From NCBI RefSeq assembly GCF_015351105.1, contig NZ_JADKRR010000002.1:310001-374000 (forward strand): 64,000 nucleotides of DNA. Direction: 5' to 3'. The DNA is from Clavibacter sp. VKM Ac-2872 (GTDB lineage: Bacteria; Actinomycetota; Actinomycetes; Actinomycetales; Microbacteriaceae). The translations under genes and the position numbers were made by a program. The stretch's first letter is position 1, and each line of letters begins with the position of its first letter. This document shows positions 1-64,000 of this stretch, piece after piece. The notes beneath the pieces were generated by a model. It was not told the origin of the DNA. It did no database searches and saw nothing but the letters and a program-made list of their open reading frames with translations.

Positions 1-199
1 CCTTCGCGGTGTCCTGGCGGAACGCGGTGGCCGTGCCGCCCGCGGCCTCGATCTCGGCGACGACGCGCTCCGCCGCCTCCAGCTGGATGTCGGTGACGAC
101 GACCGACGCGCCCTCCGCGGCGAGCGCGCGGGAGATCGCGGCGCCGATGCCGCTGCCTCCGCCTGTCACGAGAGCGGTCTTCGTGTCGAACCTGGCCAT
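1..199 (-). CDS. SDR-family oxidoreductase, N-terminal part (runs off the window)
   Basis: The first 66 codons of a minus-strand gene start at the ATG at 199, preceded by a good AGGAGG-type ribosome binding site. The visible N-terminus contains the Rossmann nucleotide-binding motif TGGGSGIG around residues 11-18, followed by the VVVTD end of beta-2. This is typical of classical NAD(P)-dependent short-chain dehydrogenases. Substrate cannot be told because the catalytic YxxxK part lies outside the window. Confidence 0.85.
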   Translation of the reverse strand, partial: MARFDTKTALVTGGGSGIGAAISRALAAEGASVVVTDIQLEAAERVVAEIEAAGGTATAFRQDTAK

Positions 200-390
200 G
201 GGGGACCTCCTCGTCCTGTGCGACGCGGATCCGCGCCGCACCTCGACGGTACGCCCGCGTGATCCGTCCATCCCGGGTTCACCCGTCGTCCACCCGGGCG
301 TCGGGGGCGCGCCCGGGGGCGCGAATACCTTCCAAGCGTCATGCGTCCGCCGTGCCCGGTGGAGACGCCCGAGATCGATGGAGACCCCAC

Positions 391-2466
391 ATGACCCTCA
401 CCCGTGAGACCCACCACCGGCTGCTGCCGATCCTGTCCCGCGACCCCCACGCGCGCGGCAAGCGCAGCACGGTCACCTGCCACCTCAAGTGCGACGACGC
501 GTGCACCAAGCCCGTCCCGAACGTCACCGACAACTCCTACTTCCGCGACATCGCGGGACGCGCCCTCTCGCGCCGCACGCTGCTCGGCGGTGCGGGCGCC
601 GGTGCCCTCGCGATCCTCGTGGCCCAGAACGCCGCGGCCCCCGGCGCCGAGGCCGCCGCCGCGCAGGCCGCGTCGAAGCTGCCCTTCACGGCGATCACGC
701 CCGTCGACGCCGCCGTCGACCAGTTCACCGTGCCGACCGGGTACCGCTGGCAGCCGATCATCCGCTGGGGCGACCCGCTCTTCAGCTACGCCGACGACTT
801 CGACGCCGACAACCAGACGGCCAAGCTCGCCGCGCGCCAGTTCGGCTACAACAACGACTACCTCGACATCATCCCGATCAACTCGCTGAACAAGGAGGCG
901 CTCCTCGTCGCCAACCACGAGTACACGAACGAGAACATCATGTTCCCGCCCGCGGCCGACGACGCCGAGCTCGACGAGCAGCGCCGCATCGGCAAGGCCT
1001 CGCACGGCATGTCCGTCGTCGCGCTCCGCCGGAAGACGGTCGGCCAGCCGTGGACGTACACGATCGGCCACCACCGCAACCGCCGCATCACCGCGGACAC
1101 GCCCTTCGCCGTGTCGGGCCCGGCCGCCGGATCCGCGTCGCTGCGCACCAAGGACGACCCGAAGGGCACGCGCATCCTCGGCACGCTCGGCAACTGCGCC
1201 GGCGGCACCACCCCGTGGGGCACCGTGCTCTCCGGCGAGGAGAACTTCAACGGCTACTTCCGCACCGCGGGGACGAGCGCCGCCGACAAGCGCTACGGCC
1301 TCGCCGACAAGGCGACGACCCGCGGCTGGGAGGCCATCGACCCGCGCTTCGACGCCCGCACCGCCGGCTACGAGAACGAGCCGAACCGCTTCGGCTGGAT
1401 CGTCGAGGTCGACCCGTTCGAGCCCGGCGAGGCGCCCGTGAAGCACACCGCGCTCGGCCGCTTCAAGCACGAGGGCGCGAACGTGATCCTCGGGAAGAGC
1501 GGCCACGTCGCCGCGTACATGGGCGACGACGAGCGCTTCGACTACCTCTACAAGTTCGTCTCGCACGACACGATGGTCACCGGCACCACGCGCCAGGACC
1601 GCAAGCGCAACAAGCAGCTGCTCACGCGCGGCGCGCTCTACGTGGCGCGCTTCGCGGGCGACTCGCCCGTCGCGGAGATCACGGGCACCGGCCAGCTCCC
1701 CTCCGACGGCTCGTTCGACGGCATCGGCCAGTGGATCCCGCTCGTGATCGACGGCGTCTGCCAGGTCCCCGGCTTCACGACCGAGGAGGCGCTCGTGCAC
1801 ACGCGCCTCGTCGCCGACGCGGCCGGCGCCACGAAGATGGACCGCTGCGAGGACGTCCAGCCGAGCCCCGTCACCGGCAAGATCTACGTCGCGTGCACCA
1901 ACAACACCGACCGCGGCAAGGCCGGCAAGGAGGGCGCCACGGAGATGAACCCGCGGACGACCAACCGCGACGGCCACATCGTGGAGATCACCGAGGACGG
2001 CGGCGACGCCCGATCCACCACCTTCACGTGGAACCTGCTGCTCGTCGCGGGCGACCCGGCGAAGAACGAGTCCACCTACTTCGCGGGCTTCCCGAAGGAT
2101 AAGGTCTCGCCCATCAGCTGCCCGGACAACGTCGCGTTCGACTCCGAGGGCAACCTCTGGATCTCCACCGACGGCGCCCCGAGCACCATCGGCCTCAACG
2201 ACGGCCTGTTCAAGGTCCCCGTCGAGGGCGCCGAGCGCGGCCACGTGCAGCAGTTCCTGTCCGTGCCCACCGAGGCGGAGACCTGCGGGCCGGTCGTGCA
2301 CGACACCGAGGGCATGGTGTTCGTCGCGGTGCAGCACCCGGGCGAGGACGGCTCGTTCGCCGAGCAGCACTCGTTCTTCCCCGACTACGTGCCCGCCGGC
2401 GCCACCCCGCCGAAGGGCGCCTGGCGCGGACCGCGCCCGTCGGTGATCCAGGTGTGGCGCGGCTGA
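391..2466 (+). CDS. PhoX-family (DUF839) phosphatase, Tat-exported
   Basis: A 691-residue protein of the PhoX/DUF839 family, which are Ca2+/Fe3+-dependent alkaline phosphatases that release phosphate from organic esters outside the cytoplasm. The N-terminus has a twin-arginine signal (SRRTLLGG near residue 60) and then a hydrophobic, Ala-rich stretch. The unusually long region before the Tat motif (KCDDACTKPVPN) is typical of actinobacterial PhoX-like proteins. Conserved family segments include GNCAGGTTPWGT, LSGEENFN, FKHEGAN and the late SCPDNVAFD. The ATG at 391 was chosen because reading upstream gives no family similarity. It stands alone on this strand; no pho box was recognised. Confidence 0.85.
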   Translation: MTLTRETHHRLLPILSRDPHARGKRSTVTCHLKCDDACTKPVPNVTDNSYFRDIAGRALSRRTLLGGAGAGALAILVAQNAAAPGAEAAAAQAASKLPFTAITPVDAAVDQFTVPTGYRWQPIIRWGDPLFSYADDFDADNQTAKLAARQFGYNNDYLDIIPINSLNKEALLVANHEYTNENIMFPPAADDAELDEQRRIGKASHGMSVVALRRKTVGQPWTYTIGHHRNRRITADTPFAVSGPAAGSASLRTKDDPKGTRILGTLGNCAGGTTPWGTVLSGEENFNGYFRTAGTSAADKRYGLADKATTRGWEAIDPRFDARTAGYENEPNRFGWIVEVDPFEPGEAPVKHTALGRFKHEGANVILGKSGHVAAYMGDDERFDYLYKFVSHDTMVTGTTRQDRKRNKQLLTRGALYVARFAGDSPVAEITGTGQLPSDGSFDGIGQWIPLVIDGVCQVPGFTTEEALVHTRLVADAAGATKMDRCEDVQPSPVTGKIYVACTNNTDRGKAGKEGATEMNPRTTNRDGHIVEITEDGGDARSTTFTWNLLLVAGDPAKNESTYFAGFPKDKVSPISCPDNVAFDSEGNLWISTDGAPSTIGLNDGLFKVPVEGAERGHVQQFLSVPTEAETCGPVVHDTEGMVFVAVQHPGEDGSFAEQHSFFPDYVPAGATPPKGAWRGPRPSVIQVWRG

Positions 2467-2617
2467 CCCGCGGGAGCTGCTCGCGGGGCGACCCGCTGAG
2501 CTGATCGGGGGGCCGGGGCGTGCGTGCGCCCCGGCCCTCGTGCGTGCGCCGGGCCCGCGGTGGCCGATCTCCGAGCGCATCCGGTCGTCCGGCGCGGCCG
2601 GGGCTAGCGTCGGGATC

Positions 2618-3001
2618 ATGGCCGAGCGTCCGCAGGATCCCGACGCCGACGCCGACGCGTCTGCCGCCGCGGCGTCCGCCGCCGCGGCCTCTGCCGCCGC
2701 GATCGAGGCGGAGCGCTGGCTGGTCGTGGACGGGCGGCGCTGGCCCCGCACGGATCCGTCGCTGCCGCCCGAGCTGGTCGAGGCGCTCACCTCCCACCTC
2801 GGCCGCGGCCGGTCGGGGGTCCGCGCGGCGAAGCGCGCCGGCGACGACGCCGCGATCGCGACGGCCCGCGAGCGCGTGAGCCTCGCGAAGCACGGCCTCG
2901 GCGAGCGCGGCCCCCGCTGGTGGGACGAGCCGGAGGACGCGCGCCTCGCGCGGGCGCAGGAGGCGCTGCGGGCGCTGGAGGCGCTCGACGCGTCCGCCTG
3001 A
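2618..3001 (+). CDS. Conserved hypothetical protein, Ala-rich N-terminus
   Basis: A 127-residue protein. After a low-complexity Asp/Ala N-terminus comes a conserved-looking core: WLVVDGRRWPRTDPSLP, a charged helical middle, then LGERGPRWWDE. Homologues with this WxxxxGRRWxxxDP...GERGxxWW pattern are common in Actinobacteria and are sometimes labelled 'biopolymer transporter Tol' without experimental basis. No signal peptide or membrane segment. The ATG at 2618 is the first start after the GC-rich leader. Function unknown. Confidence 0.7.
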   Translation: MAERPQDPDADADASAAAASAAAASAAAIEAERWLVVDGRRWPRTDPSLPPELVEALTSHLGRGRSGVRAAKRAGDDAAIATARERVSLAKHGLGERGPRWWDEPEDARLARAQEALRALEALDASA

Positions 3002-3048
3002 CCGATCGTCGCGCGCAGCCGGGACGGACCGCGGGCCAGGCTGGACGC

Positions 3049-3654
3049 ATGCAGCTCTACTCCGCGCTCCCCCTCGTCCGTGCCCGGCAGATCGCGTCCG
3101 ACACCGCGGCGCTCGCGGGCATCGTCATGTCGGTGCTCGTGGGGATCGCCGTGGCCGCGCTCATCCGCCCGCTCGGCGAGCTCGGGCGCAGCATGGAGGA
3201 GTCGGGCGCGCGGCTCAGCGGATCCATGACCGACGCCGCCGACGCCCTCGGCCGCCTGCCGCTCGTGGGCGACGCGGCGCGCGGCCCGTTCGAGGACGCG
3301 AGCGGCATCGGATCCGGCCTCGTGCAGGCCGGGCGGGACCAGCAGTCGCTCGTCGGCACCATCGCGCTCCTGCTGGGGCTCCTCGTGGCGCTCGTGCCGA
3401 TCGCGTTCATCGTGCGGCACTGGCTGCTGCGGCGCGTGTCGTTCGTGCGGCGCGCGGCCGCCGCCCGATCCCTCGCCGCGACGCCCGGCGGCACCGAGCT
3501 GCTCGCGCTGCGGGCGCTGTCGTCGCGGAAGCCGGCGTCGCTCCTGAAGGCGCACCCGGATCCGGTCGCCGGATGGCGCGCGGGCGACCCGCGCGCCATC
3601 CGGCAGCTCGCCGACCTGGCGCTGCGCGACGCGGGGGTGTCGGCGGGGCGCTGA
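3049..3654 (+). CDS. Hypothetical two-TM membrane protein
   Basis: A 201-residue protein with two clear membrane segments. One is near residues 21-41 (LAGIVMSVLVGIAVAALI) and the second near 105-125 (LLLGLLVALVPIAFIV). The extracytoplasmic loop of about 60 residues between them is rich in Gly, Ser and Asp. The C-terminal cytoplasmic part is Ala/Arg-rich and ends with DPRAIRQLADLALRDAG. It looks like a conserved actinobacterial membrane protein without assigned function. It starts 47 bases after the preceding gene and may be cotranscribed. Confidence 0.7.
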   Translation: MQLYSALPLVRARQIASDTAALAGIVMSVLVGIAVAALIRPLGELGRSMEESGARLSGSMTDAADALGRLPLVGDAARGPFEDASGIGSGLVQAGRDQQSLVGTIALLLGLLVALVPIAFIVRHWLLRRVSFVRRAAAARSLAATPGGTELLALRALSSRKPASLLKAHPDPVAGWRAGDPRAIRQLADLALRDAGVSAGR

Positions 3655-3710
3655 TCCGGCGCGGCCGCCCGATGTGACGCGGGGCGCAGGGGAGGAGCAT
3701 CCTCGAACCC

Positions 3711-4448
3711 ATGTCGCCTCTCCTCCTGGCCGGCCTCGCCGGCCTGCTCTCCGGGCTGTCGCTGGTCGTCGGGTCGCTCGTCGCGTGGTTCGTGAAGGTG
3801 CCGCGCGAGGTCGTCGCGCTGGTGATGGCGTTCGGCGCGGGCGTGCTCATCTCGGCGCTGTCGTTCGACCTGGTCGACGAGGCGGCGGCGAGCGGCGGCG
3901 TGATCCCCACGCTCGGCGGCTTCGTCGCGGGCGCGGTCGTGTACGTGGTGCTCGACCAGATCCTCGAGCACGGCGGGTTCCGCCGGAAGCACCACGGCAA
4001 GTCGGGCGGCGGAGGCGGCACCGGTGTGGGGATCGCGCTCGGCGCCCTGCTCGACGGCGTGCCCGAGACAGCCGTGCAGGGCCTCAGCCTCACGGGCGGC
4101 GGGGCGCTGAGCATCGGCGTGCTCGTGGCGGTCGTCATCTCGAACTTCCCCGAGGGCATGTCGAGCACGGCCGACCTCAAGCAGAGCGGACGCAGCGCGC
4201 GCTACGTGTTCGGGCTCTGGACCTCCATCGCCGTGGTCTGCGCGCTCTCGTCCCTCGGCGGCTACGCACTGCTCGGCGGCCTGCCGGAGAGCGGCCAGTC
4301 GGTGGTGATGGCGTTCGCGGCCGGCGCGATCCTCGCGATGATCTGCGACACGATGATCCCCGAGGCGTTCCGCAAGGCGCAGGCGCTCACCGGGCTCGTG
4401 ACGGTGCTCGGCTTCGTGGCGAGCTACGCGGTGCACCAGGCGGGATGA
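3711..4448 (+). CDS. ZIP-family metal transporter
   Basis: A 245-residue integral membrane protein with about seven hydrophobic segments and a Gly/His-rich loop (RKHHGKSGGGGG) near residues 87-100, matching the ZIP family of divalent-metal permeases. The TM4 signature appears as SNFPEGMS instead of the usual HNxPEG. The preceding helix GALLDGVPETAVQG holds acidic residues usual in the transport path. The His-to-Ser change makes the metal specificity uncertain. ATG at 3711 gives a family-typical N-terminus. Confidence 0.8.
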   Translation: MSPLLLAGLAGLLSGLSLVVGSLVAWFVKVPREVVALVMAFGAGVLISALSFDLVDEAAASGGVIPTLGGFVAGAVVYVVLDQILEHGGFRRKHHGKSGGGGGTGVGIALGALLDGVPETAVQGLSLTGGGALSIGVLVAVVISNFPEGMSSTADLKQSGRSARYVFGLWTSIAVVCALSSLGGYALLGGLPESGQSVVMAFAAGAILAMICDTMIPEAFRKAQALTGLVTVLGFVASYAVHQAG

Positions 4449-4496
4449 ACCCGACCGGGACCGTCGCGATCCACGCTGAGCTGAGAGACTTCCCCG

Positions 4497-5147
4497 GTGA
4501 CCGATGCTCCCGGATCCGCGCCGGACCGACCGCGCTGGCATCGATCGTGGATCCTGCCGCTGCTCGCCGCCCCGGTGATCTTCGTCGTGTCCATCCTCAT
4601 CAGCGGCGCGATGCTGGACGCGGACGGGCGCGTCTGGCACCTGCTCGCGATGATCCCCACCGTCATCGCCCTCCTCGGTCCCGTGGCCGCCATCGTGCTC
4701 TCGATCGTCAACGCGCTGTGGGCGAGGAAGCACCCGCGCCGCCCCGGCGTCTTCGGGAGGCTCTCCGACGCGGACGCCGCGAGCCGGGGTCTGACGCGCG
4801 AGGAGTACGGCGTCTACAAGGGCGACGTCTTCGTGCTGAACCCGGGGAGGCTGACGGTCACCTCGGCGAGCGGGCTCCTGGCGCTCTCCATCGCGTTGAC
4901 GGCGATCTCCGTCTTCGTGCTCGTCATGATCGGCATCCTCATCGCGCAGGATGCCGGCCTCCTGGCGAAGACCCCGGGGGACAGGGTGCTCACTCCGGTC
5001 GAGTGGTTCTTCGTGGCCGTGTCCTTCATCGCCCCGTTCGCCGGGTGGCACCTCTACCGCGTGGAGCGGAAGGCCCAGAAGCTCCGCCTCTCCCGCGGGC
5101 TCCCCGAGGACCTCCGCAAGCAGGATCGGAGGAACCGGGCCCGCTGA
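4497..5147 (+). CDS. Hypothetical membrane protein (four predicted TM segments)
   Basis: A 216-residue protein starting at a GTG. It has hydrophobic segments near residues 19-38 (ILPLLAAPVIFVVSILI), 48-75 (LAMIPTVIALLGPVAAIVLSIV), 122-150 and 165-180. A polar stretch between helices 2 and 3 carries ARKHPRRPGVFGRL. The tail is highly basic (RKQDRRNRAR). I do not recognise a family. The gene is separated by 48 bases from the ZIP gene and converges with a MarR gene downstream. Confidence 0.65.
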   Translation: MTDAPGSAPDRPRWHRSWILPLLAAPVIFVVSILISGAMLDADGRVWHLLAMIPTVIALLGPVAAIVLSIVNALWARKHPRRPGVFGRLSDADAASRGLTREEYGVYKGDVFVLNPGRLTVTSASGLLALSIALTAISVFVLVMIGILIAQDAGLLAKTPGDRVLTPVEWFFVAVSFIAPFAGWHLYRVERKAQKLRLSRGLPEDLRKQDRRNRAR

Positions 5148-5172
5148 GCGGGCGGATCCGCCGCTGCTGCCC

Positions 5173-5673
5173 TCAGGCGTCGGCGGGACGGTCGCGCGGC
5201 GAGACGTTGAAGCGGTGCAGCAGCGCCGCGAACTGCTCGACGTCGGCGGCGTCCCACGCGTGCAGGCGGTTCTGCAGGCGCTCGCGCGTGCCCCTCCGCA
5301 CCTCCTCGAGCCGCTCCTCGGCGAGCGGCGTGAGGGTGAGGATCGTGGAGCGGCGGTCGGCGGGATCCGGCTCGTCTTGCACGTACCCGGCCTCGCGCAG
5401 CACGCGGAGGTGCCGGCTCACCGAGCTCTTGTCCATGACGAGACCGGCGGCGACGGCGCCCGCGGATGCGGGCCCCTCGGTGCGGATCCACCGGGCGACG
5501 GCGAACGCGCCGGGCTGGAGGCCGGCGTGGAACGCGGCCGCCTCCTCGACGCGCAGCGAGCGGATCTGCATGAGGAGCGCCCCGAGCTCGGTCGCGACGG
5601 CCGAGACGCCGGAGGACACGGCGGCCGAGGGGTCGTCGGCGGGCGCGGGCACGTCGGCGGTTCCGGGGATCAC
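5173..5673 (-). CDS. MarR-family transcriptional regulator
   Basis: A 166-residue winged-helix regulator. The central part has the MarR fold: recognition region MDKSSVSRHLRVLREAGYV, followed by the wing with DPADRRSTILTLT, a highly conserved DxRxx motif. The dimerisation helices flank it. A GTG at 5673 was chosen as start; an alternative start further in is possible. Target unknown; the gene lies between two convergent or divergent unrelated genes. MarR proteins usually repress adjacent efflux or stress genes. Confidence 0.85.
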   Translation of the reverse strand: MIPGTADVPAPADDPSAAVSSGVSAVATELGALLMQIRSLRVEEAAAFHAGLQPGAFAVARWIRTEGPASAGAVAAGLVMDKSSVSRHLRVLREAGYVQDEPDPADRRSTILTLTPLAEERLEEVRRGTRERLQNRLHAWDAADVEQFAALLHRFNVSPRDRPADA

Positions 5674-5854
5674 GGAGGAGACCCTAACCGACCTCGATCC
5701 GCGCACCCGCCACGCTCGCGGACGGCGGCCAGGCGAGGGGGCGCGGCGGAGGGCGCGGCGGGGGCGCGGGGCGGACGGCGGGCCCCCGGATCCGGGCGCC
5801 CGGCCGCCCCTGGTAGCCTCGTCCGCGCAGGCGGGGACGACGAAGGCGAGCCAC

Positions 5855-7657
5855 ATGACCGACGACACGCACGACACCGGCCACCGCGACGGCGGAGCGG
5901 CCGAGCCTCCCCTCCTCAGCCGCAGGGAGCTGCGTCGCCGCCAGCAGGAGATGGAGCGCAGCTCGACCGAGCCGTCGGGCGACGCGCACCGCTGGGTGGA
6001 TCCGTTCCCCGCCGTGCCCCGCACCTCCGACGGCGGCCTGTTCGGACCCGACCGCGTGCGTCCCGGTGCCGCGCCCGTCGAGGCCCCGACGTCCGGCGAC
6101 GAGGCTGAGCCCGCGCCCCAGGCGGAGTCCGACGCGCACGACGACGACGCGTCGGGTGCCGAGCCCGACGAGGAGATCGTCGTCGGCACGCACGCCTTCG
6201 ACGAGCTGTTCGACGACGCGGACGACGACGTGGATCCCGAGGACCGCGTCCCCGACACCACCGCTCCCGCCCAGGACGCCGACGCGGACGACGCCCGCCC
6301 CGCCGCGGCACCGTCCCCCTTCGACGCCGTCGTCTCCCCCGAGGCCGGATCCGCGTGGACCGTCCCCGCCCCGCACGTCGTGAACGCGCACCCCTTCCGC
6401 ATGCCGCTGCGCCCGAGCTCGGAGGCATCCGAGACGGCCGGCGGCGAGAGCGCCGCCCCCGCCTGGTCCGGGTCCCCGGCCGCGCCCGCCGACTCCTCCC
6501 CCGTCGACGACGCCCCGCCCGCCCGCACGGCCGCCGCCCCGGTCGAGCCCCAGCCGACCCCGGTCGCCTCGCTCCCCGCCGCGCCCGACGACCTCGAGGA
6601 GCCCGCCGACGACCGTCGCCCCGGGACCGACCTCACGGCGTTCCCCGACGCGGATCCCCAGCGCTACGTCATGCGCACCCCGCGCGCCGACGCCGCCACG
6701 AGCGCCCTCACCCTCTTCCCCGAGCAGACCGGCCAACGCCCGCCGCGTGGCCCCGCGATCGCGCGCACGGGCTTCCGCGGCTTCATGAACACCGTCACGG
6801 GCGGCGTCTTCAAGATCGGCCCGGGCGCCGAGGAGGCCGCCGCGAACGCGGAGGTCGCCCGCCGCGAGGGCGACGAGCGCGTGATCCGCCAGGCCACCTG
6901 GTCGCGCGCGGTCAGCGTGCTGGTCGCCAACCGCAAGGGCGGCGTCGGCAAGACGCCCACCTCCCTCATCCTCGGCGGCGTGCTCGGCTCCATCCGCGGC
7001 GGATCCGTCGCCGTGGTCGAGGTCACCGACGACCCCGGGGCGCTCGGCTACCGCGCCGAGGGCCAGCCGACCCGCGGGCTCGGCGAGCTCGTGCGCGACC
7101 GCGACGAGATCCACAGCGCCGGCCAGCTCGCCGGCTACACCGCGCCGCAGACGAGCTTCGCCTCCGTCGTCGCGTCCGTCGGGCCGCGCCGCGAGCTCAC
7201 GGGCGACGACGTGATCGGGGTCGCGCGCCTCATCGACGAGTACTACGCGGTGCGCGTGATGGACTCCGGCAACCAGCCCTCGTCCTCCGCGTTCCGCGGC
7301 GCCATCGAGGTCACCGACGTGCTCGTCGTCCCCGTGCTCAACGCGGGCGACGCGGTGCTCGAGGCCGTGGCGCTGCTCGACTTCCTGCGCGAGCTGGGCG
7401 GCCACGCGGCCATGCTCGCGGACAACGCCGTCATCATCCGCCTGCACGACGGCCGTCCCGAGGACCCCGCGGTCGTCGCGCGCATCGACCGCATCCTCGG
7501 CGACGCCCGCCCGGCCCAGATCTTCACGGTGCCGTACGACGCGCACATCGCGGAGCGCGGCCCGATCTCGCTCGCCTCGCTCGACCCCGTGGTCGCGCGC
7601 GCGTTCACGGCCGCGACGGCCGGGGTCGTGCAGCGGCTCGCGCACGCGGTCCGCTGA
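5855..7657 (+). CDS. MinD/ParA-like ATPase with long acidic N-terminal region
   Basis: A 600-residue protein. Residues 1 to about 330 are low-complexity, rich in Asp, Pro, Ala and Ser, after a short basic stretch (SRRELRRRQQ). The C-terminal ~240 residues form a SIMIBI-class P-loop ATPase with a deviant Walker A motif, NRKGGVGKTPTS, keeping the signature Lys. Further motifs are VTDDPGALG and MDSGNQPSS. Such proteins are described as chromosome-partitioning or flagellar-assembly-type MinD ATPases, but no ParB partner is nearby. The unusual Pro after GKT and the long disordered arm set it apart from true ParA. Its stop overlaps the start region of the MATE gene. Confidence 0.8.
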   Translation: MTDDTHDTGHRDGGAAEPPLLSRRELRRRQQEMERSSTEPSGDAHRWVDPFPAVPRTSDGGLFGPDRVRPGAAPVEAPTSGDEAEPAPQAESDAHDDDASGAEPDEEIVVGTHAFDELFDDADDDVDPEDRVPDTTAPAQDADADDARPAAAPSPFDAVVSPEAGSAWTVPAPHVVNAHPFRMPLRPSSEASETAGGESAAPAWSGSPAAPADSSPVDDAPPARTAAAPVEPQPTPVASLPAAPDDLEEPADDRRPGTDLTAFPDADPQRYVMRTPRADAATSALTLFPEQTGQRPPRGPAIARTGFRGFMNTVTGGVFKIGPGAEEAAANAEVARREGDERVIRQATWSRAVSVLVANRKGGVGKTPTSLILGGVLGSIRGGSVAVVEVTDDPGALGYRAEGQPTRGLGELVRDRDEIHSAGQLAGYTAPQTSFASVVASVGPRRELTGDDVIGVARLIDEYYAVRVMDSGNQPSSSAFRGAIEVTDVLVVPVLNAGDAVLEAVALLDFLRELGGHAAMLADNAVIIRLHDGRPEDPAVVARIDRILGDARPAQIFTVPYDAHIAERGPISLASLDPVVARAFTAATAGVVQRLAHAVR

Positions 7658-9066
7658 CGGGCGCGTCCGAGGGCGGATCCGCCGGGCACCGCCCGCGGAT
7701 CCGCCGCCCGCTCGACCGCGAGATCCTCGCGCTGGCCGTGCCCGCGCTCGGCGCGCTCGTGGCCGAGCCGCTGTTCCTCCTCACCGACACGGCGCTCGTC
7801 GGGCACCTCGGCAGCGCGCCGCTCGCCGGCCTCGGCATCGCGAGCGTGATCCTGCAGACGATCGTCGGCCTCCTCGTCTTCCTCGCCTACGCGACGACCC
7901 CCACGGTCGCCCGGCGGCTCGGCGCGGGCGACCGGCCGGGCGCGATCCGCGCGGGCATCGACGGCCTGTGGCTCGCGCTCGCGCTCGGCGCGGTGGTGCT
8001 GGTCGTGGGGCTCGTGGTCGCGGATCCGCTCGTGCGCGCCCTCGGGGACACGGGCGGCGCCGACGCGGATCCGGCCGCCACCGCCGCCGTGGTCGACGCC
8101 GCGCGCACCTACCTCGGCATCTCGCTCGCCGGGATGCCCGCGATGCTCCTCGTCATCGCCGCGACCGGCCTCCTCCGCGGCCTCCAGGACACGCGCACCC
8201 CGCTCGTCGTCGCGGTCTCCGGCTTCGCGGCGAACGCGGCGCTCAACGCGTTCCTCATCTACGGCCTCGGGTTCGGGATCGCCGGACCCGCGTGGGGCAC
8301 CGTCATCGCGCAGTGGGGCATGGCGTCGGTCTTCGTCCTGATCGCGGTGCGCGCCGCCCGCGAGACCGGCACGACGCTGCGCCCCGGGATCCGCGGCGTC
8401 GCGCGCTCGGCCGCATCGGGCGGCTGGCTGCTCGTGCGCACGGCGTCGCTCCGAGCGGCGATCCTCGCGACGGTCGCGGTGGGCGCGGGCCTCGGGGTCT
8501 CCGGGCTCGCCACCCTGCAGATCGCGCTCACGCTCTTCTCGACCGTCGCGTTCGTGCTCGACGCGCTCGCCATCGCCGGCCAGGCGCTCGTCGGCCACGG
8601 CCTCGGCGCCGACGACGTGCCGCGCGTGCGCGCCGTGTCCCGTCGGCTCGTGCAGTGGGGCGTCGGCCTCGGGGCGATCCTCGGCCTCGTGCTCGCGGCC
8701 CTCTCGCCGCTGCTCGGGCCGGTCTTCACGGGCGACGCGGACATCCACCGGATGCTCACCGCCGTGACCCTCGTGCTCGCCGTCGGCCTGCCCGTCGCGG
8801 GGTACGTGTTCGTGCTCGACGGCGTGCTCATCGGCGCGGGCGACGCGCGCTACCTCGCCCTCGCGGGCCTCGTGAACCTCGCGATCTACGCCCCCGCGCT
8901 CGTCCTCGTGGCCTGGCTCACCGAGACCGGCCGCGTCGCCGGCACCCCCTCCCTCCTCGCGCTGTGGGCCGCGTTCGGCCTCGTCTACATCGGCGCGCGG
9001 GCGCTCACGCTCGGCTTGCGGGCGCGCGGCGACCGGTGGATCGTGACGGGGGTGGCGCGGGCCTGA
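7654..9066 (+). CDS. MATE-family (DinF-like) multidrug efflux transporter
   Basis: About 470 residues with 12 hydrophobic segments in two six-helix halves, as in the MATE exporters, which move cationic drugs or metabolites out using a Na+ or H+ gradient. The N-terminal signature REILALAVPALGALVAEPLF and TDTALVGHLG is that of the DinF subgroup. No ATG or GTG precedes the conserved N-terminus without deep overlap into the ATPase gene. The most likely start is the CTG at 7654, overlapping the ATPase stop by four bases. A GTG at 7738 would remove part of TM1. The overlap suggests translational coupling. Confidence 0.85.
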   Translation: MTGASEGGSAGHRPRIRRPLDREILALAVPALGALVAEPLFLLTDTALVGHLGSAPLAGLGIASVILQTIVGLLVFLAYATTPTVARRLGAGDRPGAIRAGIDGLWLALALGAVVLVVGLVVADPLVRALGDTGGADADPAATAAVVDAARTYLGISLAGMPAMLLVIAATGLLRGLQDTRTPLVVAVSGFAANAALNAFLIYGLGFGIAGPAWGTVIAQWGMASVFVLIAVRAARETGTTLRPGIRGVARSAASGGWLLVRTASLRAAILATVAVGAGLGVSGLATLQIALTLFSTVAFVLDALAIAGQALVGHGLGADDVPRVRAVSRRLVQWGVGLGAILGLVLAALSPLLGPVFTGDADIHRMLTAVTLVLAVGLPVAGYVFVLDGVLIGAGDARYLALAGLVNLAIYAPALVLVAWLTETGRVAGTPSLLALWAAFGLVYIGARALTLGLRARGDRWIVTGVARA

Positions 9067-9091
9067 GCCGCACCGACCGCGCGTGCGCGGA

Positions 9092-9319
9092 TCAGCGCCC
9101 CAGACGGCGGCGCAGCCGGGCCCGACGGAGGGCCCACGCACCGGGGGCGTCGACCACGCGGACCCATCCGGCATCGACCTCCCCGTCGACGTCGACGACG
9201 ACGTATCGCCCTTCGCCCGGGTCGAAGTAGACGCTCTTGCCGAAGCGGCGGAGGTTCTCCGCGGCGTGTGCGGCGAGCCGGTGCGCCCTGCGCTGGGCCT
9301 CGGCGCTGTAGGGCGTCAT
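9092..9319 (-). CDS. Hypothetical small protein (75 aa)
   Basis: A 75-residue protein starting at the ATG at 9319, whose first bases overlap the stop of the upstream gene (ATGA arrangement). It has a basic helical N-terminal half (EAQRRAHRLAAHAAENLRR), then GKSVYFDPGEGRYVVVDVDG and a basic C-terminus. Family unknown. The coupling to the upstream gene is the best evidence that it is translated. Confidence 0.55.
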   Translation of the reverse strand: MTPYSAEAQRRAHRLAAHAAENLRRFGKSVYFDPGEGRYVVVDVDGEVDAGWVRVVDAPGAWALRRARLRRRLGR

Positions 9320-9693
9320 GCGAGCCACCATCTCCTCCGATCCCTCCTGCCCACGGCTCCTGTCGGCGCGGCGGGCTCCCGCACATGATCGACGATGACG
9401 TTGCTCATCGCCAGTGCCATCTCGTGATCGGCGGCTGACGCCCAGGGCACGGCGATGAGAGCCTCCATCACGGAGGCTCCCACCTCCGACGCCCCCGGTT
9501 CTCGGCTGATGCACTTCTCGCACGCCCAGGCGAAGCGCTGACACCACTGCTCGCGCTGCGTCCACCGGCCGGAGCGGTGGGCGGCGATCGCGGAGAGGAC
9601 GGCCGAGAGGATGGCGGCACCTCCGGCGATGACCGCCGCCCAGAGCGTGGCGGCGCCCCGCACCGACGCCGTCACCGCCTCGGCTGGGATCAC
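9316..9693 (-). CDS. Hypothetical single-TM protein
   Basis: About 125 residues from the GTG at 9693 (9699 is possible), with GAGGAG upstream. One membrane segment lies near residues 12-36 (AATLWAAVIAGGAAILSAVL), followed by a polar domain with Trp and Cys residues (WCQRFAWACEKC). It overlaps the downstream 75-aa gene by four bases. Together they form a two-gene unit convergent to the MATE gene. No function recognised. Confidence 0.55.
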   Translation of the reverse strand: MIPAEAVTASVRGAATLWAAVIAGGAAILSAVLSAIAAHRSGRWTQREQWCQRFAWACEKCISREPGASEVGASVMEALIAVPWASAADHEMALAMSNVIVDHVREPAAPTGAVGRRDRRRWWLA

Positions 9694-9861
9694 GGGCACC
9701 CCATCTCCTCGCGAACGGGCGGGCGTCGGCCCGCGTCGGCGGCGGAACCGCCAGCCGATGGCGCACTCTGGCACGCGGGAGCGGCGTCCCCACGTGGGAG
9801 GTCGAGGACCGTGGGCCGTCGGCATCCGGATGCCCTGGGGAGGGCCGAGGCCAGGCGCCGC

Positions 9862-10722
9862 TCAGTACATCGCGAGCGGACCCGCCCCCGCGGGCGCCGG
9901 GAACGCGCGGTCGAGCTCGGCGAGCGTCTCCTCCGGGATCACGAGGTCGAGCGCGGCGCGGTTCTCGGCGACGTGCGCGGCCGTCGCGGCCTTGGCGGTC
10001 GCGAAGACGTGCGGCGCCTGGCGGACGACCCACGCGAGCGCGAGCTGTCCCGCGCTGACGCCGAGGGGCTCCGCGAGGGCGGCGAGCGTGGGATCCGTCG
10101 CGAGCCGGCCCTGGTCGAGCGGCGAGTAGGCCATGACGGGCATGCGACGGGCCGCCGCCCACGGGATCACGTCGTGCTCGGGCCCGCGCTGGGCGAGGTT
10201 GTAGAGCACCTGGTCGGTCTGCGCGGCGTCGCCGCCGGGGATCGCGGCCAGCTCGTCGAGGTCACGGGCGTCGAGGTTGCTGACGCCCCACGCGCGGACG
10301 AGGCCCTCCTCCACGAGTTCCTCCATCGCGGCCACGGTGTCGGCGAGCGGGTGGGATCCGCGCCAGTGCAGCAGGTACAGGTCGAGCCGGTCGGTGCCGA
10401 GGCGGGCGAGGCTGCGGCGGGCGGCCTCGCCCGTGCCGCGGCGGGACGCGTTCGACGGGAGCACCTTGCTGATGAGGAACACCTCGTCGCGGCGACCGGC
10501 GATGGCCTCGCCGACGAGCTCCTCGGATCGCCCGCTGCCGTACATCTCGGCGGTGTCGATCGCGGCGAGGCCCGCGTCGATGCCCGCCCGCAGGGCGTCG
10601 AGCTCGGTCGTGCGGGCGGCGCGGTCGTCGCCCATGTTCCAGGTGCCCTGCGCGAGGGCGACCGCGTTGCGGCCGTCGGGGAAGGTGGTCGTGGGGATCA
10701 AGGTGTCAGCCATCGCGTCCAT
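9862..10722 (-). CDS. Aldo/keto reductase
   Basis: About 286 residues of the AKR superfamily, NAD(P)H-dependent oxidoreductases with a TIM-barrel fold. The catalytic tetrad is visible: Asp and Tyr in AIDTAEMYGSG, Lys in LISKVLP, His in YLLHWRG. Cofactor-side motifs ARAWGVSN-type (VRAWGVSNLD) and the late SAGQLALAWV are also present. The start at 10722 is placed six bases after GGAGG; a second ATG at 10713 is nearly as good. Substrate is unknown. It marks the left border of a foreign-looking insert. Confidence 0.9.
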   Translation of the reverse strand: MDAMADTLIPTTTFPDGRNAVALAQGTWNMGDDRAARTTELDALRAGIDAGLAAIDTAEMYGSGRSEELVGEAIAGRRDEVFLISKVLPSNASRRGTGEAARRSLARLGTDRLDLYLLHWRGSHPLADTVAAMEELVEEGLVRAWGVSNLDARDLDELAAIPGGDAAQTDQVLYNLAQRGPEHDVIPWAAARRMPVMAYSPLDQGRLATDPTLAALAEPLGVSAGQLALAWVVRQAPHVFATAKAATAAHVAENRAALDLVIPEETLAELDRAFPAPAGAGPLAMY

Positions 10723-10971
10723 CATCCGCCTCCGCGGCCCCATAGGACCAATAGCGCGTCGAGCATGCGCAAGGAACAGCTCTCCTAGAGCGCCAAGCGA
10801 GCATGCTGACACCAGCTGGCTTTGCTGTTCCCGTCGTCAGCCTCAACAGCAGCCGAAGTGCCAGCTAGACCGCCTTAGAACACTCTGGCTCCAGACCCCC
10901 TATTTGGGTGCCCCTCGCTGCCAAATGCACTATGGCTAGCACTCATACCGCCCTTACGGTACCTTTTCCGC

Positions 10972-11739
10972 ATGCCCGTCGCGCCCATGGCTCCGCTCTT
11001 AACCCATTCTCTCGTGGCAGTGCTTCGCCGGTCCGAATCAGGATCTAAGGCTTTTCTGGGCCTTGCATCCGATGGTCGTCATTACTGGGTTAAGCCGTGG
11101 AACAACCCGCAAGGTGCTCGCACACTGGTTGCGGAGCTGATTGCGTATCGCATTGGCTGGCTTATAGGCGCCCCTGTTCCTGAACACGCCCTCCTTACCA
11201 TACCTAACAACTTTGTCGACAGCTACGCAGACGGCCTCAGGCTTCACCAGGGGACTTGTCACGCATCGCTAAACCTAGAAGACGTCATTGAATCAGATGA
11301 GTGGGACACATACTCCCGACTGGATGACAACGCATACCGCCAGGCCTTCATTGTCGGCCTCTGGGACTTGTGCCTAGGCGGAGACCCCCAGTGGCTACAC
11401 CAGACAAAGGAAGACCAAAGTATTTGGACCTTCGATCATGGCATGTGGCTGGCCGGGGAGGCCGACTGGGATCTCCCGTCACTCAGGCGTATTGGGACAA
11501 GCGAATGGCAACACGACGTCGACACCAGCGTGACTTCCGATCTCGGCCTACTCGCAGCGGCAGATGCCATCGACTCCTTGTCCCTTGAAGACTTCCAGGC
11601 CGTAGTCTCCCTAGTCCCACTAGAGTGGGACACCGACAGGTCTGAGCTTGCGGAGCTTGCGTCTATACTATTTGTTCGCTCGGAGGCAGTGGCGGCTCGC
11701 CTGCGCCGAGCGGCCTCCAACCACAGCCACGATACGTAA
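10972..11739 (+). CDS. HipA-like kinase family protein
   Basis: A 255-residue protein resembling the stand-alone HipA-like kinase domain (HipA_2 type). Recognisable parts: a start region with GSKAFLGLASDGRHYWVK, in which the Lys fits the ATP-binding lysine; LVAELIAYRIGWLIGAPVPE; a catalytic-loop-like stretch FIVGLWDLCLGGDPQW; and a metal-binding FDHG near residue 157. The usual Asp-Arg of the loop is not conserved, so activity is uncertain. Stop overlaps the ribosome binding site of the DUF3037 gene nine bases downstream, so the two are one operon. This pair recurs in many bacteria. Codon use differs strongly from the neighbours, indicating transfer. Confidence 0.75.
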   Translation: MPVAPMAPLLTHSLVAVLRRSESGSKAFLGLASDGRHYWVKPWNNPQGARTLVAELIAYRIGWLIGAPVPEHALLTIPNNFVDSYADGLRLHQGTCHASLNLEDVIESDEWDTYSRLDDNAYRQAFIVGLWDLCLGGDPQWLHQTKEDQSIWTFDHGMWLAGEADWDLPSLRRIGTSEWQHDVDTSVTSDLGLLAAADAIDSLSLEDFQAVVSLVPLEWDTDRSELAELASILFVRSEAVAARLRRAASNHSHDT

Positions 11740-11748
11740 GGAGCGTCC

Positions 11749-12594
11749 ATGACATACCAATATTGGACAATCCGTTTTGTGCCCAATGTAGCCAGGGGTG
11801 AATTCACAAACATAGGTATCGTTTGCGGCAAAGACGGCAGCGACTGGGCCGTGGGGTTCGATACGCGATACATTCGCAATCACGGAGACTGGCACAACGA
11901 CGTCCGTGAGCTTAATCCATGGATCAGTAATTTTCGCCGCGTAGTCAATCAGCACCGTCATGAACAACTGACCAAAAGTGGCATGAGCGTAGCCTATGTT
12001 GAGCATCTTCGTTCTCGTCAAGTCAACGCCATTCAATTTAGCGAGCGACAATCCGTCGATGCTTCTTCTGCCGAGGACGGCGTAAACATACTCTTTCCCC
12101 ATCTAGTTACTCGGACAACAAAGCGTCGTAGAGTCGGGCTAACTCGGGCCCGAATCCGTAATGAAATACGGGATTACCTCGTAGGGATTGAGGACTTTAA
12201 AGTCGGATATGACCTATTCCTAAATACAAAAGCTAGCATAGGAAAGCAGCGGGGTGGCTTTGACCTCCTCAGGGCCGGTGATGAAGGTCGGGTACTCACA
12301 AACGCGTGGGCGTTTAATGTAGTGACGCTTGAAGTTCTTGAGCGGGAGATTCAATCGTGGAACTATCTAGTCACACGGTTGCGAGATACGGGGGGAACTT
12401 TGTCATTCCTAGACGGGCGAACCTTACATCTGGAGCCTGACGTCCCCATCCAGGTCGTCTTTGATGAGCCGATATCGGAGCGACAGGCCGAATGGAGAAG
12501 TGACATATTCGACGCCGCCCGCGAGGCTTGGCAACTTAACGGAGTCGAGGCCATCAATTACCAGACGATGGAGAGCGCGTTGAGCACACAGTAA
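11749..12594 (+). CDS. DUF3037 domain-containing protein
   Basis: A 281-residue protein. The N-terminus (YQYWTIRFVPNVARGEFTNIGIV) matches the DUF3037 signature of short proteins found next to HipA-like kinases. The region after about residue 125 is less recognisable. An AAGGAG ribosome binding site overlaps the stop of the kinase gene, giving tight coupling. Function is unknown. By context it is the partner, substrate or regulator of the kinase, possibly a toxin-antitoxin-like or defence pair (inference). Confidence 0.75.
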   Translation: MTYQYWTIRFVPNVARGEFTNIGIVCGKDGSDWAVGFDTRYIRNHGDWHNDVRELNPWISNFRRVVNQHRHEQLTKSGMSVAYVEHLRSRQVNAIQFSERQSVDASSAEDGVNILFPHLVTRTTKRRRVGLTRARIRNEIRDYLVGIEDFKVGYDLFLNTKASIGKQRGGFDLLRAGDEGRVLTNAWAFNVVTLEVLEREIQSWNYLVTRLRDTGGTLSFLDGRTLHLEPDVPIQVVFDEPISERQAEWRSDIFDAAREAWQLNGVEAINYQTMESALSTQ

Positions 12595-12651
12595 AGTCAT
12601 GTATTCATAGCGGTAAAGTCTGACAAAATCAGTGCTCAGGCTCGCGTGGTT

Positions 12652-13599
12652 TCAGCTCCCCCGCGGCGTCGCCGCGACGCCCGGGAACGTCGGCACCCAG
12701 CAGCGCACGGCGGCGCGGTAGCGGCGGAACGGATCCCCGAAGCGGGCCTCGAGGTCCGCCTCCTCGCCCGGCCGCACGACGTGGTTCCAGAGCGACGAGC
12801 CGATGACGGCGTAGGCGACGACGAGCCAGGATCCGAGCATCAGCCCGACCGCCGCCGCCTGCGTCACGCCCGCGAGCGCCATCGGGTTGCGGACGAAGCG
12901 GTACGGCCCGGCGATCACGAGCCGCGTGGCGGTCGCCGCCGGAAGCGGGGTGCCGCCGCCGCGGGTCGACATGGCGGCGGCCGACCAGATCCCGAGCGCG
13001 CTCGCGAGCACCAGCACGGCGATCCCCACGGGCAGCGCCCACGACGGCAGCGGTACGGCCACGCGCCAGCGCAGCTCCAGCCAGCGGATCCCGAGCGGCG
13101 CGACCGCGAGGAAGGAGCCCCAGAAGACGACGATCTGCGCCGCCGTCGCGAGCACGTGCCGGGACGTGGCGGCGCTCGCGTCGGCCGGGCGCGCGGCGAA
13201 CGGGCCGATGAGCGCCCAGCGGGTCGGCAGCCGGCCGACGAGCGCCAGGGCGCAGGCGACGAGGGACCCGAGCGCGGCGACCGCCATGACCACGACGCCG
13301 ATCCCGGCCTCGGTCGTCACGGTCGCGTACGCGGCGAGCGCGACGGCGACGAGGAGCGTCCACGCGGAGGCGACGACGGCCGCCCCCCGGATCCCGGCCG
13401 CGGCGAGCGCCGACCCCACGACGAACAGCGGGATGTCGAGCAGGGCGACGGGCAGCGGATCCAGCGAGCCGAGCGTCGCGACCCGCACCGCGGGGACGAG
13501 CGGGACGGCGATCCACCACGCGGCCCCGCCGAGCGCCTGCGCGGCGAACCAGAGGCGGCCCCACGTGCGCGCGGAGGAGACGTGCGCCGCGCGCGTCAC
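12652..13599 (-). CDS. Isoprenylcysteine carboxyl methyltransferase-like membrane protein
   Basis: A 315-residue polytopic membrane protein. The C-terminal third carries the ICMT/PEMT signature: LVIAGPYRFVRNPMALAG, then LWNHVVRPGEEADLEARFGDPFRRY, with the SAM-binding His/Arg/Glu residues of this group. The N-terminal part has four further hydrophobic segments. In bacteria such proteins are methyltransferases of unknown substrate. Its GTG start overlaps the stop of the ASCH gene by four bases. Confidence 0.8.
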   Translation of the reverse strand: MTRAAHVSSARTWGRLWFAAQALGGAAWWIAVPLVPAVRVATLGSLDPLPVALLDIPLFVVGSALAAAGIRGAAVVASAWTLLVAVALAAYATVTTEAGIGVVVMAVAALGSLVACALALVGRLPTRWALIGPFAARPADASAATSRHVLATAAQIVVFWGSFLAVAPLGIRWLELRWRVAVPLPSWALPVGIAVLVLASALGIWSAAAMSTRGGGTPLPAATATRLVIAGPYRFVRNPMALAGVTQAAAVGLMLGSWLVVAYAVIGSSLWNHVVRPGEEADLEARFGDPFRRYRAAVRCWVPTFPGVAATPRGS

Positions 13600-14111
13600 C
13601 GCGGGTCCGCGTGCTCCGGCGGCCACACCACGGCGAAGTGCTCGAACACGATCTCGTCGTCCTCCGACCATGCGGCGCCGCGGGCCGCGCTGACGCGCTC
13701 CCAGTAGATGCGGTGCTGCGTGCGCCAGCTCGCGAGCGAGAGGTCGTCCTCGCCCTCGTCGTGCGCGAAGGCGGCGTCGGCGCTCGTGAACGGGCCGACG
13801 CGGAGCTCGGTGCTGCGGATCACGATGCGCGGCGCCCCGGTGCTGTCGCAGGCGATCCAGTGGGATCCGATGCGCGGCACCTCGTCGCCGCGGGCGAGGA
13901 AGTCGGCGACGAGCTCGGCGGTCGCGCGCTTGCGGCCCGACAGCACGATCCCGAGCAGCTCGTCGGCGAGCCGGGCGTGGTCCCCGAAGTGCTCGACCGT
14001 GTGCTCGCGCCCGGCCGCGGCGGCCTGCGGGTGCGCCTCCGCGTACGCGGCCCACATGCGCCCCGCCGCCGCGAGGTCGGGTGGGGAGACGGGCGCGGTC
14101 GCATCGCTCAT
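13596..14111 (-). CDS. ASCH domain protein
   Basis: A 171-residue protein with an ASCH (PUA-like, RNA-binding beta-barrel) domain. The motif GIVLSGRKRATAELVADF matches the GxKxxT signature of ASCH, followed by HWIACDSTGAPRIVIRSTELRV and the late EGEDDLSLASWR. Members of this subgroup are proposed to bind RNA or process modified nucleosides. It heads a two-gene unit with the ICMT-like gene. Confidence 0.85.
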   Translation of the reverse strand: MSDATAPVSPPDLAAAGRMWAAYAEAHPQAAAAGREHTVEHFGDHARLADELLGIVLSGRKRATAELVADFLARGDEVPRIGSHWIACDSTGAPRIVIRSTELRVGPFTSADAAFAHDEGEDDLSLASWRTQHRIYWERVSAARGAAWSEDDEIVFEHFAVVWPPEHADPR

Positions 14112-14152
14112 GGTCCGATGCTCCCACGCGGGCGATCGGGGATCGGATCCGA

Positions 14153-14872
14153 TCAGCGCGCCCGCGCCACGAACACCATCACCCGGGATGACGCCGTCAG
14201 CGGGCCGCGCGCGAAGTCGCCGTGCACCGCGTCCACGTCGAATCCGGCCGCGTCGAGCTGGGCCGTGAGCGTCGCGCGGTCGCGGAAAGCGAAGGGCTGG
14301 ACCTCGGAGACCAGCTCACCGGCGGCGACGAAGCGGCTGTGGAAGACGACCCGCACGACGCCCGGCCCCGTCTCCTCGACCTCCGCCCACTCCTCGAGCG
14401 GACCGTGCGCGGTGTCGCGCGTCGTCGCCGGTCCCGCCCACGACTCCCACGCGCGGTCGGCCGGGTTCCGGCTCTCGAAGGTGAGCGTGCCGCCCGGACG
14501 GAGGGCGCGGCGGAGGTCGGCGAGGGTGCGGATCCACTCGGGGTCGGGGATGTGCTGCACGACGTTGCCGGTGAGGAAGGCGAGGTCGAACGGGCCGGCG
14601 GGGAGGGCGCGGCTGTCGCCGTGGATCCACTCGACGGCGTCGCCGCCCGGCCGGGAGCGGGCGGCGTCGAGCATGGCGGCCGACGGATCCACCCCCACGA
14701 CCCGGCGACCCGCGGTCGCCAGCGAGACCGTGAGCATGCCCGTGCCGCAGCCGAGGTCGACGATCGACCGGGCGCCGACCTCCGCGGCGAGCGCCCGGTC
14801 GAAGTCGTGGTCGGGTCCGTCGGGGTTGTCGCCGTCGTAGAGCGCGACGATGCGGGGATCGAGGTCGGGCAT
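14153..14872 (-). CDS. Class I SAM-dependent methyltransferase
   Basis: A 239-residue soluble methyltransferase. Motif I is VDLGCGTGMLTVSLA around residues 37-51; the acidic end of beta-2 is VGVDPSAAMLD; motif IV is FDLAFLTGNVVQHI; a late LRPGGTLTFESRNP follows. It therefore binds S-adenosylmethionine. The substrate is not evident. The start is the ATG at 14872, with the plus-strand gene starting 48 bases away, so the two share a divergent promoter region. Confidence 0.85.
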   Translation of the reverse strand: MPDLDPRIVALYDGDNPDGPDHDFDRALAAEVGARSIVDLGCGTGMLTVSLATAGRRVVGVDPSAAMLDAARSRPGGDAVEWIHGDSRALPAGPFDLAFLTGNVVQHIPDPEWIRTLADLRRALRPGGTLTFESRNPADRAWESWAGPATTRDTAHGPLEEWAEVEETGPGVVRVVFHSRFVAAGELVSEVQPFAFRDRATLTAQLDAAGFDVDAVHGDFARGPLTASSRVMVFVARAR

Positions 14873-14920
14873 GCTCCGACGGTATCGGCGGTCACGCGCC
14901 GGCGCGCCTAGCCTGATGCC

Positions 14921-15460
14921 GTGACCGACGATCCCCGCCAGCCGCCCGCCCGCGACTCCCGTGGCCGCCGCGTCCCCGACGCCGAGCAGCGCTCGGAGGC
15001 GCTCAAGGAGCGGATCTACGTCACGTTCACCGCGCTCGCGGTCACCATCGCGATCGGGCGCGACGCGGATCACGCGACCGTCGGCGGTGCCGCGCTCACC
15101 CTCCTGCTCACGGTCGTCGGCACGCTGCTCGCGGTGTCGACGGCCGAGTTCATCGCGCAGATGGTGCGCGACGGCGAGGTGCCGGACCGGCGCGACGTCG
15201 CGCACATCCTCTACGTCTGCGGCAGCTCGCTCGGGGTGCTGCCCGTGCCGATGGCGATCCTCGGCCTGTCCGCGCTCGGCGCGCTCGACCTCCCGGCGGC
15301 CCTGCGGATCATCTCGGTGGCGCTCGTGGCGACGCTGGTGCTCGTGACGCTGATCGCCGTCCGCCGCCTCCGCGTGGGCCTCGGCGTGAAGCTCCTCGTG
15401 CTCGCGGGCGTCGCGGTGCTCGGCGTCGCGGTGCTCGCGGTGGAGCTGGCCGTCCACTAG
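14921..15460 (+). CDS. Hypothetical membrane protein
   Basis: A 179-residue protein with four predicted membrane segments in its C-terminal two thirds. An N-terminal charged stretch precedes them (DAEQRSEALKERIYVTFTALAVTIAIG). Segments around residues 58-75 and 98-118 enclose a polar loop (RDGEVPDRRDVAHILYVCGS). GTG start at 14921. It resembles actinobacterial membrane proteins of unknown function. It converges with the GNAT gene, overlapping it by four bases. Confidence 0.7.
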   Translation: MTDDPRQPPARDSRGRRVPDAEQRSEALKERIYVTFTALAVTIAIGRDADHATVGGAALTLLLTVVGTLLAVSTAEFIAQMVRDGEVPDRRDVAHILYVCGSSLGVLPVPMAILGLSALGALDLPAALRIISVALVATLVLVTLIAVRRLRVGLGVKLLVLAGVAVLGVAVLAVELAVH

Positions 15461-15975
15461 CCCAGCGCACGCTCCCAGCGCACCTCGCCGTCGACGCGCG
15501 CGTCCGTCGGCGCGAGCCCGAGCCGCCGCGCGACGGCCTCGCTCGCCGCGTGATCCGGGTGGATGTGCGCCCGCACCGCCCCGACGCCGTCCTCCCGCAG
15601 CCACGCCACCATCGCCGCCGCGCACTCGGCCGCCGCGCCGGATCCCTGCGCCGCGGTCCCCACGAGCCACGCCACCTCGGCCACGCGCACCGGCCCCTCG
15701 TCCGTGACGGTCGCCTGCACGAACCCGGCCGCGCGGCCGGACGCGCGCTCGCGGAGGATCCACACGAGCCACCGCGCGGATCCGTCCGGCGAGCGCCCCG
15801 CCGCCTGCCGTGCGAAGCGGACCTCGAGCGCGGCCGGCGACGGCGGCTCGCCCCCGGTGAAGCGGTACAGCGCCGGATCCGCCAGCACCGCCACCATCTC
15901 CCGCGCGTGCGCGACCACCAGCGGCTCGAGCGCGAACCGCGCCGTGGCGAGCACGGGGGCCGGCGTCGTCGTCAT
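15457..15975 (-). CDS. GNAT-family N-acetyltransferase
   Basis: A 172-residue acetyltransferase of the RimJ/RimL-like GNAT group. Visible elements are the N-terminal ARFALEPLVVAHAREM, the beta-4 region RVAEVAWLVGTAAQGSGAA (the acetyl-CoA pyrophosphate-binding loop in degenerate form) and the late IHPDHAASEAVARRLGLAPT. This matches the usual SxxVAxKxGF element. The acceptor could be an amino group on a small molecule or protein N-terminus. Confidence 0.85.
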   Translation of the reverse strand: MTTTPAPVLATARFALEPLVVAHAREMVAVLADPALYRFTGGEPPSPAALEVRFARQAAGRSPDGSARWLVWILRERASGRAAGFVQATVTDEGPVRVAEVAWLVGTAAQGSGAAAECAAAMVAWLREDGVGAVRAHIHPDHAASEAVARRLGLAPTDARVDGEVRWERALG

Positions 15976-16027
15976 CGCCCGAGCCTCCCACGCGGCGGCC
16001 GCGCGCGCCCTGCCGCGCGGGACCGGA

Positions 16028-16738
16028 TCAGCCGAACGCCTCCGGCAGCGCCGCCGTGAAGGCGTCGAAGTGGCTGTACCAGACGGAGTGCGCGGCGCCC
16101 GGGATCCCCCGCACGTCGACGCCCGACGCGGCGAGGCGCGCGGCCTCCTCCGCGCTCACGAAGCGGCTCGGGTCGGCGCGCACGACGATGGATCCGGGCT
16201 CCGGCGCCCACGTGTACGAGGGGACCGCGGCGAGCGCCGCGGCCGTGGCGGGATCGAAGCGCGCGGCGGCGCGGCCCTCCGCCTCCCGGTCGCGGTCGGA
16301 GTACTCGGGTCGCGAGATCCGCAGCGCCTCCGCCGTCCGGCCCCGGCGGTCGCGCTCGTAGGCGTCGCGGATCTCGACGGGGTCGCCGCCGCCGGTCGGC
16401 GCGAGCGGGGCGTCCACGTAGACGACCACCTCGGGACGCCGCTCGGGGAACGCCTCCCCGAGCACGATCCCGCCGAACGAGTGCCCGATGGCGAGGGCCG
16501 GGCGCTCGACGCCCGCGTCCGCGACGGCGCGCGTCACCGCCGCGGCCGCCCGCGGGATCGTCAGCTCCGGATCCCGGTCGGAGAGCCCGTGGCCGGGCAG
16601 GTCCACGGCGAGCACCCGGTAGCCGCGCGCCGCGAGCACGGGCGCGACCCGCCACCAGCTCTCGGCGGATCCCATCAGCCCGTGGAGCAGGACGGCCGCG
16701 CGCGGCCCGGTGCCGGTCTCGTCGATGCGCAGATGCAT
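16028..16738 (-). CDS. Alpha/beta-fold hydrolase
   Basis: A 236-residue alpha/beta hydrolase. The oxyanion-hole motif LLHGLMGS comes near residue 20, the nucleophile elbow is GHSFGG near residue 90, and the catalytic His is in GAAHSVWYSH near residue 217. An acid residue lies in VVRADPSRF. Such enzymes cleave esters or amides; substrate unknown. The start was set at the ATG at 16738, which gives the usual short N-terminus. Confidence 0.85.
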   Translation of the reverse strand: MHLRIDETGTGPRAAVLLHGLMGSAESWWRVAPVLAARGYRVLAVDLPGHGLSDRDPELTIPRAAAAVTRAVADAGVERPALAIGHSFGGIVLGEAFPERRPEVVVYVDAPLAPTGGGDPVEIRDAYERDRRGRTAEALRISRPEYSDRDREAEGRAAARFDPATAAALAAVPSYTWAPEPGSIVVRADPSRFVSAEEAARLAASGVDVRGIPGAAHSVWYSHFDAFTAALPEAFG

Positions 16739-16839
16739 CTGGACATGGAAGCACGGGCGCGAGGTCACGCGCCCGGTGAACGCCACGTGATCGCCCCGCG
16801 GCATGCGAGGAGGTCGCACCCCGCCGATACGCTGACGAC

Positions 16840-17910
16840 GTGACACCCCGCGGCGCCCCGGCGCCCTCCGCATCCGCCGCTCCCGCCTCGCCGCTCGCGC
16901 TCCCCGGCGGCCGCCGCGTCGCCGTCCAGTTCGCCGCCATGGGCACGGTGTGGGGCGCGAGCTTCCTCTTCATGAAGGTCGCGCTCGAGGGCGTCTCGTT
17001 CGGTCAGGTCTCGTGGACGCGGCTGGTGCTCGGTGCGATCGCGCTCGGCCTCATCGTCGCCGGGCGCCGCCTGCCGCTGCCGAAGGAGCGCGTCGTGTGG
17101 CTGCACTTCGCGGTGGTCGGCGTCGTCGGATCCGCCATCCCCTACTCGCTGTTCGCGTGGGCCGAGCAGCACGTCACGTCGGGCGTCGCGAGCATCTACA
17201 ACGCGACCACGCCGATCATGACCGCGCTCCTCGCCACGCTCGCGTTCCGGGTCGAGAGGCTCGGTCGCCGACAGCTCGCGGGCATCGCGCTCGGGATCGT
17301 CGGCGTCGTCGTGATCATCGGCCCGTGGCGCCTGGCCCCGAGCGCGGAGGCCGCCGCGTCCGGCGAGCCCCTGCTCGAGCTCGCCGGCCAGCTCGCGTGC
17401 CTCGGCGCGGCCCTCTGCTACGGGATCACCTTCGGCTACCTCCGCCGCTTCCTCACGCACCGCGGCATCCCCGGCGTCGTCACCGCGTTCATGCAGATCG
17501 GCATGGGCGCCGCCGCGATGCTGGTCGCGACCCCGTTCCTCGCGACCGGCCCGGTGTCGCTCGACCTGCCCGTCGTGCTCAGCCTCGTGGTGCTCGGCGT
17601 GGTCGGCACGGGCCTCGCGTACCTCTGGAACATGAACGTGCTGCTCGCCTGGGGCCCCACGGTCACCTCCACCGTCACCTACATCACGCCCGTGGTGGGC
17701 GTCGCGCTCGGGATCCTCGTGCTCGGGGAGACCCTCCACTGGAACGAACCCGCGGGCGCGGTCCTCGTGCTCCTCGGCGTGCTCCTCGCGCAGGGGCGCC
17801 GCCGTGCCGGGCGGGGATCCGCGACTAGCACCGCCGCGTCGGCACCCGCGACCGCCGCGGGCACCGGTGACGCGCCCGCCGCGACGCGCACCCCTCCGAC
17901 GCCCGGATAG
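16840..17910 (+). CDS. DMT-superfamily (EamA) transporter
   Basis: A 356-residue protein with ten hydrophobic helices in two EamA repeats. Typical motifs are GTVWGASFLFMKVALEGVS at TM1, SGVASIYNATTPIMTALLA at TM4 and GTGLAYLWNMNVLLAWGPT in the second half. These proteins usually export amino acids or metabolites. The C-terminus carries an Ala/Thr-rich low-complexity tail of about 45 residues that is probably cytoplasmic and disordered. GTG start. Confidence 0.9.
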   Translation: MTPRGAPAPSASAAPASPLALPGGRRVAVQFAAMGTVWGASFLFMKVALEGVSFGQVSWTRLVLGAIALGLIVAGRRLPLPKERVVWLHFAVVGVVGSAIPYSLFAWAEQHVTSGVASIYNATTPIMTALLATLAFRVERLGRRQLAGIALGIVGVVVIIGPWRLAPSAEAAASGEPLLELAGQLACLGAALCYGITFGYLRRFLTHRGIPGVVTAFMQIGMGAAAMLVATPFLATGPVSLDLPVVLSLVVLGVVGTGLAYLWNMNVLLAWGPTVTSTVTYITPVVGVALGILVLGETLHWNEPAGAVLVLLGVLLAQGRRRAGRGSATSTAASAPATAAGTGDAPAATRTPPTPG

Positions 17911-17919
17911 GCTCGCCGG

Positions 17920-18615
17920 GTGCGTCTCGTCATCGCCCGCTGCTCCGTCGACTACGCCGGCCGCCTCAGCGCGCATCTCCCCCTCGCCACCCGCCTCCTC
18001 ATGGTCAAGGCCGACGGGAGCCTCCTCGTCCACTCGGACGGCGGCTCCTACAAGCCGCTCAACTGGATGAGCCCGCCCTGCACCATCGTCGAGGTCGAGC
18101 CCGACGACGACCAGGCGCTCGCGGGCGTCCGCGAGATCTGGCGCGTCGTGCAGCCGAAGACGGCCGACATGCTCGTCGTCTCGATCCACGAGGTGCTGCA
18201 CGACTCCGCGCACGACCTCGGCGTCGACCCGGGTCTCGTGAAGGACGGCGTGGAGGCGCACCTGCAGAAGCTGCTGGCGGAGCAGATCCACCTGCTGGGC
18301 GACGGCCACGAGCTGGTGCGCCGCGAGTACATGACCGCCATCGGGCCGGTCGACATCCTCGCGCGCGACGCGAGCGGCAAGTCGGTCGCCGTCGAGCTCA
18401 AGCGCCGCGGCGACATCGACGGCGTCGAGCAGCTCACGCGCTACCTCGAGCTGATGAACCGGGATCCGCACCTCGCGCCGGTCGCGGGCGTCTACGCCGC
18501 GCAGGAGATCAAGCCGCAGGCCCGCACGCTCGCCGAGGACCGCGGCATCCGCTGCCTCCTCCTCGACTACGACGCGATGCGCGGGATGGACGACGGGCAC
18601 TCGCGCCTGTTCTGA
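17920..18615 (+). CDS. nucS: Mismatch-specific endonuclease NucS
   Basis: A 231-residue protein matching NucS/EndoMS, the enzyme of the MutS/MutL-independent mismatch repair of Actinobacteria and Archaea. The N-terminal domain ([15 protein letters not shown]) binds DNA. The C-terminal RecB-like nuclease shows GPVDILARD and [20 protein letters not shown], with Asp, Glu, Lys and Gln catalytic residues. The end of the protein (DGHSRLF) looks like the beta-clamp-binding motif known for NucS. GTG start at 17920, nine bases after the DMT gene. Confidence 0.95.
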
Positions 18616-18670
18616 CCCGGCCTCGGGAGGTTCCCGGCGGGCATCCGATCGACCCTCGTAGGGTGGGCGG

Positions 18671-19387
18671 GTGACCGCACCCGACACGTCCACGCCCTCC
18701 CCCGTCGCGGGCTCCGCGCCCTGGAGCTGCATCCTCTTCGACCTCGACGGCACCATCACCGACTCGGCCCCCGGGATCACCGCGCAGCTCGCGAAGACCC
18801 TCGTCTTCATGGGTCTGCCCGTGCCCGGCCCGGCTCAGCTGCTCGAGTACGTGGGCCCGCCCATCCTCGACTCGTTCCGCGACCTCGCCGGCATGGACGA
18901 CGACGCCCAGCAGCGCGCGCTCGCCCACTACCGCGCGGGCTACGCGGGCGGCGGCGTCTTCGACAGCTCGGTGTACGCGGGCGTCCCCGAGGTGCTGCGG
19001 GCGATCCACGCGGCCGGCATCCCGCTCTCCCTCGCCACGAGCAAGCCCGAGTCGCAGGCCCGCCGCGTGCTCGACCACTACGGCCTCACCCCCTTCTTCA
19101 CCGAGATCTGCGGCGCGAGCGAGGACGAGGTGCGATCCGCGAAGGCCGACGTCATCGAGGAGGCGCTGCGCCGACTGCGCGAGGCCGGGGTCGACCTCGG
19201 CAACGCGGTGATGGTGGGCGACCGCGAGCACGACGTGCAGGGCGCCGCCTCCCACGGGATCCCGACGGTGATGGTCGGCTGGGGCTACGGCAGCCCGGCG
19301 GAGGCCGCGGGCACCATCGCGGTGGTCGAGACGGCCGCCGAGCTCGAGGCCCGCCTGCTCCCGATGGCCGCGCGACCCGCCGCCTGA
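18671..19387 (+). CDS. HAD-family hydrolase, phosphoglycolate phosphatase type
   Basis: A 238-residue HAD hydrolase. Motif I is FDLDGTITDSAPGI with the nucleophile Asp; motif II is ATSKPE; motif III/IV is VMVGDREHDVQGA. A helical cap lies between motifs I and II, as in Gph/PGP phosphatases of the 5'-nucleotidase/phosphoglycolate group. It probably dephosphorylates a small phosphorylated metabolite. GTG start. Confidence 0.9.
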   Translation: MTAPDTSTPSPVAGSAPWSCILFDLDGTITDSAPGITAQLAKTLVFMGLPVPGPAQLLEYVGPPILDSFRDLAGMDDDAQQRALAHYRAGYAGGGVFDSSVYAGVPEVLRAIHAAGIPLSLATSKPESQARRVLDHYGLTPFFTEICGASEDEVRSAKADVIEEALRRLREAGVDLGNAVMVGDREHDVQGAASHGIPTVMVGWGYGSPAEAAGTIAVVETAAELEARLLPMAARPAA

Positions 19388-19500
19388 GGCCGCCGCTCCG
19401 AATCCCTCACACGCAAGAGCCTTTCCACAGATCCAGCTGCCGGCGCCCGATCGCCCCGGGGTTAGCAACACGGAGTGACAGAATGACCCGCGGAGGAACC

Positions 19501-19962
19501 ATGTCAACACCGCAGGACCTGCAGGACCCGCTCGCGCTCGACAGGCAGGTCAGCTACTCGCTCGTCGTGGCCGCCCGCAGCGTGACCGCCCTCTACCGAC
19601 CCATCCTCGACCCGCTGGGGCTCACCCACCCCCAGTACCTCGTGCTCCTCGCCCTCTGGGCCCGCGGGCCGCGATCGGTCAAGGACCTGAGCCACGAGCT
19701 CCAGCTCGACAGCGCCACGCTCTCCCCGCTCCTCAAGCGGCTGGAGGCCATGGGCCACGTCTGGCGCGTGCGCCGGGCCTCGGACGAGCGCGTGCTGGAG
19801 ATCGGCCTCACCGACCAGGGCCGCGAGCTGCGCGAGAAGGCCGTCGCCATCCCGCAGCAGATCCGCGACCGCCTCTCCATGACGGAGGAGCAGCTCGAGG
19901 GGCTGAAGACCGTGCTGAGCCAGGTCATCGACAACGCGAAGGCGCTCCCCGAGACCATCTGA
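19501..19962 (+). CDS. MarR-family regulator, OhrR-like but lacking the peroxidatic Cys
   Basis: A 153-residue winged-helix protein closest in pattern to OhrR regulators: YRPILDPLGLTHPQYLVLLALW, then HELQLDSATLSPLLKRLEAMG and RRASDERVLEIGLT. OhrR proteins sense organic peroxides through a Cys in the N-terminal helix. At that position this protein has Ser (QVSYSLVVAAR), and no Cys is visible elsewhere. A strong GGAGGA precedes the ATG at 19501. No ohr gene is adjacent, so its target is unclear. Confidence 0.85.
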   Translation: MSTPQDLQDPLALDRQVSYSLVVAARSVTALYRPILDPLGLTHPQYLVLLALWARGPRSVKDLSHELQLDSATLSPLLKRLEAMGHVWRVRRASDERVLEIGLTDQGRELREKAVAIPQQIRDRLSMTEEQLEGLKTVLSQVIDNAKALPETI

Positions 19963-20023
19963 CCGGCCGCCCACGCACCCCGCGCCACCGGCACCACCGC
20001 ACCACCCGATCGGAGCGCGACCA

Positions 20024-20896
20024 GTGAGCGACACGGTCCGCGCGGTGCTCCTGCTCGAGTGCTACGTCACGGTCACGCTGCTGGCGCCGCTCCTCCTCGG
20101 CCGCCTGCCGCTCGTCGCGCAGCGGCCCGTGGCGATGCTCGCGGCCTGGCATGGGTTCCTCGTCACGGCGGTGCTGAGCCTCGGATCCGGGCTCGGGCTC
20201 CTCATCCACCAGGGCATGGCGATGCAGGCGGGCACCGCCCCGGCGCAGGACGCCGGCACCGCGCCCCTCGCCGCGATCCCGCTCGCCTACGTTGCCGCGG
20301 GCGTGCTCGGCGTGCTGCTCTTCCGCATCGTGGAGGAGGGCGGCCGGGTGGTGCGCGAGGCCCGGCAGCGAGCGGGAGAGGTGGCGACGCTGCTGCTCGC
20401 ATCGCGGCCGTACCGGGTCGCCGGGCGCGACGCGCGCCTCGTGGAGTCCGACGTGCCGCTCGCCGCGCTCTCCCCCGCGACCGGGCTGATCCTCCTGACC
20501 ACGGAGGCGCGCGCCCGCCTCGACGACGACGAGCTCACGGCCGTCCTGGAGCACGAGACCGCGCACCTGGAGCAGCGGCACGCGCTCGCGGTGCGCATCG
20601 CCCAGGTCTCCCGCGCGATCCTCCCGGCCCTGCCCGCGAGCCAGCGCCTCGCGCTCTCCACCACCATCGCGATCGAGTTCATCGCCGACGACCACGCCGC
20701 CCGCGCCACCGGGCCGGACACGGTCGCCTCGGCGCTCCGCAAGCTGGATCCCGACGGCGGCCTCTCCGCGCTCCGCGCCGACCGCATGCGCCATCCCCGC
20801 GGCGGGCACCGCGTCGCGCTGCGGCTGCTGTGCGCAGTCGCGTGCGCGCTCCCCGTGCTGCCGCTCGTCATCGTGCTGCTGCCGCCGCCGGCCTGA
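20024..20896 (+). CDS. M56-family (BlaR1/HtpX-like) membrane metallopeptidase
   Basis: A 290-residue membrane protein with hydrophobic segments near residues 5-25, 40-60, 85-105 and at the C-terminus, and a zinc-protease motif HETAH near residue 183. A downstream helix carries the third ligand (EFIADDHAA). This matches M56 peptidases, which in BlaR1 pairs act on a BlaI repressor. Here no BlaI-type gene is visible, only the MarR gene 61 bases upstream. No penicillin-binding sensor domain is present. Confidence 0.8.
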   Translation: MSDTVRAVLLLECYVTVTLLAPLLLGRLPLVAQRPVAMLAAWHGFLVTAVLSLGSGLGLLIHQGMAMQAGTAPAQDAGTAPLAAIPLAYVAAGVLGVLLFRIVEEGGRVVREARQRAGEVATLLLASRPYRVAGRDARLVESDVPLAALSPATGLILLTTEARARLDDDELTAVLEHETAHLEQRHALAVRIAQVSRAILPALPASQRLALSTTIAIEFIADDHAARATGPDTVASALRKLDPDGGLSALRADRMRHPRGGHRVALRLLCAVACALPVLPLVIVLLPPPA

Positions 20897-20944
20897 TCGG
20901 CCGCCGGCCGGGGCCGCTCGGACCCGTGCGCTAGGGTCTCCTCT

Positions 20945-21060
20945 CGAAGGGGAGTAGTCCCCCCGGCCTCCGAGCCGGACGGCGATGCGTCGACATGCTG
21001 GCCCCCGGGCCCGGTGCATCACCCGCCACGAGCACGAGCGGCGGGCGGACGAGACCTTCG
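20945..21060 (+). promoter_or_regulatory. yybP-ykoY-type Mn2+ riboswitch
   Basis: This leader starts with CGAAGG (20945-20950), which pairs perfectly with CCTTCG (21055-21060) to close helix P1. The conserved core GGGGAGTAG sits at 20949-20957, an internal GACATGCTG-type segment near 20992-21000, and a hairpin CCCGCC/GGCGGG at 21022-21027/21040-21045 stands before the 3' GACC of P1. These are the hallmarks of the yybP-ykoY family, which binds Mn2+ and activates metal-export or detoxification genes. The downstream gene is a VIT1-like Fe/Mn transporter, consistent with this. TAGGGT at 20932-20937 may be the -10 box. Confidence 0.85.
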
Positions 21061-21143
21061 GCCAGACGAACGACAGGCGCACCACGCGCCGTCGCGTCGG
21101 CCGGAGACCCTGGCGTCCCGGCCGTCGCCCGACCGGAGGACCC

Positions 21144-22253
21144 ATGACATCCATGCCCCCTGCCCGCACGCCGGATCCGACGCCCGCCCAGGTGCGCCGC
21201 TGGCGGCAGCACCTCGCCGACGAGCGCGCCGAGGCCGCCGTCTACCGCGACCTCGCCAGCCGCCGCACGGGCGAGGAGCGCGAGATCCTGCTCGCCCTCG
21301 CCGAGGCGGAGGGTCGGCACGCCGACCACTGGATCGACCTGCTCGGCGACCGCGTCGGCAAGCCCGTGCGCGGCGACATCCGCACGCGGATCCTCGGCCT
21401 GCTCGCCCGCCGCTTCGGATCCGTCTTCGTGCTGGCGCTCGCCCAGCGCGCCGAGAGCCGCTCGCCGTACGCGGACGACGCCGATGCGACCGACGCCATG
21501 GCGGCCGACGAACGCGTGCACGAGGAGGTCGTGCGCGGCCTCGCCACCCGCGGCCGCATGCGCCTCTCGGGCACCTTCCGCGCGGCCGTCTTCGGCGCCA
21601 ACGACGGGCTCGTCAGCAACCTGGCGCTCGTGCTCGGCATCACGGCCACGGGCGTGCCGAACGCCGTGATCCTCGCGACCGGCCTCGCGGGCCTCCTCGC
21701 CGGCGCGCTGTCGATGGGCGCGGGCGAGTTCGTGTCCGTGCGCTCCCAGCGGGAGCTGCTCGAGGCGTCGGCCCCGGATCCGGGCACGCGCGACGCGCTC
21801 CCCCACCTCGACGTCGACGCCAACGAGCTCGCCCTCGTCTACCGCGCCCGCGGCATGACCGAGGAGGAGGCGCTGACGCACGCCGACGAGGTGCTGCGCG
21901 ACCTCGCGGCCGAGACCCGGCCGATCCCCGTCAGCATCGCGGGCGTCGCCGCACCGGAGGACGACCACGAGAGCGTCGGCACCGCGTGGGGCGCGGCCAT
22001 CTCGAGCTTCTGCTTCTTCGCGTCGGGCGCCGTGATCCCCGTGCTGCCGTACCTGTTCGGCCTCCAGGGCCTCGCGGCCCTCGCCGTCGCGTGCGTGCTC
22101 GTGGCCATCGCGCTGTCGATCACGGGCGCCGTCACGGGACTCCTCTCGGGCGGCCCGCCGCTGCGCCGCGCGGGACGCCAGCTGCTCATCGGGTTCGGCG
22201 CGGCCGGGGCCACCTACCTGCTGGGGCTGCTCTTCAACACGCAGGCCGGCTGA
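21144..22253 (+). CDS. VIT1/CCC1-family Fe2+/Mn2+ transporter with ferritin-like N-terminal domain
   Basis: A 369-residue protein. Residues 1 to about 150 form a rubrerythrin/ferritin-like helical domain with Glu and His pairs (DERAEAAVYRDLASRR, AEAEGRHADHWIDLLG). The C-terminal part is a VIT1 membrane domain: FGANDGLVSNLALVLG, MGAGEFVSVRSQRELLE, and hydrophobic helices to the end. Such transporters export Fe2+ or Mn2+. The ferritin-like domain may bind the metal. The start at 21144 has a clear GGAGGA. Expression is very likely controlled by the Mn2+ riboswitch in the leader. Confidence 0.9.
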   Translation: MTSMPPARTPDPTPAQVRRWRQHLADERAEAAVYRDLASRRTGEEREILLALAEAEGRHADHWIDLLGDRVGKPVRGDIRTRILGLLARRFGSVFVLALAQRAESRSPYADDADATDAMAADERVHEEVVRGLATRGRMRLSGTFRAAVFGANDGLVSNLALVLGITATGVPNAVILATGLAGLLAGALSMGAGEFVSVRSQRELLEASAPDPGTRDALPHLDVDANELALVYRARGMTEEEALTHADEVLRDLAAETRPIPVSIAGVAAPEDDHESVGTAWGAAISSFCFFASGAVIPVLPYLFGLQGLAALAVACVLVAIALSITGAVTGLLSGGPPLRRAGRQLLIGFGAAGATYLLGLLFNTQAG

Positions 22254-22316
22254 TCCGCGGGTCCCGCCGCTCCCGGGCGGCGGGACGGCCCGGCCGCAGC
22301 CGATACGGTTGTCCGC

Positions 22317-22949
22317 ATGGCTGACGGAGATGACCCCCGCCGTCGCGAGGACTCCCTCGCGACGCGCATGAGCGACGCGGTGTCGCGCACGAGCGAGCGG
22401 GAGGTCGCCCTGCGGGCGATGGGCCTGCTGGACGGGCTGTACGAGGGCGACGACTTCCTGCTGCTGGTCGGCGGACGCCACGCCCGCGGGATCCTCAACG
22501 GCGCACCTCCCCTCTACTGGCCCGAGGCCTGGGGCGCCCGCGCGCTCCTCTACGCCTGGACGCCGGAGGCCGCCAAGGTCGTCGAGAAGAACCTCACGAA
22601 CCGCGCCTGGCGCGTGCGCGAGGCGTGCGCGAAGGTCGTCGCGACCCGGCAGCTGCCGCTCGTGCGCGCCCTCACCGTGCTCGTCACCGACGAGAACGCC
22701 CGCGTCCGCGGCGCCGCCCTCCGCGCGCTCGGCGCCGTCGGCTCCCCGGCCGACGAGGACGTCATCCGCCGCGCGCTGACGGATCCCGACACCTCCGTGC
22801 GCGTCGCCGCCCACGACGGCCTCGAGGCCCTCGCCGCCCGCCACGAGCAGGTGCTCTCCCCCGCCGGCCGGCACGCGGCCGCCGCGGCCGAGGCGAGCGC
22901 TCCCGTCGCGGACGCGGACGACAGCGACGACGAGGACCGCGAGGACTGA
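22317..22949 (+). CDS. HEAT-repeat protein
   Basis: A 210-residue helical protein. The second half holds HEAT-type repeats: WRVREACAKVVATRQL, ARVRGAALRALGAVGS and TSVRVAAHDGLEALAA, with regular Arg/Ala/Leu spacing. The C-terminal 35 residues are acidic and Ala-rich. Probably a protein-protein interaction adaptor; partner unknown. It starts 63 bases after the metal-transporter gene and could be transcribed with it. Confidence 0.75.
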   Translation: MADGDDPRRREDSLATRMSDAVSRTSEREVALRAMGLLDGLYEGDDFLLLVGGRHARGILNGAPPLYWPEAWGARALLYAWTPEAAKVVEKNLTNRAWRVREACAKVVATRQLPLVRALTVLVTDENARVRGAALRALGAVGSPADEDVIRRALTDPDTSVRVAAHDGLEALAARHEQVLSPAGRHAAAAAEASAPVADADDSDDEDRED

Positions 22950-22976
22950 CGCCGCTCGGATCCCCGGCGCTCACCG

Positions 22977-24467
22977 TCAGAGGTCGGGGAACGCCGGGAA
23001 CGCGCAGGTCGGCGGATCCCCGGCGTCCGGGCCCGCGGTCACCCGCACGTCCGGCGCCGTGGACGCGAGCGGCGCGCCCCCGAAGAACGCGCCCGCCGTC
23101 GTGATGTCCGCCGCCGCCATGTCGACGCTGCCCGCGTCGACCACGGTGCGGCGGAGCGCGAGGCCGAGCGGATGCGCCGCGTCGTACCCGTCGAGCTGGG
23201 ACGACGCGAGGTGCAGCGACCGGGTCGCGCGGAATCCGTCGACCACGATCCCCGTCATCGTCGGGATCGCGCTGCCGGCCGCCGTCGAGTAGCGCGGATC
23301 GAACGCCAGGGGCTGCTTCACCTCGTCGACGCACACGTCGCGGTACTCGATGTCCTGCACGGGGCCGCCGGTCGCGGAGGATCCCTTGATGCGGATGCCC
23401 CCGGCCGCGACGCTCAGCATCCCGAAGGCGTCCCGTCCGCTGACGGTGACGCCGGCGACGAGCACGTCGCTCACCCCGGACTGCGTCTCGCTGCCGATCG
23501 CGATGCCGTGCGTGCCGAACAGGTGGTCGTCGAGGACGCTGATGTGCGCCGAGGCCGCGGTGCCCGCCTTGACGGCGATCCCGTCGTCGCCGGCGCTGAT
23601 CCACGACCCGGCGATCGTCACGTCGGTGGCGCCGGCCGGGTCGATGCCGTCGGTGTTGCGGGCGCCGGCCGGTGTCCGGATCCGCACGCCCCACACCGTC
23701 AGGCCGTCGCCGTGGTCGAAGGACACATGAGTGCCGGGCGAGTCCACGAGGTCCACGTCGTGCAGCGTCACGTCGTCCGCCCGCGTCGCCGCCACGAGGC
23801 GGGGCACGTTCTGGTGGCCGCCCTGCTTGGCGCCCGCGGCCACCTGCCACCAGCTCGCGGTCCCGCCGAGGACGGGCAGGTCGCCCCGGCCGTCGACCCG
23901 GCCCTGGCTGAGGCCGGTCGCCGCGCTCGACGCGAGCCCGGAGTGCGACGACAGGGTGATGACGGGCCGGCAGCCGTCGCCCGCGCCGCCGACGGTGCCG
24001 CACGTGGCGCGTCCCGCCACCTGGTAGTCGGCGGCCGCCCGGGAGGCGTGCAGCACGACCGAGGGATCCAGGACGAGCACCTCGCCGGTGCGCACGGTGA
24101 TCGGCGCGATGAGGAAGGCTGCCGTGGTGCTCGACGCGGCGAGGACGACGGCGGCGCCGGATCCCGCGCACCCGTCGAGGGCGGCCTGGATGCGCGCGGT
24201 GTCCGGGGCGTGCGCCTCGTCCGCCGCCGATGCCTGCCGCTCGGCCATCGCGGTGCGGGCCGGGACGGTGGCGCACGTCGTCGCCGGCGCGACCGGCTCC
24301 GTGACGGTGCGCCGGTCGCCGTGCACGACGGATCCCGCGGCGCCCGCCGCCGAGACGGACGCGGCCCTCGGCGGCGCGACGGCGAGGGCCACGACCGAGG
24401 CGATGACCGCCACGAGGAGCAGGCCGCCCACCAGCAGGGTGCGGATGCGGTGCGGGGCGAGGCCCAT
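22977..24467 (-). CDS. Glycoside hydrolase family 28 (polygalacturonase-like)
   Basis: A 496-residue secreted enzyme with an N-terminal hydrophobic export segment (LLVGGLLLVAVIASVVALAV) and a beta-helix domain. All four GH28 signatures are visible: NTDGIDP, AGDDGIAVK, THGIAIGSE and RIKG, which include the catalytic Asp residues and the His/Arg/Lys substrate contacts. GH28 enzymes hydrolyse polygalacturonan or rhamnogalacturonan of plant pectin. Start ATG at 24467 has GGAGG twelve bases upstream. This fits a plant-associated lifestyle. Confidence 0.9.
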   Translation of the reverse strand: MGLAPHRIRTLLVGGLLLVAVIASVVALAVAPPRAASVSAAGAAGSVVHGDRRTVTEPVAPATTCATVPARTAMAERQASAADEAHAPDTARIQAALDGCAGSGAAVVLAASSTTAAFLIAPITVRTGEVLVLDPSVVLHASRAAADYQVAGRATCGTVGGAGDGCRPVITLSSHSGLASSAATGLSQGRVDGRGDLPVLGGTASWWQVAAGAKQGGHQNVPRLVAATRADDVTLHDVDLVDSPGTHVSFDHGDGLTVWGVRIRTPAGARNTDGIDPAGATDVTIAGSWISAGDDGIAVKAGTAASAHISVLDDHLFGTHGIAIGSETQSGVSDVLVAGVTVSGRDAFGMLSVAAGGIRIKGSSATGGPVQDIEYRDVCVDEVKQPLAFDPRYSTAAGSAIPTMTGIVVDGFRATRSLHLASSQLDGYDAAHPLGLALRRTVVDAGSVDMAAADITTAGAFFGGAPLASTAPDVRVTAGPDAGDPPTCAFPAFPDL

Positions 24468-24574
24468 GGGACGCCCTCCGGACGATCGGGGCGAGGCGGT
24501 CCCGCGCGATGGGGCCACCGTAGGTCGGCCCTCGGCGGCGCGCGCGGACGCTCCCCAGCGCGGTCCCGGCGGCG

Positions 24575-25441
24575 TCAGAGGCCGGCGAGGAAGTCCTCGA
24601 CCAGCGCGGCGAAGAGGTCCGGCCGCTCGACCTGGGGCATGTGCCCGCAGCCCGGGATGAGGCGCGTGCGCGCGTCGGGCAGCTCGCGCGCGACGGCCGC
24701 GAGGTGCGCGGGCGGGAGGATCCGGTCGCGGTCGCCCCACACGGCGAGCACGGGCAGGCCCGACAGGCGCACGCTCTCCACGAGCGGCCGGCGCCAGCGC
24801 GAGCTGACGCCGCGGACCGTGCCGAGGTCGCGCGCGATGTCGAGCATCGTGGCCGCGTGGGTCGGCCGGGCCGAGAGCTCCTGCGCGTGCCGCACGCGCG
24901 CGTCGGTCGTGAGGGCCGGGTCGTGGAAGATCGTGCGGGTCGAGCGCCGGGAGTTGCCGGGCGTCGGGCGCATCAGGAGGGTCGCGAGCGGGTCGAAGGC
25001 GAGCATCCGGAGGCCCACGGTGACCTGCCGGCCGAAGCCCGCGCTGTCGACGAGCACGAGCGCGCGCACGCGATCCGGATGCCGGGTCGCGAGGGTCATC
25101 GCGACCGCGCCGCCGAGCGAGTTGCCGACCACCGTCACGGGACCGGCCACGCCCGCCGCGTCGAGGTAGCCGGGCAGCGCGTCCGCGAGCGACTCGAGCG
25201 TCGTGGTCCCGGCGACGGGATCCGACCAGCCGAACCCGGGCAGGTCGAGGCTGTGCAGCTCGTGACCGGCGGAGAGGCGGTCGTGCTGCTCGCCCCAGTC
25301 CTCGAGGCTGCGGCCGATGCCGTGCAGGAGGAGGAGCGGATCCCCGGTGCCGGTGACGCGGTGCCGCACGTCGCGGTCACCGACGCGGATCACGGCGGTC
25401 CCCGGAGTCCCGAGCGGATCGACGTCCCCGGAAGCGGCCAT
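24575..25441 (-). CDS. Alpha/beta-fold hydrolase
   Basis: A 288-residue alpha/beta hydrolase with the HG oxyanion motif LLLLHGIGRS, nucleophile GNSLGG near residue 107, catalytic acid in VWGDRDRI and catalytic His in PGCGHMPQ. This arrangement is common to esterases, C-C hydrolases of aromatic degradation and haloperoxidase-like enzymes; substrate cannot be told. It is divergent from the ectB-like gene, with about 170 bases between them. Confidence 0.85.
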   Translation of the reverse strand: MAASGDVDPLGTPGTAVIRVGDRDVRHRVTGTGDPLLLLHGIGRSLEDWGEQHDRLSAGHELHSLDLPGFGWSDPVAGTTTLESLADALPGYLDAAGVAGPVTVVGNSLGGAVAMTLATRHPDRVRALVLVDSAGFGRQVTVGLRMLAFDPLATLLMRPTPGNSRRSTRTIFHDPALTTDARVRHAQELSARPTHAATMLDIARDLGTVRGVSSRWRRPLVESVRLSGLPVLAVWGDRDRILPPAHLAAVARELPDARTRLIPGCGHMPQVERPDLFAALVEDFLAGL

Positions 25442-25614
25442 GCCGCGACCCTACAGAGTTCCCCCGCGTGAGGGATTCCTGCGATGTCGGGCGGAGGTGC
25501 GACGATGGAGGGGCTGCGCATCGCAGCGCCCTTCCCCGTCGCCCGGAGCCACGAGCCCGCCCGACGTGCGGCGATCGACCGAGGTCGCCGATGAGCATCA
25601 AGGAGCGACACGGC

Positions 25615-26925
25615 ATGACGATCTTCGAGCAGATGGAGTCCGAGGTCCGGAGCTACAGCCGCGGCTGGCCGGTCGTGTTCGACCGCGCGGTGGGCAGCGA
25701 GATGTTCACGGCCGACGGCGACCGCTACCTCGACTTCTTCGCGGGCGCCGGCGCGCTGAACTACGGGCACAACAACCCGGCGCTCAAGCAGAAGCTCGTC
25801 GACTACATCCTCCGCGACGGCGTCACGCACTCCCTCGACATGTTCACGGAGGCCCGCCGCGACTTCCTGCAGACCTTCCAGGACGTGATCCTCCAGCCGC
25901 GCGGGCTCGACTACCGCATCATGTTCCCCGGCCCGGGCGGCGCGAACGCGGTCGAGGCCGCCATGAAGCTCGCGCGCAAGGTCACCGGCCGCACCACGAT
26001 CGTCCACTTCACCAACTCGTTCCACGGCATGACCGAGGGCGCGCTCTCGGTCACCGGCAACGCGCTCAAGCGCGGCGGCGCCGGCCACCCGCTGCACCAC
26101 GCCATCGCGGTGCCCTTCGACGGCTACCTCGGCGGGGAGACCGACAGCCTCGCGTACTTCGAGAAGCTGCTCGACGACTCGGGCTCGGGCGTGGACCTGC
26201 CCGCCGGCGTCATCGTCGAGACCGTGCAGGGCGAGGGCGGCATCAACGTCGCTGGCGCGGAGTGGCTGCGGAAGCTGCGCGAGGTGACCACGCGCCACGG
26301 CATCGTGCTCATCGTCGACGACGTGCAGATGGGCTGCGGCCGCACGGGCGGGTTCTTCAGCTTCGAGGAGTCGGGCATCGTCCCCGACATCGTCACGCTC
26401 TCCAAGTCCATCGGCGGCTACGGCCTGCCCATGGCGCTCACGCTCCTCAAGCCCGAGCTCGACCAGTGGAAGCCGGGCGAGCACAACGGCACGTTCCGCG
26501 GCATCGCGCCCGCGTTCCTCACGGGCGCCGAGGCCATCCGCCTGTACTGGGCCGACGGCGAGCTCGAGGCGTCCACCCTGCGGAAGGGCGAGCGGATCCA
26601 CGAGGTCTTCACCGAGATCGCCGCCGAGGCTGCTCCGGAGATGCAGCTGAAGGTGCGCGGCCGCGGCCTCGCGCGCGGCATCGAGTTCCCCTCCGGCGAC
26701 CTCGCCGGCGCGGTCTGCCGGGCGGCGTTCGAGCGCGGCATGCTCATGGAGACGAGCGGCGCCGGCGGCACGGTCATGAAGGTGCTGCCCGCGCTCACCA
26801 TCACCGACGACGAGGTCGAGGAGGGGCTCGCGATCATCCGCGCGGCCGTCCGCGAGGTCCTCGGCTCCACGAGCGAGGAGCTCGCGGCCGACGAGGTGCC
26901 GCTGCCGGTGGTCGTCGGGAGCTGA
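25615..26925 (+). CDS. ectB: Diaminobutyrate-2-oxoglutarate transaminase (EctB-like)
   Basis: A 436-residue class III PLP aminotransferase. N-terminus TIFEQMESEVRSYSRGWP and RIMFPGPGGANAVEAAMKLARK are characteristic of EctB, which makes L-2,4-diaminobutyrate from aspartate semialdehyde. PLP-binding elements are VDDVQMGCGRTG and the Schiff-base Lys in TLSKSIGGYGLPMA. An AAGGAG sits nine bases before the ATG at 25615 (25591 is an alternative start). No ectA or ectC follows, so it may feed another diaminobutyrate-using pathway. Confidence 0.9.
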   Translation: MTIFEQMESEVRSYSRGWPVVFDRAVGSEMFTADGDRYLDFFAGAGALNYGHNNPALKQKLVDYILRDGVTHSLDMFTEARRDFLQTFQDVILQPRGLDYRIMFPGPGGANAVEAAMKLARKVTGRTTIVHFTNSFHGMTEGALSVTGNALKRGGAGHPLHHAIAVPFDGYLGGETDSLAYFEKLLDDSGSGVDLPAGVIVETVQGEGGINVAGAEWLRKLREVTTRHGIVLIVDDVQMGCGRTGGFFSFEESGIVPDIVTLSKSIGGYGLPMALTLLKPELDQWKPGEHNGTFRGIAPAFLTGAEAIRLYWADGELEASTLRKGERIHEVFTEIAAEAAPEMQLKVRGRGLARGIEFPSGDLAGAVCRAAFERGMLMETSGAGGTVMKVLPALTITDDEVEEGLAIIRAAVREVLGSTSEELAADEVPLPVVVGS

Positions 26926-26973
26926 CCCGCCCGCCGCGCCGGCGGTCGGCCGCATGTCCCTCGCGCGTCCGGC

Positions 26974-27318
26974 TCAGCCGACGGGGCTGTCGTCCAGCTC
27001 GATCTCCGCGACCTCGACGGTCGCCGACGCGGGCATCGTCGGGTAGTGGTTCTCGCAGAGCTGCGCGGCGAAGAGGGCCATGTCCGTGCCCGGAGGCTGG
27101 TGCGCGTCCTCCGGGGTGAGATCGGCCAGCAGGTGCCGCCGCACGGAGGTGACGCGCCCGGCGAGCGGGACGGCGGTGGGGTGCTCGTCGAAGACGAACA
27201 CGGCCGGCCCGACCCGCAGGTCCTCCTCGAAGCGCACGGTGGTGACCTTCTCGCCGCGCACGATCGCGTCGTGGTGCATGCGGTGGAAGCGGACGACCTG
27301 GGCTGCTGCGTCGGACAT
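26974..27318 (-). CDS. ASCH domain protein (small)
   Basis: A 114-residue protein whose fold elements match the ASCH/PUA-like group: FHRMHHDAIVRGEKVTTVRFEEDLRVGPAVFVFD contains the GxKxxTxR signature, and a beta-strand GRVTSVRRHLLADL follows. Likely RNA- or nucleotide-binding; the role is unknown. Converges with the ectB-like gene. Confidence 0.8.
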   Translation of the reverse strand: MSDAAAQVVRFHRMHHDAIVRGEKVTTVRFEEDLRVGPAVFVFDEHPTAVPLAGRVTSVRRHLLADLTPEDAHQPPGTDMALFAAQLCENHYPTMPASATVEVAEIELDDSPVG

Positions 27319-27359
27319 CCGTCGAGCCTAGGGGCGGCGAGGCGGCGAGGCGGGACCGC

Positions 27360-27796
27360 TCAGGTGGCGGTGGATCGGAGGAGTCGCCGGGCGGCGCGGG
27401 TCATGAAGATCCCGTAGCCCATCGTGGCCGCCGCCGCCCCCGCTCCCACCCACGACCAGACGACCGGCCACGCCGCGCCGTCCTGGAGCACCGCGACGAC
27501 GCCGGCGGTCCCCACGAGCGTGGTCCAGGTCGCGATCCCGAGGTCGATCCGACGATGGAACGCGCGCGCCATCGGGTAGAAGTGCAGACCGACGATGACG
27601 GCGATCGTCGGCACGAGGAAGCGCTGGAGGCCGGCTGCGCCCCGAGACCGCACACGGCCGTGACGCTCGCGGCCACGGGCGTCGGCCAGCCGGTGAAGGT
27701 GTCGCTGGCCCACCACATCGTGAACACCGCCATGAGGATCAGGCCCGAGCCGATGCCGGTGGCCAGGACTCGGGGAGGGGGAGCGACGGGGTCCAT
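27360..27796 (-). pseudogene. Small four-TM membrane protein, split by a frameshift
   Basis: Starting at the ATG at 27796, one frame encodes PPRVLATGIGSGLILMAVFT and WWASDTFTGWPTPVAASVTAVCGLGA. A second frame continues with FLVPTIAVIVGLHFYPMARA and further hydrophobic helices ending at 27360. The halves join near the G-run at about 27638-27641. One extra G there would restore a product of about 145 residues. The gene is either a pseudogene or carries a homopolymer sequencing error. The intact protein would be a small membrane protein of unknown function. Confidence 0.65.
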
Positions 27797-27923
27797 GCGT
27801 CGGATCCTGGGTGCGCGGCCGTCCGCGAGGTGCGCGGATCCACCAGCGAGGAGCGCGCCGGGCGCTGACGGGGCGCGGGCCTGACCCGTTCGCGCACGTC
27901 CGACCCGGCGCGTCCCCGTCGTC

Positions 27924-28589
27924 TCAGCCGCGCGGCCGCAGGATCCGGTAGCGGTGCTCCGGGCGGCCCGTGGATCCGTAGTTGAGCTGCACGTCGACCA
28001 CGCGGTCGCGGGCGAGCGCGCCGAGGTAGCGCTGCGCGGTGGCGCGGGAGACGCCGACGCGCTCGGCGATCTCGGGGGCGCTGAGCTCGGCGTCGGACGC
28101 GGACAGGGCGTCGAGCACGGCCTGCTCGGTCGCGGGCCGCTCGCGCGCGGAGACCCGGCCGGGCCGCAGGGCGTGGATGGCGCGGTCGATGCCCGCCTGG
28201 TCGAGCGGCCGGTCGCTCGCGAGCCCGGCGCGGAAGGCGGCGTAGGCCGCGAGGCGCGCGGTGAGCAGCTCGGGCGCGAACGGCTTCACGAGGTAGGAGA
28301 CGGCGCCGCCGCGGAGGGCACGGCGGACGGTGGCGGGGTCGTCGGCGGCCGTGACGAGGATCACGTCGGGCTCGATGCGCCGCACCAGGTCGATCCCGCT
28401 GCCGTCGGGCAGGTACGCGTCGAGGAGCACGAGGTCGGGGCGGGACGTGTCGAGCACGGCGAGCGCCGCCCGCGCGCTGCCCGCGGTGCCGACGGCCCGG
28501 AAGCCGGGCGCCTGCTCCACGATGCCCTCGTGCAGGCGGGCGATGCGGAAGTCGTCGTCGACGATGAGGACGGTGAGGTCGTCGGTCAT
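27924..28589 (-). CDS. Response regulator, CitB/DcuR type
   Basis: A 221-residue regulator. Residues 1-120 form a receiver domain: VLIVDDDFRI acidic pocket, phosphorylated Asp in LVLLDAYLPDGSG, Thr in ILVTAADD and Lys in SYLVKPF. The C-terminal helix-turn-helix (ELSAPEIAERVGVSRATAQRYLGAL) resembles that of DcuR/CitB. Start ATG at 28589 overlaps the stop of the sensor gene by four bases, so the pair is co-translated. It likely controls the divergent citrate transporter. Confidence 0.9.
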   Translation of the reverse strand: MTDDLTVLIVDDDFRIARLHEGIVEQAPGFRAVGTAGSARAALAVLDTSRPDLVLLDAYLPDGSGIDLVRRIEPDVILVTAADDPATVRRALRGGAVSYLVKPFAPELLTARLAAYAAFRAGLASDRPLDQAGIDRAIHALRPGRVSARERPATEQAVLDALSASDAELSAPEIAERVGVSRATAQRYLGALARDRVVDVQLNYGSTGRPEHRYRILRPRG

Positions 28590-30469
28590 GCGCGGGCTCC
28601 GTCGAGGTCGGGGTCGAGGTCGGGGGCGTGGGGGTCGTGGGGGTCGTGATCGTCGGTGGTCGGGCCGTCCGCCGGCCGATCCGCGTCGGGCGGCTCCACC
28701 ACGCCCGCGAGCCGCGCGCAGAACACGGCGCCGGACTCCGCGTGGGGCGGCGGGCCGCCGGGATCCGCGACCCAGACGTCGCCGCCGTCGCGCCGGGCGA
28801 TGTCGCGCACGAGCGGCAGGCCGAAGCCGAGCCCGTGCGCGGGATCCGGTCCCCCGGCCGCCGCGAGCGCCTCCGCGGCCCCGTCCACGTCGTCGGGCCG
28901 GCGCCGGAAGATCCCCGCGGCGTCCGCCGACCCGAGCCCGTCGCCCGAGTCGGCGACCGCGAGGTGCAGGTCGACGCCGTCGTCGAGCGCCTCCACCTCC
29001 ACCCACCTGTCGGCGCGGGATCCGTGGACGGCCGCGTGCAGCGCGTTGTCGACGAGGTTGCCGAGGACGGTCGTGACCTCCTCGGGCCGCACGAGGATCC
29101 CGCGCACGAGCGTGCCGGGCCCGACCCGCAGGGTCACGCCCCGCTCCTCGGCCTCCATGGCCTTCGCGCCGAGGAACGCCTGCAGGTAGGGCTCGTCGAC
29201 GAGACCCGCGTCCACCGTGGGGAACGCCACGGGCCCCTGCTCGAGCACGCCCGCGAGGTAGCCGTCGGCCTCCTCCACCCGGCCGGTCGCGACCAGGCCG
29301 CGCACGACGTGGAGGCGATTCGCGAACTCGTGCCGCTGCACGCGGAGCGCCGTGGACATCGCGGTGACGGCGGTGAGGCGGCGACTCATCGCCTCGACGT
29401 CCGTCTCGTCGCGCAGCACCATCACCGTGCCGAGGTCGCGGCCGTCGCGGTCGACGCGCGCGACGTCGACGAAGAGGAGCCGGTCGTCGACCACCGCGCG
29501 CAGCGACGCGGATCCGGCGACGGGTGCCCCGGGGGATCCGGACGCGGTCCCCGCACCGGCCCGCGCCGCGGCGACCGCGTCGCGCAGCACCGGCGCGACG
29601 CCGAGGTCGGCGAGCGTGCGGCCGACCGGATCCACGAGGCCGAGCAGCGCGGCGGCCCGCGGGTTGCAGACGGTGACGCGTCCGTCGGGGCCGAGTCCGA
29701 GCACGCCCTCGCCGACGCCGGAGAGCACGGCCGCCTGGTCCTGCACGAGGCCGGCGAGCTCGGACGGCTGGAGGCCGAGGGTGAGGCGCGCGAGCCGCCG
29801 GGAGAGGATCCCGCTGGCCACCGCCCCGACTCCGAGCGCGAGCAGCGCGACGACCGCGATGGCCGCGACGTCGACGCCGATGGAGTCGCGCACGGTCGCC
29901 GCCGCGAAGCCGACGCTGACCTCGCCGACCACGCGCTCGTCGGCCTCGGCCGCGGAGGCGCCCTCAGGAGCGTCCGCCGTCGCCAGCGCCCGCACCGGCA
30001 CCTTCGCCCGCGCCGACTCCCCGAGCGTGCCGGTGTCCCAGGTCACCTCCTCGCGCCCCGCGAGCGCGACCGTCGGGTCCGTGCTCACGCGCTGCCCGAG
30101 CTCGGAGGCGTCGGGATGGGCGAGCCGCAGCCCGCGATCGTCGGTGACCACGACGAAGAGCGCGCCGGTGCGCTCCCGCACCGCCTCGGCCGTGCGCTGC
30201 ACGGGACCGTCGGCGAGGTCGGCCGCGTCCGCCGCCGCGGGATCCGCGGTCTCGGCCGTCACGGCGGCCCGCAGCGCGGGATCCTCGGCGGCCGTCCGCG
30301 CGATCGCCAGCGCCGTCGCCTGCGCCTCCTCGCGGTTCTCCGACGAGCTGAGCAGGCCGTACGCCACGGTCGCGATCCCCACCACCACGAGCACGACGAG
30401 CAGCTGGAGGACCAGTGTGCGGCGCGCGAAGTCGAGCCCCGCCCGTCGTCGCCCCGTCGCTCGATCCAC
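28586..30469 (-). CDS. Sensor histidine kinase, CitA/DcuS type
   Basis: About 627 residues. A first TM helix (TLVLQLLVVLVVVGIATVAYG), a periplasmic PAS-like sensor domain of about 130 residues, and a second TM near residue 190 (VAAIAVVALLALGVGAVASG) come first. A cytoplasmic PAS domain (VLGLGPDGRVTVCNPRAAALLG), a DHp region with the phospho-His in RVQRHEFANRLHVVRGL, and an HATPase domain follow (GNLVDNALHAA, DSGDGLG, GFGLPLVRDIAR). This is the layout of citrate/C4-dicarboxylate sensors. GTG at 30469 chosen as start; an ATG at 30526 is possible. Confidence 0.9.
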   Translation of the reverse strand: MDRATGRRRAGLDFARRTLVLQLLVVLVVVGIATVAYGLLSSSENREEAQATALAIARTAAEDPALRAAVTAETADPAAADAADLADGPVQRTAEAVRERTGALFVVVTDDRGLRLAHPDASELGQRVSTDPTVALAGREEVTWDTGTLGESARAKVPVRALATADAPEGASAAEADERVVGEVSVGFAAATVRDSIGVDVAAIAVVALLALGVGAVASGILSRRLARLTLGLQPSELAGLVQDQAAVLSGVGEGVLGLGPDGRVTVCNPRAAALLGLVDPVGRTLADLGVAPVLRDAVAAARAGAGTASGSPGAPVAGSASLRAVVDDRLLFVDVARVDRDGRDLGTVMVLRDETDVEAMSRRLTAVTAMSTALRVQRHEFANRLHVVRGLVATGRVEEADGYLAGVLEQGPVAFPTVDAGLVDEPYLQAFLGAKAMEAEERGVTLRVGPGTLVRGILVRPEEVTTVLGNLVDNALHAAVHGSRADRWVEVEALDDGVDLHLAVADSGDGLGSADAAGIFRRRPDDVDGAAEALAAAGGPDPAHGLGFGLPLVRDIARRDGGDVWVADPGGPPPHAESGAVFCARLAGVVEPPDADRPADGPTTDDHDPHDPHAPDLDPDLDGARA

Positions 30470-30604
30470 CTGGTGAGCATAATGCGCAGAACCTCGTATA
30501 CGTGCACTATCGCGATCAAGCGGCACAAGCGCGACGGGACGCGGACGCCGACCTAGCGTGTGGTGTTCAGCCGGGCGTCCCGCCCACCGACGAAGGAGTC
30601 ACGC
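30470..30604. promoter_or_regulatory. Divergent promoter region of the sensor/regulator and citrate transporter genes
   Basis: The 135 bases between the kinase start and the transporter start are the most AT-rich of the neighbourhood (around 30478-30520) and must hold both promoters. An AAGGAG stands eight bases before the transporter GTG at 30605. By analogy with CitAB/DcuSR systems, the response regulator probably binds here. No clear direct repeat was identified by eye. Confidence 0.5.
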
Positions 30605-32056
30605 GTGCTGGTATTCCTGGGCTTCGCCATGGTCCTCACCTTCATGGCCCTCATCATGACCAAGCGGCTGACGCCCATGGTCGCCCTCATCCTCGTGCCG
30701 ACGATCTTCGGGCTCTTCGCGGGCGCGGGGCTCGGCATCGGCGACATGGTCATCGAGGCGCTCGGCGACCTGGCCCCCACGGCCGCGCTGCTGATGTTCG
30801 CCATCATCTACTTCGGCATCATGATCGACGTCGGCCTGTTCGACCCGCTGGTGCGCCTCATCCTCCGCCTCGCGGGCGGCGACCCGGCGAAGATCGTGCT
30901 CGGCACGGCGATCCTCGCGGCCGCGGTCTCCCTCGACGGCGACGGATCCACGACCTTCATCGTCACCACGGCGGCCATGCTGCCCATCTACCGCAAGCTC
31001 GGGATGAGCCCGGTGGTGCTCACCTGCACGGCCGGCCTCGCGAACGGCACGCTCAACATCGTCCCGTGGGGCGGCCCGACCGTCCGCGCGGCGGCGGCCC
31101 TCAAGGTCTCGCCGACCGACATCTTCGTGCCGATGATCCCGTCGCTCCTGGTGGGCATCGCGCTCGTCATGATCTTCGCCTGGACCATGGGCCTCCGCGA
31201 GCGCAGCCGCCTGGCCGCGCTCGGCGAGGCGCGCGCCGAGGGCGGGCTCGACGCCGCCGGCGGCACGGGTTCCGGCTCCGGCGGATCCACGGGCGGCTCG
31301 GGTTGGTGGCGCGCCGGTCGCGGCGCCCCCGCGACCCCGCGCGGCGGCCTCATCACCATGGCCCCGGCGCTCGTCCGCGCCGAGACGGCCGCCGTCTCCA
31401 CGCTCGGCACGACGATGCTCGACCCCGACCGCGAGACCCTGCGCCCGCGCATGATCTGGTTCAACCTGGGCCTCACGATCGTGGTGCTGGCGCTGCTGAT
31501 CATGGACCAGCTGCCCCTCGCCTACGTCTTCATGGTCGGCGCGGCCATCGCGCTCATCGCCAACTTCCGCGACCTCAAGCACCAGGGCGAGCGCATCGCG
31601 GCGCACGCGCCCAGCGTGGTCGGCGTGGTCTCGATGGTGCTCGCGGCGGGCGTCCTCATCGGCGTGCTCAACGGCACGGGCATGGTGTCGGCGATGTCGG
31701 CCTGGCTCGTCACGATCATCCCGGACGCCCTCGGCCCCGGCCTCGCGGTCATCACCGGCGTGCTCAGCATCCCGATGACCTTCTTCATGAGCAACGACGC
31801 CTTCTACTACGGCATGCTCCCGGTGCTCGCGGAGAGCGCGGCGAACTACGGCATCGACCCCGTCGAGATGGCGCGCGCCTCCATCACCGGGCAGCCGGTG
31901 CACCTGCAGAGCCCGCTCGTGCCGGCGATCCTGCTGCTCGTGTCGCTCACGGACGTCAACCTCGGCGACCACCACCGCAAGGTGCTGTGGCGGGCGGTGC
32001 TCGTGTCGCTCACGATGCTCGCGGTGGGCGTGCTCACGGGGGTGATCCCGATCTGA
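30605..32056 (+). CDS. CitMHS-family citrate transporter
   Basis: A 483-residue integral membrane protein of the CitMHS family, which takes up citrate complexed to Mg2+ or Ca2+ with protons. Family motifs include GLFAGAG, YFGIMIDVGLFDPLV, SLDGDGSTTFIVTTAA, NIVPWGGPTVRAA and the late MTFFMSNDAFYYGMLPV. A central Gly/Ser-rich hydrophilic loop lies near residues 200-250. GTG start at 30605 with AAGGAG upstream. The divergent two-component genes make citrate-responsive control likely. Confidence 0.9.
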   Translation: MLVFLGFAMVLTFMALIMTKRLTPMVALILVPTIFGLFAGAGLGIGDMVIEALGDLAPTAALLMFAIIYFGIMIDVGLFDPLVRLILRLAGGDPAKIVLGTAILAAAVSLDGDGSTTFIVTTAAMLPIYRKLGMSPVVLTCTAGLANGTLNIVPWGGPTVRAAAALKVSPTDIFVPMIPSLLVGIALVMIFAWTMGLRERSRLAALGEARAEGGLDAAGGTGSGSGGSTGGSGWWRAGRGAPATPRGGLITMAPALVRAETAAVSTLGTTMLDPDRETLRPRMIWFNLGLTIVVLALLIMDQLPLAYVFMVGAAIALIANFRDLKHQGERIAAHAPSVVGVVSMVLAAGVLIGVLNGTGMVSAMSAWLVTIIPDALGPGLAVITGVLSIPMTFFMSNDAFYYGMLPVLAESAANYGIDPVEMARASITGQPVHLQSPLVPAILLLVSLTDVNLGDHHRKVLWRAVLVSLTMLAVGVLTGVIPI

Positions 32057-32083
32057 TCGGGAGCGCTGCGCGAGGGGCGCGTC

Positions 32084-33553
32084 CTACTGGGTGCGCCGCG
32101 CCACCTGGTACCCGGCGTCGGCGTAGACGATCTCGTAGGTCGCGCCCGCCTGCGTCGCCTCGCCGTACTGGTCGGCGTTGAGGGCGCCCTGGCCGAGGCC
32201 GCCGCCGAGGGTGTCGATCACGACGTACTGCGGCGCGGGATTGCCCGGGTTGCCGAGCCAGTAGACCTCGTGGTCGTCGACGAGGTACGACATGAGGCCG
32301 ATGTCGCTGAGGACGCTCGCGCCCGCCGGCACCTGGTCGAGCGCGGCCTGCGCCTGCGCGGCCCGGGGCGCCGCCTGCCAGATGGTCGGCTTCGTGAGCT
32401 CGGCCATGGGCGAGCGGAAGAACAGGGCTACGGCGACGATGGCGAGCACCGGCACGGTCGCGCGCGAGGCCACGGCGATCCAGTGCTGCCGGCCCGCGCG
32501 AGCGCGCACGATGCCGTCGATCGCGGCGGCGAACACGATGGGCATGAGCACGGCGTCGTAGTGGTAGCCGGGCCCCCAGTACGCCTCGGTCGGCGAGAGG
32601 AAGCGCCAGGCGAGCGTCGGCACCACGAGGAGGATCAGCGGCGACCGCAGCGCGATGAACGCGCCCGCGAGGACGAGGAAGGCGACCGTCTCCAGCTTCG
32701 GCGCCACGAAGAGCCCCGCGATGGTGCCGAACGGATCTGCGAGCGCGCCGCCCGCGTCGAGCTTGGACGCGTAGTCCCAGCGGGCCTCGCGGTTGAAGGC
32801 CGGCAGGATCACGGTGGTCGCGAGCACGAACCACGCGACGCCCCAGCCGGCGAGCGCGACGCCGATGCGGCGGTCCATCGCGAGCGCGATGATCACGCCG
32901 AGCACCGCGACCGTGAGGCCGAGGTCCTCCTTCACGAACACGAGCGGCACGGCCCACGCGGCGGCGGCGAGCGCGCGGCGGGCGATCACGGCGTCGAGCG
33001 CGAAGGCCAGCAGCGGCAGGGCGAACGCGATCTCGTGGAACTGGAACGCGACCGCGCCCTGGATCCCCCAGCTCAGCCCGTACGCCGCCGCGACGACGAT
33101 CGCGCCCCACCGGCCCGCGACCCGGCCGGCCAGGCGGCCGATGCCGACCACCGAGATCCCGATGAGGACGGCCTGGACCACGAGCAGCGCGAACGCGTGC
33201 GGCCAGACGGCGTAGACCGGGCCGAGCAGCACGAGGATCGGGTGGAAGTGGTCGCCCATGAGGTTGAAGCCGTCGCCCTTGATGGAGACGAGCGGCGCCT
33301 GGAGGCGCGAGTAGTCCTGCGCCAGCTGCGTGAAGATGCCGAGGTCCCACGACTTGACGGTGAAGCGGCGCCACTCGAGCGCCGAGTAGAGCACGTAGAC
33401 GGCGGTGACGAGCGCGGCGACGACGACGACGCCGACGGTGCCGGGCACGCGGGATCCGGTGATGGGCGCGCGGAGGGCGATCGTGGGATCCGGCTCGACG
33501 GAGCCGTCGTCGTCGGCGTGGCGGCGGTGGGCCGTGTCGTTCGTGCGGGTCAC
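32084..33553 (-). CDS. DUF2079 membrane protein
   Basis: A 489-residue polytopic membrane protein of the DUF2079 family. It has 10-12 hydrophobic helices, an early KSWDLGIFTQLAQDYS motif near residue 68, the aromatic-rich HFHPILVLLGPVYAVWP, and YWGPGYHYDAVLMPIVF. A C-terminal soluble part (IGLMSYLVDDHEVYWLGN) follows. The fold resembles GT-C glycosyltransferases acting on lipid-linked sugars, but activity is unproven. Stands alone, convergent with citM. Confidence 0.85.
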   Translation of the reverse strand: MTRTNDTAHRRHADDDGSVEPDPTIALRAPITGSRVPGTVGVVVVAALVTAVYVLYSALEWRRFTVKSWDLGIFTQLAQDYSRLQAPLVSIKGDGFNLMGDHFHPILVLLGPVYAVWPHAFALLVVQAVLIGISVVGIGRLAGRVAGRWGAIVVAAAYGLSWGIQGAVAFQFHEIAFALPLLAFALDAVIARRALAAAAWAVPLVFVKEDLGLTVAVLGVIIALAMDRRIGVALAGWGVAWFVLATTVILPAFNREARWDYASKLDAGGALADPFGTIAGLFVAPKLETVAFLVLAGAFIALRSPLILLVVPTLAWRFLSPTEAYWGPGYHYDAVLMPIVFAAAIDGIVRARAGRQHWIAVASRATVPVLAIVAVALFFRSPMAELTKPTIWQAAPRAAQAQAALDQVPAGASVLSDIGLMSYLVDDHEVYWLGNPGNPAPQYVVIDTLGGGLGQGALNADQYGEATQAGATYEIVYADAGYQVARRTQ

Positions 33554-33653
33554 GGCATCAGGGTCTCACGCGGGGCCGGGTTCGAGGGGGCGCGATCCCC
33601 GGGATCATCCGCTCAGGGCCGGTCGACCCGGACGCGCGTGGGTGCGGGTCGAC

Positions 33654-34085
33654 TCAGCGGCGCGCGCCGCCTGCACCGTCCTGGCGCTCGCGCTCGGCGG
33701 CCATGGCGGCGCGGCCGGCGTCGCGGTTCTTCACGCGGATCTGCTCCTCGCGCACCTCGGCCTGCGTCGCGCGCTCCTGCACGAGCCACTGCGGCGGGGC
33801 CTGCAGCAGCTCCTTGATCTGGGCGGTGGTGAGCGCCTCGTCGACGCCGCCGCGGGCGAGGCCGGCGATGGAGATCCCGAGCTTGCCGGCGATGACCGGG
33901 CGCGGGTGCGGGCCGTCGCGCAGCAGGGTGGCGAGCCACTCGGGCGGGTTCGCGTGCATCTCGGCGAGCTCCGCGCGGGACGGGGTCGACTCCTGGAACT
34001 CCACGGGGGTCGCCGGCAGGTGCACGCCCAGCTTCTTCGCCGCGGTCGCGGCCTTCATCGTCTGGCTGGATCCGGGGCTCGTCAT
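33654..34085 (-). CDS. DUF5997 family protein
   Basis: A 143-residue protein matching the DUF5997 family: the opening TMKAATAAKKLGVHLPATP, then FQESTPSRAELAEMHANPPEWL, and LGISIAGLARGGVDEALTTAQI. Charged C-terminal helix. No membrane segment. Start at the ATG at 34085, divergent from a LysR-family gene about 100 bases away. This DUF5997/LysR pair appears conserved in Actinobacteria, suggesting regulation by the neighbour (inference). Confidence 0.85.
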   Translation of the reverse strand: MTSPGSSQTMKAATAAKKLGVHLPATPVEFQESTPSRAELAEMHANPPEWLATLLRDGPHPRPVIAGKLGISIAGLARGGVDEALTTAQIKELLQAPPQWLVQERATQAEVREEQIRVKNRDAGRAAMAAERERQDGAGGARR

Positions 34086-34188
34086 GAGCCCAGGGTACCG
34101 TCGGGGCCCCGGCCGCCCTGCACTAGCCTGGATCGGACCCGCCGCCGCTCCGCGCGCCACCATCGAGCGGGCCATCGAGGGGACCCCC

Positions 34189-35214
34189 GTGGACGCCGAT
34201 CCGACCGCCCTCCGGCACTTCGCCGCCGTGGCCGACGAGCTGCACTTCGCCCGCGCCGCGAAGGCCCTCAACGTCTCGCGCATCGCCGTGAGCCGCTCGA
34301 TCCTCGACCTCGAGGCGCTGTGGGGCGTCGAGCTGTTCGTGCGCGACGACGGCCCCACGCGCCTCAGCCCCGCGGGCGAGGAGCGGCTCGTCGAGGCCCG
34401 CGCCGCGATCGCCGCCGAGGACGCGCGCCGCGCCGCGGAGGCCGCCGCGCCGCCGCGGGGCCTGGTCGTCGCGATCGTCCCGGGCGTCACCGTCGCCAAG
34501 TGGACCCGCGCCTGGGACGAGCGCGTCGCCGACGTGCCGCTGCGGGTCGTGCCGCTCGCCGAGCCCGCCGCGGCGCCCGCCCTCGTCGACGGATCCGCGG
34601 ACGTCGCGTTCCTCCGCCTCCCCGTGGACGGCCGCGGCCTCACGATCGTGCCGATCTACGGCGAGGTGCAGGTCGCGATCCTGCCCAAGGAGCACGCGCA
34701 CGCCACCGCCGACGCGGTCGCGATCGCGGAGCTGGCGGACGAGCTGCTGCTGCAGCCGGCCGACCAGGTGCCGGGATGGGCCGGGCGCACGGCGGGCGCG
34801 GATCCCGTCCCGATGCCCGACGACGTCGCCGCGGCCGTCGAGCTGGTCGCCGCGGGCGTCGGCTTCGTGGTGGTGCCGCACGCGCTTGGCCGGCTGCACG
34901 CGCGCAAGGACGTCGTCGCGGTGCCGGTGCACGACCTGCCGGAGACGCGGATCGCCGTGGCCTGGCGCGAGGGCGACGCCTCCCCCGAGATCGAGGAGCT
35001 CGTGGGCATCGTCCGCGGGCGCACCGCCGCGAGCTCCCGGTCGCAGCGCGACGACGACGAGCGCGACCGCCGGAAGCCGACCGCCGCGCAGAAGACCGCG
35101 CGCAAGGCCGCGGGCAAGCCGGGCGCCGCGGGCGGGAAGGGCGGGTCGAAGCCGACCCCGAAGGGCGGCGGGAAGCGCACTCCCCCGCCGCGCGGCCAGC
35201 GACGCGGGCGCTAG
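34189..35214 (+). CDS. LysR-family regulator with basic Lys/Ala/Pro tail
   Basis: A 341-residue protein. The N-terminal winged helix is LRHFAAVADELHFARAAKAL with NVSRIAVSRSILDLEALWG. The central part is a shortened effector-binding domain (VPLRVVPLAEP, VAILPKEHAHA, GVGFVVVPHALG). The last ~60 residues are a histone-H1-like tail rich in Lys, Ala, Gly and Pro (KKPTAAQ-type repeats). It may add nonspecific DNA affinity. GTG start at 34189 after GAGGGG. Divergent from DUF5997. Confidence 0.85.
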   Translation: MDADPTALRHFAAVADELHFARAAKALNVSRIAVSRSILDLEALWGVELFVRDDGPTRLSPAGEERLVEARAAIAAEDARRAAEAAAPPRGLVVAIVPGVTVAKWTRAWDERVADVPLRVVPLAEPAAAPALVDGSADVAFLRLPVDGRGLTIVPIYGEVQVAILPKEHAHATADAVAIAELADELLLQPADQVPGWAGRTAGADPVPMPDDVAAAVELVAAGVGFVVVPHALGRLHARKDVVAVPVHDLPETRIAVAWREGDASPEIEELVGIVRGRTAASSRSQRDDDERDRRKPTAAQKTARKAAGKPGAAGGKGGSKPTPKGGGKRTPPPRGQRRGR

Positions 35215-35244
35215 GGACCAGGGCGGGCGGATCCGTCGGCCGGC

Positions 35245-35976
35245 TCAGGCCGGGCGGCGCCCCGCCTGCAGGTCGGCGACCACGCGACCCACGTGCGCGC
35301 CCCAGCGGCGGTACATGGACGCGTAGCGGAACTCGCCGTCCTCGAAGTCGACGGGACCCGCGTCCGGCAGCTTCACCGACGTGACCTGCGGGAAGCGCGC
35401 GCACACCTCGGCCTTGCGCTGGGAGAGGTACATCGCGTGATCCCGGAAGAGGCCCCGGACGAACGTGCCGGCCTCCACGTACTGCGACACCTGCGGCACG
35501 TCCGAGACGAGCACGATCGAGTTGTCGGCGGTCTGCTCCACGAGGTGGTCGAGCAGGTCCTCGAGGCGGTGGACCCAGGGGGTGATGCGCGCGAGCTCGA
35601 GCGCGTCGGCGACCCCGGGCATCACGAGCACGACGTCGTAGCGGTGCAGCTCGGTGATCTGCCGCACGGCCTCCTGCGTGGCGGTGAGGTGCTGGTCGGC
35701 GAGCGGCACCGTGCGCCACTCGACGCCACGGCCGGTGATCGCGGCGAGCGCCCGCGCCGACTGCGCCGCCACCCCCTCCGCGTGGGTGCGCAGGCCCACG
35801 CCGGATCCGCCGATGCCGCCGAGCGCGAGGACGCGGTCCGGATCCGGGCCCGCCACCACGCCGACGGGCGCATCCGTCGGCACCGTCGCGGTCAGCGGGG
35901 TCGGGATGCCGCCGCGCAGGCTCGCCGCCACGAAGGGACGGACGGTCTGGTGGAGGAGGCGGATCGGCGATGACAT
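35245..35976 (-). CDS. SGNH/GDSL-like hydrolase family protein
   Basis: A 243-residue protein with a flavodoxin-like SGNH layout. Block I appears as LALGGIGGSGVGLRTH, where the usual GDS is altered; block III is VLVMPGVADAL instead of GxND. The late block V region is around RYASMYRRWGAHV. Because the canonical Asp/His pair is not obvious, catalytic activity is uncertain. Start ATG at 35976. Related proteins occur singly in Microbacteriaceae. Confidence 0.65.
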   Translation of the reverse strand: MSSPIRLLHQTVRPFVAASLRGGIPTPLTATVPTDAPVGVVAGPDPDRVLALGGIGGSGVGLRTHAEGVAAQSARALAAITGRGVEWRTVPLADQHLTATQEAVRQITELHRYDVVLVMPGVADALELARITPWVHRLEDLLDHLVEQTADNSIVLVSDVPQVSQYVEAGTFVRGLFRDHAMYLSQRKAEVCARFPQVTSVKLPDAGPVDFEDGEFRYASMYRRWGAHVGRVVADLQAGRRPA

Positions 35977-36114
35977 GGGCTCCTGGGGATCGAGGGGCGA
36001 CCGTCGATCATGCGCTGACCGTGCTTCGACCACCCCCGTGTCGGAGGCACAGCCTATCGTCGTCCACGAGCACGGCCGGGTGCTCGCGCCCCCGTCCTGA
36101 CACCTGGAGCACCG

Positions 36115-36438
36115 ATGATCCGCGAGCCCGAGCCCCTCGTCCCCCACCCCCCGCACGCCCGCTTCCACCAGGGCGCCTGGCGCGTGCAGGTCGCGTCGCA
36201 GCCCGTCCTCGGCTACGTGGTGCCCACGGCGCGCACGGCCGGCGCGGATCCCGTGTTCGAGGTCTACGCCGACGCGGTCGACGACTCCGGCCGGCGGGTG
36301 TGGGTCTCGACGGCCGTCACGCTGGAGGACGCGGTCGCGTGGATGCGCGAGCACGACATGGAGCTGCTCTCGTTCGCGGGCGAGCACGCCCGTCGCCGCC
36401 GCGAGCTCGCCACCGGCATGATGCCGACGCACTACTGA
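36115..36438 (+). CDS. Conserved hypothetical protein (107 aa)
   Basis: A 107-residue soluble protein. It has alternating beta-strand-like segments (AWRVQVASQPVLGYVV, DPVFEVYADAVDDSGRRVWVS) and a helical end (TLEDAVAWMREHDMELL). No family recognised. ATG at 36115 follows TGGAG. The last seven bases overlap the stop of the convergent MFS gene. Confidence 0.65.
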   Translation: MIREPEPLVPHPPHARFHQGAWRVQVASQPVLGYVVPTARTAGADPVFEVYADAVDDSGRRVWVSTAVTLEDAVAWMREHDMELLSFAGEHARRRRELATGMMPTHY

Positions 36439-37685
36439 GCGAGGAGCCGGCCGCTGCGCCGCGCGACCGCGGCGACGAGCGGCTGCGCGAGGGCCAGCGC
36501 CAGGCACAGGGCGCCGAGCACGTCCCAGGTGCCGGCGGCGTGCAGGTGCGCGATGAGCTGCGTGCCGAGGAGCGGTCCCACCATCGCGGCGACGCCCCAG
36601 CTGATCCCGTAGGCCGACAGGTAGCGCCCCCGGGCGGCGGCGGGCGCGATCGCGGCGACGAGGGCCGTCGCGCGACCCAGCAGGATCAGGTCGCCGAGGC
36701 TCCAGACCACGGTCGCCGCGACGAGACCCGGGAGGCCGGCGGCCTGCCCGACGAGCGCGAAGCCGAGCCCCAGGAGGACGAAGCCGACCGCCATCCCCGC
36801 CGTGCTCCCGAGGCGGGACGCCGGGCCGCGCGCCAGGAGGGGCTGCCCGAGCACGATCGTCAGGGCGGAGACGGCGAGCAGGATGCCGAGCGACGCGGGG
36901 TCGATCCCCCGTTCGGCCAGCGTCAGAGGCAGGGCGACGTCGATCTGCAGGTAGAGCACCGCGAAGCCCGTGCCGGTGGCGAGCATCACGAGCAGCAGCG
37001 GGTCGCGCCACGGGCTGCGCGCGCCGGCCACCGGAGCGGGCGCGTCACCCGCCGGCTCCTCGGCCGCGACCGGGGATCCCCGACGGAGCCCGACGAGCAC
37101 GAGGGCGGCGCAGGCGAGGCAGCTCACCGCGTCGGCGACGAACAGCAGGCGCAGGTCGATGCCGCCCAGGATCGCCGCGAGGACGCCGGCCGCGACCCCC
37201 GCGACCGCGAGTGCCGCCCCGTAGAGGCCGTACGCGGCGACCCGGTCGCGGTCGTCCGTGACGAGGTCCGCGATGAGCGCCTGCGAGGCCGGCTCGTAGA
37301 CCTCGAACGCCAGGCCGAGGAGCACGGCGGCCACCGCGGCGGTCGCGATGCCGGGAGCCGCCGCCAGCATGAGCTGGAAGGCGGCGGTGAGCGTCAGGCC
37401 GAGCGCGATCGTGCTCCGCCGGCCGAGCGCGTCGGCGAGGAGCCCGCCGAGGATCCGCGACGGGATCGTGGCGGCCCCGAAGAGCGCGACGACGAGGCCG
37501 GCGGTCGCGAGCGACGCGCCGAGGTCGACGGTGAGCACCACCGTGAGGAACGGCAGCGTGAACGCGCCGAGCCGGTTGACGGCCCGGGCGAGGACGAGGA
37601 TCCGGACCTCCACGGGGAGGCGCCGCCACGTCACGACGCGGCCGGGGCGCACGTCCGTCACGTCGTCGTCGGCTGCCTCGTCCAT
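36432..37685 (-). CDS. MFS transporter
   Basis: A 417-residue major-facilitator protein with 12 TM helices in two halves. The typical loop-2/3 motif is GGLLADALGRRSTIALG, and TM5-type SQALIADLVTDDRDRVAAYGLYGA follows. Probably a proton-coupled exporter; substrate unknown. It lies 20 bases downstream of crtEb on the same strand and may be cotranscribed with the carotenoid operon. ATG at 37685. Confidence 0.85.
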   Translation of the reverse strand: MDEAADDDVTDVRPGRVVTWRRLPVEVRILVLARAVNRLGAFTLPFLTVVLTVDLGASLATAGLVVALFGAATIPSRILGGLLADALGRRSTIALGLTLTAAFQLMLAAAPGIATAAVAAVLLGLAFEVYEPASQALIADLVTDDRDRVAAYGLYGAALAVAGVAAGVLAAILGGIDLRLLFVADAVSCLACAALVLVGLRRGSPVAAEEPAGDAPAPVAGARSPWRDPLLLVMLATGTGFAVLYLQIDVALPLTLAERGIDPASLGILLAVSALTIVLGQPLLARGPASRLGSTAGMAVGFVLLGLGFALVGQAAGLPGLVAATVVWSLGDLILLGRATALVAAIAPAAARGRYLSAYGISWGVAAMVGPLLGTQLIAHLHAAGTWDVLGALCLALALAQPLVAAVARRSGRLLAQ

Positions 37686-37705
37686 GCGCCCACCCGCCGT
37701 CCGGG

Positions 37706-38602
37706 TCAGGCGTTCGTGAGCCAGTACGCGATGAGGAGCATCGTCACCACGAAGCCGGACAGGAAGTTCAGGCCGAGGAAGCGGCGCCAGCCGCGGTTCG
37801 CGGCTCCCGCGTCCTCGTCGCGGATCGACCAGAACGGCGCGGTGCTCAGGATGTACGGGATCACGAGCACGCTGGCGATGATACCCGGCAGCCCGGTGAA
37901 CAGCATCGCGACCCCGGCCGCGGCGTACGCGAGCACGGCGATCCGCACGGTGACGGCCCCGCCGAGCACGGTCGCGATGGAGGAGATGCCGCCCTCGCGG
38001 TCGGCCACGATGTCCTGCACCGCGCCGAACGCGTGCGAAGCGACCCCCCACAGGAAGAACGCCGCGAGGATCGCCCACAGCGCGGGCGTGAACGCGCCGC
38101 CCGCGAGCACGATGCCGTAGACCGCGGGGGACGTGAAGTGCGTGCTCGAGGTGAGGGAGTCGAGCACCGGCCGCTCCTTGAAGCGCAGGCCCTTCAGCGA
38201 GTACGCGATCACGGCGAAGACGCTCACAGCCAGCACCGCGACGCTCGCCGCGGATCCCACGGCCACGAGGTAGACGAGGAACGGCACGTTCGTGACGAGC
38301 ACGGCGATGAGCACCGGCCGGTGCATGGCCCGCGCGAGCACCGCGCCCTCCACGCCGCCCTTCCGCGGGTTCCGCATGTCGGACTCGTAGTCGAAGACGT
38401 CGTTGATGCCGTACATGGCGAGGTTGTACGGGATGAGGAAGTAGAGGGTGCCGAGGATCGCCGTGAGGTCGAGATCGCGCGTGACCGTGAGGTACGCGGC
38501 CGCGAACGGGAACGCCGTGTTCACCCAGGAGAGCGGGCGGGACGACAGCGCGATGGTGCGCAGCGTCTCCGCGGCGCCCGGACGCGCGCGCACGTCACTC
38601 AT
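37706..38602 (-). CDS. crtEb: Lycopene elongase (C50 carotenoid biosynthesis)
   Basis: A 298-residue UbiA-superfamily prenyltransferase. The first Asp-rich site is NDVFDYESD near residue 67, the second is AVQDIVADREGG near residue 196, with eight or nine TM helices. In the crt cluster this is the lycopene elongase that adds two dimethylallyl units to lycopene to give the C50 backbone (flavuxanthin-type). Its start overlaps the end of crtYf by eight bases. Known from Corynebacterium and Clavibacter C50 pathways. Confidence 0.92.
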   Translation of the reverse strand: MSDVRARPGAAETLRTIALSSRPLSWVNTAFPFAAAYLTVTRDLDLTAILGTLYFLIPYNLAMYGINDVFDYESDMRNPRKGGVEGAVLARAMHRPVLIAVLVTNVPFLVYLVAVGSAASVAVLAVSVFAVIAYSLKGLRFKERPVLDSLTSSTHFTSPAVYGIVLAGGAFTPALWAILAAFFLWGVASHAFGAVQDIVADREGGISSIATVLGGAVTVRIAVLAYAAAGVAMLFTGLPGIIASVLVIPYILSTAPFWSIRDEDAGAANRGWRRFLGLNFLSGFVVTMLLIAYWLTNA

Positions 38603-38963
38603 GCGCTTCGATGCCGGACACGCTGCGGCGGCGGCGCAGCAGGTACCAGACCGCGGGGAGCAGCACGAGGGCGGCGATCGCGTAGGCGAAGTCCTCGACG
38701 GGCGCGTAGCCGAGGATGAGGCCCACCAGCTTGTCGTCGTCGTAGCCGACGAGGCCGACCTTGATCATGATGTTGTCGAAGATGAGCGTCATCACGAGCA
38801 GGATCAGGACGGGCATCCGCCGGTACCAGTAGTACTCGGGGTAGTCGAAGCGGCTGGATCCGTAGGGCACCGCGTTCGCCTCGCGCAGCAGCAGGCGGCG
38901 GAACAGGAACCCCACGACCGCGACGGGGAGCAGGAACAGCAGGTCGAGCGCGAGGTAGCTCAT
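38595..38963 (-). CDS. crtYf: C50 carotenoid cyclase subunit (lycopene cyclase domain)
   Basis: A 122-residue membrane protein with three TM helices of the heterodimeric lycopene-cyclase domain family. Signature elements are NAVPYGSSRF and YWYRRMPVLILLVMTLIFDNIM, with ILGYAPVEDFAYAIAA holding the conserved PxEDFxY motif. It works with CrtYe to form the end rings of the C50 carotenoid. ATG at 38963 overlaps the crtYe stop by four bases. Confidence 0.9.
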   Translation of the reverse strand: MSYLALDLLFLLPVAVVGFLFRRLLLREANAVPYGSSRFDYPEYYWYRRMPVLILLVMTLIFDNIMIKVGLVGYDDDKLVGLILGYAPVEDFAYAIAALVLLPAVWYLLRRRRSVSGIEAHE

Positions 38964-39304
38964 CGGTTCGCGCGCTCCCTCGCCCGGGCGACGTGGTGGT
39001 CGGCGAGGCGGCTGAACCCGTTGACGAGGTTCATCGTGAGGTAGCAGAGCAGCGCGAGGAAGAAGACCTCCTCGAGCGGCAGCTCCGGGCCCACGAGGAT
39101 CCCCGTCATGAACGCGGTCTCCCCGCGGAAGAAGATGCCCTGCGAGATGCCCGCGATGTCCCAGGCGAGGAAGAAGGCGACGCCGATGAGGGTCGTGAGG
39201 ATCGCCGCCGTCCGGTCGCGCCAGAAGAACAGGCGCCACCGCCGGTCGATGAGCATCATGCAGCCGAGCGCGCCGAGCAGCAGCACCAGGTAGACGAGGC
39301 CCAT
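38960..39304 (-). CDS. crtYe: C50 carotenoid cyclase subunit (lycopene cyclase domain)
   Basis: A 114-residue membrane protein with three TM helices: VYLVLLLGALGCMMLID, then RRWRLFFWRDR, AWDIAGISQGIFFRGE, and the conserved GPELPLEEVFFLALLCYLT, with the PLEExxF motif. It pairs with CrtYf as a heterodimeric cyclase. Its ATG shares one base with the crtI stop (TGATG), so translation is coupled. Whether the product rings are epsilon or beta type cannot be seen from sequence. Confidence 0.9.
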   Translation of the reverse strand: MGLVYLVLLLGALGCMMLIDRRWRLFFWRDRTAAILTTLIGVAFFLAWDIAGISQGIFFRGETAFMTGILVGPELPLEEVFFLALLCYLTMNLVNGFSRLADHHVARARERANR

Positions 39305-40902
39305 CAGACGACCGGGCGGCCGACCGTGCGCACGAGCGGCACGGCGCCCGGGCCGGTCGACGTGTCGCCGCGGAGGCGCTTCACGAGGATCTCCGCGCTG
39401 ATGAGGCACATGGGCAGGCCGATGCCGGGGATGGTGGATCCGCCGGCGTAGTGCAGCCCGTCGACCTTCTTGCTCGTGTTGCCGGCGCGGAACATGGCCG
39501 ACTGCGTGAGCGTGTGGGCGGGCCCGAGGATGGTGCCCTTCCACGAGTGCAGGTCGGCGGCGAAGTCGCCGGGGCCCGAGGTGCGGCGGAGGACGATGCG
39601 CTCGGCGAGGTCGGGGATGCCGGCCCAGTCGCTGATCTGCTGGATGGCGCGGTCGGCGATCTCCTCGACGCGCGCGTCGCCGGCGCCGTCGATGCCGCCG
39701 CGGCCGATGGTCGGGTCGGCGGGGATGGGCACGAGGATGAAGACGTTCTCGTGGCCCGCGGGCGCGACCGATGCGTCGGTGGCGCTGGGCTTGCAGACGT
39801 AGAGGCTCGCCGGATCCGGCACGGAGGTCGTGCCGCCCTTCGGCGGGAAGATGCGGGAGAAGTTCTCGTCCCAGTCCTCCGTGAACAGCAGCGTGTGGTG
39901 GTGCAGCTCGGGCAGCTCGCCCTCCACGCCGAGGTAGACGAGCACGGCGCCGGGGCCCGCGGTGGCCTTGTCCCAGTACGCCTGCGGGTAGGTGCGGAAC
40001 GCCTCGGGGATGAGCTCGGTCTCGGTGTGATGCAGGTCGGCGGTGGAGACGACCACGTCGGCGTCGAGCGTCTCGGTGCCGGCGTCGGTGGTGATCTGCA
40101 CGCCGCGCGCCCGCGCCTTGCCGGCCTTCGTCGGCTCGGTGAGGATGCGCGAGACGGGCGCGCCCGTGCGGATCTCGACGCCCTCGGCGCGCGCGACCCG
40201 CTCGATCGCGTCGATCACGGTGATGAGGCCGCCCTGCGGGTACAGCACGCCGTCCTCGAGGTCGAGGTGGCTCATCAGGTGGTACATGCTCGGCGCGAGC
40301 TTCGGCGACGAGCCGAGGAACACGGCAGGGTAGCCGAGGATCTGGCGGAGGCGGCGGTCCTTCACGTAGCGGGCCACGTGCGTCTCGAGCGGCGTGAGCA
40401 GCAGCTTCCCGAGCGTGCCCGTGCGGGTGACGACGTCGCGCTTCAGCAGCGACCGGTAGTCGGCGAAGGTCGTGTAGAGGAAGCGCTTCTTCGCGACCTC
40501 GTAGACGTCCTTCGCGGAGTCGAGGTAGCGGGCCATGGCGGGGCGGGATCCGGGCTCGACGCTCTCGAACAGGTCGAGGTTGGCCTCGCGGGAGTCGCGG
40601 ATGTCGATGGGGTCGCTCTCGCCCTCGAACAGCACGCGGTAGCCGGGGAGGCGCACGAGGTCGAGCTCGTCGGCCGCGCTCGTGCCCAACAGACGGAAGA
40701 AGTGGTCGAACACCTCGGGCATGAGGTACCAGCTCGGGCCGAGGTCGAAGCGGAAGCCGTCCTTCTCCCAGGAGCCGGCGCGGCCGCCGACCTCGTCGCG
40801 GCCCTCGACGAGGGTGACGCGGTAGCCGTCGCGGGCGAGGAGAGCCGCGGAGGCGAGGCCGGCGATCCCGCCGCCGATCACGATGGCGGTGGGTGCGGTC
40901 AT
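39304..40902 (-). CDS. crtI: Phytoene desaturase (C-terminal module of a continuous crtB-crtI frame)
   Basis: A 532-residue FAD-dependent desaturase from the internal ATG at 40902, preceded by AGGAG seven bases upstream. It has the N-terminal dinucleotide motif IVIGGGIAGLASAALLARDG and the CrtI C-terminal signature (LHYAGGSTIPGIGLPMCLISAE). It converts phytoene to lycopene in four steps. The frame is open upstream through crtB with no stop, so it may be made alone, as a fusion, or both. The internal ribosome binding site favours some independent translation. Confidence 0.92.
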   Translation of the reverse strand: MTAPTAIVIGGGIAGLASAALLARDGYRVTLVEGRDEVGGRAGSWEKDGFRFDLGPSWYLMPEVFDHFFRLLGTSAADELDLVRLPGYRVLFEGESDPIDIRDSREANLDLFESVEPGSRPAMARYLDSAKDVYEVAKKRFLYTTFADYRSLLKRDVVTRTGTLGKLLLTPLETHVARYVKDRRLRQILGYPAVFLGSSPKLAPSMYHLMSHLDLEDGVLYPQGGLITVIDAIERVARAEGVEIRTGAPVSRILTEPTKAGKARARGVQITTDAGTETLDADVVVSTADLHHTETELIPEAFRTYPQAYWDKATAGPGAVLVYLGVEGELPELHHHTLLFTEDWDENFSRIFPPKGGTTSVPDPASLYVCKPSATDASVAPAGHENVFILVPIPADPTIGRGGIDGAGDARVEEIADRAIQQISDWAGIPDLAERIVLRRTSGPGDFAADLHSWKGTILGPAHTLTQSAMFRAGNTSKKVDGLHYAGGSTIPGIGLPMCLISAEILVKRLRGDTSTGPGAVPLVRTVGRPVV

Positions 40903-41949
40903 GGCGCTCTCCTGCTGCTCGGGGTCGGACGGGGCGGGGTCGGACGGGGCGGGCTCGGTCGGGGCGGGACGCGACGCGGGGGCCGGGCGGGCGGCATGCG
41001 CGCGGGGTCCGCGGGAGCGGCGCACGAGGCGGCCGTCGACCCCCGACGGCTCAGCGCCCGACGCGGCGGCGAGCGCGATGCGGGCCTTCACGGGATCCGG
41101 CACCCGCACGCGCGTCCGCACGAGCTCGGACGCCGGGGTGTCGCGCAGGCGCACGGCGAGCTCCGCGAACAGGCCCTGCGCGAGCGCGACGGCGCGGCGG
41201 CTGGAGGCGGGCAGGTCGGGGATCACGGCGCCGGACACGCGGAGGTCGTGGTCGATGTCGTCGAGGATGCGCTCCTTGTCGGCCTCCGAGAAGGAGGCGA
41301 CGTCGACGCCGGGGAAGTAGCTGCGGCCGAGCGCGCCGTGGTCGGCGGCCAGGTCGCGGAGGAAGTTGACCTTCTGGAACGCGGCGCCGAGGCGCTTGGC
41401 GCCCTCCTCGAAGCGGATCCGCTCCGGGCGCGTCGTCGCGTGGCCGACCAGGAACGCGCGCAGGCACATGAGGCCGACGACCTCGGCGGATCCGTACACG
41501 TACTCCGTGAAGGACGCGGGCGTGTGCTCCATCCGCCGCAGGTCCATGCGCATGGAGGCGAAGAACGGCGCGGTGAGCTCGGCGCCGAAGCCCGCGCGGC
41601 GGGCCGTGATGGCGAAGGCGTGGACGACGAGGTTGGTGCTGTAGCCGCGGAGCATGGCGTCCTCGGTCTCCTGCTCCAGCGCGTCGAGCAGCTCCTCGAC
41701 GTGCGCCGGATCCACGCCGGCACCGGCCGCGGCCCCGTCGACGATCTCGTCAGCCACGCGCACGAGCGCGTACACGTTCTCGATGTGCTGGCGGACGTCA
41801 GGCCCGAGCAGGCGCGACGCGAGCCCGAAGGAGGTGGAGTAGCGGCGGATCACGACGGAGGCGGTCTCCTGCGCGACGCGGTCGTACTTCTCGAGGCCCG
41901 TGGGCTCCTCGGGGGCGGCGGGCCGGCGGCCGGGGAGGCGACGGGTCAT
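39304..41949 (-). CDS. Uninterrupted crtB-crtI reading frame (putative bifunctional phytoene synthase/desaturase)
   Basis: The whole stretch is one open frame of 881 codons covering the CrtB and CrtI modules listed separately. If read through, it gives a fused phytoene synthase-desaturase with a linker of about 45 residues rich in Pro, Ala, Ser and Asp, a typical flexible tether. The linker has the repeat APSDP. A sequencing error that removed a stop cannot be excluded, but both coding regions keep full-length domains. Confidence 0.6.
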   Translation of the reverse strand: MTRRLPGRRPAAPEEPTGLEKYDRVAQETASVVIRRYSTSFGLASRLLGPDVRQHIENVYALVRVADEIVDGAAAGAGVDPAHVEELLDALEQETEDAMLRGYSTNLVVHAFAITARRAGFGAELTAPFFASMRMDLRRMEHTPASFTEYVYGSAEVVGLMCLRAFLVGHATTRPERIRFEEGAKRLGAAFQKVNFLRDLAADHGALGRSYFPGVDVASFSEADKERILDDIDHDLRVSGAVIPDLPASSRRAVALAQGLFAELAVRLRDTPASELVRTRVRVPDPVKARIALAAASGAEPSGVDGRLVRRSRGPRAHAARPAPASRPAPTEPAPSDPAPSDPEQQESAMTAPTAIVIGGGIAGLASAALLARDGYRVTLVEGRDEVGGRAGSWEKDGFRFDLGPSWYLMPEVFDHFFRLLGTSAADELDLVRLPGYRVLFEGESDPIDIRDSREANLDLFESVEPGSRPAMARYLDSAKDVYEVAKKRFLYTTFADYRSLLKRDVVTRTGTLGKLLLTPLETHVARYVKDRRLRQILGYPAVFLGSSPKLAPSMYHLMSHLDLEDGVLYPQGGLITVIDAIERVARAEGVEIRTGAPVSRILTEPTKAGKARARGVQITTDAGTETLDADVVVSTADLHHTETELIPEAFRTYPQAYWDKATAGPGAVLVYLGVEGELPELHHHTLLFTEDWDENFSRIFPPKGGTTSVPDPASLYVCKPSATDASVAPAGHENVFILVPIPADPTIGRGGIDGAGDARVEEIADRAIQQISDWAGIPDLAERIVLRRTSGPGDFAADLHSWKGTILGPAHTLTQSAMFRAGNTSKKVDGLHYAGGSTIPGIGLPMCLISAEILVKRLRGDTSTGPGAVPLVRTVGRPVV
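40903..41949 (-). CDS. crtB: Phytoene synthase (N-terminal module of a continuous crtB-crtI frame)
   Basis: 349 codons from the ATG at 41949 to the last codon before the crtI start. The squalene/phytoene synthase fold is clear: YSTSFGLASRLL, first Asp motif RVADEIVDG, second region NFLRDLAADHGALGRSYFP, and the SAEVVGLMCL helix. It condenses two GGPP to phytoene. The catalytic domain ends near residue 305; a Pro/Ala/Ser/Asp-rich stretch with APSDPAPSDPEQQES follows and leads straight into CrtI with no stop codon. The ATG overlaps the crtE stop by four bases. Confidence 0.9.
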
Positions 41950-43016
41950 CGGATGCGCCCGAGCACGGACTCCGCGACGGGCGCGAGCTCCCGGCGGAGG
42001 GCCTCCGGCACGACCGGGTCGTCGAGGCGCGCGACGGCGGCGACCGCGAGGTCCCGCGCGACGCCCTCGGCGTAGGTGCGGGCGCCCGAGCTCTCCAGCA
42101 CCGAGCGGACGAGCGCCGCCTCGCCGCGGGAGAGGTCGTCCTTGCCCACGAGCGCGCTGATCTCGCCCCACTCCGACGACCGCACGGCGTGCGCGATGAG
42201 CACGGTGCGCTTGCCCTCGCGCAGGTCGCCGAGGTTCGTCTTGCCGGTCTCCTGCTCGTCGCCGAAGACGCCGAGCACGTCGTCGACCACCTGGTAGGCG
42301 ATGCCGATGTCGCGGCCGAAGTCGCCGAGCGCCGCGACGACCTCGGGTCGCGCGCCCGCGAGCACCGCACCCGCCTGCAGCGGCGCCTCGAACGAGTACA
42401 CGGCGGTCTTGAGCCGCTCCATGCGGAGGATCTCGTCGACGCTCGGCACGTCCGCGGTGAGCGAGAACTCGACGTCGATGAGCTCGCCCGCGGCCGACGC
42501 GAACACGGCGTCGTCGAGGAGCTCCAGGAGGTGGGACCGCGTCAGGTCGCGCACGCCGCTCGCGTCGATGAGGCGGTAGGCGTTGACGAGCGCCAGATCC
42601 CCCGCGATGACGGCGGCCGACATGCCGCGGTGCTCGGCGAGCGGCTGGGGCAGGCCCTGCGTGGTGGCGATGTCGCGGTAGGCGCCGGAGACGTTGGGGC
42701 CGCCGCGCCGGGTGAAGTCGCGGTCGATGACATCATCGTGGACGATGAGCGCGGTGTGGAGCATCTCGAACGCGGCGCCGACGTGGGCGGCTGCCTGCAC
42801 GTCCTGGCCCCCGAGGCCGTCGTACGCGGCCATCACCATGCGCGGCCGGAACCGCTTGCCGCCGGCCGTGTTCGACTCGAGCGTGCGCCACAGCTTCACG
42901 TACTCGGGGCCCATGACCTCGGCCCGGACGAGCGAGCGGGCGAAGAACGCATCCAGCACGCCGTTCACATGGGCCTGCCTCGTGGTGGAGACGGCAGCGA
43001 GGTTGGTGGCGTCCAC
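41946..43016 (-). CDS. crtE: Geranylgeranyl diphosphate synthase
   Basis: A 356-residue trans-isoprenyl diphosphate synthase. The first aspartate-rich motif is IVHDDVIDRD near residue 93 and the second DDVLGVFGDEQ near residue 245; GKRFRPRM binds the diphosphate. It makes the C20 GGPP used by CrtB. GTG at 43016 is the start, only 44 bases from the divergent idi start, so the mRNA may be nearly leaderless. First gene of the crt operon. Confidence 0.92.
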   Translation of the reverse strand: MDATNLAAVSTTRQAHVNGVLDAFFARSLVRAEVMGPEYVKLWRTLESNTAGGKRFRPRMVMAAYDGLGGQDVQAAAHVGAAFEMLHTALIVHDDVIDRDFTRRGGPNVSGAYRDIATTQGLPQPLAEHRGMSAAVIAGDLALVNAYRLIDASGVRDLTRSHLLELLDDAVFASAAGELIDVEFSLTADVPSVDEILRMERLKTAVYSFEAPLQAGAVLAGARPEVVAALGDFGRDIGIAYQVVDDVLGVFGDEQETGKTNLGDLREGKRTVLIAHAVRSSEWGEISALVGKDDLSRGEAALVRSVLESSGARTYAEGVARDLAVAAVARLDDPVVPEALRRELAPVAESVLGRIR

Positions 43017-43060
43017 GGATGAAACCTAACATCGAGGGGGTAACGGAAAGCAGGGAGCGC

Positions 43061-43645
43061 ATGTCACAGCACACCGAGCTCGTCGTCCTCCTGGACGACG
43101 ACGGCGAGCCCATCGGGACGGCGCCCAAGGCGACGGTCCACACCCGCGACACCGCGCTGCACCTCGCGTTCTCGTGCCACGTGTTCGATCGGCAAGGCCG
43201 GATCCTCGTCACGCGCCGCGCGATCGGCAAGCTCACCTGGCCCGGCGTCTGGACCAACTCGTTCTGCGGCCACCCCGCGCCCGACGAGGACATGCTCGAG
43301 GCCGTGCACCGCCGCGCCGAGCAGGAGCTGGGGCTCGAGCTCGCGTCCGTCGAGCTCGTGCTGCCCGACTTCCGCTACCGGGCCACCGACGCCGCGGGCG
43401 TCGTCGAGAACGAGATCTGCCCCGTGTTCCGGGCGATCGCGGCCACGCCGGTGGATCCGCGGCCCGAGGAGGTCGGCGAATACCAGTGGGTGGATCCCGA
43501 GGAGCTCATCCCCGCGGTCGCCCACACGCCGTGGGCCTTCAGCCCGTGGCTCACGCTCCAGCTGCCGTTGCTGTACCCGGAGCACGCGGCGCACGCGGGG
43601 CTGGCGGACGCGGAGGCCGACGCCGACGCGGTGCCCGCCGCCTGA
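43061..43645 (+). CDS. idi: Isopentenyl-diphosphate delta-isomerase, type I
   Basis: A 194-residue Nudix-fold isomerase interconverting IPP and DMAPP. Catalytic Cys is in TNSFCGHP near residue 67; the metal-binding Nudix-like helix holds AVHRRAEQELG; the conserved Glu and Trp lie in VENEICPVF and EYQWVDPEEL. ATG at 43061 chosen over one at 43019 because known Idi proteins start near the ELVVLLDDDG segment. Divergent from crtE with shared promoter region; supplies DMAPP for CrtE and CrtEb. Confidence 0.92.
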   Translation: MSQHTELVVLLDDDGEPIGTAPKATVHTRDTALHLAFSCHVFDRQGRILVTRRAIGKLTWPGVWTNSFCGHPAPDEDMLEAVHRRAEQELGLELASVELVLPDFRYRATDAAGVVENEICPVFRAIAATPVDPRPEEVGEYQWVDPEELIPAVAHTPWAFSPWLTLQLPLLYPEHAAHAGLADAEADADAVPAA

Positions 43646-43731
43646 TCCGTTCGTCTCCTCGGGATCGGCGCCGCAGCCATCGCTGGGGGCGACCGGCCCG
43701 AGGGCGCGGCCGTCGCCCGTAGCCTCCGCGG

Positions 43732-44487
43732 GTGGAATCCGAATCGGCGCGTGTCACCCGCATCCGTCCGTTCTACGCGTCGCAGGTCGACGCCTACGAC
43801 GCCATCGTGAGCGCTCCGGTCGAGGGCTGGATCGAGGAGATCCGCGGGCACCGGACGGACGGGGGCCTGCTCGATGCCGGCTGCGGCACCGGCCGCCACG
43901 CAGAAGCTCTCGCCCGGGCGGGATTCGAGGTGGAGCTGGCGGATGCCTCGCCGGCCATCCTCGCGGTGGCGCGCACGCGCAACCCGGGGATCCGCGCGCA
44001 CCTCGCGGACATCTGCACGGTGGACCTCGGCCGCCGGTACGACGTCGTCGCGTGCCGCGGGGTGCTGAACGACATGCTCAGCGACGTCGAGCGCTCCGCC
44101 GCCGTCGAGCGCCTCGCCGCGCACGCGGCCCCCGGCGGCGTGCTGGTGCTCGACGTGCGCGACCGCGACGCCACCCGCGACCGGGCCGGCCGCACCACCA
44201 CGACGGAGGGCGCGCTGCCCGACGGACGCACCGTCCGGTTCCGCAGCAGCACGACCTGGGCGGATCCGCTGGTGCGCGTGCGCGAGCTGCACGAGATCAT
44301 CGCGCCCGGACGACCGACCGAGTCCGAGCCGTTCGACTTCGCGATGCGGCCGTGGACGCGGCGGGAGCTCACGGACGCGCTCGGCGCAGCGGGCCTGGTC
44401 GACGTCGTGGTCGACGCGGCGGCGCATCGCCCCTCCGGCGACCGGCTGGTCGCGTCGGGACGGCGCCCGCTCTCGTTCGCCGGCTGA
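43732..44487 (+). CDS. Class I SAM-dependent methyltransferase
   Basis: A 251-residue methyltransferase. Motif I is LLDAGCGTGRHAEALA near residue 46, beta-2 acidic end VELADASPAIL, motif IV YDVVACRGVLND, and a late AAPGGVLVLDVRD. GTG start. No substrate can be deduced. The stop lies inside an intrinsic-terminator-like hairpin shared with the convergent patatin gene. Confidence 0.85.
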   Translation: MESESARVTRIRPFYASQVDAYDAIVSAPVEGWIEEIRGHRTDGGLLDAGCGTGRHAEALARAGFEVELADASPAILAVARTRNPGIRAHLADICTVDLGRRYDVVACRGVLNDMLSDVERSAAVERLAAHAAPGGVLVLDVRDRDATRDRAGRTTTTEGALPDGRTVRFRSSTTWADPLVRVRELHEIIAPGRPTESEPFDFAMRPWTRRELTDALGAAGLVDVVVDAAAHRPSGDRLVASGRRPLSFAG

Positions 44488-44518
44488 GGGCCCGGCCGCG
44501 CACGCGGACGGGCCCTCA
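44485..44518. terminator. Bidirectional terminator-like hairpin
   Basis: A perfect 10-bp inverted repeat, TGAGGGCCCG at 44485-44494 and CGGGCCCTCA at 44509-44518, with a 14-base loop, lies between two convergent genes. No U-tract follows, which is common for GC-rich Actinobacteria. It includes the methyltransferase stop codon. Confidence 0.6.
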
Positions 44519-44535
44519 TCGTGGTGCGGGCGGGA

Positions 44536-45414
44536 TCAGCCCCAGAAGGCGCGGATCTCGTCGGCGACGCGCTCGGCCTGGCGGCGGCCCGCCTCGGCGG
44601 AGGCCTTGCGGGTCGAGAGCAGGAGCGAGTTCTCGCCGAACGCGGCGGTGCTGTCGTCGTCGGCCTGGATCACGAGCACGTCGGCCCGGCCGCGGAGCTG
44701 CTGCACGACGGTGGAGAGGGTCGGGCCCATGCCGCTCTGCGGGGCCTCGGGGCCGCACGCGATGACGAGGATCCGCTCGTGCTCGGCGACGACGTCGGCG
44801 TTCGTGCCGGAGCGCATGCCGCCGTCCATGTAGGGGCGGCCGTCGATGGTGACGGGCGGGAAGACGCCGGGCACGGCGCAGCTCGCGGCGGACGCCCGCA
44901 CGAGGTCGGCGCCGGAGGCCTTGTCGAAGACGGTGAAGCGGCCGGTGCCGGCGTCGACCGCGGTGATGCGGAGATCCGCCTCGGGCCAGTCGCGGATCGG
45001 GAGCAGCTGGCCGATGCGCTCGACGCTCGCGGCGTCGTCCACCTCGGGGTCGTACTCCTCGAGCGCGAACTCGCCGATCTTCTGGCGCGTGGGGATCTCG
45101 CCCGCGGTGCTCACGATGCCCTCGCCGATGACCTCGATGGTGCGGGAGAGGTCGCGGCTGCCCATCGGCTCCGCCATGCCGGCCACGTCGACGAAGTGCT
45201 CGTCGTAGGCGGCGTCGATGGCGCCCGCCCGCAGGTTGATGGCGACGACGGATCCCGCCGACGTGCCGACCACCGCGTCGGCCGCGCCGAGGTCGACGCC
45301 CGCCGCGAGGAGGCCGGACAGGAGGCCCGTCTCCCACGCGATGCCGGCGACGCCTCCGCCGCCGAGGACGAGCCCCCGCGTCGGCGTGGTCGTGTCCCGC
45401 TCGGTGCCGGTCAT
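44536..45414 (-). CDS. Patatin-like phospholipase family protein
   Basis: A 292-residue patatin-fold hydrolase. The glycine-rich oxyanion loop LVLGGGGVAGIAWETGLL near residue 15, the nucleophile GTSAGS near residue 50, and the catalytic Asp in DGGMRSGTNAD near residue 197 give the Ser-Asp dyad. It would release fatty acids from phospholipids or other lipids in the cytoplasm. Start ATG at 45414. Confidence 0.9.
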   Translation of the reverse strand: MTGTERDTTTPTRGLVLGGGGVAGIAWETGLLSGLLAAGVDLGAADAVVGTSAGSVVAINLRAGAIDAAYDEHFVDVAGMAEPMGSRDLSRTIEVIGEGIVSTAGEIPTRQKIGEFALEEYDPEVDDAASVERIGQLLPIRDWPEADLRITAVDAGTGRFTVFDKASGADLVRASAASCAVPGVFPPVTIDGRPYMDGGMRSGTNADVVAEHERILVIACGPEAPQSGMGPTLSTVVQQLRGRADVLVIQADDDSTAAFGENSLLLSTRKASAEAGRRQAERVADEIRAFWG

Positions 45415-45541
45415 GGTCCTCCTCTTCCGCGGGCCCGGGCCTGCGTGCTCGTCGTGATGGTGGTTGATGCGGCTCCATCATCCCCGAACACGGTGGACGG
45501 CGCCCGAGCGCCCGATGCACGCACGGTGGACGCGGGCGGGC

Positions 45542-46126
45542 TCAGCGCGCGGCGGACGGATCCGCGGCGGATGCGGACGCGGCGGGACCGGCGGGACCCG
45601 CGGCCGCCTCCCGGTAGACCTCGCGCACCTCGCCGAGGAACCGCGTCACGGCGGCGCGCTCCGCGTCGGTCAGGGCGTCGGCCGCGCGCGCGACCCCGCC
45701 GATCATGGGCATCAGCTCCGCCATGGCCTGGCCGACGGAGGCCGGCCGCGGGACGACGACGACGCGGCGGCGGTCGTGCGGGTGCGGTCGGCGGTCGACG
45801 TGGCCGACCTCGACGAGCCGGTCGACCACGAGCGTCGCGGCCGCGGTGGAGACCCCGAGACGGCCGGCCAGCTCCGTGGGCGACAGCGACCCCTCCTGGA
45901 TGAGGTGCTCCATCGCCTTCATGTCGGTGGGGTTGACCTCGAGCACACCGCCGAGCCGGCGCTCGAACCCGGCGGCGAGGCCCAGCACGTTGCGGAGGAT
46001 CCGGCCGAGCTCGCCGGCCGCGCCCGCGTCCGCGGGGACGCCCGCGCCGGGGGCGGGCAGGGCCGCGGCGGCTGCCGTCGGGGCGGCGGGCGCGTCCGGA
46101 TCGGGGCGGGGACGGGCGCGCGACAT
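45542..46126 (-). CDS. MarR-family transcriptional regulator
   Basis: A 194-residue regulator with low-complexity Pro/Ala ends. The core reads LEVNPTDMKAMEHLIQEG, recognition helix LGVSTAAATLVVDRLVEVG and wing HPHDRRRVVVVPR with the conserved Asp-Arg pair. It diverges from the MMPL transporter gene with 77 bases between, so it probably represses that exporter and itself. Confidence 0.85.
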   Translation of the reverse strand: MSRARPRPDPDAPAAPTAAAAALPAPGAGVPADAGAAGELGRILRNVLGLAAGFERRLGGVLEVNPTDMKAMEHLIQEGSLSPTELAGRLGVSTAAATLVVDRLVEVGHVDRRPHPHDRRRVVVVPRPASVGQAMAELMPMIGGVARAADALTDAERAAVTRFLGEVREVYREAAAGPAGPAASASAADPSAAR

Positions 46127-46203
46127 GCTGCCATGGTACGCCGCAGGTAGCTAAGCCGCTTGATCATCAGTAGGCTGACTATCACCGCACCCCTGGAGGA
46201 CCT
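46127..46203. promoter_or_regulatory. Divergent promoter/operator between MarR and MMPL genes
   Basis: The 77-base intergenic stretch is locally AT-richer and includes the short palindromes AAGCCGCTT (46153-46161) and TGATCA (46161-46166), within a larger imperfect symmetry formed by TAAGCC and GGCTGA. Such nested dyads are typical MarR operators. A CTGGAGGA ribosome site stands before the GTG at 46204. Confidence 0.5.
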
Positions 46204-48279
46204 GTGAGATCCATCGCCCGCTTCGTCAGCGCCCGCCGCACCGCCTGGATGGCGCTCGTCATCGCGGTCGCCGCCGTCGCCGCCCTGTTCGCCTTCCTGC
46301 CGAAGGGCGAGGCCGACGCCTTCCCGCCCTCCGGCCTGCCGGACTCGAGCCAGGCGAAGCAGGTGAGCGAGCTGCTCGAGCGGTTCCCGAGCGCCGACAC
46401 GACCGTGGGGATCCTCGTCTTCAGCCGGGACGGCGCCGCGCTCACGGACGCCGACACCGCCGCGATCGCGCAGCGCGCCGAGGCCCTGGCCGCCGACTCG
46501 ATCGCCCCGCAGGCCGTCGTGCCGCAGGCCAGCGACGACGGCCGCGCGGCGCTCGTCGCCGTGCCGCTCGACGCGTCCGCGGTCGCCGACGACGTCGCCG
46601 GGACCGCCGCGACCCTCCGCACCACGGCATCGGACGGCCTCCCGGACGGGCTGGTCGCTCAACTCACCGGCCCGGTCGGCTTCCAGGCCGACATCTCGAA
46701 CGCGTTCGCGGGCGCCGACTTCCGCCTCCTGCTCGTGACGGTGCTGGTGGTCGCGGTGCTGCTCATCGTCACGTACCGGAGCCCCGTGCTCTGGATCGTC
46801 CCGCTCGTCGTGGTCGGCGCCGCCGACGGCCTGGCGCGCGTGGTCGTGACGGCCCTCGCGGATCCGCTCGGCATCACCATCGACGCCTCGATCGGCGGGA
46901 TCCTCTCGGTGCTGGTCTTCGGCGCCGGCACGAACTACGCACTGCTGCTCGTGGCGCGCTACCGGGAGGAGCTGACGCGCCAGGAGGACCGCCACGCGGC
47001 GATGCTCACGGCGGTCACGAGCGCGGGGCCCGCCATCGCGGCGAGCGGCGGCACGGTCGCGCTCAGCCTGATCACGCTGCTGCTCGCCGAGCTCTCCGGC
47101 AACCGCGCGCTCGGGTTCGCGTGCGCTATCGGCGTGCTCATCGCGATCGCCGCCGCCCTGCTCGTGCTGCCCGCGGCCCTCGTGGTCTGCGGGCGCGGCC
47201 TCTTCTGGCCGTTCATCCCGCGCGCCGGGACCGACGCCGACCACGGCGGGAAGCCGGGCGTGTGGCGGCGGCTCGGCCTCGGGGTCCGGCGTCGCCCCGC
47301 GGTCGTGGCCGTCGTCGCCCTCGCCGGCGTCGGCGTGCTCGCGCTCGGCCTCGTCGGCGCGCGGGTCGGCCTGTCGCAGACGGACCAGCTGCTCGGCGAC
47401 CCCGAGTCGGTCGCTGCCCAGGAGGTCGTCGACGCCTCGTTCTCCGCCGGCCTCACGGCGCAGACCGTCGTGCTCGCGCCGGACGCGGTGGCCGACGACG
47501 CGGTCGCCACGGCCGAGTCCGTCCCCGGCGTCGCGGGCGCCCGGGCGGGCGAGTCGGCGGAGGGCCGCACGCGCATCGACGTGCAGCTCGACGCCGAGCC
47601 TGAGAGCGCCGCGGCCTTCGCCGCGGTGCAGGACCTCCGCGACGCCTACGCCGCCGCGCCGGGCGAGCAGTCCACGACCCTCGTGGGCGGCAGCGACGCG
47701 ACCGCCGCCGACACCGCCGCCTCGTCCGAGCGGGACCAGGGGCTGATCATCCCGATCATCCTGGCCATCGTGTTCGTGATCCTCGGCCTGCTCCTGCGGT
47801 CGCTGATGGCGCCGGTGCTCCTCATCGCGAGCGTGCTGGCGACCTTCTTCGCGAGCCTCGGCGCCGCGAACGTGCTCTTCCAGCAGGTGCTCGGCTTTCC
47901 CGCGTTCGACGCGAACGTGGTGCTGTTCGCGTTCCTCTTCCTGGTGGCGCTGGGCGTCGACTACAACATCTTCCTCGTGACCCGGGCGCGCGAGGAGCGG
48001 CGACTGCACGGCACGCGCGAGGGCATGGTGCGGGCGCTGGCATCCACCGGCGGCGTGATCACGAGCGCGGGCATCCTGCTCGCCGCGGTCTTCGCGGTGC
48101 TCGGCGTGCTGCCCGTCGTGGCGCTCACGCAGATCGGCGTCATCGTCTGCATCGGCGTGCTCCTCGACACGCTCGTGGTGCGGACGCTGCTCGTGCCGGC
48201 GCTGGTCTTCCTGCTGGGCGACCGGTTCTGGTGGCCGTCGCACCGCGGCGCGCGGCACCGTGAGACGGTGGACGCATGA
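46204..48279 (+). CDS. MMPL-family RND transporter
   Basis: A 691-residue membrane protein with the MMPL layout: TM1 (WMALVIAVAAVAALFAF), a large external domain, TM2-6 (LLLVTVLVVAVLLIVTYRSP, IDASIGGILSVLVFGAGTNYALLLVARYREEL), a second external domain, and TM7-12 with FLFLVALGVDYNIFLVTRAREE. It probably exports lipids or hydrophobic drugs using the proton gradient. The divergent MarR gene is the likely regulator. GTG start. Confidence 0.92.
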   Translation: MRSIARFVSARRTAWMALVIAVAAVAALFAFLPKGEADAFPPSGLPDSSQAKQVSELLERFPSADTTVGILVFSRDGAALTDADTAAIAQRAEALAADSIAPQAVVPQASDDGRAALVAVPLDASAVADDVAGTAATLRTTASDGLPDGLVAQLTGPVGFQADISNAFAGADFRLLLVTVLVVAVLLIVTYRSPVLWIVPLVVVGAADGLARVVVTALADPLGITIDASIGGILSVLVFGAGTNYALLLVARYREELTRQEDRHAAMLTAVTSAGPAIAASGGTVALSLITLLLAELSGNRALGFACAIGVLIAIAAALLVLPAALVVCGRGLFWPFIPRAGTDADHGGKPGVWRRLGLGVRRRPAVVAVVALAGVGVLALGLVGARVGLSQTDQLLGDPESVAAQEVVDASFSAGLTAQTVVLAPDAVADDAVATAESVPGVAGARAGESAEGRTRIDVQLDAEPESAAAFAAVQDLRDAYAAAPGEQSTTLVGGSDATAADTAASSERDQGLIIPIILAIVFVILGLLLRSLMAPVLLIASVLATFFASLGAANVLFQQVLGFPAFDANVVLFAFLFLVALGVDYNIFLVTRAREERRLHGTREGMVRALASTGGVITSAGILLAAVFAVLGVLPVVALTQIGVIVCIGVLLDTLVVRTLLVPALVFLLGDRFWWPSHRGARHRETVDA

Positions 48280-48758
48280 GACTCGCCGAGGCGCTGATGG
48301 AACGGTCCGACCTGCAGAGGCGCATCGAGTCGCTGCGGAACAGGATCCAGGCGAGCGCCCGGTACCAGGAGGGCGAGGATCCCGCGGAGGACGCAGCCGC
48401 GCTGCTCGCGGAGGCGGGCGAGGCCGTCGACCTGCTGGCGGCGCTCGTGACGCGGATCAACCTCACGAACACGGCCGCCCGCCTCGACGACGGCACGCCG
48501 CTCACCTCCGCGCTCGCCCGGCGGGACGCCCTACGGACGCGGCACGGGATCCTCACGGCCGCGGCCGACGCCGCCTCCGGACGCGTCGCCGCGGGCGTGT
48601 ACGCGCAGCGCCAGCTGCGGAGCGAGCTGCGGCTGATCGCCGCGCTGCCGATCCGCGAGGTGCGCGACCGGGCCGACGACGCGGCGAAGGAGCTGCGGGA
48701 GCTGGACGCCAGGATCCAGCGCGCGAACTGGGAGGTCGAGCTGGTCGAGGAGGCGTAG
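48276..48758 (+). CDS. DIP1984 family protein
   Basis: A 160-residue helical protein of the DIP1984 family: MRLAEALMERSDLQRRIESL at the N-terminus, VTRINLTNTAARLDDGTPLTSAL in the middle and LDARIQRANWEVEL at the end. Mostly coiled-coil-like. No enzymatic motif. ATG overlaps the MMPL stop by four bases, so it is translated with the transporter, though a functional link is not known. Confidence 0.85.
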   Translation: MRLAEALMERSDLQRRIESLRNRIQASARYQEGEDPAEDAAALLAEAGEAVDLLAALVTRINLTNTAARLDDGTPLTSALARRDALRTRHGILTAAADAASGRVAAGVYAQRQLRSELRLIAALPIREVRDRADDAAKELRELDARIQRANWEVELVEEA

Positions 48759-49007
48759 GGGCGAGTCGGTAGTCGTCCGGAGCGGGCACACCCCGGCGGA
48801 TCAGCGGGCAACCTGATCCCCTGTGGCGCGGAGGGCAGCGCACCCGGCGAGAGCCGAGCACACGTCAGCCCCGCACCTCGCACCGGGAACGGTGCACGGG
48901 TACAGCTCACCACCACGTGCCGGTCGGACGACGAGGGAGGGTTCGGGGACCTCGCCCCCGCGTGATGCGGGCCCGGTGCGATGCGCGCCGGGCCCGACGT
49001 CATGCGC
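48759..49007. other. Gene-free stretch, possible untranslated RNA
   Basis: No convincing coding region was found here. The stretch contains several short inverted repeats. One is a strong hairpin near 48969-48995 (GGGCCCGG/CCGGGCCC), immediately before an intrinsic terminator at 49008-49032. It could be a long 3' UTR of the MMPL/DIP1984 mRNA or a small RNA gene; no known RNA family was recognised. Confidence 0.35.
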
Positions 49008-49032
49008 GGCCGCGTCGCTGCGCGGCCTTTTT
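49008..49032 (+). terminator. Intrinsic terminator
   Basis: Perfect 7-bp stem GGCCGCG (49008-49014) and CGCGGCC (49021-49027) with a six-base loop, followed by TTTTT. This is the clearest Rho-independent terminator of the window, acting on plus-strand transcripts about 250 bases after the DIP1984 gene. Confidence 0.8.
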
Positions 49033-49039
49033 CAGCGGA

Positions 49040-49735
49040 TCAGTCCGCGAGGTCCCGCAGGTCCTCCGCGGTGGCGGTGCAGGTGACCGTGGCGCCGTCC
49101 CCCTCGGCCCGCTGCTCGGTGACGATGTGGTCGCCCACGAGGATCCGGCAGGTGATGTCGCCGTCCGCCGAGACCGTCGGGTCGACGCTCGCGACCGCGC
49201 TCACGGAGAACGCCGCCATGTCGAAGTCGGTGGTGTCCGGGATGACGACCTCGCGGCTGAACGGGAGCGGCTGGTCGGACGCCTGCTCGGATCCCGCGGT
49301 GCCGCCGACGGAGGTGGTCCAGAGGACGCCCGCGGTGACCGTGCCGCCCGAGCCCTCCACCTGGTACGTGACGCGCGGCTCGTCGGACGCCTCCGCCGAC
49401 GACCGCGCCTCGGACTCCCGCACCGCGCCCGTGATGGCCGTGACGATGCCTGCCGTGTAGACGATGGCGAGCACGATCGAGAGGATCAGCGCGACGATGC
49501 TCGCGATGAGGCCCCCGAGCGCCATGCCCTTGGGCCGGTCCTTGAGGATCAGGCCGATGATCCCGAGCACGATGCCGATGGCCGCGAGGAAGCCCGACAC
49601 GTAGTTGAGGATCGGGATCACGGAGCCGATGAGCGACAGCACGCCCACGATGAGCGCGGCGAGGCCGACGCCGTTGAACGTCTTGCGCTCGCGGGGTGCG
49701 CTGGTGTCGGGTTCGGGCGCGTAGCTGAAGGTCAT
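49040..49735 (-). CDS. DUF4190-type membrane protein with MmpS-like C-terminal domain
   Basis: A 231-residue protein. Residues 20-95 form two to three TM helices in a DUF4190 pattern (GLAALIVGVLSLIGSVIPIL, LGGLIASIVALILSIVLAIVY). The external C-terminal part (YQVEGSGGTVTAGVLWTT, DGDITCRILVGDHIVTEQ) resembles the MmpS-like beta-domain with a conserved Cys pair. The role is unknown; MmpS proteins assist MMPL transporters elsewhere, and one MMPL gene lies nearby (inference). Confidence 0.8.
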   Translation of the reverse strand: MTFSYAPEPDTSAPRERKTFNGVGLAALIVGVLSLIGSVIPILNYVSGFLAAIGIVLGIIGLILKDRPKGMALGGLIASIVALILSIVLAIVYTAGIVTAITGAVRESEARSSAEASDEPRVTYQVEGSGGTVTAGVLWTTSVGGTAGSEQASDQPLPFSREVVIPDTTDFDMAAFSVSAVASVDPTVSADGDITCRILVGDHIVTEQRAEGDGATVTCTATAEDLRDLAD

Positions 49736-49808
49736 GCATCGACCCTGCCAGGGATGCGGGCGGATCCGGCCGTCGCGGGGTCACGATCCCGCGACGGCCG
49801 GGCGGGCG

Positions 49809-50927
<1,119 letters not shown>

Positions 50928-51093
50928 GCGCGTGCTCCGTCTCGTCTCCCCGCGAGGTGCGGCCGGCGGCAGCGATGCGGGAGGGCGAGACTCATGGTGG
51001 CCATCGTGCGTTTCGAGCGCGTGAACTCCGTAGGATCGTCGGCGCGGTCGCCTCATCCGGTGCGATCCTGCGGCGTGAAAGGCTGGTCGAGCG

Positions 51094-51588
51094 ATGCCGA
51101 CGAAGGAAATGCGGACGCCCGAGCCGCTGGATGCGGTCGACCGGAAGCTCGTCGCCCTCCTCCGGGCCGACGCGCGCACCCCGAACAGCCGCCTCGCGGA
51201 GCAGGCGGGCATCGCGCCGTCGACGTGCGTGACCCGGGTGCGCGGCCTCGTGGAGCGCGGCGTGATCACCGGGTTCACCGCCACCATCGACGCGGATGCG
51301 GTGGGCGTGGGCCTGCAGGCGCTCATCAGCATCGCGATCCGCGCGGGCGCCCGCCACGAGATGGCCGCCTTCGCGTCCGAGATGCGGGAGCTAGCCGACG
51401 TGGTGCAGCTCTTCTTCCTCGGCGGATCCGAGGACTTCATCGTCCACATCGCCGTCCGCGACAGCGACCACCTCCGCGACTTCGTCCTGAAGCACCTGTC
51501 GGCGCACCCGGCCGTCGCGTCGACCCGCACCAGCGTGGTCTTCGACCACCACTACTCGGGGCCGGCGGTGGGGGATCCGGGGGCCTAG
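51094..51588 (+). CDS. Lrp/AsnC-family regulator (AldR-like)
   Basis: A 164-residue regulator. The N-terminal HTH reads LDAVDRKLVALLRADARTPN with SRLAEQAGIAPSTCVTRVRGL. The C-terminal RAM/AsnC ligand-binding domain has ADVVQLFFLGGSEDFIVHIAVRD. ATG at 51094. It lies divergent to ald, so it is the probable alanine-responsive activator of that gene. Symbol not assigned because the ligand is inferred only from position. Confidence 0.88.
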   Translation: MPTKEMRTPEPLDAVDRKLVALLRADARTPNSRLAEQAGIAPSTCVTRVRGLVERGVITGFTATIDADAVGVGLQALISIAIRAGARHEMAAFASEMRELADVVQLFFLGGSEDFIVHIAVRDSDHLRDFVLKHLSAHPAVASTRTSVVFDHHYSGPAVGDPGA

Positions 51589-51604
51589 CGCGCTAGACGG
51601 CGGG

Positions 51605-52210
51605 CTACTCCCCGGGCTGCCCCGCGTCCGTCACCGTCACGTCCGTGTGCACGAAGTTGAGGTACGAGCGGGAAGCCGTGGGGCCGCGCTGGCCCTGGTA
51701 GCGGGAGGCGTACTCGCCGGATCCGTAGGGCTTCTCGGCGGGCGACGACAGGCGGAAGAAGCAGAGCTGGCCGATCTTCATCCCGGGCCAGAGCTTGATG
51801 GGCAGCGTCGCGACGTTCGACAGCTCGAGCGTGACGTGGCCGGAGAACCCGGGGTCGATGAAGCCGGCGGTGGAGTGCGTGAGGAGGCCGAGGCGACCGA
51901 GCGAGCTCTTGCCCTCGAGGCGCGCGGCGACGTCGTCGGGCAGCGTGACCAGCTCGAACGTGGATCCGAGGACGAACTCACCCGGGTGCAGGATGAACGG
52001 CTCCCCCGGCTTCGACTCGATCAGGCGCGTGAGCTCGGGCTGGTCCTCGGCGGGGTCGATGTAGGGGTACTTGTGGTTGTCGAACAGCCGGAAGAAGCGG
52101 TCGATGCGCACGTCGATGCTCGCGGGCTGCAGCATCCCGGGGTCGTACGGATCGAGGGCCACTCGTCCGGCGTCGAGCTCGGCGGTGATGTCACGGTCGG
52201 AGAGGAGCAC
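51605..52210 (-). CDS. dcd: dCTP deaminase (probably bifunctional with dUTPase activity)
   Basis: A 201-residue trimeric enzyme. The active-site region [23 protein letters not shown] closely follows that of the mycobacterial enzyme, which both deaminates dCTP and hydrolyses dUTP to dUMP. Other family elements are [11 protein letters not shown] at the start, [16 protein letters not shown], and [13 protein letters not shown] at the end. It feeds dTMP synthesis. ATG at 52210. Confidence 0.93.
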
Positions 52211-52292
52211 GGCAGGAGCCTACCGGGGGCTGGGTGGCGCCCGGCCGGACTCTTGCTAGGCTGTGGTCTCGACCCGGCTCCCGGCCGGTCGC

Positions 52293-52366
52293 GCGAGTGT
52301 AGTTCAATGGTAGAACTTCAGCTTCCCAAGCTGATAGCGCGGGTTCGATTCCCGTCACTCGCTCCA
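52293..52366 (+). tRNA. tRNA-Gly (anticodon CCC)
   Basis: A full cloverleaf: acceptor GCGAGTG pairs with CACTCGC, the D-arm contains AGTTCAATGGTAGAACT, the anticodon stem is TCAGC/GCTGA with loop TTCCCAA (anticodon CCC), and the T-arm is CGGGTTCGATTCCCG. The 3' CCA (52364-52366) is encoded. The lower-GC island begins right after its 3' end, a common integration site. Confidence 0.96.
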
Positions 52367-52524
52367 TCTGCGAACGTTTCAACTCGGTTCACCCGCGGCA
52401 CATGTCCGAAATCCTTGGCTGAGTTGAAGTCCCATTGCTCACGTCGGGGTCCTATGGGCAAAGCGATGTCCTGCGCACTCGGCGACAAAGCCTCACTTCG
52501 CCCTCGAACATCCAACCCATGCGG

Positions 52525-52803
52525 CTACTGAGGTGCTCGATCGTTAGTGATCCATGCAAAAGCAACCTCCAGCGAGGAACAAGCCGCTGCCCGAGTGTCG
52601 GGCATGTTGCCCGCATAGCCTTGCCACTGCCCTTCCTCTAGCTCAGCGCGCCCCCAAACCTCCGCGTAGATACTCGGCCCGGCCCCATGCCGAGACACTA
52701 CCCACACCTCCCGTTCGTCCTGCCGCCAGGCATTGAAGGTATAACCGCTTCGGGAATTTTCGAACGTTAGCCGATGGGGAGTCACTTCTTGCATGATGAT
52801 CAC
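52525..52803 (-). CDS. Hypothetical protein (92 aa) in the island
   Basis: A 92-residue frame with balanced amino-acid content: LTFENSRSGYTFNAWRQDER, VWVVSRHGAGPSIYAEVWG and a C-terminal LEVAFAWITNDR. No family recognised. The start is a GTG at 52803 or ATG at 52794; neither has a strong ribosome site. It may be real but could be chance in this AT-richer stretch. The rest of 52367-53053 shows no other convincing gene. Confidence 0.4.
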   Translation of the reverse strand: MIIMQEVTPHRLTFENSRSGYTFNAWRQDEREVWVVSRHGAGPSIYAEVWGRAELEEGQWQGYAGNMPDTRAAACSSLEVAFAWITNDRAPQ

Positions 52804-53053
52804 AGGTAAACACTAACCGGCAACTTGGCGCGGTTCCAACCATTCGACGACACCTTTCGACCCCAGCTGCCCCCAATTGTGGGGCCATGTGAGTTAAGGG
52901 GTTGCGCTCGGCGCATCAACTACTTAACCATATAAACGACGCCACCCACAGAACAGGTTCTGAAAAAGCGGATTCGCCTTAGCTGGGACGTAAAAACGTT
53001 CGTAGCCAATACGGTGGCACCAACAGTTTGACTGACACATAAGGGAATAAACG

Positions 53054-54013
53054 GTGCTTGCCATAACAGAGCAATCGTTAGATGACGTCATGGGCGCCTG
53101 TATCTCACACTTGCTTAGAGCGGGTGAGGTCATAAGTACGACTCGCGGCCTAAGTACAGAACTTCGAGGCGTTTCCCTTGAGCTTACAAACCCTCGCGCA
53201 CGTATGAGCCGCAGCGCAAGCCGCGGTCGCCTCTTTAGCGCGCTCGGAGAACTTACGTGGTACCTGTCCGGCAGCGCTGACCCAGAGCATATTTCATATT
53301 ATCTCCCTAAGTATTCCGAAAACGTCGGGGACTTTAGCGGATCCTATGGTCCTCGCTTATTCGGGCCAGGGAGGGGGGCTCAAGTAGCGGGAGTGATCGA
53401 TCAGTTGAGGGCTAGCCCAACCACGCGAAAAGCCGTCGTGCAACTTTTCGACCGGTCCGATCTTTTGGGAAACGCGAAGGACGTCCCCTGCACTTGTACT
53501 TTGCAGTTCTTCGTAAGAGACAGCAAGGTTGAACTAGTTGTATACATGAGATCAAATGATGTCATGTTCGGACTATTACATGACGTTTTCTCGTTCACGT
53601 TCCTCCAGGAGCTCATTGCCAGCACCCTAAGCCTAGAAATTGGAACGTATAAACACGTGGTCGGAAGCTTGCACCTCTATAGCGACCAAGAGGATGAGGC
53701 TCGTGCGTTCCTAAAAGAGGGCGCCTTCATGGATACACCAATGCCAGCTATGCCCAAAACCGATCCATGGGCAATGGTTGCGTGGATATTGTCACTAGAG
53801 CGCAGCTTACGTGCCAGCGGCTCAGCGCCCATAGATGAACACGCGCCCGATTACTGGAATCAGTTAGCTTTGGTCTTGAGAAGCTGGAGTGCCTATAAAA
53901 CACAAGATCTTCAGATGTTGAAGAGTTTGCAAATTCAGCTTGAAGGTAGCCCGTATGCAGCATCTGTTCGTGACAGAATGCACATTTTGGAGGCGCAGCG
54001 TGGTTCGAAATAA
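53054..54013 (+). CDS. Thymidylate-synthase-like enzyme, predicted (d)CMP hydroxymethylase or methylase
   Basis: A 319-residue member of the thymidylate synthase fold. SYGPRLFG, the phosphate-binding Arg in TTRKAVVQLFD, the catalytic Cys in DVPCTCTLQFFV and YMRSNDVMFGLL are all present, as is the late GSLHLYSD. In ThyA the last segment continues with an Asn (Asn177 in E. coli) that fixes uracil; here that position is Asp (LLHDVFSF). The same change is found in T4 dCMP hydroxymethylase and converts TS to dCMP methylase when engineered. The usual His after the Cys is Thr. GTG start at 53054 with AAGGGA upstream. It overlaps the partner gene by 14 bases. Foreign codon use. Confidence 0.75.
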   Translation: MLAITEQSLDDVMGACISHLLRAGEVISTTRGLSTELRGVSLELTNPRARMSRSASRGRLFSALGELTWYLSGSADPEHISYYLPKYSENVGDFSGSYGPRLFGPGRGAQVAGVIDQLRASPTTRKAVVQLFDRSDLLGNAKDVPCTCTLQFFVRDSKVELVVYMRSNDVMFGLLHDVFSFTFLQELIASTLSLEIGTYKHVVGSLHLYSDQEDEARAFLKEGAFMDTPMPAMPKTDPWAMVAWILSLERSLRASGSAPIDEHAPDYWNQLALVLRSWSAYKTQDLQMLKSLQIQLEGSPYAASVRDRMHILEAQRGSK

Positions 54014-54941
54014 CTACATAGATGATTGGCGGCGGATCGACGCAGCCCTCACGAAATACGCAGAGGTCACCGCCGAACTCCCAGGACTAAGTTCTCCTGA
54101 GCTCCGCGATGCATTAATACAGCAAATTATTGACAGCGAACAGCGTGTTCTGTATACCGACCGCCTCCTCCTTCGTGACCTCGATCCTTGCGCAACAGAT
54201 CCGCGGCTGCCCGAGTTCGATCCACTAAAAGCTGCGATAATTCACAATAGGGCTGGAAGATTCGACGAAGCGGTCTGGCTTGTTTACATGTATGTTCACT
54301 TTGGTAAGCATCGCCGCGCCGGTTGGCGATACATTCGCGATACGTATGGTGCATTTGGATCCGGTCCAACCGAATGGTGGACGTGGAATCGGACAGCCGA
54401 GGACCCTGCAAGCTTTAGGTACTGGTTACACGATCACCAAGCTGAGTACTCAAAGGAAGCAGGGCCTCGCGGCTTTGGAAACCACCGCAAGTATGTAAGC
54501 CTCGACGCACTCGGGGATCGAGGAACCGGCGCTGCCGTGGAAAGCTATGTCGAATGGGTTCTCGAGCCAGGCGGCGATCATTCGGAACGATTTGCGGACC
54601 TGAAGCAAGTTAGTCCCGAGCGCACTTTTGACACGATGTACAAGTCTTTAAGTTCCGTGATTCAGTTCGGGCGAATTGCCCGGTTTGATTACCTAACCAT
54701 GCTTGCAAAGCTGAAATTGGTCGACGTCAACCCGCCACATTCTTACCTCATTGGCGCTACCGGACCGTTATCCGGCGCACGCCTCTTGCTCCGTGGAGAC
54801 CCTACGGTCGGGAATGCGCGTGAGCTTCAGGCAGAGTTGGCTAACTTAGGTCGTGAGATTTCCGTTTCTCCCGACGTCTTAGAAGACGCTATATGTAATT
54901 GGCAGAAAAGCCCGACGTCGTACGTCAGATTTTCAGCATAG
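54000..54941 (+). CDS. Partner of TS-like enzyme; resembles thymine-hypermodification (HhH-glycosylase-like) proteins
   Basis: A 313-residue protein. GTG start at 54000, preceded by GGAGG at 53988-53992 inside the TS-like gene, so the two form an operon. The N-terminal half is helical (YIDDWRRIDAALTKYAEV). The C-terminal half has IARFDYLTMLAKLKLVDVNP, LIGATGPLSGARLLLRGD and a late VLEDAICNWQK. This resembles, by memory of the pattern, the alpha-glutamyl/putrescinyl-thymine pyrophosphorylase and 5-hmdU kinase helical families of phage DNA hypermodification. That assignment is tentative. No membrane or signal sequence. Confidence 0.55.
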   Translation: MVRNNYIDDWRRIDAALTKYAEVTAELPGLSSPELRDALIQQIIDSEQRVLYTDRLLLRDLDPCATDPRLPEFDPLKAAIIHNRAGRFDEAVWLVYMYVHFGKHRRAGWRYIRDTYGAFGSGPTEWWTWNRTAEDPASFRYWLHDHQAEYSKEAGPRGFGNHRKYVSLDALGDRGTGAAVESYVEWVLEPGGDHSERFADLKQVSPERTFDTMYKSLSSVIQFGRIARFDYLTMLAKLKLVDVNPPHSYLIGATGPLSGARLLLRGDPTVGNARELQAELANLGREISVSPDVLEDAICNWQKSPTSYVRFSA

Positions 54942-56016
54942 CGCCGTCCCAGCGATATCTCCGAATTAAATACTGCATTTGATTGTAACGGATTATCTTT
55001 GCGTGGTGGAGTTGCCCGACAACAAGGCCAGGCGATATTCCCTGACTGGCAGCGAAAGCAACGACTCGGCGAGTGGTCAATCGTCCCTCTGATAAAGTAC
55101 CGAGCCCAGATGGAATGAGTATAGAGCGAGCGTGCTCATTGGCTTCGTGCTCAACAAGCGAGTCCGCATCCGCCGGATCCATGGTATCTAGGAAATCGCC
55201 GGCATCGCCGTGGAGTAGGAGATGACCTATCTCGTGAAATAATGTAAACCAAAAATGATCCTCCGAAAGATGCCGCCCGGTCAGCCCGATCACGCGCCGC
55301 TGATCATGCGCGACAAAGGCAGCCCCGCTAAGCCTGTTTTCCGGTGTCGCCGGCAATATCACCAGCGCAACTCCAGCGGAGGCAAGTAGCGCTTGAGCTT
55401 GCGGTACAAACTTTTGCGGATTGCTAAGCAGTGATAGGCGCCGGAGCGGAGGCAGCACCGCGCGAACGCCTGACGGACTCCAAGCAGAAAGGTTCAGCTG
55501 ATTCGCTTTTATCTCTGCACAGCGGAGCCAGGCAGAAACTGAGAGGTCATGTGACTCAAACGTTGGTGAGGTCCGAAAGTTTGCCTCTTTTAAACGTGAG
55601 GACCATGTGCGGACCCATTCGTCCGTCGTGTTAACGCCGTAAAACGCGAGTAGCGACCGGGCCCGAGCAGCCCACTCCGTTGTGCCCTCGATCCATCCTT
55701 TTTGAACCATATATTCCATAGGGGAATCTTGAGCCAATTGGTCCGCCGCCAATAAACTCATTGATTCACGGTAATTAGACTCTCGTGATTCCCAAAAATG
55801 CGCGGTCGACCCTAACGCGCCCGCCAATTTGTTTGCGAGCGAGGAGGTGATCGTCAATTCACCGTTAATGAGTCGGCGCAGTTGAGGATCACTGAGCTCC
55901 AATGCGTCAGCTAGACTCTCCCAAGTCAAACCTCTTGACTCCATTAGTTTACGTACTGTCGAGCCAGGTGCAGAGACCCAATGCGGTTCAGTTGCTAAAG
56001 CAGAGTTCAGAGTCAT
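54925..56016 (-). CDS. HTH-XRE antitoxin fused to ImmA/IrrE-type (M78) metallopeptidase domain
   Basis: A 363-residue protein. Residues about 15-80 form an XRE helix-turn-helix (RKLMESRGLTWESLADALEL, PQLRRLINGELTITSSLANK), as in HigA. Residues 200-300 hold the M78 peptidase motif HEIGHLLLHG, with Zn ligands and a later EHEANEHARSILIP. Such HigA-ImmA fusions pair with HigB-like toxins. The ATG at 56016 overlaps the toxin stop by four bases. It is convergent with the TS-like partner gene (17-base overlap). Confidence 0.85.
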   Translation of the reverse strand: MTLNSALATEPHWVSAPGSTVRKLMESRGLTWESLADALELSDPQLRRLINGELTITSSLANKLAGALGSTAHFWESRESNYRESMSLLAADQLAQDSPMEYMVQKGWIEGTTEWAARARSLLAFYGVNTTDEWVRTWSSRLKEANFRTSPTFESHDLSVSAWLRCAEIKANQLNLSAWSPSGVRAVLPPLRRLSLLSNPQKFVPQAQALLASAGVALVILPATPENRLSGAAFVAHDQRRVIGLTGRHLSEDHFWFTLFHEIGHLLLHGDAGDFLDTMDPADADSLVEHEANEHARSILIPSGLGTLSEGRLTTRRVVAFAASQGISPGLVVGQLHHAKIIRYNQMQYLIRRYRWDGAMLKI

Positions 56017-56336
56017 ACGCGCTTTACCTCCCAAGCAAGGATTTTAATCCTGCTAATGCGATGCCAATCAGGGTGTCCGTCGGCTGTGGTTCTGATAGGT
56101 ACGTGATTCACGCAACAGACCACAAATCCCTCCCTTCCCGTATCCATTCGAAAATTACCCACGTCAATGTGGTTGAGGTCTGGAACACCCACAGGTACTT
56201 CTTTTAAGGACGTCGCGGCAATTATGTCTGCGATCAAGGACGTGGTTTCTTCAAAAGCCTCGAATGAACTCCAATCCCCTACATCTGGATGTAGGAGCTG
56301 TCGCCGAAGCTGACTATCCTTAAAACTAATCTCCAT
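56013..56336 (-). CDS. HigB/RelE-type killer toxin (probable)
   Basis: A 107-residue protein that precedes and overlaps the antitoxin gene, the usual HigBA order. The N-terminus has LRRQLLHPDVGD; the middle ADIIAATSLKEVPVGVPDL matches the plasmid-maintenance killer pattern; the end DWHRISRIKILAWEV resembles the last beta strand of HigB-like RNases. The central basic GDRxGQ region is altered (FRMDTGREG), so activity is uncertain. RelE-type toxins cleave ribosome-bound mRNA. Confidence 0.55.
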   Translation of the reverse strand: MEISFKDSQLRRQLLHPDVGDWSSFEAFEETTSLIADIIAATSLKEVPVGVPDLNHIDVGNFRMDTGREGFVVCCVNHVPIRTTADGHPDWHRISRIKILAWEVKRV

Positions 56337-56523
56337 AGACGTCCCCTCTGCTGCCCCAGTGGATCACGCCGCGGTCAGGGGAGTCGACGGCTAGGGCCGT
56401 TCGGTTGAGAACAGCATACGTCGTCGAACTGCTCCGAGTGTTGCAGTCAGCAGTTCTTCTTTGGCGAGGTCTTTTAGCTCACAACTCCTTGCGATCTGTC
56501 TCTTGGGGTGCCGAACGATATAT
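56337..56523. other. Island right border, no gene seen
   Basis: This stretch holds no convincing gene. A minus-strand frame around 56391-56588 exists but has no ribosome site and runs into the GntR remnant. GC content rises from left to right here, so the island boundary probably lies within it, or at the truncated GntR gene. Confidence 0.4.
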
Positions 56524-57075
56524 CTATGAGACCGCGCTACTGACCTCGGCCAACGACCACGCCATCCCCGCCTCTGCCGTCGCCGCATCGCCGTCGCGGA
56601 TCGCGTGCGCCACCTGCTCGTGCGTGTCGAGCGGATGCGGCCTCGGCGTCCGCGGCATCAGCCCCTGGTGCGTGCGACCACTGAGGACCTCCGTGATCAC
56701 CTCGCGGAGGGCGCAGAACATGTCGATGCCACTGGCCACGAGGATCAGGTGGTGGAACTCGATGTCGGCGGCGAGGTAGTCGACGAGGACGCTGGCCTCG
56801 CCGAAGCGGCGGAGATCCACCGCGAGCTCGGCGATGCGCGTGTGCTGCGCATCAGTTGCGTCACGCGCAGAGAGTGACGCCGCGACCGGCTCGACCGCGC
56901 GGCTCAGCTGGGTGAGGGAGCGGAACTGGTCCGAGCGGCCGGGGCCGTTGAGGCGCCAGCGGATGATGCGCGGGCCGTAGACGTTCCAATGGCCGAGGCC
57001 TTGCACCACGAGGCCCACGCGGCGCTTCGAGACGAGGAGCGCCAGCGCCTAGAGGACGCGCACGCGGCCCCGGGT
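56524..57075 (-). pseudogene. GntR-family regulator remnant (FCD domain, HTH lost)
   Basis: The frame from about 57018 to 56524 encodes the end of the GntR winged helix (VSKRRVGLVVQGLGHWNVYG) and the full C-terminal FCD ligand domain (YLAADIEFHHLILVASG, DTHEQVAHAIRDGD). Upstream, in the same frame, a TAG at 57049-57051 stands where RVLEALGL-type sequences have Glu. Beyond 57075 no HTH homology remains in any frame. It is therefore a truncated regulator, probably once of the adjacent gluconate permease. Confidence 0.75.
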
Positions 57076-57202
57076 GTTGTGTAGAAGCACCGCGAGCGGC
57101 CCCACCGCCGCCCGCCCCACGCAGGCACCGACGCCCACCTCCCCGGCCGGGCGTCGCCGCACGCGACGCGATCCACGGATCCGCCCAGCCGAACGGAGAC
57201 CC

Positions 57203-58603
57203 ATGACCATCGAAGACTGGACGCAGACCCTCACCGCGGGTCCGCTCCTCCTGATCGCCGCGGGCGCCATCGCCGTGCTGCTGATCCTGATCATCACGCT
57301 GCGCATCCACGCGTTCGTCGCGCTGATCCTCGTGAGCCTCGCCACCGCGTTCGCCACCGGGATCCCGACCTCGCAGATCGTGACCGTGCTCGTCGGCAGC
57401 TTCGGCTCCACGCTCGGCACGGTCGCGCTGCTCGTGGGACTCGGCGCGATGCTCGGCCGCCTGGTCGAGACCAGCGGCGGCGCGAAGACGCTGGCCGACA
57501 CGCTGATCCGCATATTCGGCGAGAAGCGCGCCCCGTTCGCGCTCGGGGTCGCGTCGCTCATCTTCGGCTTCCCGATCTTCTTCGACGCCGGGCTCGTCGT
57601 GATGCTGCCCATCGTCTTCTCCGTGGCCCGTCGCCTCGGCGGCGGCGTGCTCCGCTACGGCCTCCCCGCGGCCGGCGCCTTCTCCGTTATGCACATCTTC
57701 GTGCCGCCGCACCCCGGCCCCGTCGCGGCGTCCGAGTTCTTCGGCGCGAACGTCGGCATCGTGATCATCGTCGGCCTCATCGCGGCGATCCCCACCTGGT
57801 ACGTCACCGCGTACCTCTACGGGCTGTGGGCGGGCAAGAAGTTCGTGCTGCCGATCCCCTCGCTCATGGGCGAGGCCGACGCGCACGCCGAGTCGAACCC
57901 GCCCAAGTTCGGCACCGTCCTCGCCGTGCTGCTGCTCCCGCTGCTCCTCATCTTCCTGAACACCGGCCTCAACGCCGCATCGACCGGCGGCCTTCTCCCC
58001 GAGGGCACGAGCGACCAGGCCTGGTACCAGGTGCTCCGCACCATCGGCGAGACTCCCGTCGCGCTCCTCATCGCGCTGCTGTTCGCGGCGTTCGTGCTCG
58101 GCCGTCGCCGCGGGATCGACAAGTCGGCGCTCGAGAAGACGCTCGAGTCGGCGCTCGGCCCGGTCTGCTCCGTGATCCTCATCACCGGCGCCGGCGGCAT
58201 GTTCGGCGGCGTCCTCCGCACCAGCGGCATCGGCGACGCCCTCGCCGACGTGCTCGGCGACCTCGGCATCCCGATCATCCTGGCCGGGTTCCTCATCGCG
58301 GCGATCCTCCGCGTCGCGCAGGGGTCCGCGACCGTCGCGCTCACCACCGCCGCGGGCCTCGTCTCCCCGGCGATCCTCGCGGGCGACTTCAACGCGTTCC
58401 AGGTCGCGGCGCTCGTCGTGGCGGTGGCGGGCGGATCCGTGGTCGCGAGCCACGTGAACGACTCCGGCTTCTGGCTCGTCGGCCGCTTCTTCGAGATGGA
58501 CGTGAAGACGACCCTCAAGACGTGGACGGTGATGGAGACCGCGATCGGCGTCATGGGCTTCGCGATCGCGGCGGCGGTGTTCGGGGTGGCGTCGCTGGCG
58601 TGA
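57203..58603 (+). CDS. GntP-family gluconate:H+ symporter
   Basis: A 466-residue membrane protein of the GntP family with 12-14 TM helices. Typical motifs: GFPIFFDAGLVVMLPIVF, FSVMHIFVPPHPGPVAASEFFGAN, GSATVALTTAAGLVSP and SHVNDSGFWLVGRFF. It takes up gluconate or a related sugar acid. ATG at 57203 is preceded by GGAGAC. The adjacent GntR gene is broken, so expression may be constitutive or controlled elsewhere. Confidence 0.9.
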   Translation: MTIEDWTQTLTAGPLLLIAAGAIAVLLILIITLRIHAFVALILVSLATAFATGIPTSQIVTVLVGSFGSTLGTVALLVGLGAMLGRLVETSGGAKTLADTLIRIFGEKRAPFALGVASLIFGFPIFFDAGLVVMLPIVFSVARRLGGGVLRYGLPAAGAFSVMHIFVPPHPGPVAASEFFGANVGIVIIVGLIAAIPTWYVTAYLYGLWAGKKFVLPIPSLMGEADAHAESNPPKFGTVLAVLLLPLLLIFLNTGLNAASTGGLLPEGTSDQAWYQVLRTIGETPVALLIALLFAAFVLGRRRGIDKSALEKTLESALGPVCSVILITGAGGMFGGVLRTSGIGDALADVLGDLGIPIILAGFLIAAILRVAQGSATVALTTAAGLVSPAILAGDFNAFQVAALVVAVAGGSVVASHVNDSGFWLVGRFFEMDVKTTLKTWTVMETAIGVMGFAIAAAVFGVASLA

Positions 58604-58776
58604 CGCGGCGCCCCCGCCTTCCGGGAGGCGGCCCGGGAGGCTGGCCTCGTACCACGGCGATACGCCCTTCGCTGGGTATGCCGTCAGAGCCTGTGGAGAA
58701 GGAGCCGTCCGGTCGCTAGCGTGTTGAGCGCTGATCAGCTCGACCGTCCGACTCCGATCCGAGAGGACCCAGGAAG

Positions 58777-59307
58777 ATGAAGCGCAAGAATCAGATGTCA
58801 GCCCTCCTGCTCAGCGGTGCTGTGGGAGTGGCCCTCGCATTCGGCGGGGCGAGTCCCGCCGTGGCAGCCGCATCATCGGCTCCCGCAGCATCCACCGGCC
58901 AGAGCGCGCCGTCGGAGGCCCAGCTCCGGGACTTCGAGCAGGGCCTCGCCCTCGTGGAGCAGATCCCCGACGACGTCCTCCACCAGGGCGACGCCGCCAC
59001 GCAGCAGTGGCTGGCCGCGAACGCTCCCGCGAACACCGCACCGGAGGGCATGGTGAGCACGCAGGCCAGCGTGCTCGGCTGCGGCGCGGCGATCGCGACC
59101 GTCATCGCGTCCACGGCGTTCCCCGCCGCGAAGATCCTCAAGATCAAGGCCCTGATCAAGTCGCTCGGCGGCGTCACGGAGGCCGCCAAGATCATGTGGG
59201 GCGCGAGCTTCTCCTATGAGAAGGTGCAGGCCCTCGGCGGTGCCGCGGCCGCCCTCGCGGGTGAGCTCATCGGCGTCACCCAGATCAAGGAGCAGTGCTT
59301 CTCATGA
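58777..59307 (+). CDS. Small secreted protein, possible bacteriocin-like
   Basis: A 176-residue protein with a Sec signal (KRKNQMSALLLSGAVGVAL, AFGGASPAVAA). After an acidic, Ala/Gln-rich stretch comes a C-terminal 75-residue part: LGCGAAIATVIASTAFPAAK, LKIKALIKSLGGVTEAAKIM and a final EQCFS. This cationic, amphipathic, glycine-rich helix with two Cys is bacteriocin-like, but I recognise no family. The stop overlaps the start of a small membrane protein gene by four bases. GAGAGGACC lies upstream of the ATG. Confidence 0.65.
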   Translation: MKRKNQMSALLLSGAVGVALAFGGASPAVAAASSAPAASTGQSAPSEAQLRDFEQGLALVEQIPDDVLHQGDAATQQWLAANAPANTAPEGMVSTQASVLGCGAAIATVIASTAFPAAKILKIKALIKSLGGVTEAAKIMWGASFSYEKVQALGGAAAALAGELIGVTQIKEQCFS

Positions 59308-59570
59308 GCCGCTGGTTCCGGGCCCTCGCGCCGATCCTCCTGACCCTCCTCGCGGTCGTGACCTTCTTCGCGGTCGATCGCATCCTCGGGATGCTCCTCA
59401 TCGTGGTGGCCCTGGCCGTCGCGTTCCTCTCCGGCCGAGCCGTGCTCGGGCGGGTGCCGGTCAGGCCGGAGGCTGACGTCGACCCGCAGGAGGTGCGCGC
59501 CTACCGCGAGAGCCACCCCGGCACCTCCATCGGCGACGCGGTGACCGCGGTCGCCCGCAAGCGCGGCTGA
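59304..59570 (+). CDS. Small membrane protein (88 aa)
   Basis: An 88-residue protein with two TM helices (ALAPILLTLLAVVTFFAV, ILGMLLIVVALAVAFLSG) and a hydrophilic tail (RVPVRPEADVDPQEVRAYRE). Its ATG overlaps the stop of the secreted-protein gene (ATGA), so the two are translationally coupled. By position it could be a dedicated immunity or export partner (inference). Confidence 0.65.
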   Translation: MSRWFRALAPILLTLLAVVTFFAVDRILGMLLIVVALAVAFLSGRAVLGRVPVRPEADVDPQEVRAYRESHPGTSIGDAVTAVARKRG

Positions 59571-59613
59571 CGCCGCGCGACACGGAGGCACGTCCCTCCG
59601 GAGCCCGGGTGGC

Positions 59614-59640
59614 GCGGGCCGCCGCGTTCAGGCGGCCCGC
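59614..59640. terminator. Terminator-like hairpin between convergent genes
   Basis: A perfect 10-bp stem GCGGGCCGCC (59614-59623)/GGCGGCCCGC (59631-59640) with a seven-base loop lies after the small membrane gene. It covers the stop codon of the convergent glycosylase gene. No U-run. Confidence 0.55.
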
Positions 59641-60437
59641 ACCACCGGCTGGCAACGCGGACACCACCACGCCCGCCGCCCGCGCTCGCTCGTGCTCCCC
59701 GGATCGTCGACGCCGAGCACCGTCGTCCCGCAGCGCAGGCACGGCCGGCCCGCGCGGCCGACCACCCAGTGCGTGCGGCCGCGGCGGGGATCGCCGGACG
59801 TGATCTGGTACGCGGCCGGCACCGTCGCCGAGTGCCGGAGCGCGCGGGCGGCGAGGTCGACGAGCGGCGGCAGGTCCACGTCCCTGACCCGCGTCGCCGG
59901 GTGCACCCCGCGCAGGAAGCCGACCTCGTTGACCCAGAGGTTGCCGAGGCCCGACATGGGGCGCTGGTCGAGGAGGGCGGCGCGGATCGTCTCGTCGGGG
60001 CGGGCCGCGAGGCGGGAGACGGCGAGCGCCGGATCCCAGTCGTCGCGCAGCGGGTCGGGACCGAGGTGGCCGATGGCCGCGCGCTCGTCGCGGGTGGGGA
60101 TCAGCTCGACCACGGGCAGGTCGACGCCCCAGAGCGTGCGGCCGTCGTCGAGGCGGAGGCGCACGCGCACCTGGTGCTGGATCCGCGCGGGCACCCGTTT
60201 GCCCGCACCGGTGACCGTCCACGAGCCCTGCATGCGCAGGTGCGTGTGGAGGGTGGTGGCGTCGTCGAGCCGCATGAGCAGGTGCTTGCCGTGCGTGTCG
60301 AACCCGGTGATCCGCCTGCCGTCGAGCCGCGCGCCCGCCCGCGCGCCGGACCGGAGCTCCCCGTCGGCGATGAGCGCCCCGCCGACCTGGGCGCGGAGGC
60401 GGGCGGCGAGGACGAAGACGGAGTCACCCTCGGGCAT
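59628..60437 (-). CDS. Formamidopyrimidine-DNA glycosylase / endonuclease VIII family (Nei2-like)
   Basis: A 269-residue base-excision repair enzyme of the Fpg/Nei family. The N-terminus PEGDSV provides the catalytic Pro and Glu, DTHGKHLLMRL holds the catalytic Lys, LHTHLRMQGSW a DNA-binding strand, and the C-terminal zinc finger is CLRCGTTVLG...WWCPRC. The PEGD start is typical of Nei2. It removes oxidised pyrimidines. Start ATG at 60437. Confidence 0.9.
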   Translation of the reverse strand: MPEGDSVFVLAARLRAQVGGALIADGELRSGARAGARLDGRRITGFDTHGKHLLMRLDDATTLHTHLRMQGSWTVTGAGKRVPARIQHQVRVRLRLDDGRTLWGVDLPVVELIPTRDERAAIGHLGPDPLRDDWDPALAVSRLAARPDETIRAALLDQRPMSGLGNLWVNEVGFLRGVHPATRVRDVDLPPLVDLAARALRHSATVPAAYQITSGDPRRGRTHWVVGRAGRPCLRCGTTVLGVDDPGSTSERGRRAWWCPRCQPVVRAA

Positions 60438-60469
60438 GGCTCGACGGTAGCGGGGGCGCCAACAGGGGG

Positions 60470-61576
60470 TCAGGCGTCGGATGGCGAGCGCGTCGCCGCG
60501 TCCTCCTGCTCCTCCACCGGCCCTCCCGACCGGGCGAGGCCACGGGTCTCGGCCGCGAAGCGCTTCAGAGCGCGGTGCTGCCGGACGATCAGCGGGATCA
60601 TCCCGATGAAGAAGACCGTCAGGACCACGAGCAGCACGAGCAGCCAGGTGTCGAGCCCACCCCGCGCGATCGTCGGCACGAAGATCCCGACGAAGACCAG
60701 CGCGGTCTGCGCCAGGAGGAAGGGCTGCGAGACGCGCATCACTGCCGCGACCCGGGCGGCACGCCACTCGAGGTCCGGCGAGAGCGTGTTCGCCTTGCCG
60801 GTCACGCGGCGGTTGATGGCCTTGCGATCCGCCATGTCGAGCCCGCGGACGATCGGACTCACCGAGAGCTGCGCGGGGAAGGCGACGGCGATGCAGGCGA
60901 TCGCGGCGGCCGTGAAGGAGAGCTGGACGACGAAGGTCCATTTCTCGGTGGGTCCGTCGCCATCGGTCAGCGCCAGCACGACCGCGAGGACGCTGCTGAC
61001 CGCGAGCGCCATGACGAAGGTGACGACGACGATGCGGATCTTGCGGCGGATCACCTCGGGCGTCCAGCCGAGGTCGGGCGAGTCCGGGAGGCCCGACTCC
61101 GCGCGTGCCCGCTCGCGCTCGTCCAGCGTCGCGCCTGCTCGGGCACCGAGGATCCAGCTGGCCGTCGCCACGCCGAGGATGCCGAGCAGGGCACCCGCCA
61201 CGACGAGGGGCGCGACGCCCGCCGCGACCGCGGAGGCGACGTGCGCCACCGTGACGAGGGCCGTGATGCCCACGATGACGATGAGCCGCACAGGACGACG
61301 ACCGGTGGCTCCCGCGATCCGGGCCGACGGGCTCTGCACGACGACGAGCCCGATCGACATCGCGAAGCTCAGCGCGATGACGCCGGTCGTCATCTGCGTC
61401 ACGAGGAGGAAGATCGGCGGCTCGTCCGGCACGTCGACGAAACGGGTGAACATCCCCGCGAAGAGCAGCACGAAGGTGCCCGCCCCGAGGAGGGCGAGCA
61501 CGATGATGAGCAGGGCGTTCCCCGGCCGGGATGCGTTCGCGCCGGATGGCGCCTGGTCCGTGCCGTGTCCGCTCAT
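60470..61576 (-). CDS. Hypothetical polytopic membrane protein
   Basis: A 368-residue protein with about eight TM helices: LLIIVLALLGAGTFVLLFAG at the N-terminus, TTGVIALSFAMSIGLVV, LIVIVGITALVTVAHVASAV, LGILGVATASWILG, then IVVVTFVMALAVSSVLAVVL and two more pairs. A central cytoplasmic loop is acidic (ERERARAESGLPDSPDLGW). The tail is polar. No family recognised. Stop is 32 bases upstream of the glycosylase start. Confidence 0.75.
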   Translation of the reverse strand: MSGHGTDQAPSGANASRPGNALLIIVLALLGAGTFVLLFAGMFTRFVDVPDEPPIFLLVTQMTTGVIALSFAMSIGLVVVQSPSARIAGATGRRPVRLIVIVGITALVTVAHVASAVAAGVAPLVVAGALLGILGVATASWILGARAGATLDERERARAESGLPDSPDLGWTPEVIRRKIRIVVVTFVMALAVSSVLAVVLALTDGDGPTEKWTFVVQLSFTAAAIACIAVAFPAQLSVSPIVRGLDMADRKAINRRVTGKANTLSPDLEWRAARVAAVMRVSQPFLLAQTALVFVGIFVPTIARGGLDTWLLVLLVVLTVFFIGMIPLIVRQHRALKRFAAETRGLARSGGPVEEQEDAATRSPSDA

Positions 61577-61782
61577 CCCTCGAAGCTATCGGCCGGACGC
61601 CACCCGCCCGTCCCGCCGCTGGCCCCCGTTCGAGCCCCGCCGTCCCTCCCCACGTGAACTCCCGCTGGATCCTCCGCGCATCCCCGCGCGCCCGCCGCCA
61701 CCGCACGCGCGACGGGCCACACTCGACCCACGAACCCGAAGCCCGTCCCGACTGCCGCACGCCACCGCGGCGAAGGAGCCCC

Positions 61783-62529
61783 ATGAAGATCACCGGCCGC
61801 ACCGTCCTCATCACCGGCAGCACCTCCGGCATCGGCCGCGGGCTCGCCGAGCGGTTCCACGCCGCGGGCAACCGCGTCGTCGTCGCGGGCCGCCGCCGGG
61901 AGCTGCTCGACGAGATCACCGCGCAGCACGACGGCATGGCCTCGGTCGTGCTCGACGTCGCCGACCCCGCCTCCATCACGGCCGCGCGCGACGAGCTGGC
62001 CGCGAGCCATCCCGACCTCGACGTCGTGATCACCACGGCCGGCATCATGCAGACGGAGGACCTGCTCGATCCCGCGCACCAGCCCACCGCGGAGGCCGTC
62101 GTCACGACGAACCTGCTCGGCACCATCCGCACGATCGACGCCTTCCTGCCCGGCCTCCTCGCGAGCGACGAGGCGACCCTGATGACCGTCTCGTCGGGCC
62201 TCGCGTTCGTCCCGCTGCCCGCCACGCCCACCTACTCCGCCACCAAGGCCGCCGTGCACTCGTACACGCAGAGCCTCCGCGCGCAGCTCGCCGACACGTC
62301 CGTCGAGGTGATCGAGCTGGTGCCGCCCAAGGTGCAGACCGCGCTCATGCCCGGCCAGCAGGACGCGGCCGACGCCCTGCCGCTCGAGGACTTCCTCGAC
62401 GAGGTCATGGGGATCCTCCAGGCGCGCCCCGAGGACGAGGAGATCCTCGTGCAGGACGTGCACGGCCTCCGCTTCGCCGAGCGCGACAGCCGCCACGACG
62501 AGATGCTCGCGCTGCTCAGCGGGCGCTGA
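61783..62529 (+). CDS. SDR-family oxidoreductase (DltE-like)
   Basis: A 248-residue short-chain dehydrogenase with cofactor motif ITGSTSGIGRGLAERF, the structural TTAGIM and the catalytic YSATKAA (Tyr and Lys). Similar to DltE-type SDRs. ATG at 61783 preceded by AAGGAGCC. Substrate unknown. Confidence 0.9.
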   Translation: MKITGRTVLITGSTSGIGRGLAERFHAAGNRVVVAGRRRELLDEITAQHDGMASVVLDVADPASITAARDELAASHPDLDVVITTAGIMQTEDLLDPAHQPTAEAVVTTNLLGTIRTIDAFLPGLLASDEATLMTVSSGLAFVPLPATPTYSATKAAVHSYTQSLRAQLADTSVEVIELVPPKVQTALMPGQQDAADALPLEDFLDEVMGILQARPEDEEILVQDVHGLRFAERDSRHDEMLALLSGR

Positions 62530-62587
62530 TCCGCCGGGCCGCCGGCGGGACCGGCCGGGCGCGCACCCCCGCGCCTACGCTCGATCC

Positions 62588-63616
62588 ATGTCGACGACGA
62601 TGCCGCCCGCCCCCGCCCGCACGCCCGACCCCGAGGCGGAAGGTAGCGGCGACGCCCGCCCGATCCGCTTCGGCGTGATCGGCGCCGCCGGCATCGCGGC
62701 CTCGGTCGTCCCCGACATGCAGCTCGTCCCCGGCGTCGAGGTCGTGGCCGTCCACTCCCGCACGCGCGCGAGCGCCGAGGCGCTGGCCGAGGCGTGCGGC
62801 ATCGCGCGGATCCACGACACCCTCGAGGCGCTCCTCGCCGACCCCGAGGTCGACGCCGTCTACGTCGCCACCCCGCACACGCTCCACCGCTCGCAGGCCG
62901 AGGCCGCCCTCCGCGCCGGCAAGCACGTCGTCTGCGAGAAGCCCGCCACCACCACGGCGGAGGACACCCGCGCGCTCGTCGACCTCGCCCGCGCGGAGGG
63001 CCTGCTGTTCCTCGAGGCGCTCTGGATGGCGTTCTCCCCCGGCTACCTGGCCGTGCGCGCGGCGATCGCGGACGGTCGCATCGGGGATCCGCGCGCGATC
63101 TCCGTCGCCTTCGGCTTCGTCACCGACGGGACGGGCCGCCTCTGGGACCCGGAGGTCGGCGGCGGCACCCTGCTCGACATGGGCGTGTACCCGCTCGCCT
63201 TCGCGCACGGCCTGTTCGGCACGCCGTCGTCCGTCTCCGCGGTCGGCACGGTGATCGACGGCGGCGTCGACACCGAGGTCGCGATCCTGCTCGGCTGGCC
63301 CGACGGCCGCCACGCCACGCTCGCCTGCTCGCTCGTCGCGGCGCTCCCCACGGGCGCGACCGTCAGCGGCACGGCCGGCCGCATCGAGGTGGATCCGCTC
63401 TTCCTCGCCTCCCGCGCGCTCACGGTCGTGCCCGCCGACGGGGATCCGGAGCGGCAGGAGCACGCGATCGAGGGCCGCGGCTACGTCCCCATGCTCCGGG
63501 CGGCCCGCGACGCGATCCGTGCGGGCGTCGTCGAGTGCGCGGAGATGCCGCACGCGGAGTCCGTGGCCCTCGCGGAGCTGATGGACGGGATCCTCGCGGA
63601 CATCGGCGCCCGCTGA
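62588..63616 (+). CDS. Gfo/Idh/MocA-family oxidoreductase
   Basis: A 342-residue NAD(P)-dependent dehydrogenase. The N-terminal Rossmann fold begins with RFGVIGAAGIAASVVPDM; the family signature EKPATTTAED near residue 119 contains the catalytic Lys-Pro. The C-terminal half forms the substrate sheet (GGGTLLDMGVYPLAFAH with catalytic Asp/His-type residues). It likely acts on a sugar or inositol derivative or a diol. Confidence 0.9.
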   Translation: MSTTMPPAPARTPDPEAEGSGDARPIRFGVIGAAGIAASVVPDMQLVPGVEVVAVHSRTRASAEALAEACGIARIHDTLEALLADPEVDAVYVATPHTLHRSQAEAALRAGKHVVCEKPATTTAEDTRALVDLARAEGLLFLEALWMAFSPGYLAVRAAIADGRIGDPRAISVAFGFVTDGTGRLWDPEVGGGTLLDMGVYPLAFAHGLFGTPSSVSAVGTVIDGGVDTEVAILLGWPDGRHATLACSLVAALPTGATVSGTAGRIEVDPLFLASRALTVVPADGDPERQEHAIEGRGYVPMLRAARDAIRAGVVECAEMPHAESVALAELMDGILADIGAR

Positions 63617-63748
63617 CCGGCGCCAGGATGCGCACGTCCGGGGAGCCGTCACACGACGGTCGTTAGGGTCGATGGCGAGGCACGCGCCTCGTCCTGCGGT
63701 ACGTCGACGGAGACGATCCGACCCCGAACGACCCCGAAGGAGAACACC

Positions 63749-64000
63749 ATGACGCACGTCCTCGTGCTCGTCGGCAGCCTGCGCTCCGGCTCCACCAACC
63801 AGCAGATCGCCGAGGCGGCGGTGCGCCACGCGCCCGACGGCGTGACCCTCGACATCCACGCCGGCCTCGACCGGCTCCCCTTCTACAACGAGGACATCGA
63901 CGTCGAGGGATCCGTGCCCGACGCCGCCGTGGCCTTCCGCGACGCGATCGCCGCGGCCCACGCGCTCCTCGTGGTCACGCCCGAGTACAACGGCACGATG
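63749..64000 (+). CDS. NADPH-dependent FMN reductase family, N-terminal part
   Basis: 84 codons visible, running off the window. Flavodoxin-like FMN-binding motif VLVGSLRSGSTNQQIAE at the N-terminus and VTPEYNGTM near residue 77 identify the NADPH-dependent FMN/chromate reductase family. AAGGAG stands eight bases before the ATG at 63749. Confidence 0.9.
   Translation, partial: MTHVLVLVGSLRSGSTNQQIAEAAVRHAPDGVTLDIHAGLDRLPFYNEDIDVEGSVPDAAVAFRDAIAAAHALLVVTPEYNGTM

What the first reader, a model, noticed from the sequence alone, without database searches (positions are those of the whole stretch)
53054..54941. TS-like enzyme with the cytosine-type Asp, coupled to a hypermodification-like partner
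Seen: the TS fold is intact with catalytic Cys and substrate Arg, but the residue equal to Asn177 of E. coli ThyA is Asp (FGLLHD versus LGLPFN), and the His after the catalytic Cys is Thr. Known: Asp at this site marks T4 dCMP hydroxymethylase, and the Asn-to-Asp mutant of L. casei TS methylates dCMP. The overlapping second gene has a pattern (ATGPLSGA, VLEDAICNWQK) recalling aGPT-PPlase/HMUDK-type proteins of DNA base hypermodification. Inference: a bacterial nucleotide- or DNA-modification (possibly defence) module on an island, separate from the host's thyA.
Basis: partly seen in the sequence, partly recalled or inferred. Interest (0 to 1): 0.82.

Follow-up and report, generated by a model that had tools for sequence, protein, structure and literature searches.

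The report
Mobile cytosine-modifying defence-like gene cassette
A small mobile four-gene cassette, found in many unrelated bacteria, appears to make a chemically altered DNA letter (cytosine) next to a toxin-antitoxin-like pair, in a chromosomal slot that sister strains fill with known or candidate anti-virus genes; its function is untested.

Summary
Over 91 cassette copies the TS-like protein has Asp at the base-selecting site (91) and Ser (91) and Arg (88) at the sugar-selecting sites; published MilA/T4 rules then predict dCMP, not CMP or dUMP. Best solved relative: MilA. The partner is Pfam aGPT-Pplase3 (1.6e-82); its model resembles the phage glycinyltransferase PUGT and DNA glycosylases. 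The cassette recurs in nine phyla and on plasmids; 30 of 93 loci add a UDG-fold gene. The host has no other ThyA, only ThyX. In 14 of 16 sister genomes the same tRNA-Gly slot holds other genes matching PADLOC defence models. Best reading: anti-phage cassette of cytosine modification plus toxin-antitoxin arm. Chemistry and protection are untested; one T4 hydroxymethylase mark is absent; no kinase is present; aGPT-Pplase was already predicted, not validated, as defensive (PMC13092281).

The parts
53054..54013 (+). TS-superfamily protein, predicted dCMP 5-hydroxymethylase (D143, C146, R125, S167, D177, H207, Y209)
   Evidence: PF00303; MilA CMP hydroxymethylase 6e-39; residue counts over 91 homologues
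54000..54941 (+). aGPT-Pplase3 / ADDT-family protein, predicted DNA-glycosylase-like all-helical fold; 14-nt overlap with the TS ORF
54925..56034 (-). XRE helix-turn-helix + ImmA/IrrE zinc-peptidase-type protein (HEIGH at residue 267), PD-Lambda-2_B-like; its stop overlaps the end of the aGPT gene tail to tail (17 nt)
   Evidence: PF01381, PF06114; PD-Lambda-2_B 2.7e-33; HExxH in 90 of 91
56013..56336 (-). small HigB-like protein, 107 aa, upstream of and overlapping the XRE-ImmA gene
   Evidence: hhalign of the 58-row family profile to 30 HigB (PF05015) segments: 94.1%, E 1.3e-7; the eleven other pairings of that run at most 0.6%; no Pfam or PADLOC hit by itself
52293..52366 (+). tRNA-Gly(CCC), left edge of the insertion slot
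   Evidence: ARAGORN; similarity to 17 sister loci ends at its 3' end
52367..56529 (.). variable low-GC slot between tRNA-Gly and the conserved FCD/GntP flank
   Evidence: GC 0.47-0.59 in 200-base steps against about 0.74; right flank matched from about 56530 in 15 of 17 sister genomes, from about 57070 in the other two in the rows listed

Best explanation
A mobile anti-phage cassette built on cytosine modification. Step 1 (inferred from residues): the TS-like enzyme turns dCMP into 5-hydroxymethyl-dCMP with methylene-THF; host kinases would raise it to the triphosphate and polymerases would put it into DNA. Step 2 (inferred from family and predicted fold): the aGPT-Pplase3 protein flips out that base in DNA and elaborates it with an amino acid or amine, as its phage relatives do with thymine; excision instead is possible. 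Step 3 (inferred from PD-lambda-2): the HigB-like / XRE-ImmA pair is the regulator or abortive-infection arm, held in check in the healthy cell and released when infection disturbs the modified nucleotide or DNA. Shown here: the genes occur together, convergently, across phyla, and the slot carries defence-model cargo in sister genomes. Not shown: any activity or protection.
For: Conserved unit: of 93 loci read (best 80 of 154 genome-contig hits, 4 viral contigs, 7 plasmids, 1 same-family genome, the window) TS 91, XRE-ImmA 91, small 90; all absences but one TS (L081) fall at contig ends. TS-partner fusion in L024. Convergent stops within 60 nt in 87 of 91, overlapping in 56. Cytosine and deoxy residues; acidic residue three before Cys, Asp in the window, D/E in 77 of 91. 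Family and fold of the partner. PD-Lambda-2_B and HigB likeness, PD-lambda-2 A/B being a toxin-antitoxin-like defence pair (PMC9519451). Slot: 14 of 16 sister genomes carry cargo matching PADLOC models, 18 of 20 ORFs scanned against 1 of 10 window control genes. Plasmid carriage.
Confidence: 0.5

Rival explanations
1. Poison and excise: hydroxymethyl-dCMP is made so that it enters fast-replicating phage DNA, where the glycosylase-fold partner (and, where present, the UDG-fold protein) excises it and leaves abasic sites.
Against: Partner's closest fold rows and Pfam names are transferases; 63 of 93 loci have no detected UDG-fold gene in the stretch fetched; self-harm must be avoided by an unknown switch.
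Confidence: 0.2
2. Free-nucleotide chemistry: the products are not DNA bases but a signal or chain-poisoning nucleotide that controls the XRE-ImmA/HigB toxin arm.
For: TS-type enzymes work on the mononucleotide; no DNA kinase; toxin arm linked in nearly all loci; MilA makes an antibiotic precursor.
Against: Deoxy-type sugar residues, Ser167 in 91 of 91, and a DNA-glycosylase-like fold point to DNA.
Confidence: 0.15
3. Addiction or stabilisation cassette: the toxin-antitoxin pair keeps the element and the enzymes mark the element's own DNA, with no defence against phage.
For: Plasmid carriage; HigB-like/XRE pair.
Against: Slot filled by other genes matching defence models in 14 of 16 sister genomes.
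Confidence: 0.1
4. Ordinary thymidylate synthase acquired on an island.
For: PF00303 match; host lacks another ThyA.
Against: Asp177 in 91 of 91; all eight NCBIfam TS models listed stay under their cut-offs (best 75.2 against 327 bits); host has ThyX.
Confidence: 0.03

Closest known systems
MilA CMP 5-hydroxymethylase (mildiomycin; 5b6d)
   Same: Best sequence match in the PDB; cytosine-type Asp, Cys-Thr, Asp three before Cys in the alignment
   Different: MilA has Lys133 and Ala176 (ribose type, PMC5175136); the cassette has Arg and Ser (deoxyribose type); different context
T4 dCMP hydroxymethylase
   Same: Predicted substrate; Cys, Asp179- and Asp145-equivalents (rules from PMC6400193)
   Different: Ser94-equivalent is Gly in the window; not seen among the 60 PDB rows shown; bacterial cassette, not a phage replication gene
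Phage aGPT-Pplase / amino acid:DNA transferases; PUGT of phage PaMx11 (8z2n, 8z2m)
   Same: Pfam family names PF18746 and PF18724; top VIA-align rows
   Different: Clade 3; no match in 50,697 phage records, though 4 viral-contig loci; no kinase; predicted cytosine, not thymine
PD-lambda-2 (HigB-like A, XRE-peptidase B, C)
   Same: XRE-ImmA protein and small HigB-like partner
   Different: Component C not found; TS and aGPT-Pplase3 instead; no PADLOC PD-Lambda-2_A hit in 58 small proteins
DefensePredictor systems (PMC13092281)
   Same: A thymidylate synthase domain is among newly validated defence domains; aGPT-Pplase is named as a predicted, unvalidated one
   Different: UDG appears only in the abbreviation list of Fig. 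6F; figures are not visible here, so that figure may or may not show this cassette

Membership tests
TS superfamily (PF00303) | profile match above cut-off and catalytic Cys | tested here: met
   80.9 bits, cut-off 24.3; C146 in 91 of 91
Thymidylate synthase (dUMP methylase) | Asn at position 177 | tested here: not met
   Asp in 91 of 91
Cytosine-type pyrimidine hydroxymethylase | Asp at the base-selecting site | tested here: met
   D177; rule from PMC5175136 and PMC6400193
Deoxyribose-type (dCMP) rather than CMP enzyme | Ser and Arg in place of MilA Ala176 and Lys133 | tested here: met
   S167 91 of 91; R125 88, K 2, gap 1 of 91
T4 dCH signature | Asp (or Glu) three residues before the catalytic Cys | tested here: met
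   D143 in the window; D 58, E 19, S 9, N 2, A 2, P 1 of 91
T4 dCH signature | Ser (or Thr) two residues before the catalytic Tyr | tested here: not met
   Gly96 in the window; G 77, S 8 of 91; so it is not filed as a T4-type dCH
Pyrimidine hydroxymethylase | hydroxymethylation of dCMP | not testable with these tools
   needs an assay
aGPT-Pplase3 (PF18746) | profile match above cut-off | tested here: met
   277.5 bits, cut-off 25
Amino acid:DNA transferase | fold of PUGT | tested here: inconclusive
Amino acid:DNA transferase | transfer activity on DNA | not testable with these tools
   needs an assay
Phage thymine hypermodification pathway | hydroxymethyl-base DNA kinase in the locus (recalled feature) | tested here: not met
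   no kinase family among six island proteins scanned
PD-lambda-2 | XRE-peptidase component B | tested here: met
   2.7e-33
PD-lambda-2 | HigB-like component A | tested here: inconclusive
   HigB profile 94.1%; PDB HigB-type chains only at E 0.12 and above; no PADLOC PD-Lambda-2_A hit in 58
PD-lambda-2 | component C | tested here: not met
   no PD-Lambda-2_C hit among five island proteins scanned
UDG superfamily (extra gene of 30 of 93 loci, not in the window) | UDG fold | tested here: met

The most novel reading that the evidence does not exclude
A bacterial immune system that writes its own modified base: it hydroxymethylates dCMP, lets the altered cytosine enter replicating (phage) DNA, and then has DNA-glycosylase-fold proteins (aGPT-Pplase3, and a UDG-fold protein in about a third of copies) attack or elaborate it, with a HigB/XRE-ImmA toxin arm that fires if the pathway is disturbed.
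Probability: 0.25. Interest if true: 0.92.

Novelty: new variant of a known kind. Interest (0 to 1): 0.7.

Why it matters
Base modification is known mainly as a phage's shield. A widespread bacterial cassette that makes a cytosine precursor itself, coupled to a probably DNA-acting partner and a toxin-antitoxin-like arm, would be modification used by the host. It gives sharp tests (dCMP as substrate, a new base or abasic sites in DNA) and suggests what clade-3 aGPT-Pplases, so far only predicted to be defensive, work with.

Tried and rejected
Shared operator upstream of the two operons: no excess of common words (mean 8.38 against 8.09 in mismatched pairs, 82 loci). Direct or inverted repeat of the tRNA as attR: none of 12 nt or more in 52367-60000. 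UDG identity of the extra gene by sequence: not shown (Pfam, PDB, hhalign); one of the two UDG profiles grew from a seed that looks off frame, so only the other, a GQDPY-type UDG set of 20 segments, is a real test, and other UDG families were not tried. Identity rests on the predicted fold; the plain Foldseek search of that model did not run. HigB identity by Pfam, PADLOC or PDB sequence: no significant hit; it rests on profile comparison (88.0% with a noisy set, 94.1%). Viral fold library for the partner: never ran. Structure of the small protein: not run; the second job went to the UDG-like gene. Iyer 2013 and Burroughs 2015, the likely sources of earlier predictions, are not held, so priority of the idea is not settled. 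The kinase-then-transferase route of thymine hypermodification, the HhH label of the glycosylases, and the history of the Pfam families are recalled.

Papers: PMC13092281 passages and section 5; PMC5175136, PMC6400193, PMC9519451, PMC7824862, PMC9476957, PMC13160076 and PMC11078745 passages only; others search listings only.

Full report
Observation. The window holds two overlapping plus-strand ORFs, 53054-54013 (319 aa) and 54000-54941 (313 aa), in a low-GC islet (0.47-0.59 in 200-base steps against about 0.74 around). The first is TS-superfamily (PF00303), best matched in the PDB by MilA CMP hydroxymethylase (6e-39; best thymidylate synthase 8.4e-19). The second is Pfam aGPT-Pplase3 (1.6e-82) with ADDT second (1.3e-54). 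The host genus is probably Clavibacter: sister genome G002's contig has the length of a Clavibacter lycopersici contig that carries the same cassette.

Substrate prediction. MilA, BcmA and T4 dCH have Asp at the site where TS has Asn; MilA and BcmA have Lys and Ala where deoxy enzymes have Arg and Ser, and the A176S/K133R double mutant of MilA turns it to dCMP (PMC5175136, passages). Over 91 cassette TS proteins (some near-identical) Asp177 and Ser167 are 91 of 91, Arg125 is 88 with 2 Lys and 1 gap. T4 dCH work gives Asp three before the Cys, and Ser two before Tyr, as the hydroxymethylation mark (PMC6400193, passages): the window has the Asp (D 58, E 19, other 14 of 91) but Gly for the Ser (G 77, S 8 of 91). 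So: dCMP-type, probably hydroxymethylating, not a T4-type dCH by that one feature.

Host. The genome search found no other PF00303 protein and one ThyX, so the enzyme is not a spare of a host ThyA.

The rest of the cassette. Tail to tail with the partner lies an XRE-ImmA protein (54925-56034, minus; PD-Lambda-2_B 2.7e-33; HExxH in 90 of 91, the exception being split over two ORFs), preceded by a 107-aa protein (56013-56336). The small family matches HigB by profile (94.1%, E 1.3e-7; the eleven other pairings of that run at most 0.6%), though Pfam and PADLOC do not name it and PDB killer-protein chains match only at E 0.12 and above. In PD-lambda-2 a HigB-like A and an XRE-peptidase B form a toxin-antitoxin-like defence pair in which B alone is toxic, A rescues, and C is needed for defence (PMC9519451, passages).

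Conservation. The genome-contig scan with the partner found 154 stretches that encode a relative, the best 80 kept, in a collection of 84,980 species genomes. Of 93 loci examined, TS is in 91, XRE-ImmA in 91 (opposite strand throughout), small in 90. Absences: L014 (TS), L032 and L087 (XRE-ImmA and small) and L054 (small) lie at contig ends; only L081 lacks a detected TS within the contig. In L024 TS and partner match within one 635-aa frame, a natural fusion. Record titles cover at least nine phyla (Actinomycetota, Acidobacteriota, Chloroflexota, Planctomycetota, Verrucomicrobiota, Gemmatimonadota, Bacteroidota, Pseudomonadota, Spirochaetota; phylum read from the titles). Eight plasmids match; the seven read all have TS, partner and XRE-ImmA. 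Pairwise identities of the four proteins correlate (r 0.61-0.75 over 83 loci), which shared descent alone could also give. These counts are conditioned on the partner. In relatives it is sporadic: 2 of 149, own genome included, and 7 of 396 in the phylum, own included and five of them weak partial matches. Phages: no match in 50,697 records for the partner; 4 viral-contig loci; 2,400 phage records match the TS, all under 60% identity.

Slot. In all 18 genus genomes the dcd/tRNA-Gly flank is conserved, and in the 17 others similarity to the window stops at the tRNA 3' end within the 1.5 kb seen. The FCD/GntP flank is matched from about 56530 in 15 of 17 others and from about 57070 in two. The slots of the 16 sisters without the cassette were fetched (GC 0.53-0.62 with flanks): no TS, partner, XRE-ImmA or small homologue among their 57 ORFs of 90 aa or more. 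Twenty of the 57 ORFs, mostly the largest, were scanned with PADLOC; 18 matched, giving a match in 14 of 16 genomes: PDC-S06 (four), Tmn, PDC-S46, type III methylase, AriA/Old-like, QatA, PtuA (two), Old, PD-Lambda-2_C, AbiU. L190 had none; L195 was not scanned but carries the same protein (98%). PDC models are of candidate systems, and some AAA matches are generic. Control: 1 of 10 window genes, at 35 bits. This looks like a defence hotspot and is the strongest evidence here for an anti-phage role.

Prior knowledge. DefensePredictor names a thymidylate synthase among newly validated defence domains, and aGPT-Pplase as a predicted, unvalidated one; UDG appears only in a legend's abbreviation list (PMC13092281). 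I could not see its figures or the 2013 and 2015 papers behind the family names. Hence 'new variant of a known kind'; the dCMP-type assignment, the conserved PD-lambda-2-like arm, the UDG-fold companion and the hotspot are this report's additions as far as the searches listed in Tried and rejected can tell.

Mechanism. I hold cytosine modification plus toxin arm for defence most likely (0.5), with excision instead of elaboration as the main rival (0.2). No activity has been shown.

Noticed in passing
window 10972-12594 (+): A second low-GC islet with a HipA_2-like protein (PF20613 1e-10) followed by a DUF3037 protein (1.1e-7); a HipA-family kinase and DUF3037 are named among defence-validated domains in PMC13092281.
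   Followed up: partly
window 52525-52803 (-): Small low-GC ORF (92 aa) between tRNA and cassette with no Pfam or PADLOC hit.
   Followed up: no
L197 399-1424: A sister genome's slot carries a PD-Lambda-2_C-like protein (1.2e-34) without a detected XRE-ImmA partner among the slot's ORFs.
   Followed up: partly
L006-L010: Five genomes of one other family in the phylum carry distant PF18746 matches covering only part of the profile; context not examined.
   Followed up: no
L018 3396-4277: The Pantoea plasmid cassette lies beside an Mrr-type restriction endonuclease (PF04471 9.1e-16).
   Followed up: no
L190 780-2213 and L195 860-2293: A 477-aa protein shared by two sister slots (98%); the L190 copy has no PADLOC or Pfam match; candidate unknown defence gene.
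   Followed up: no
L034 7856-8662, L043 7366-8181: The UDG-fold gene sits between partner and XRE-ImmA rather than between TS and partner.
   Followed up: no
L024 5032-6939: TS and aGPT-Pplase3 in one open frame of 635 aa.
   Followed up: no
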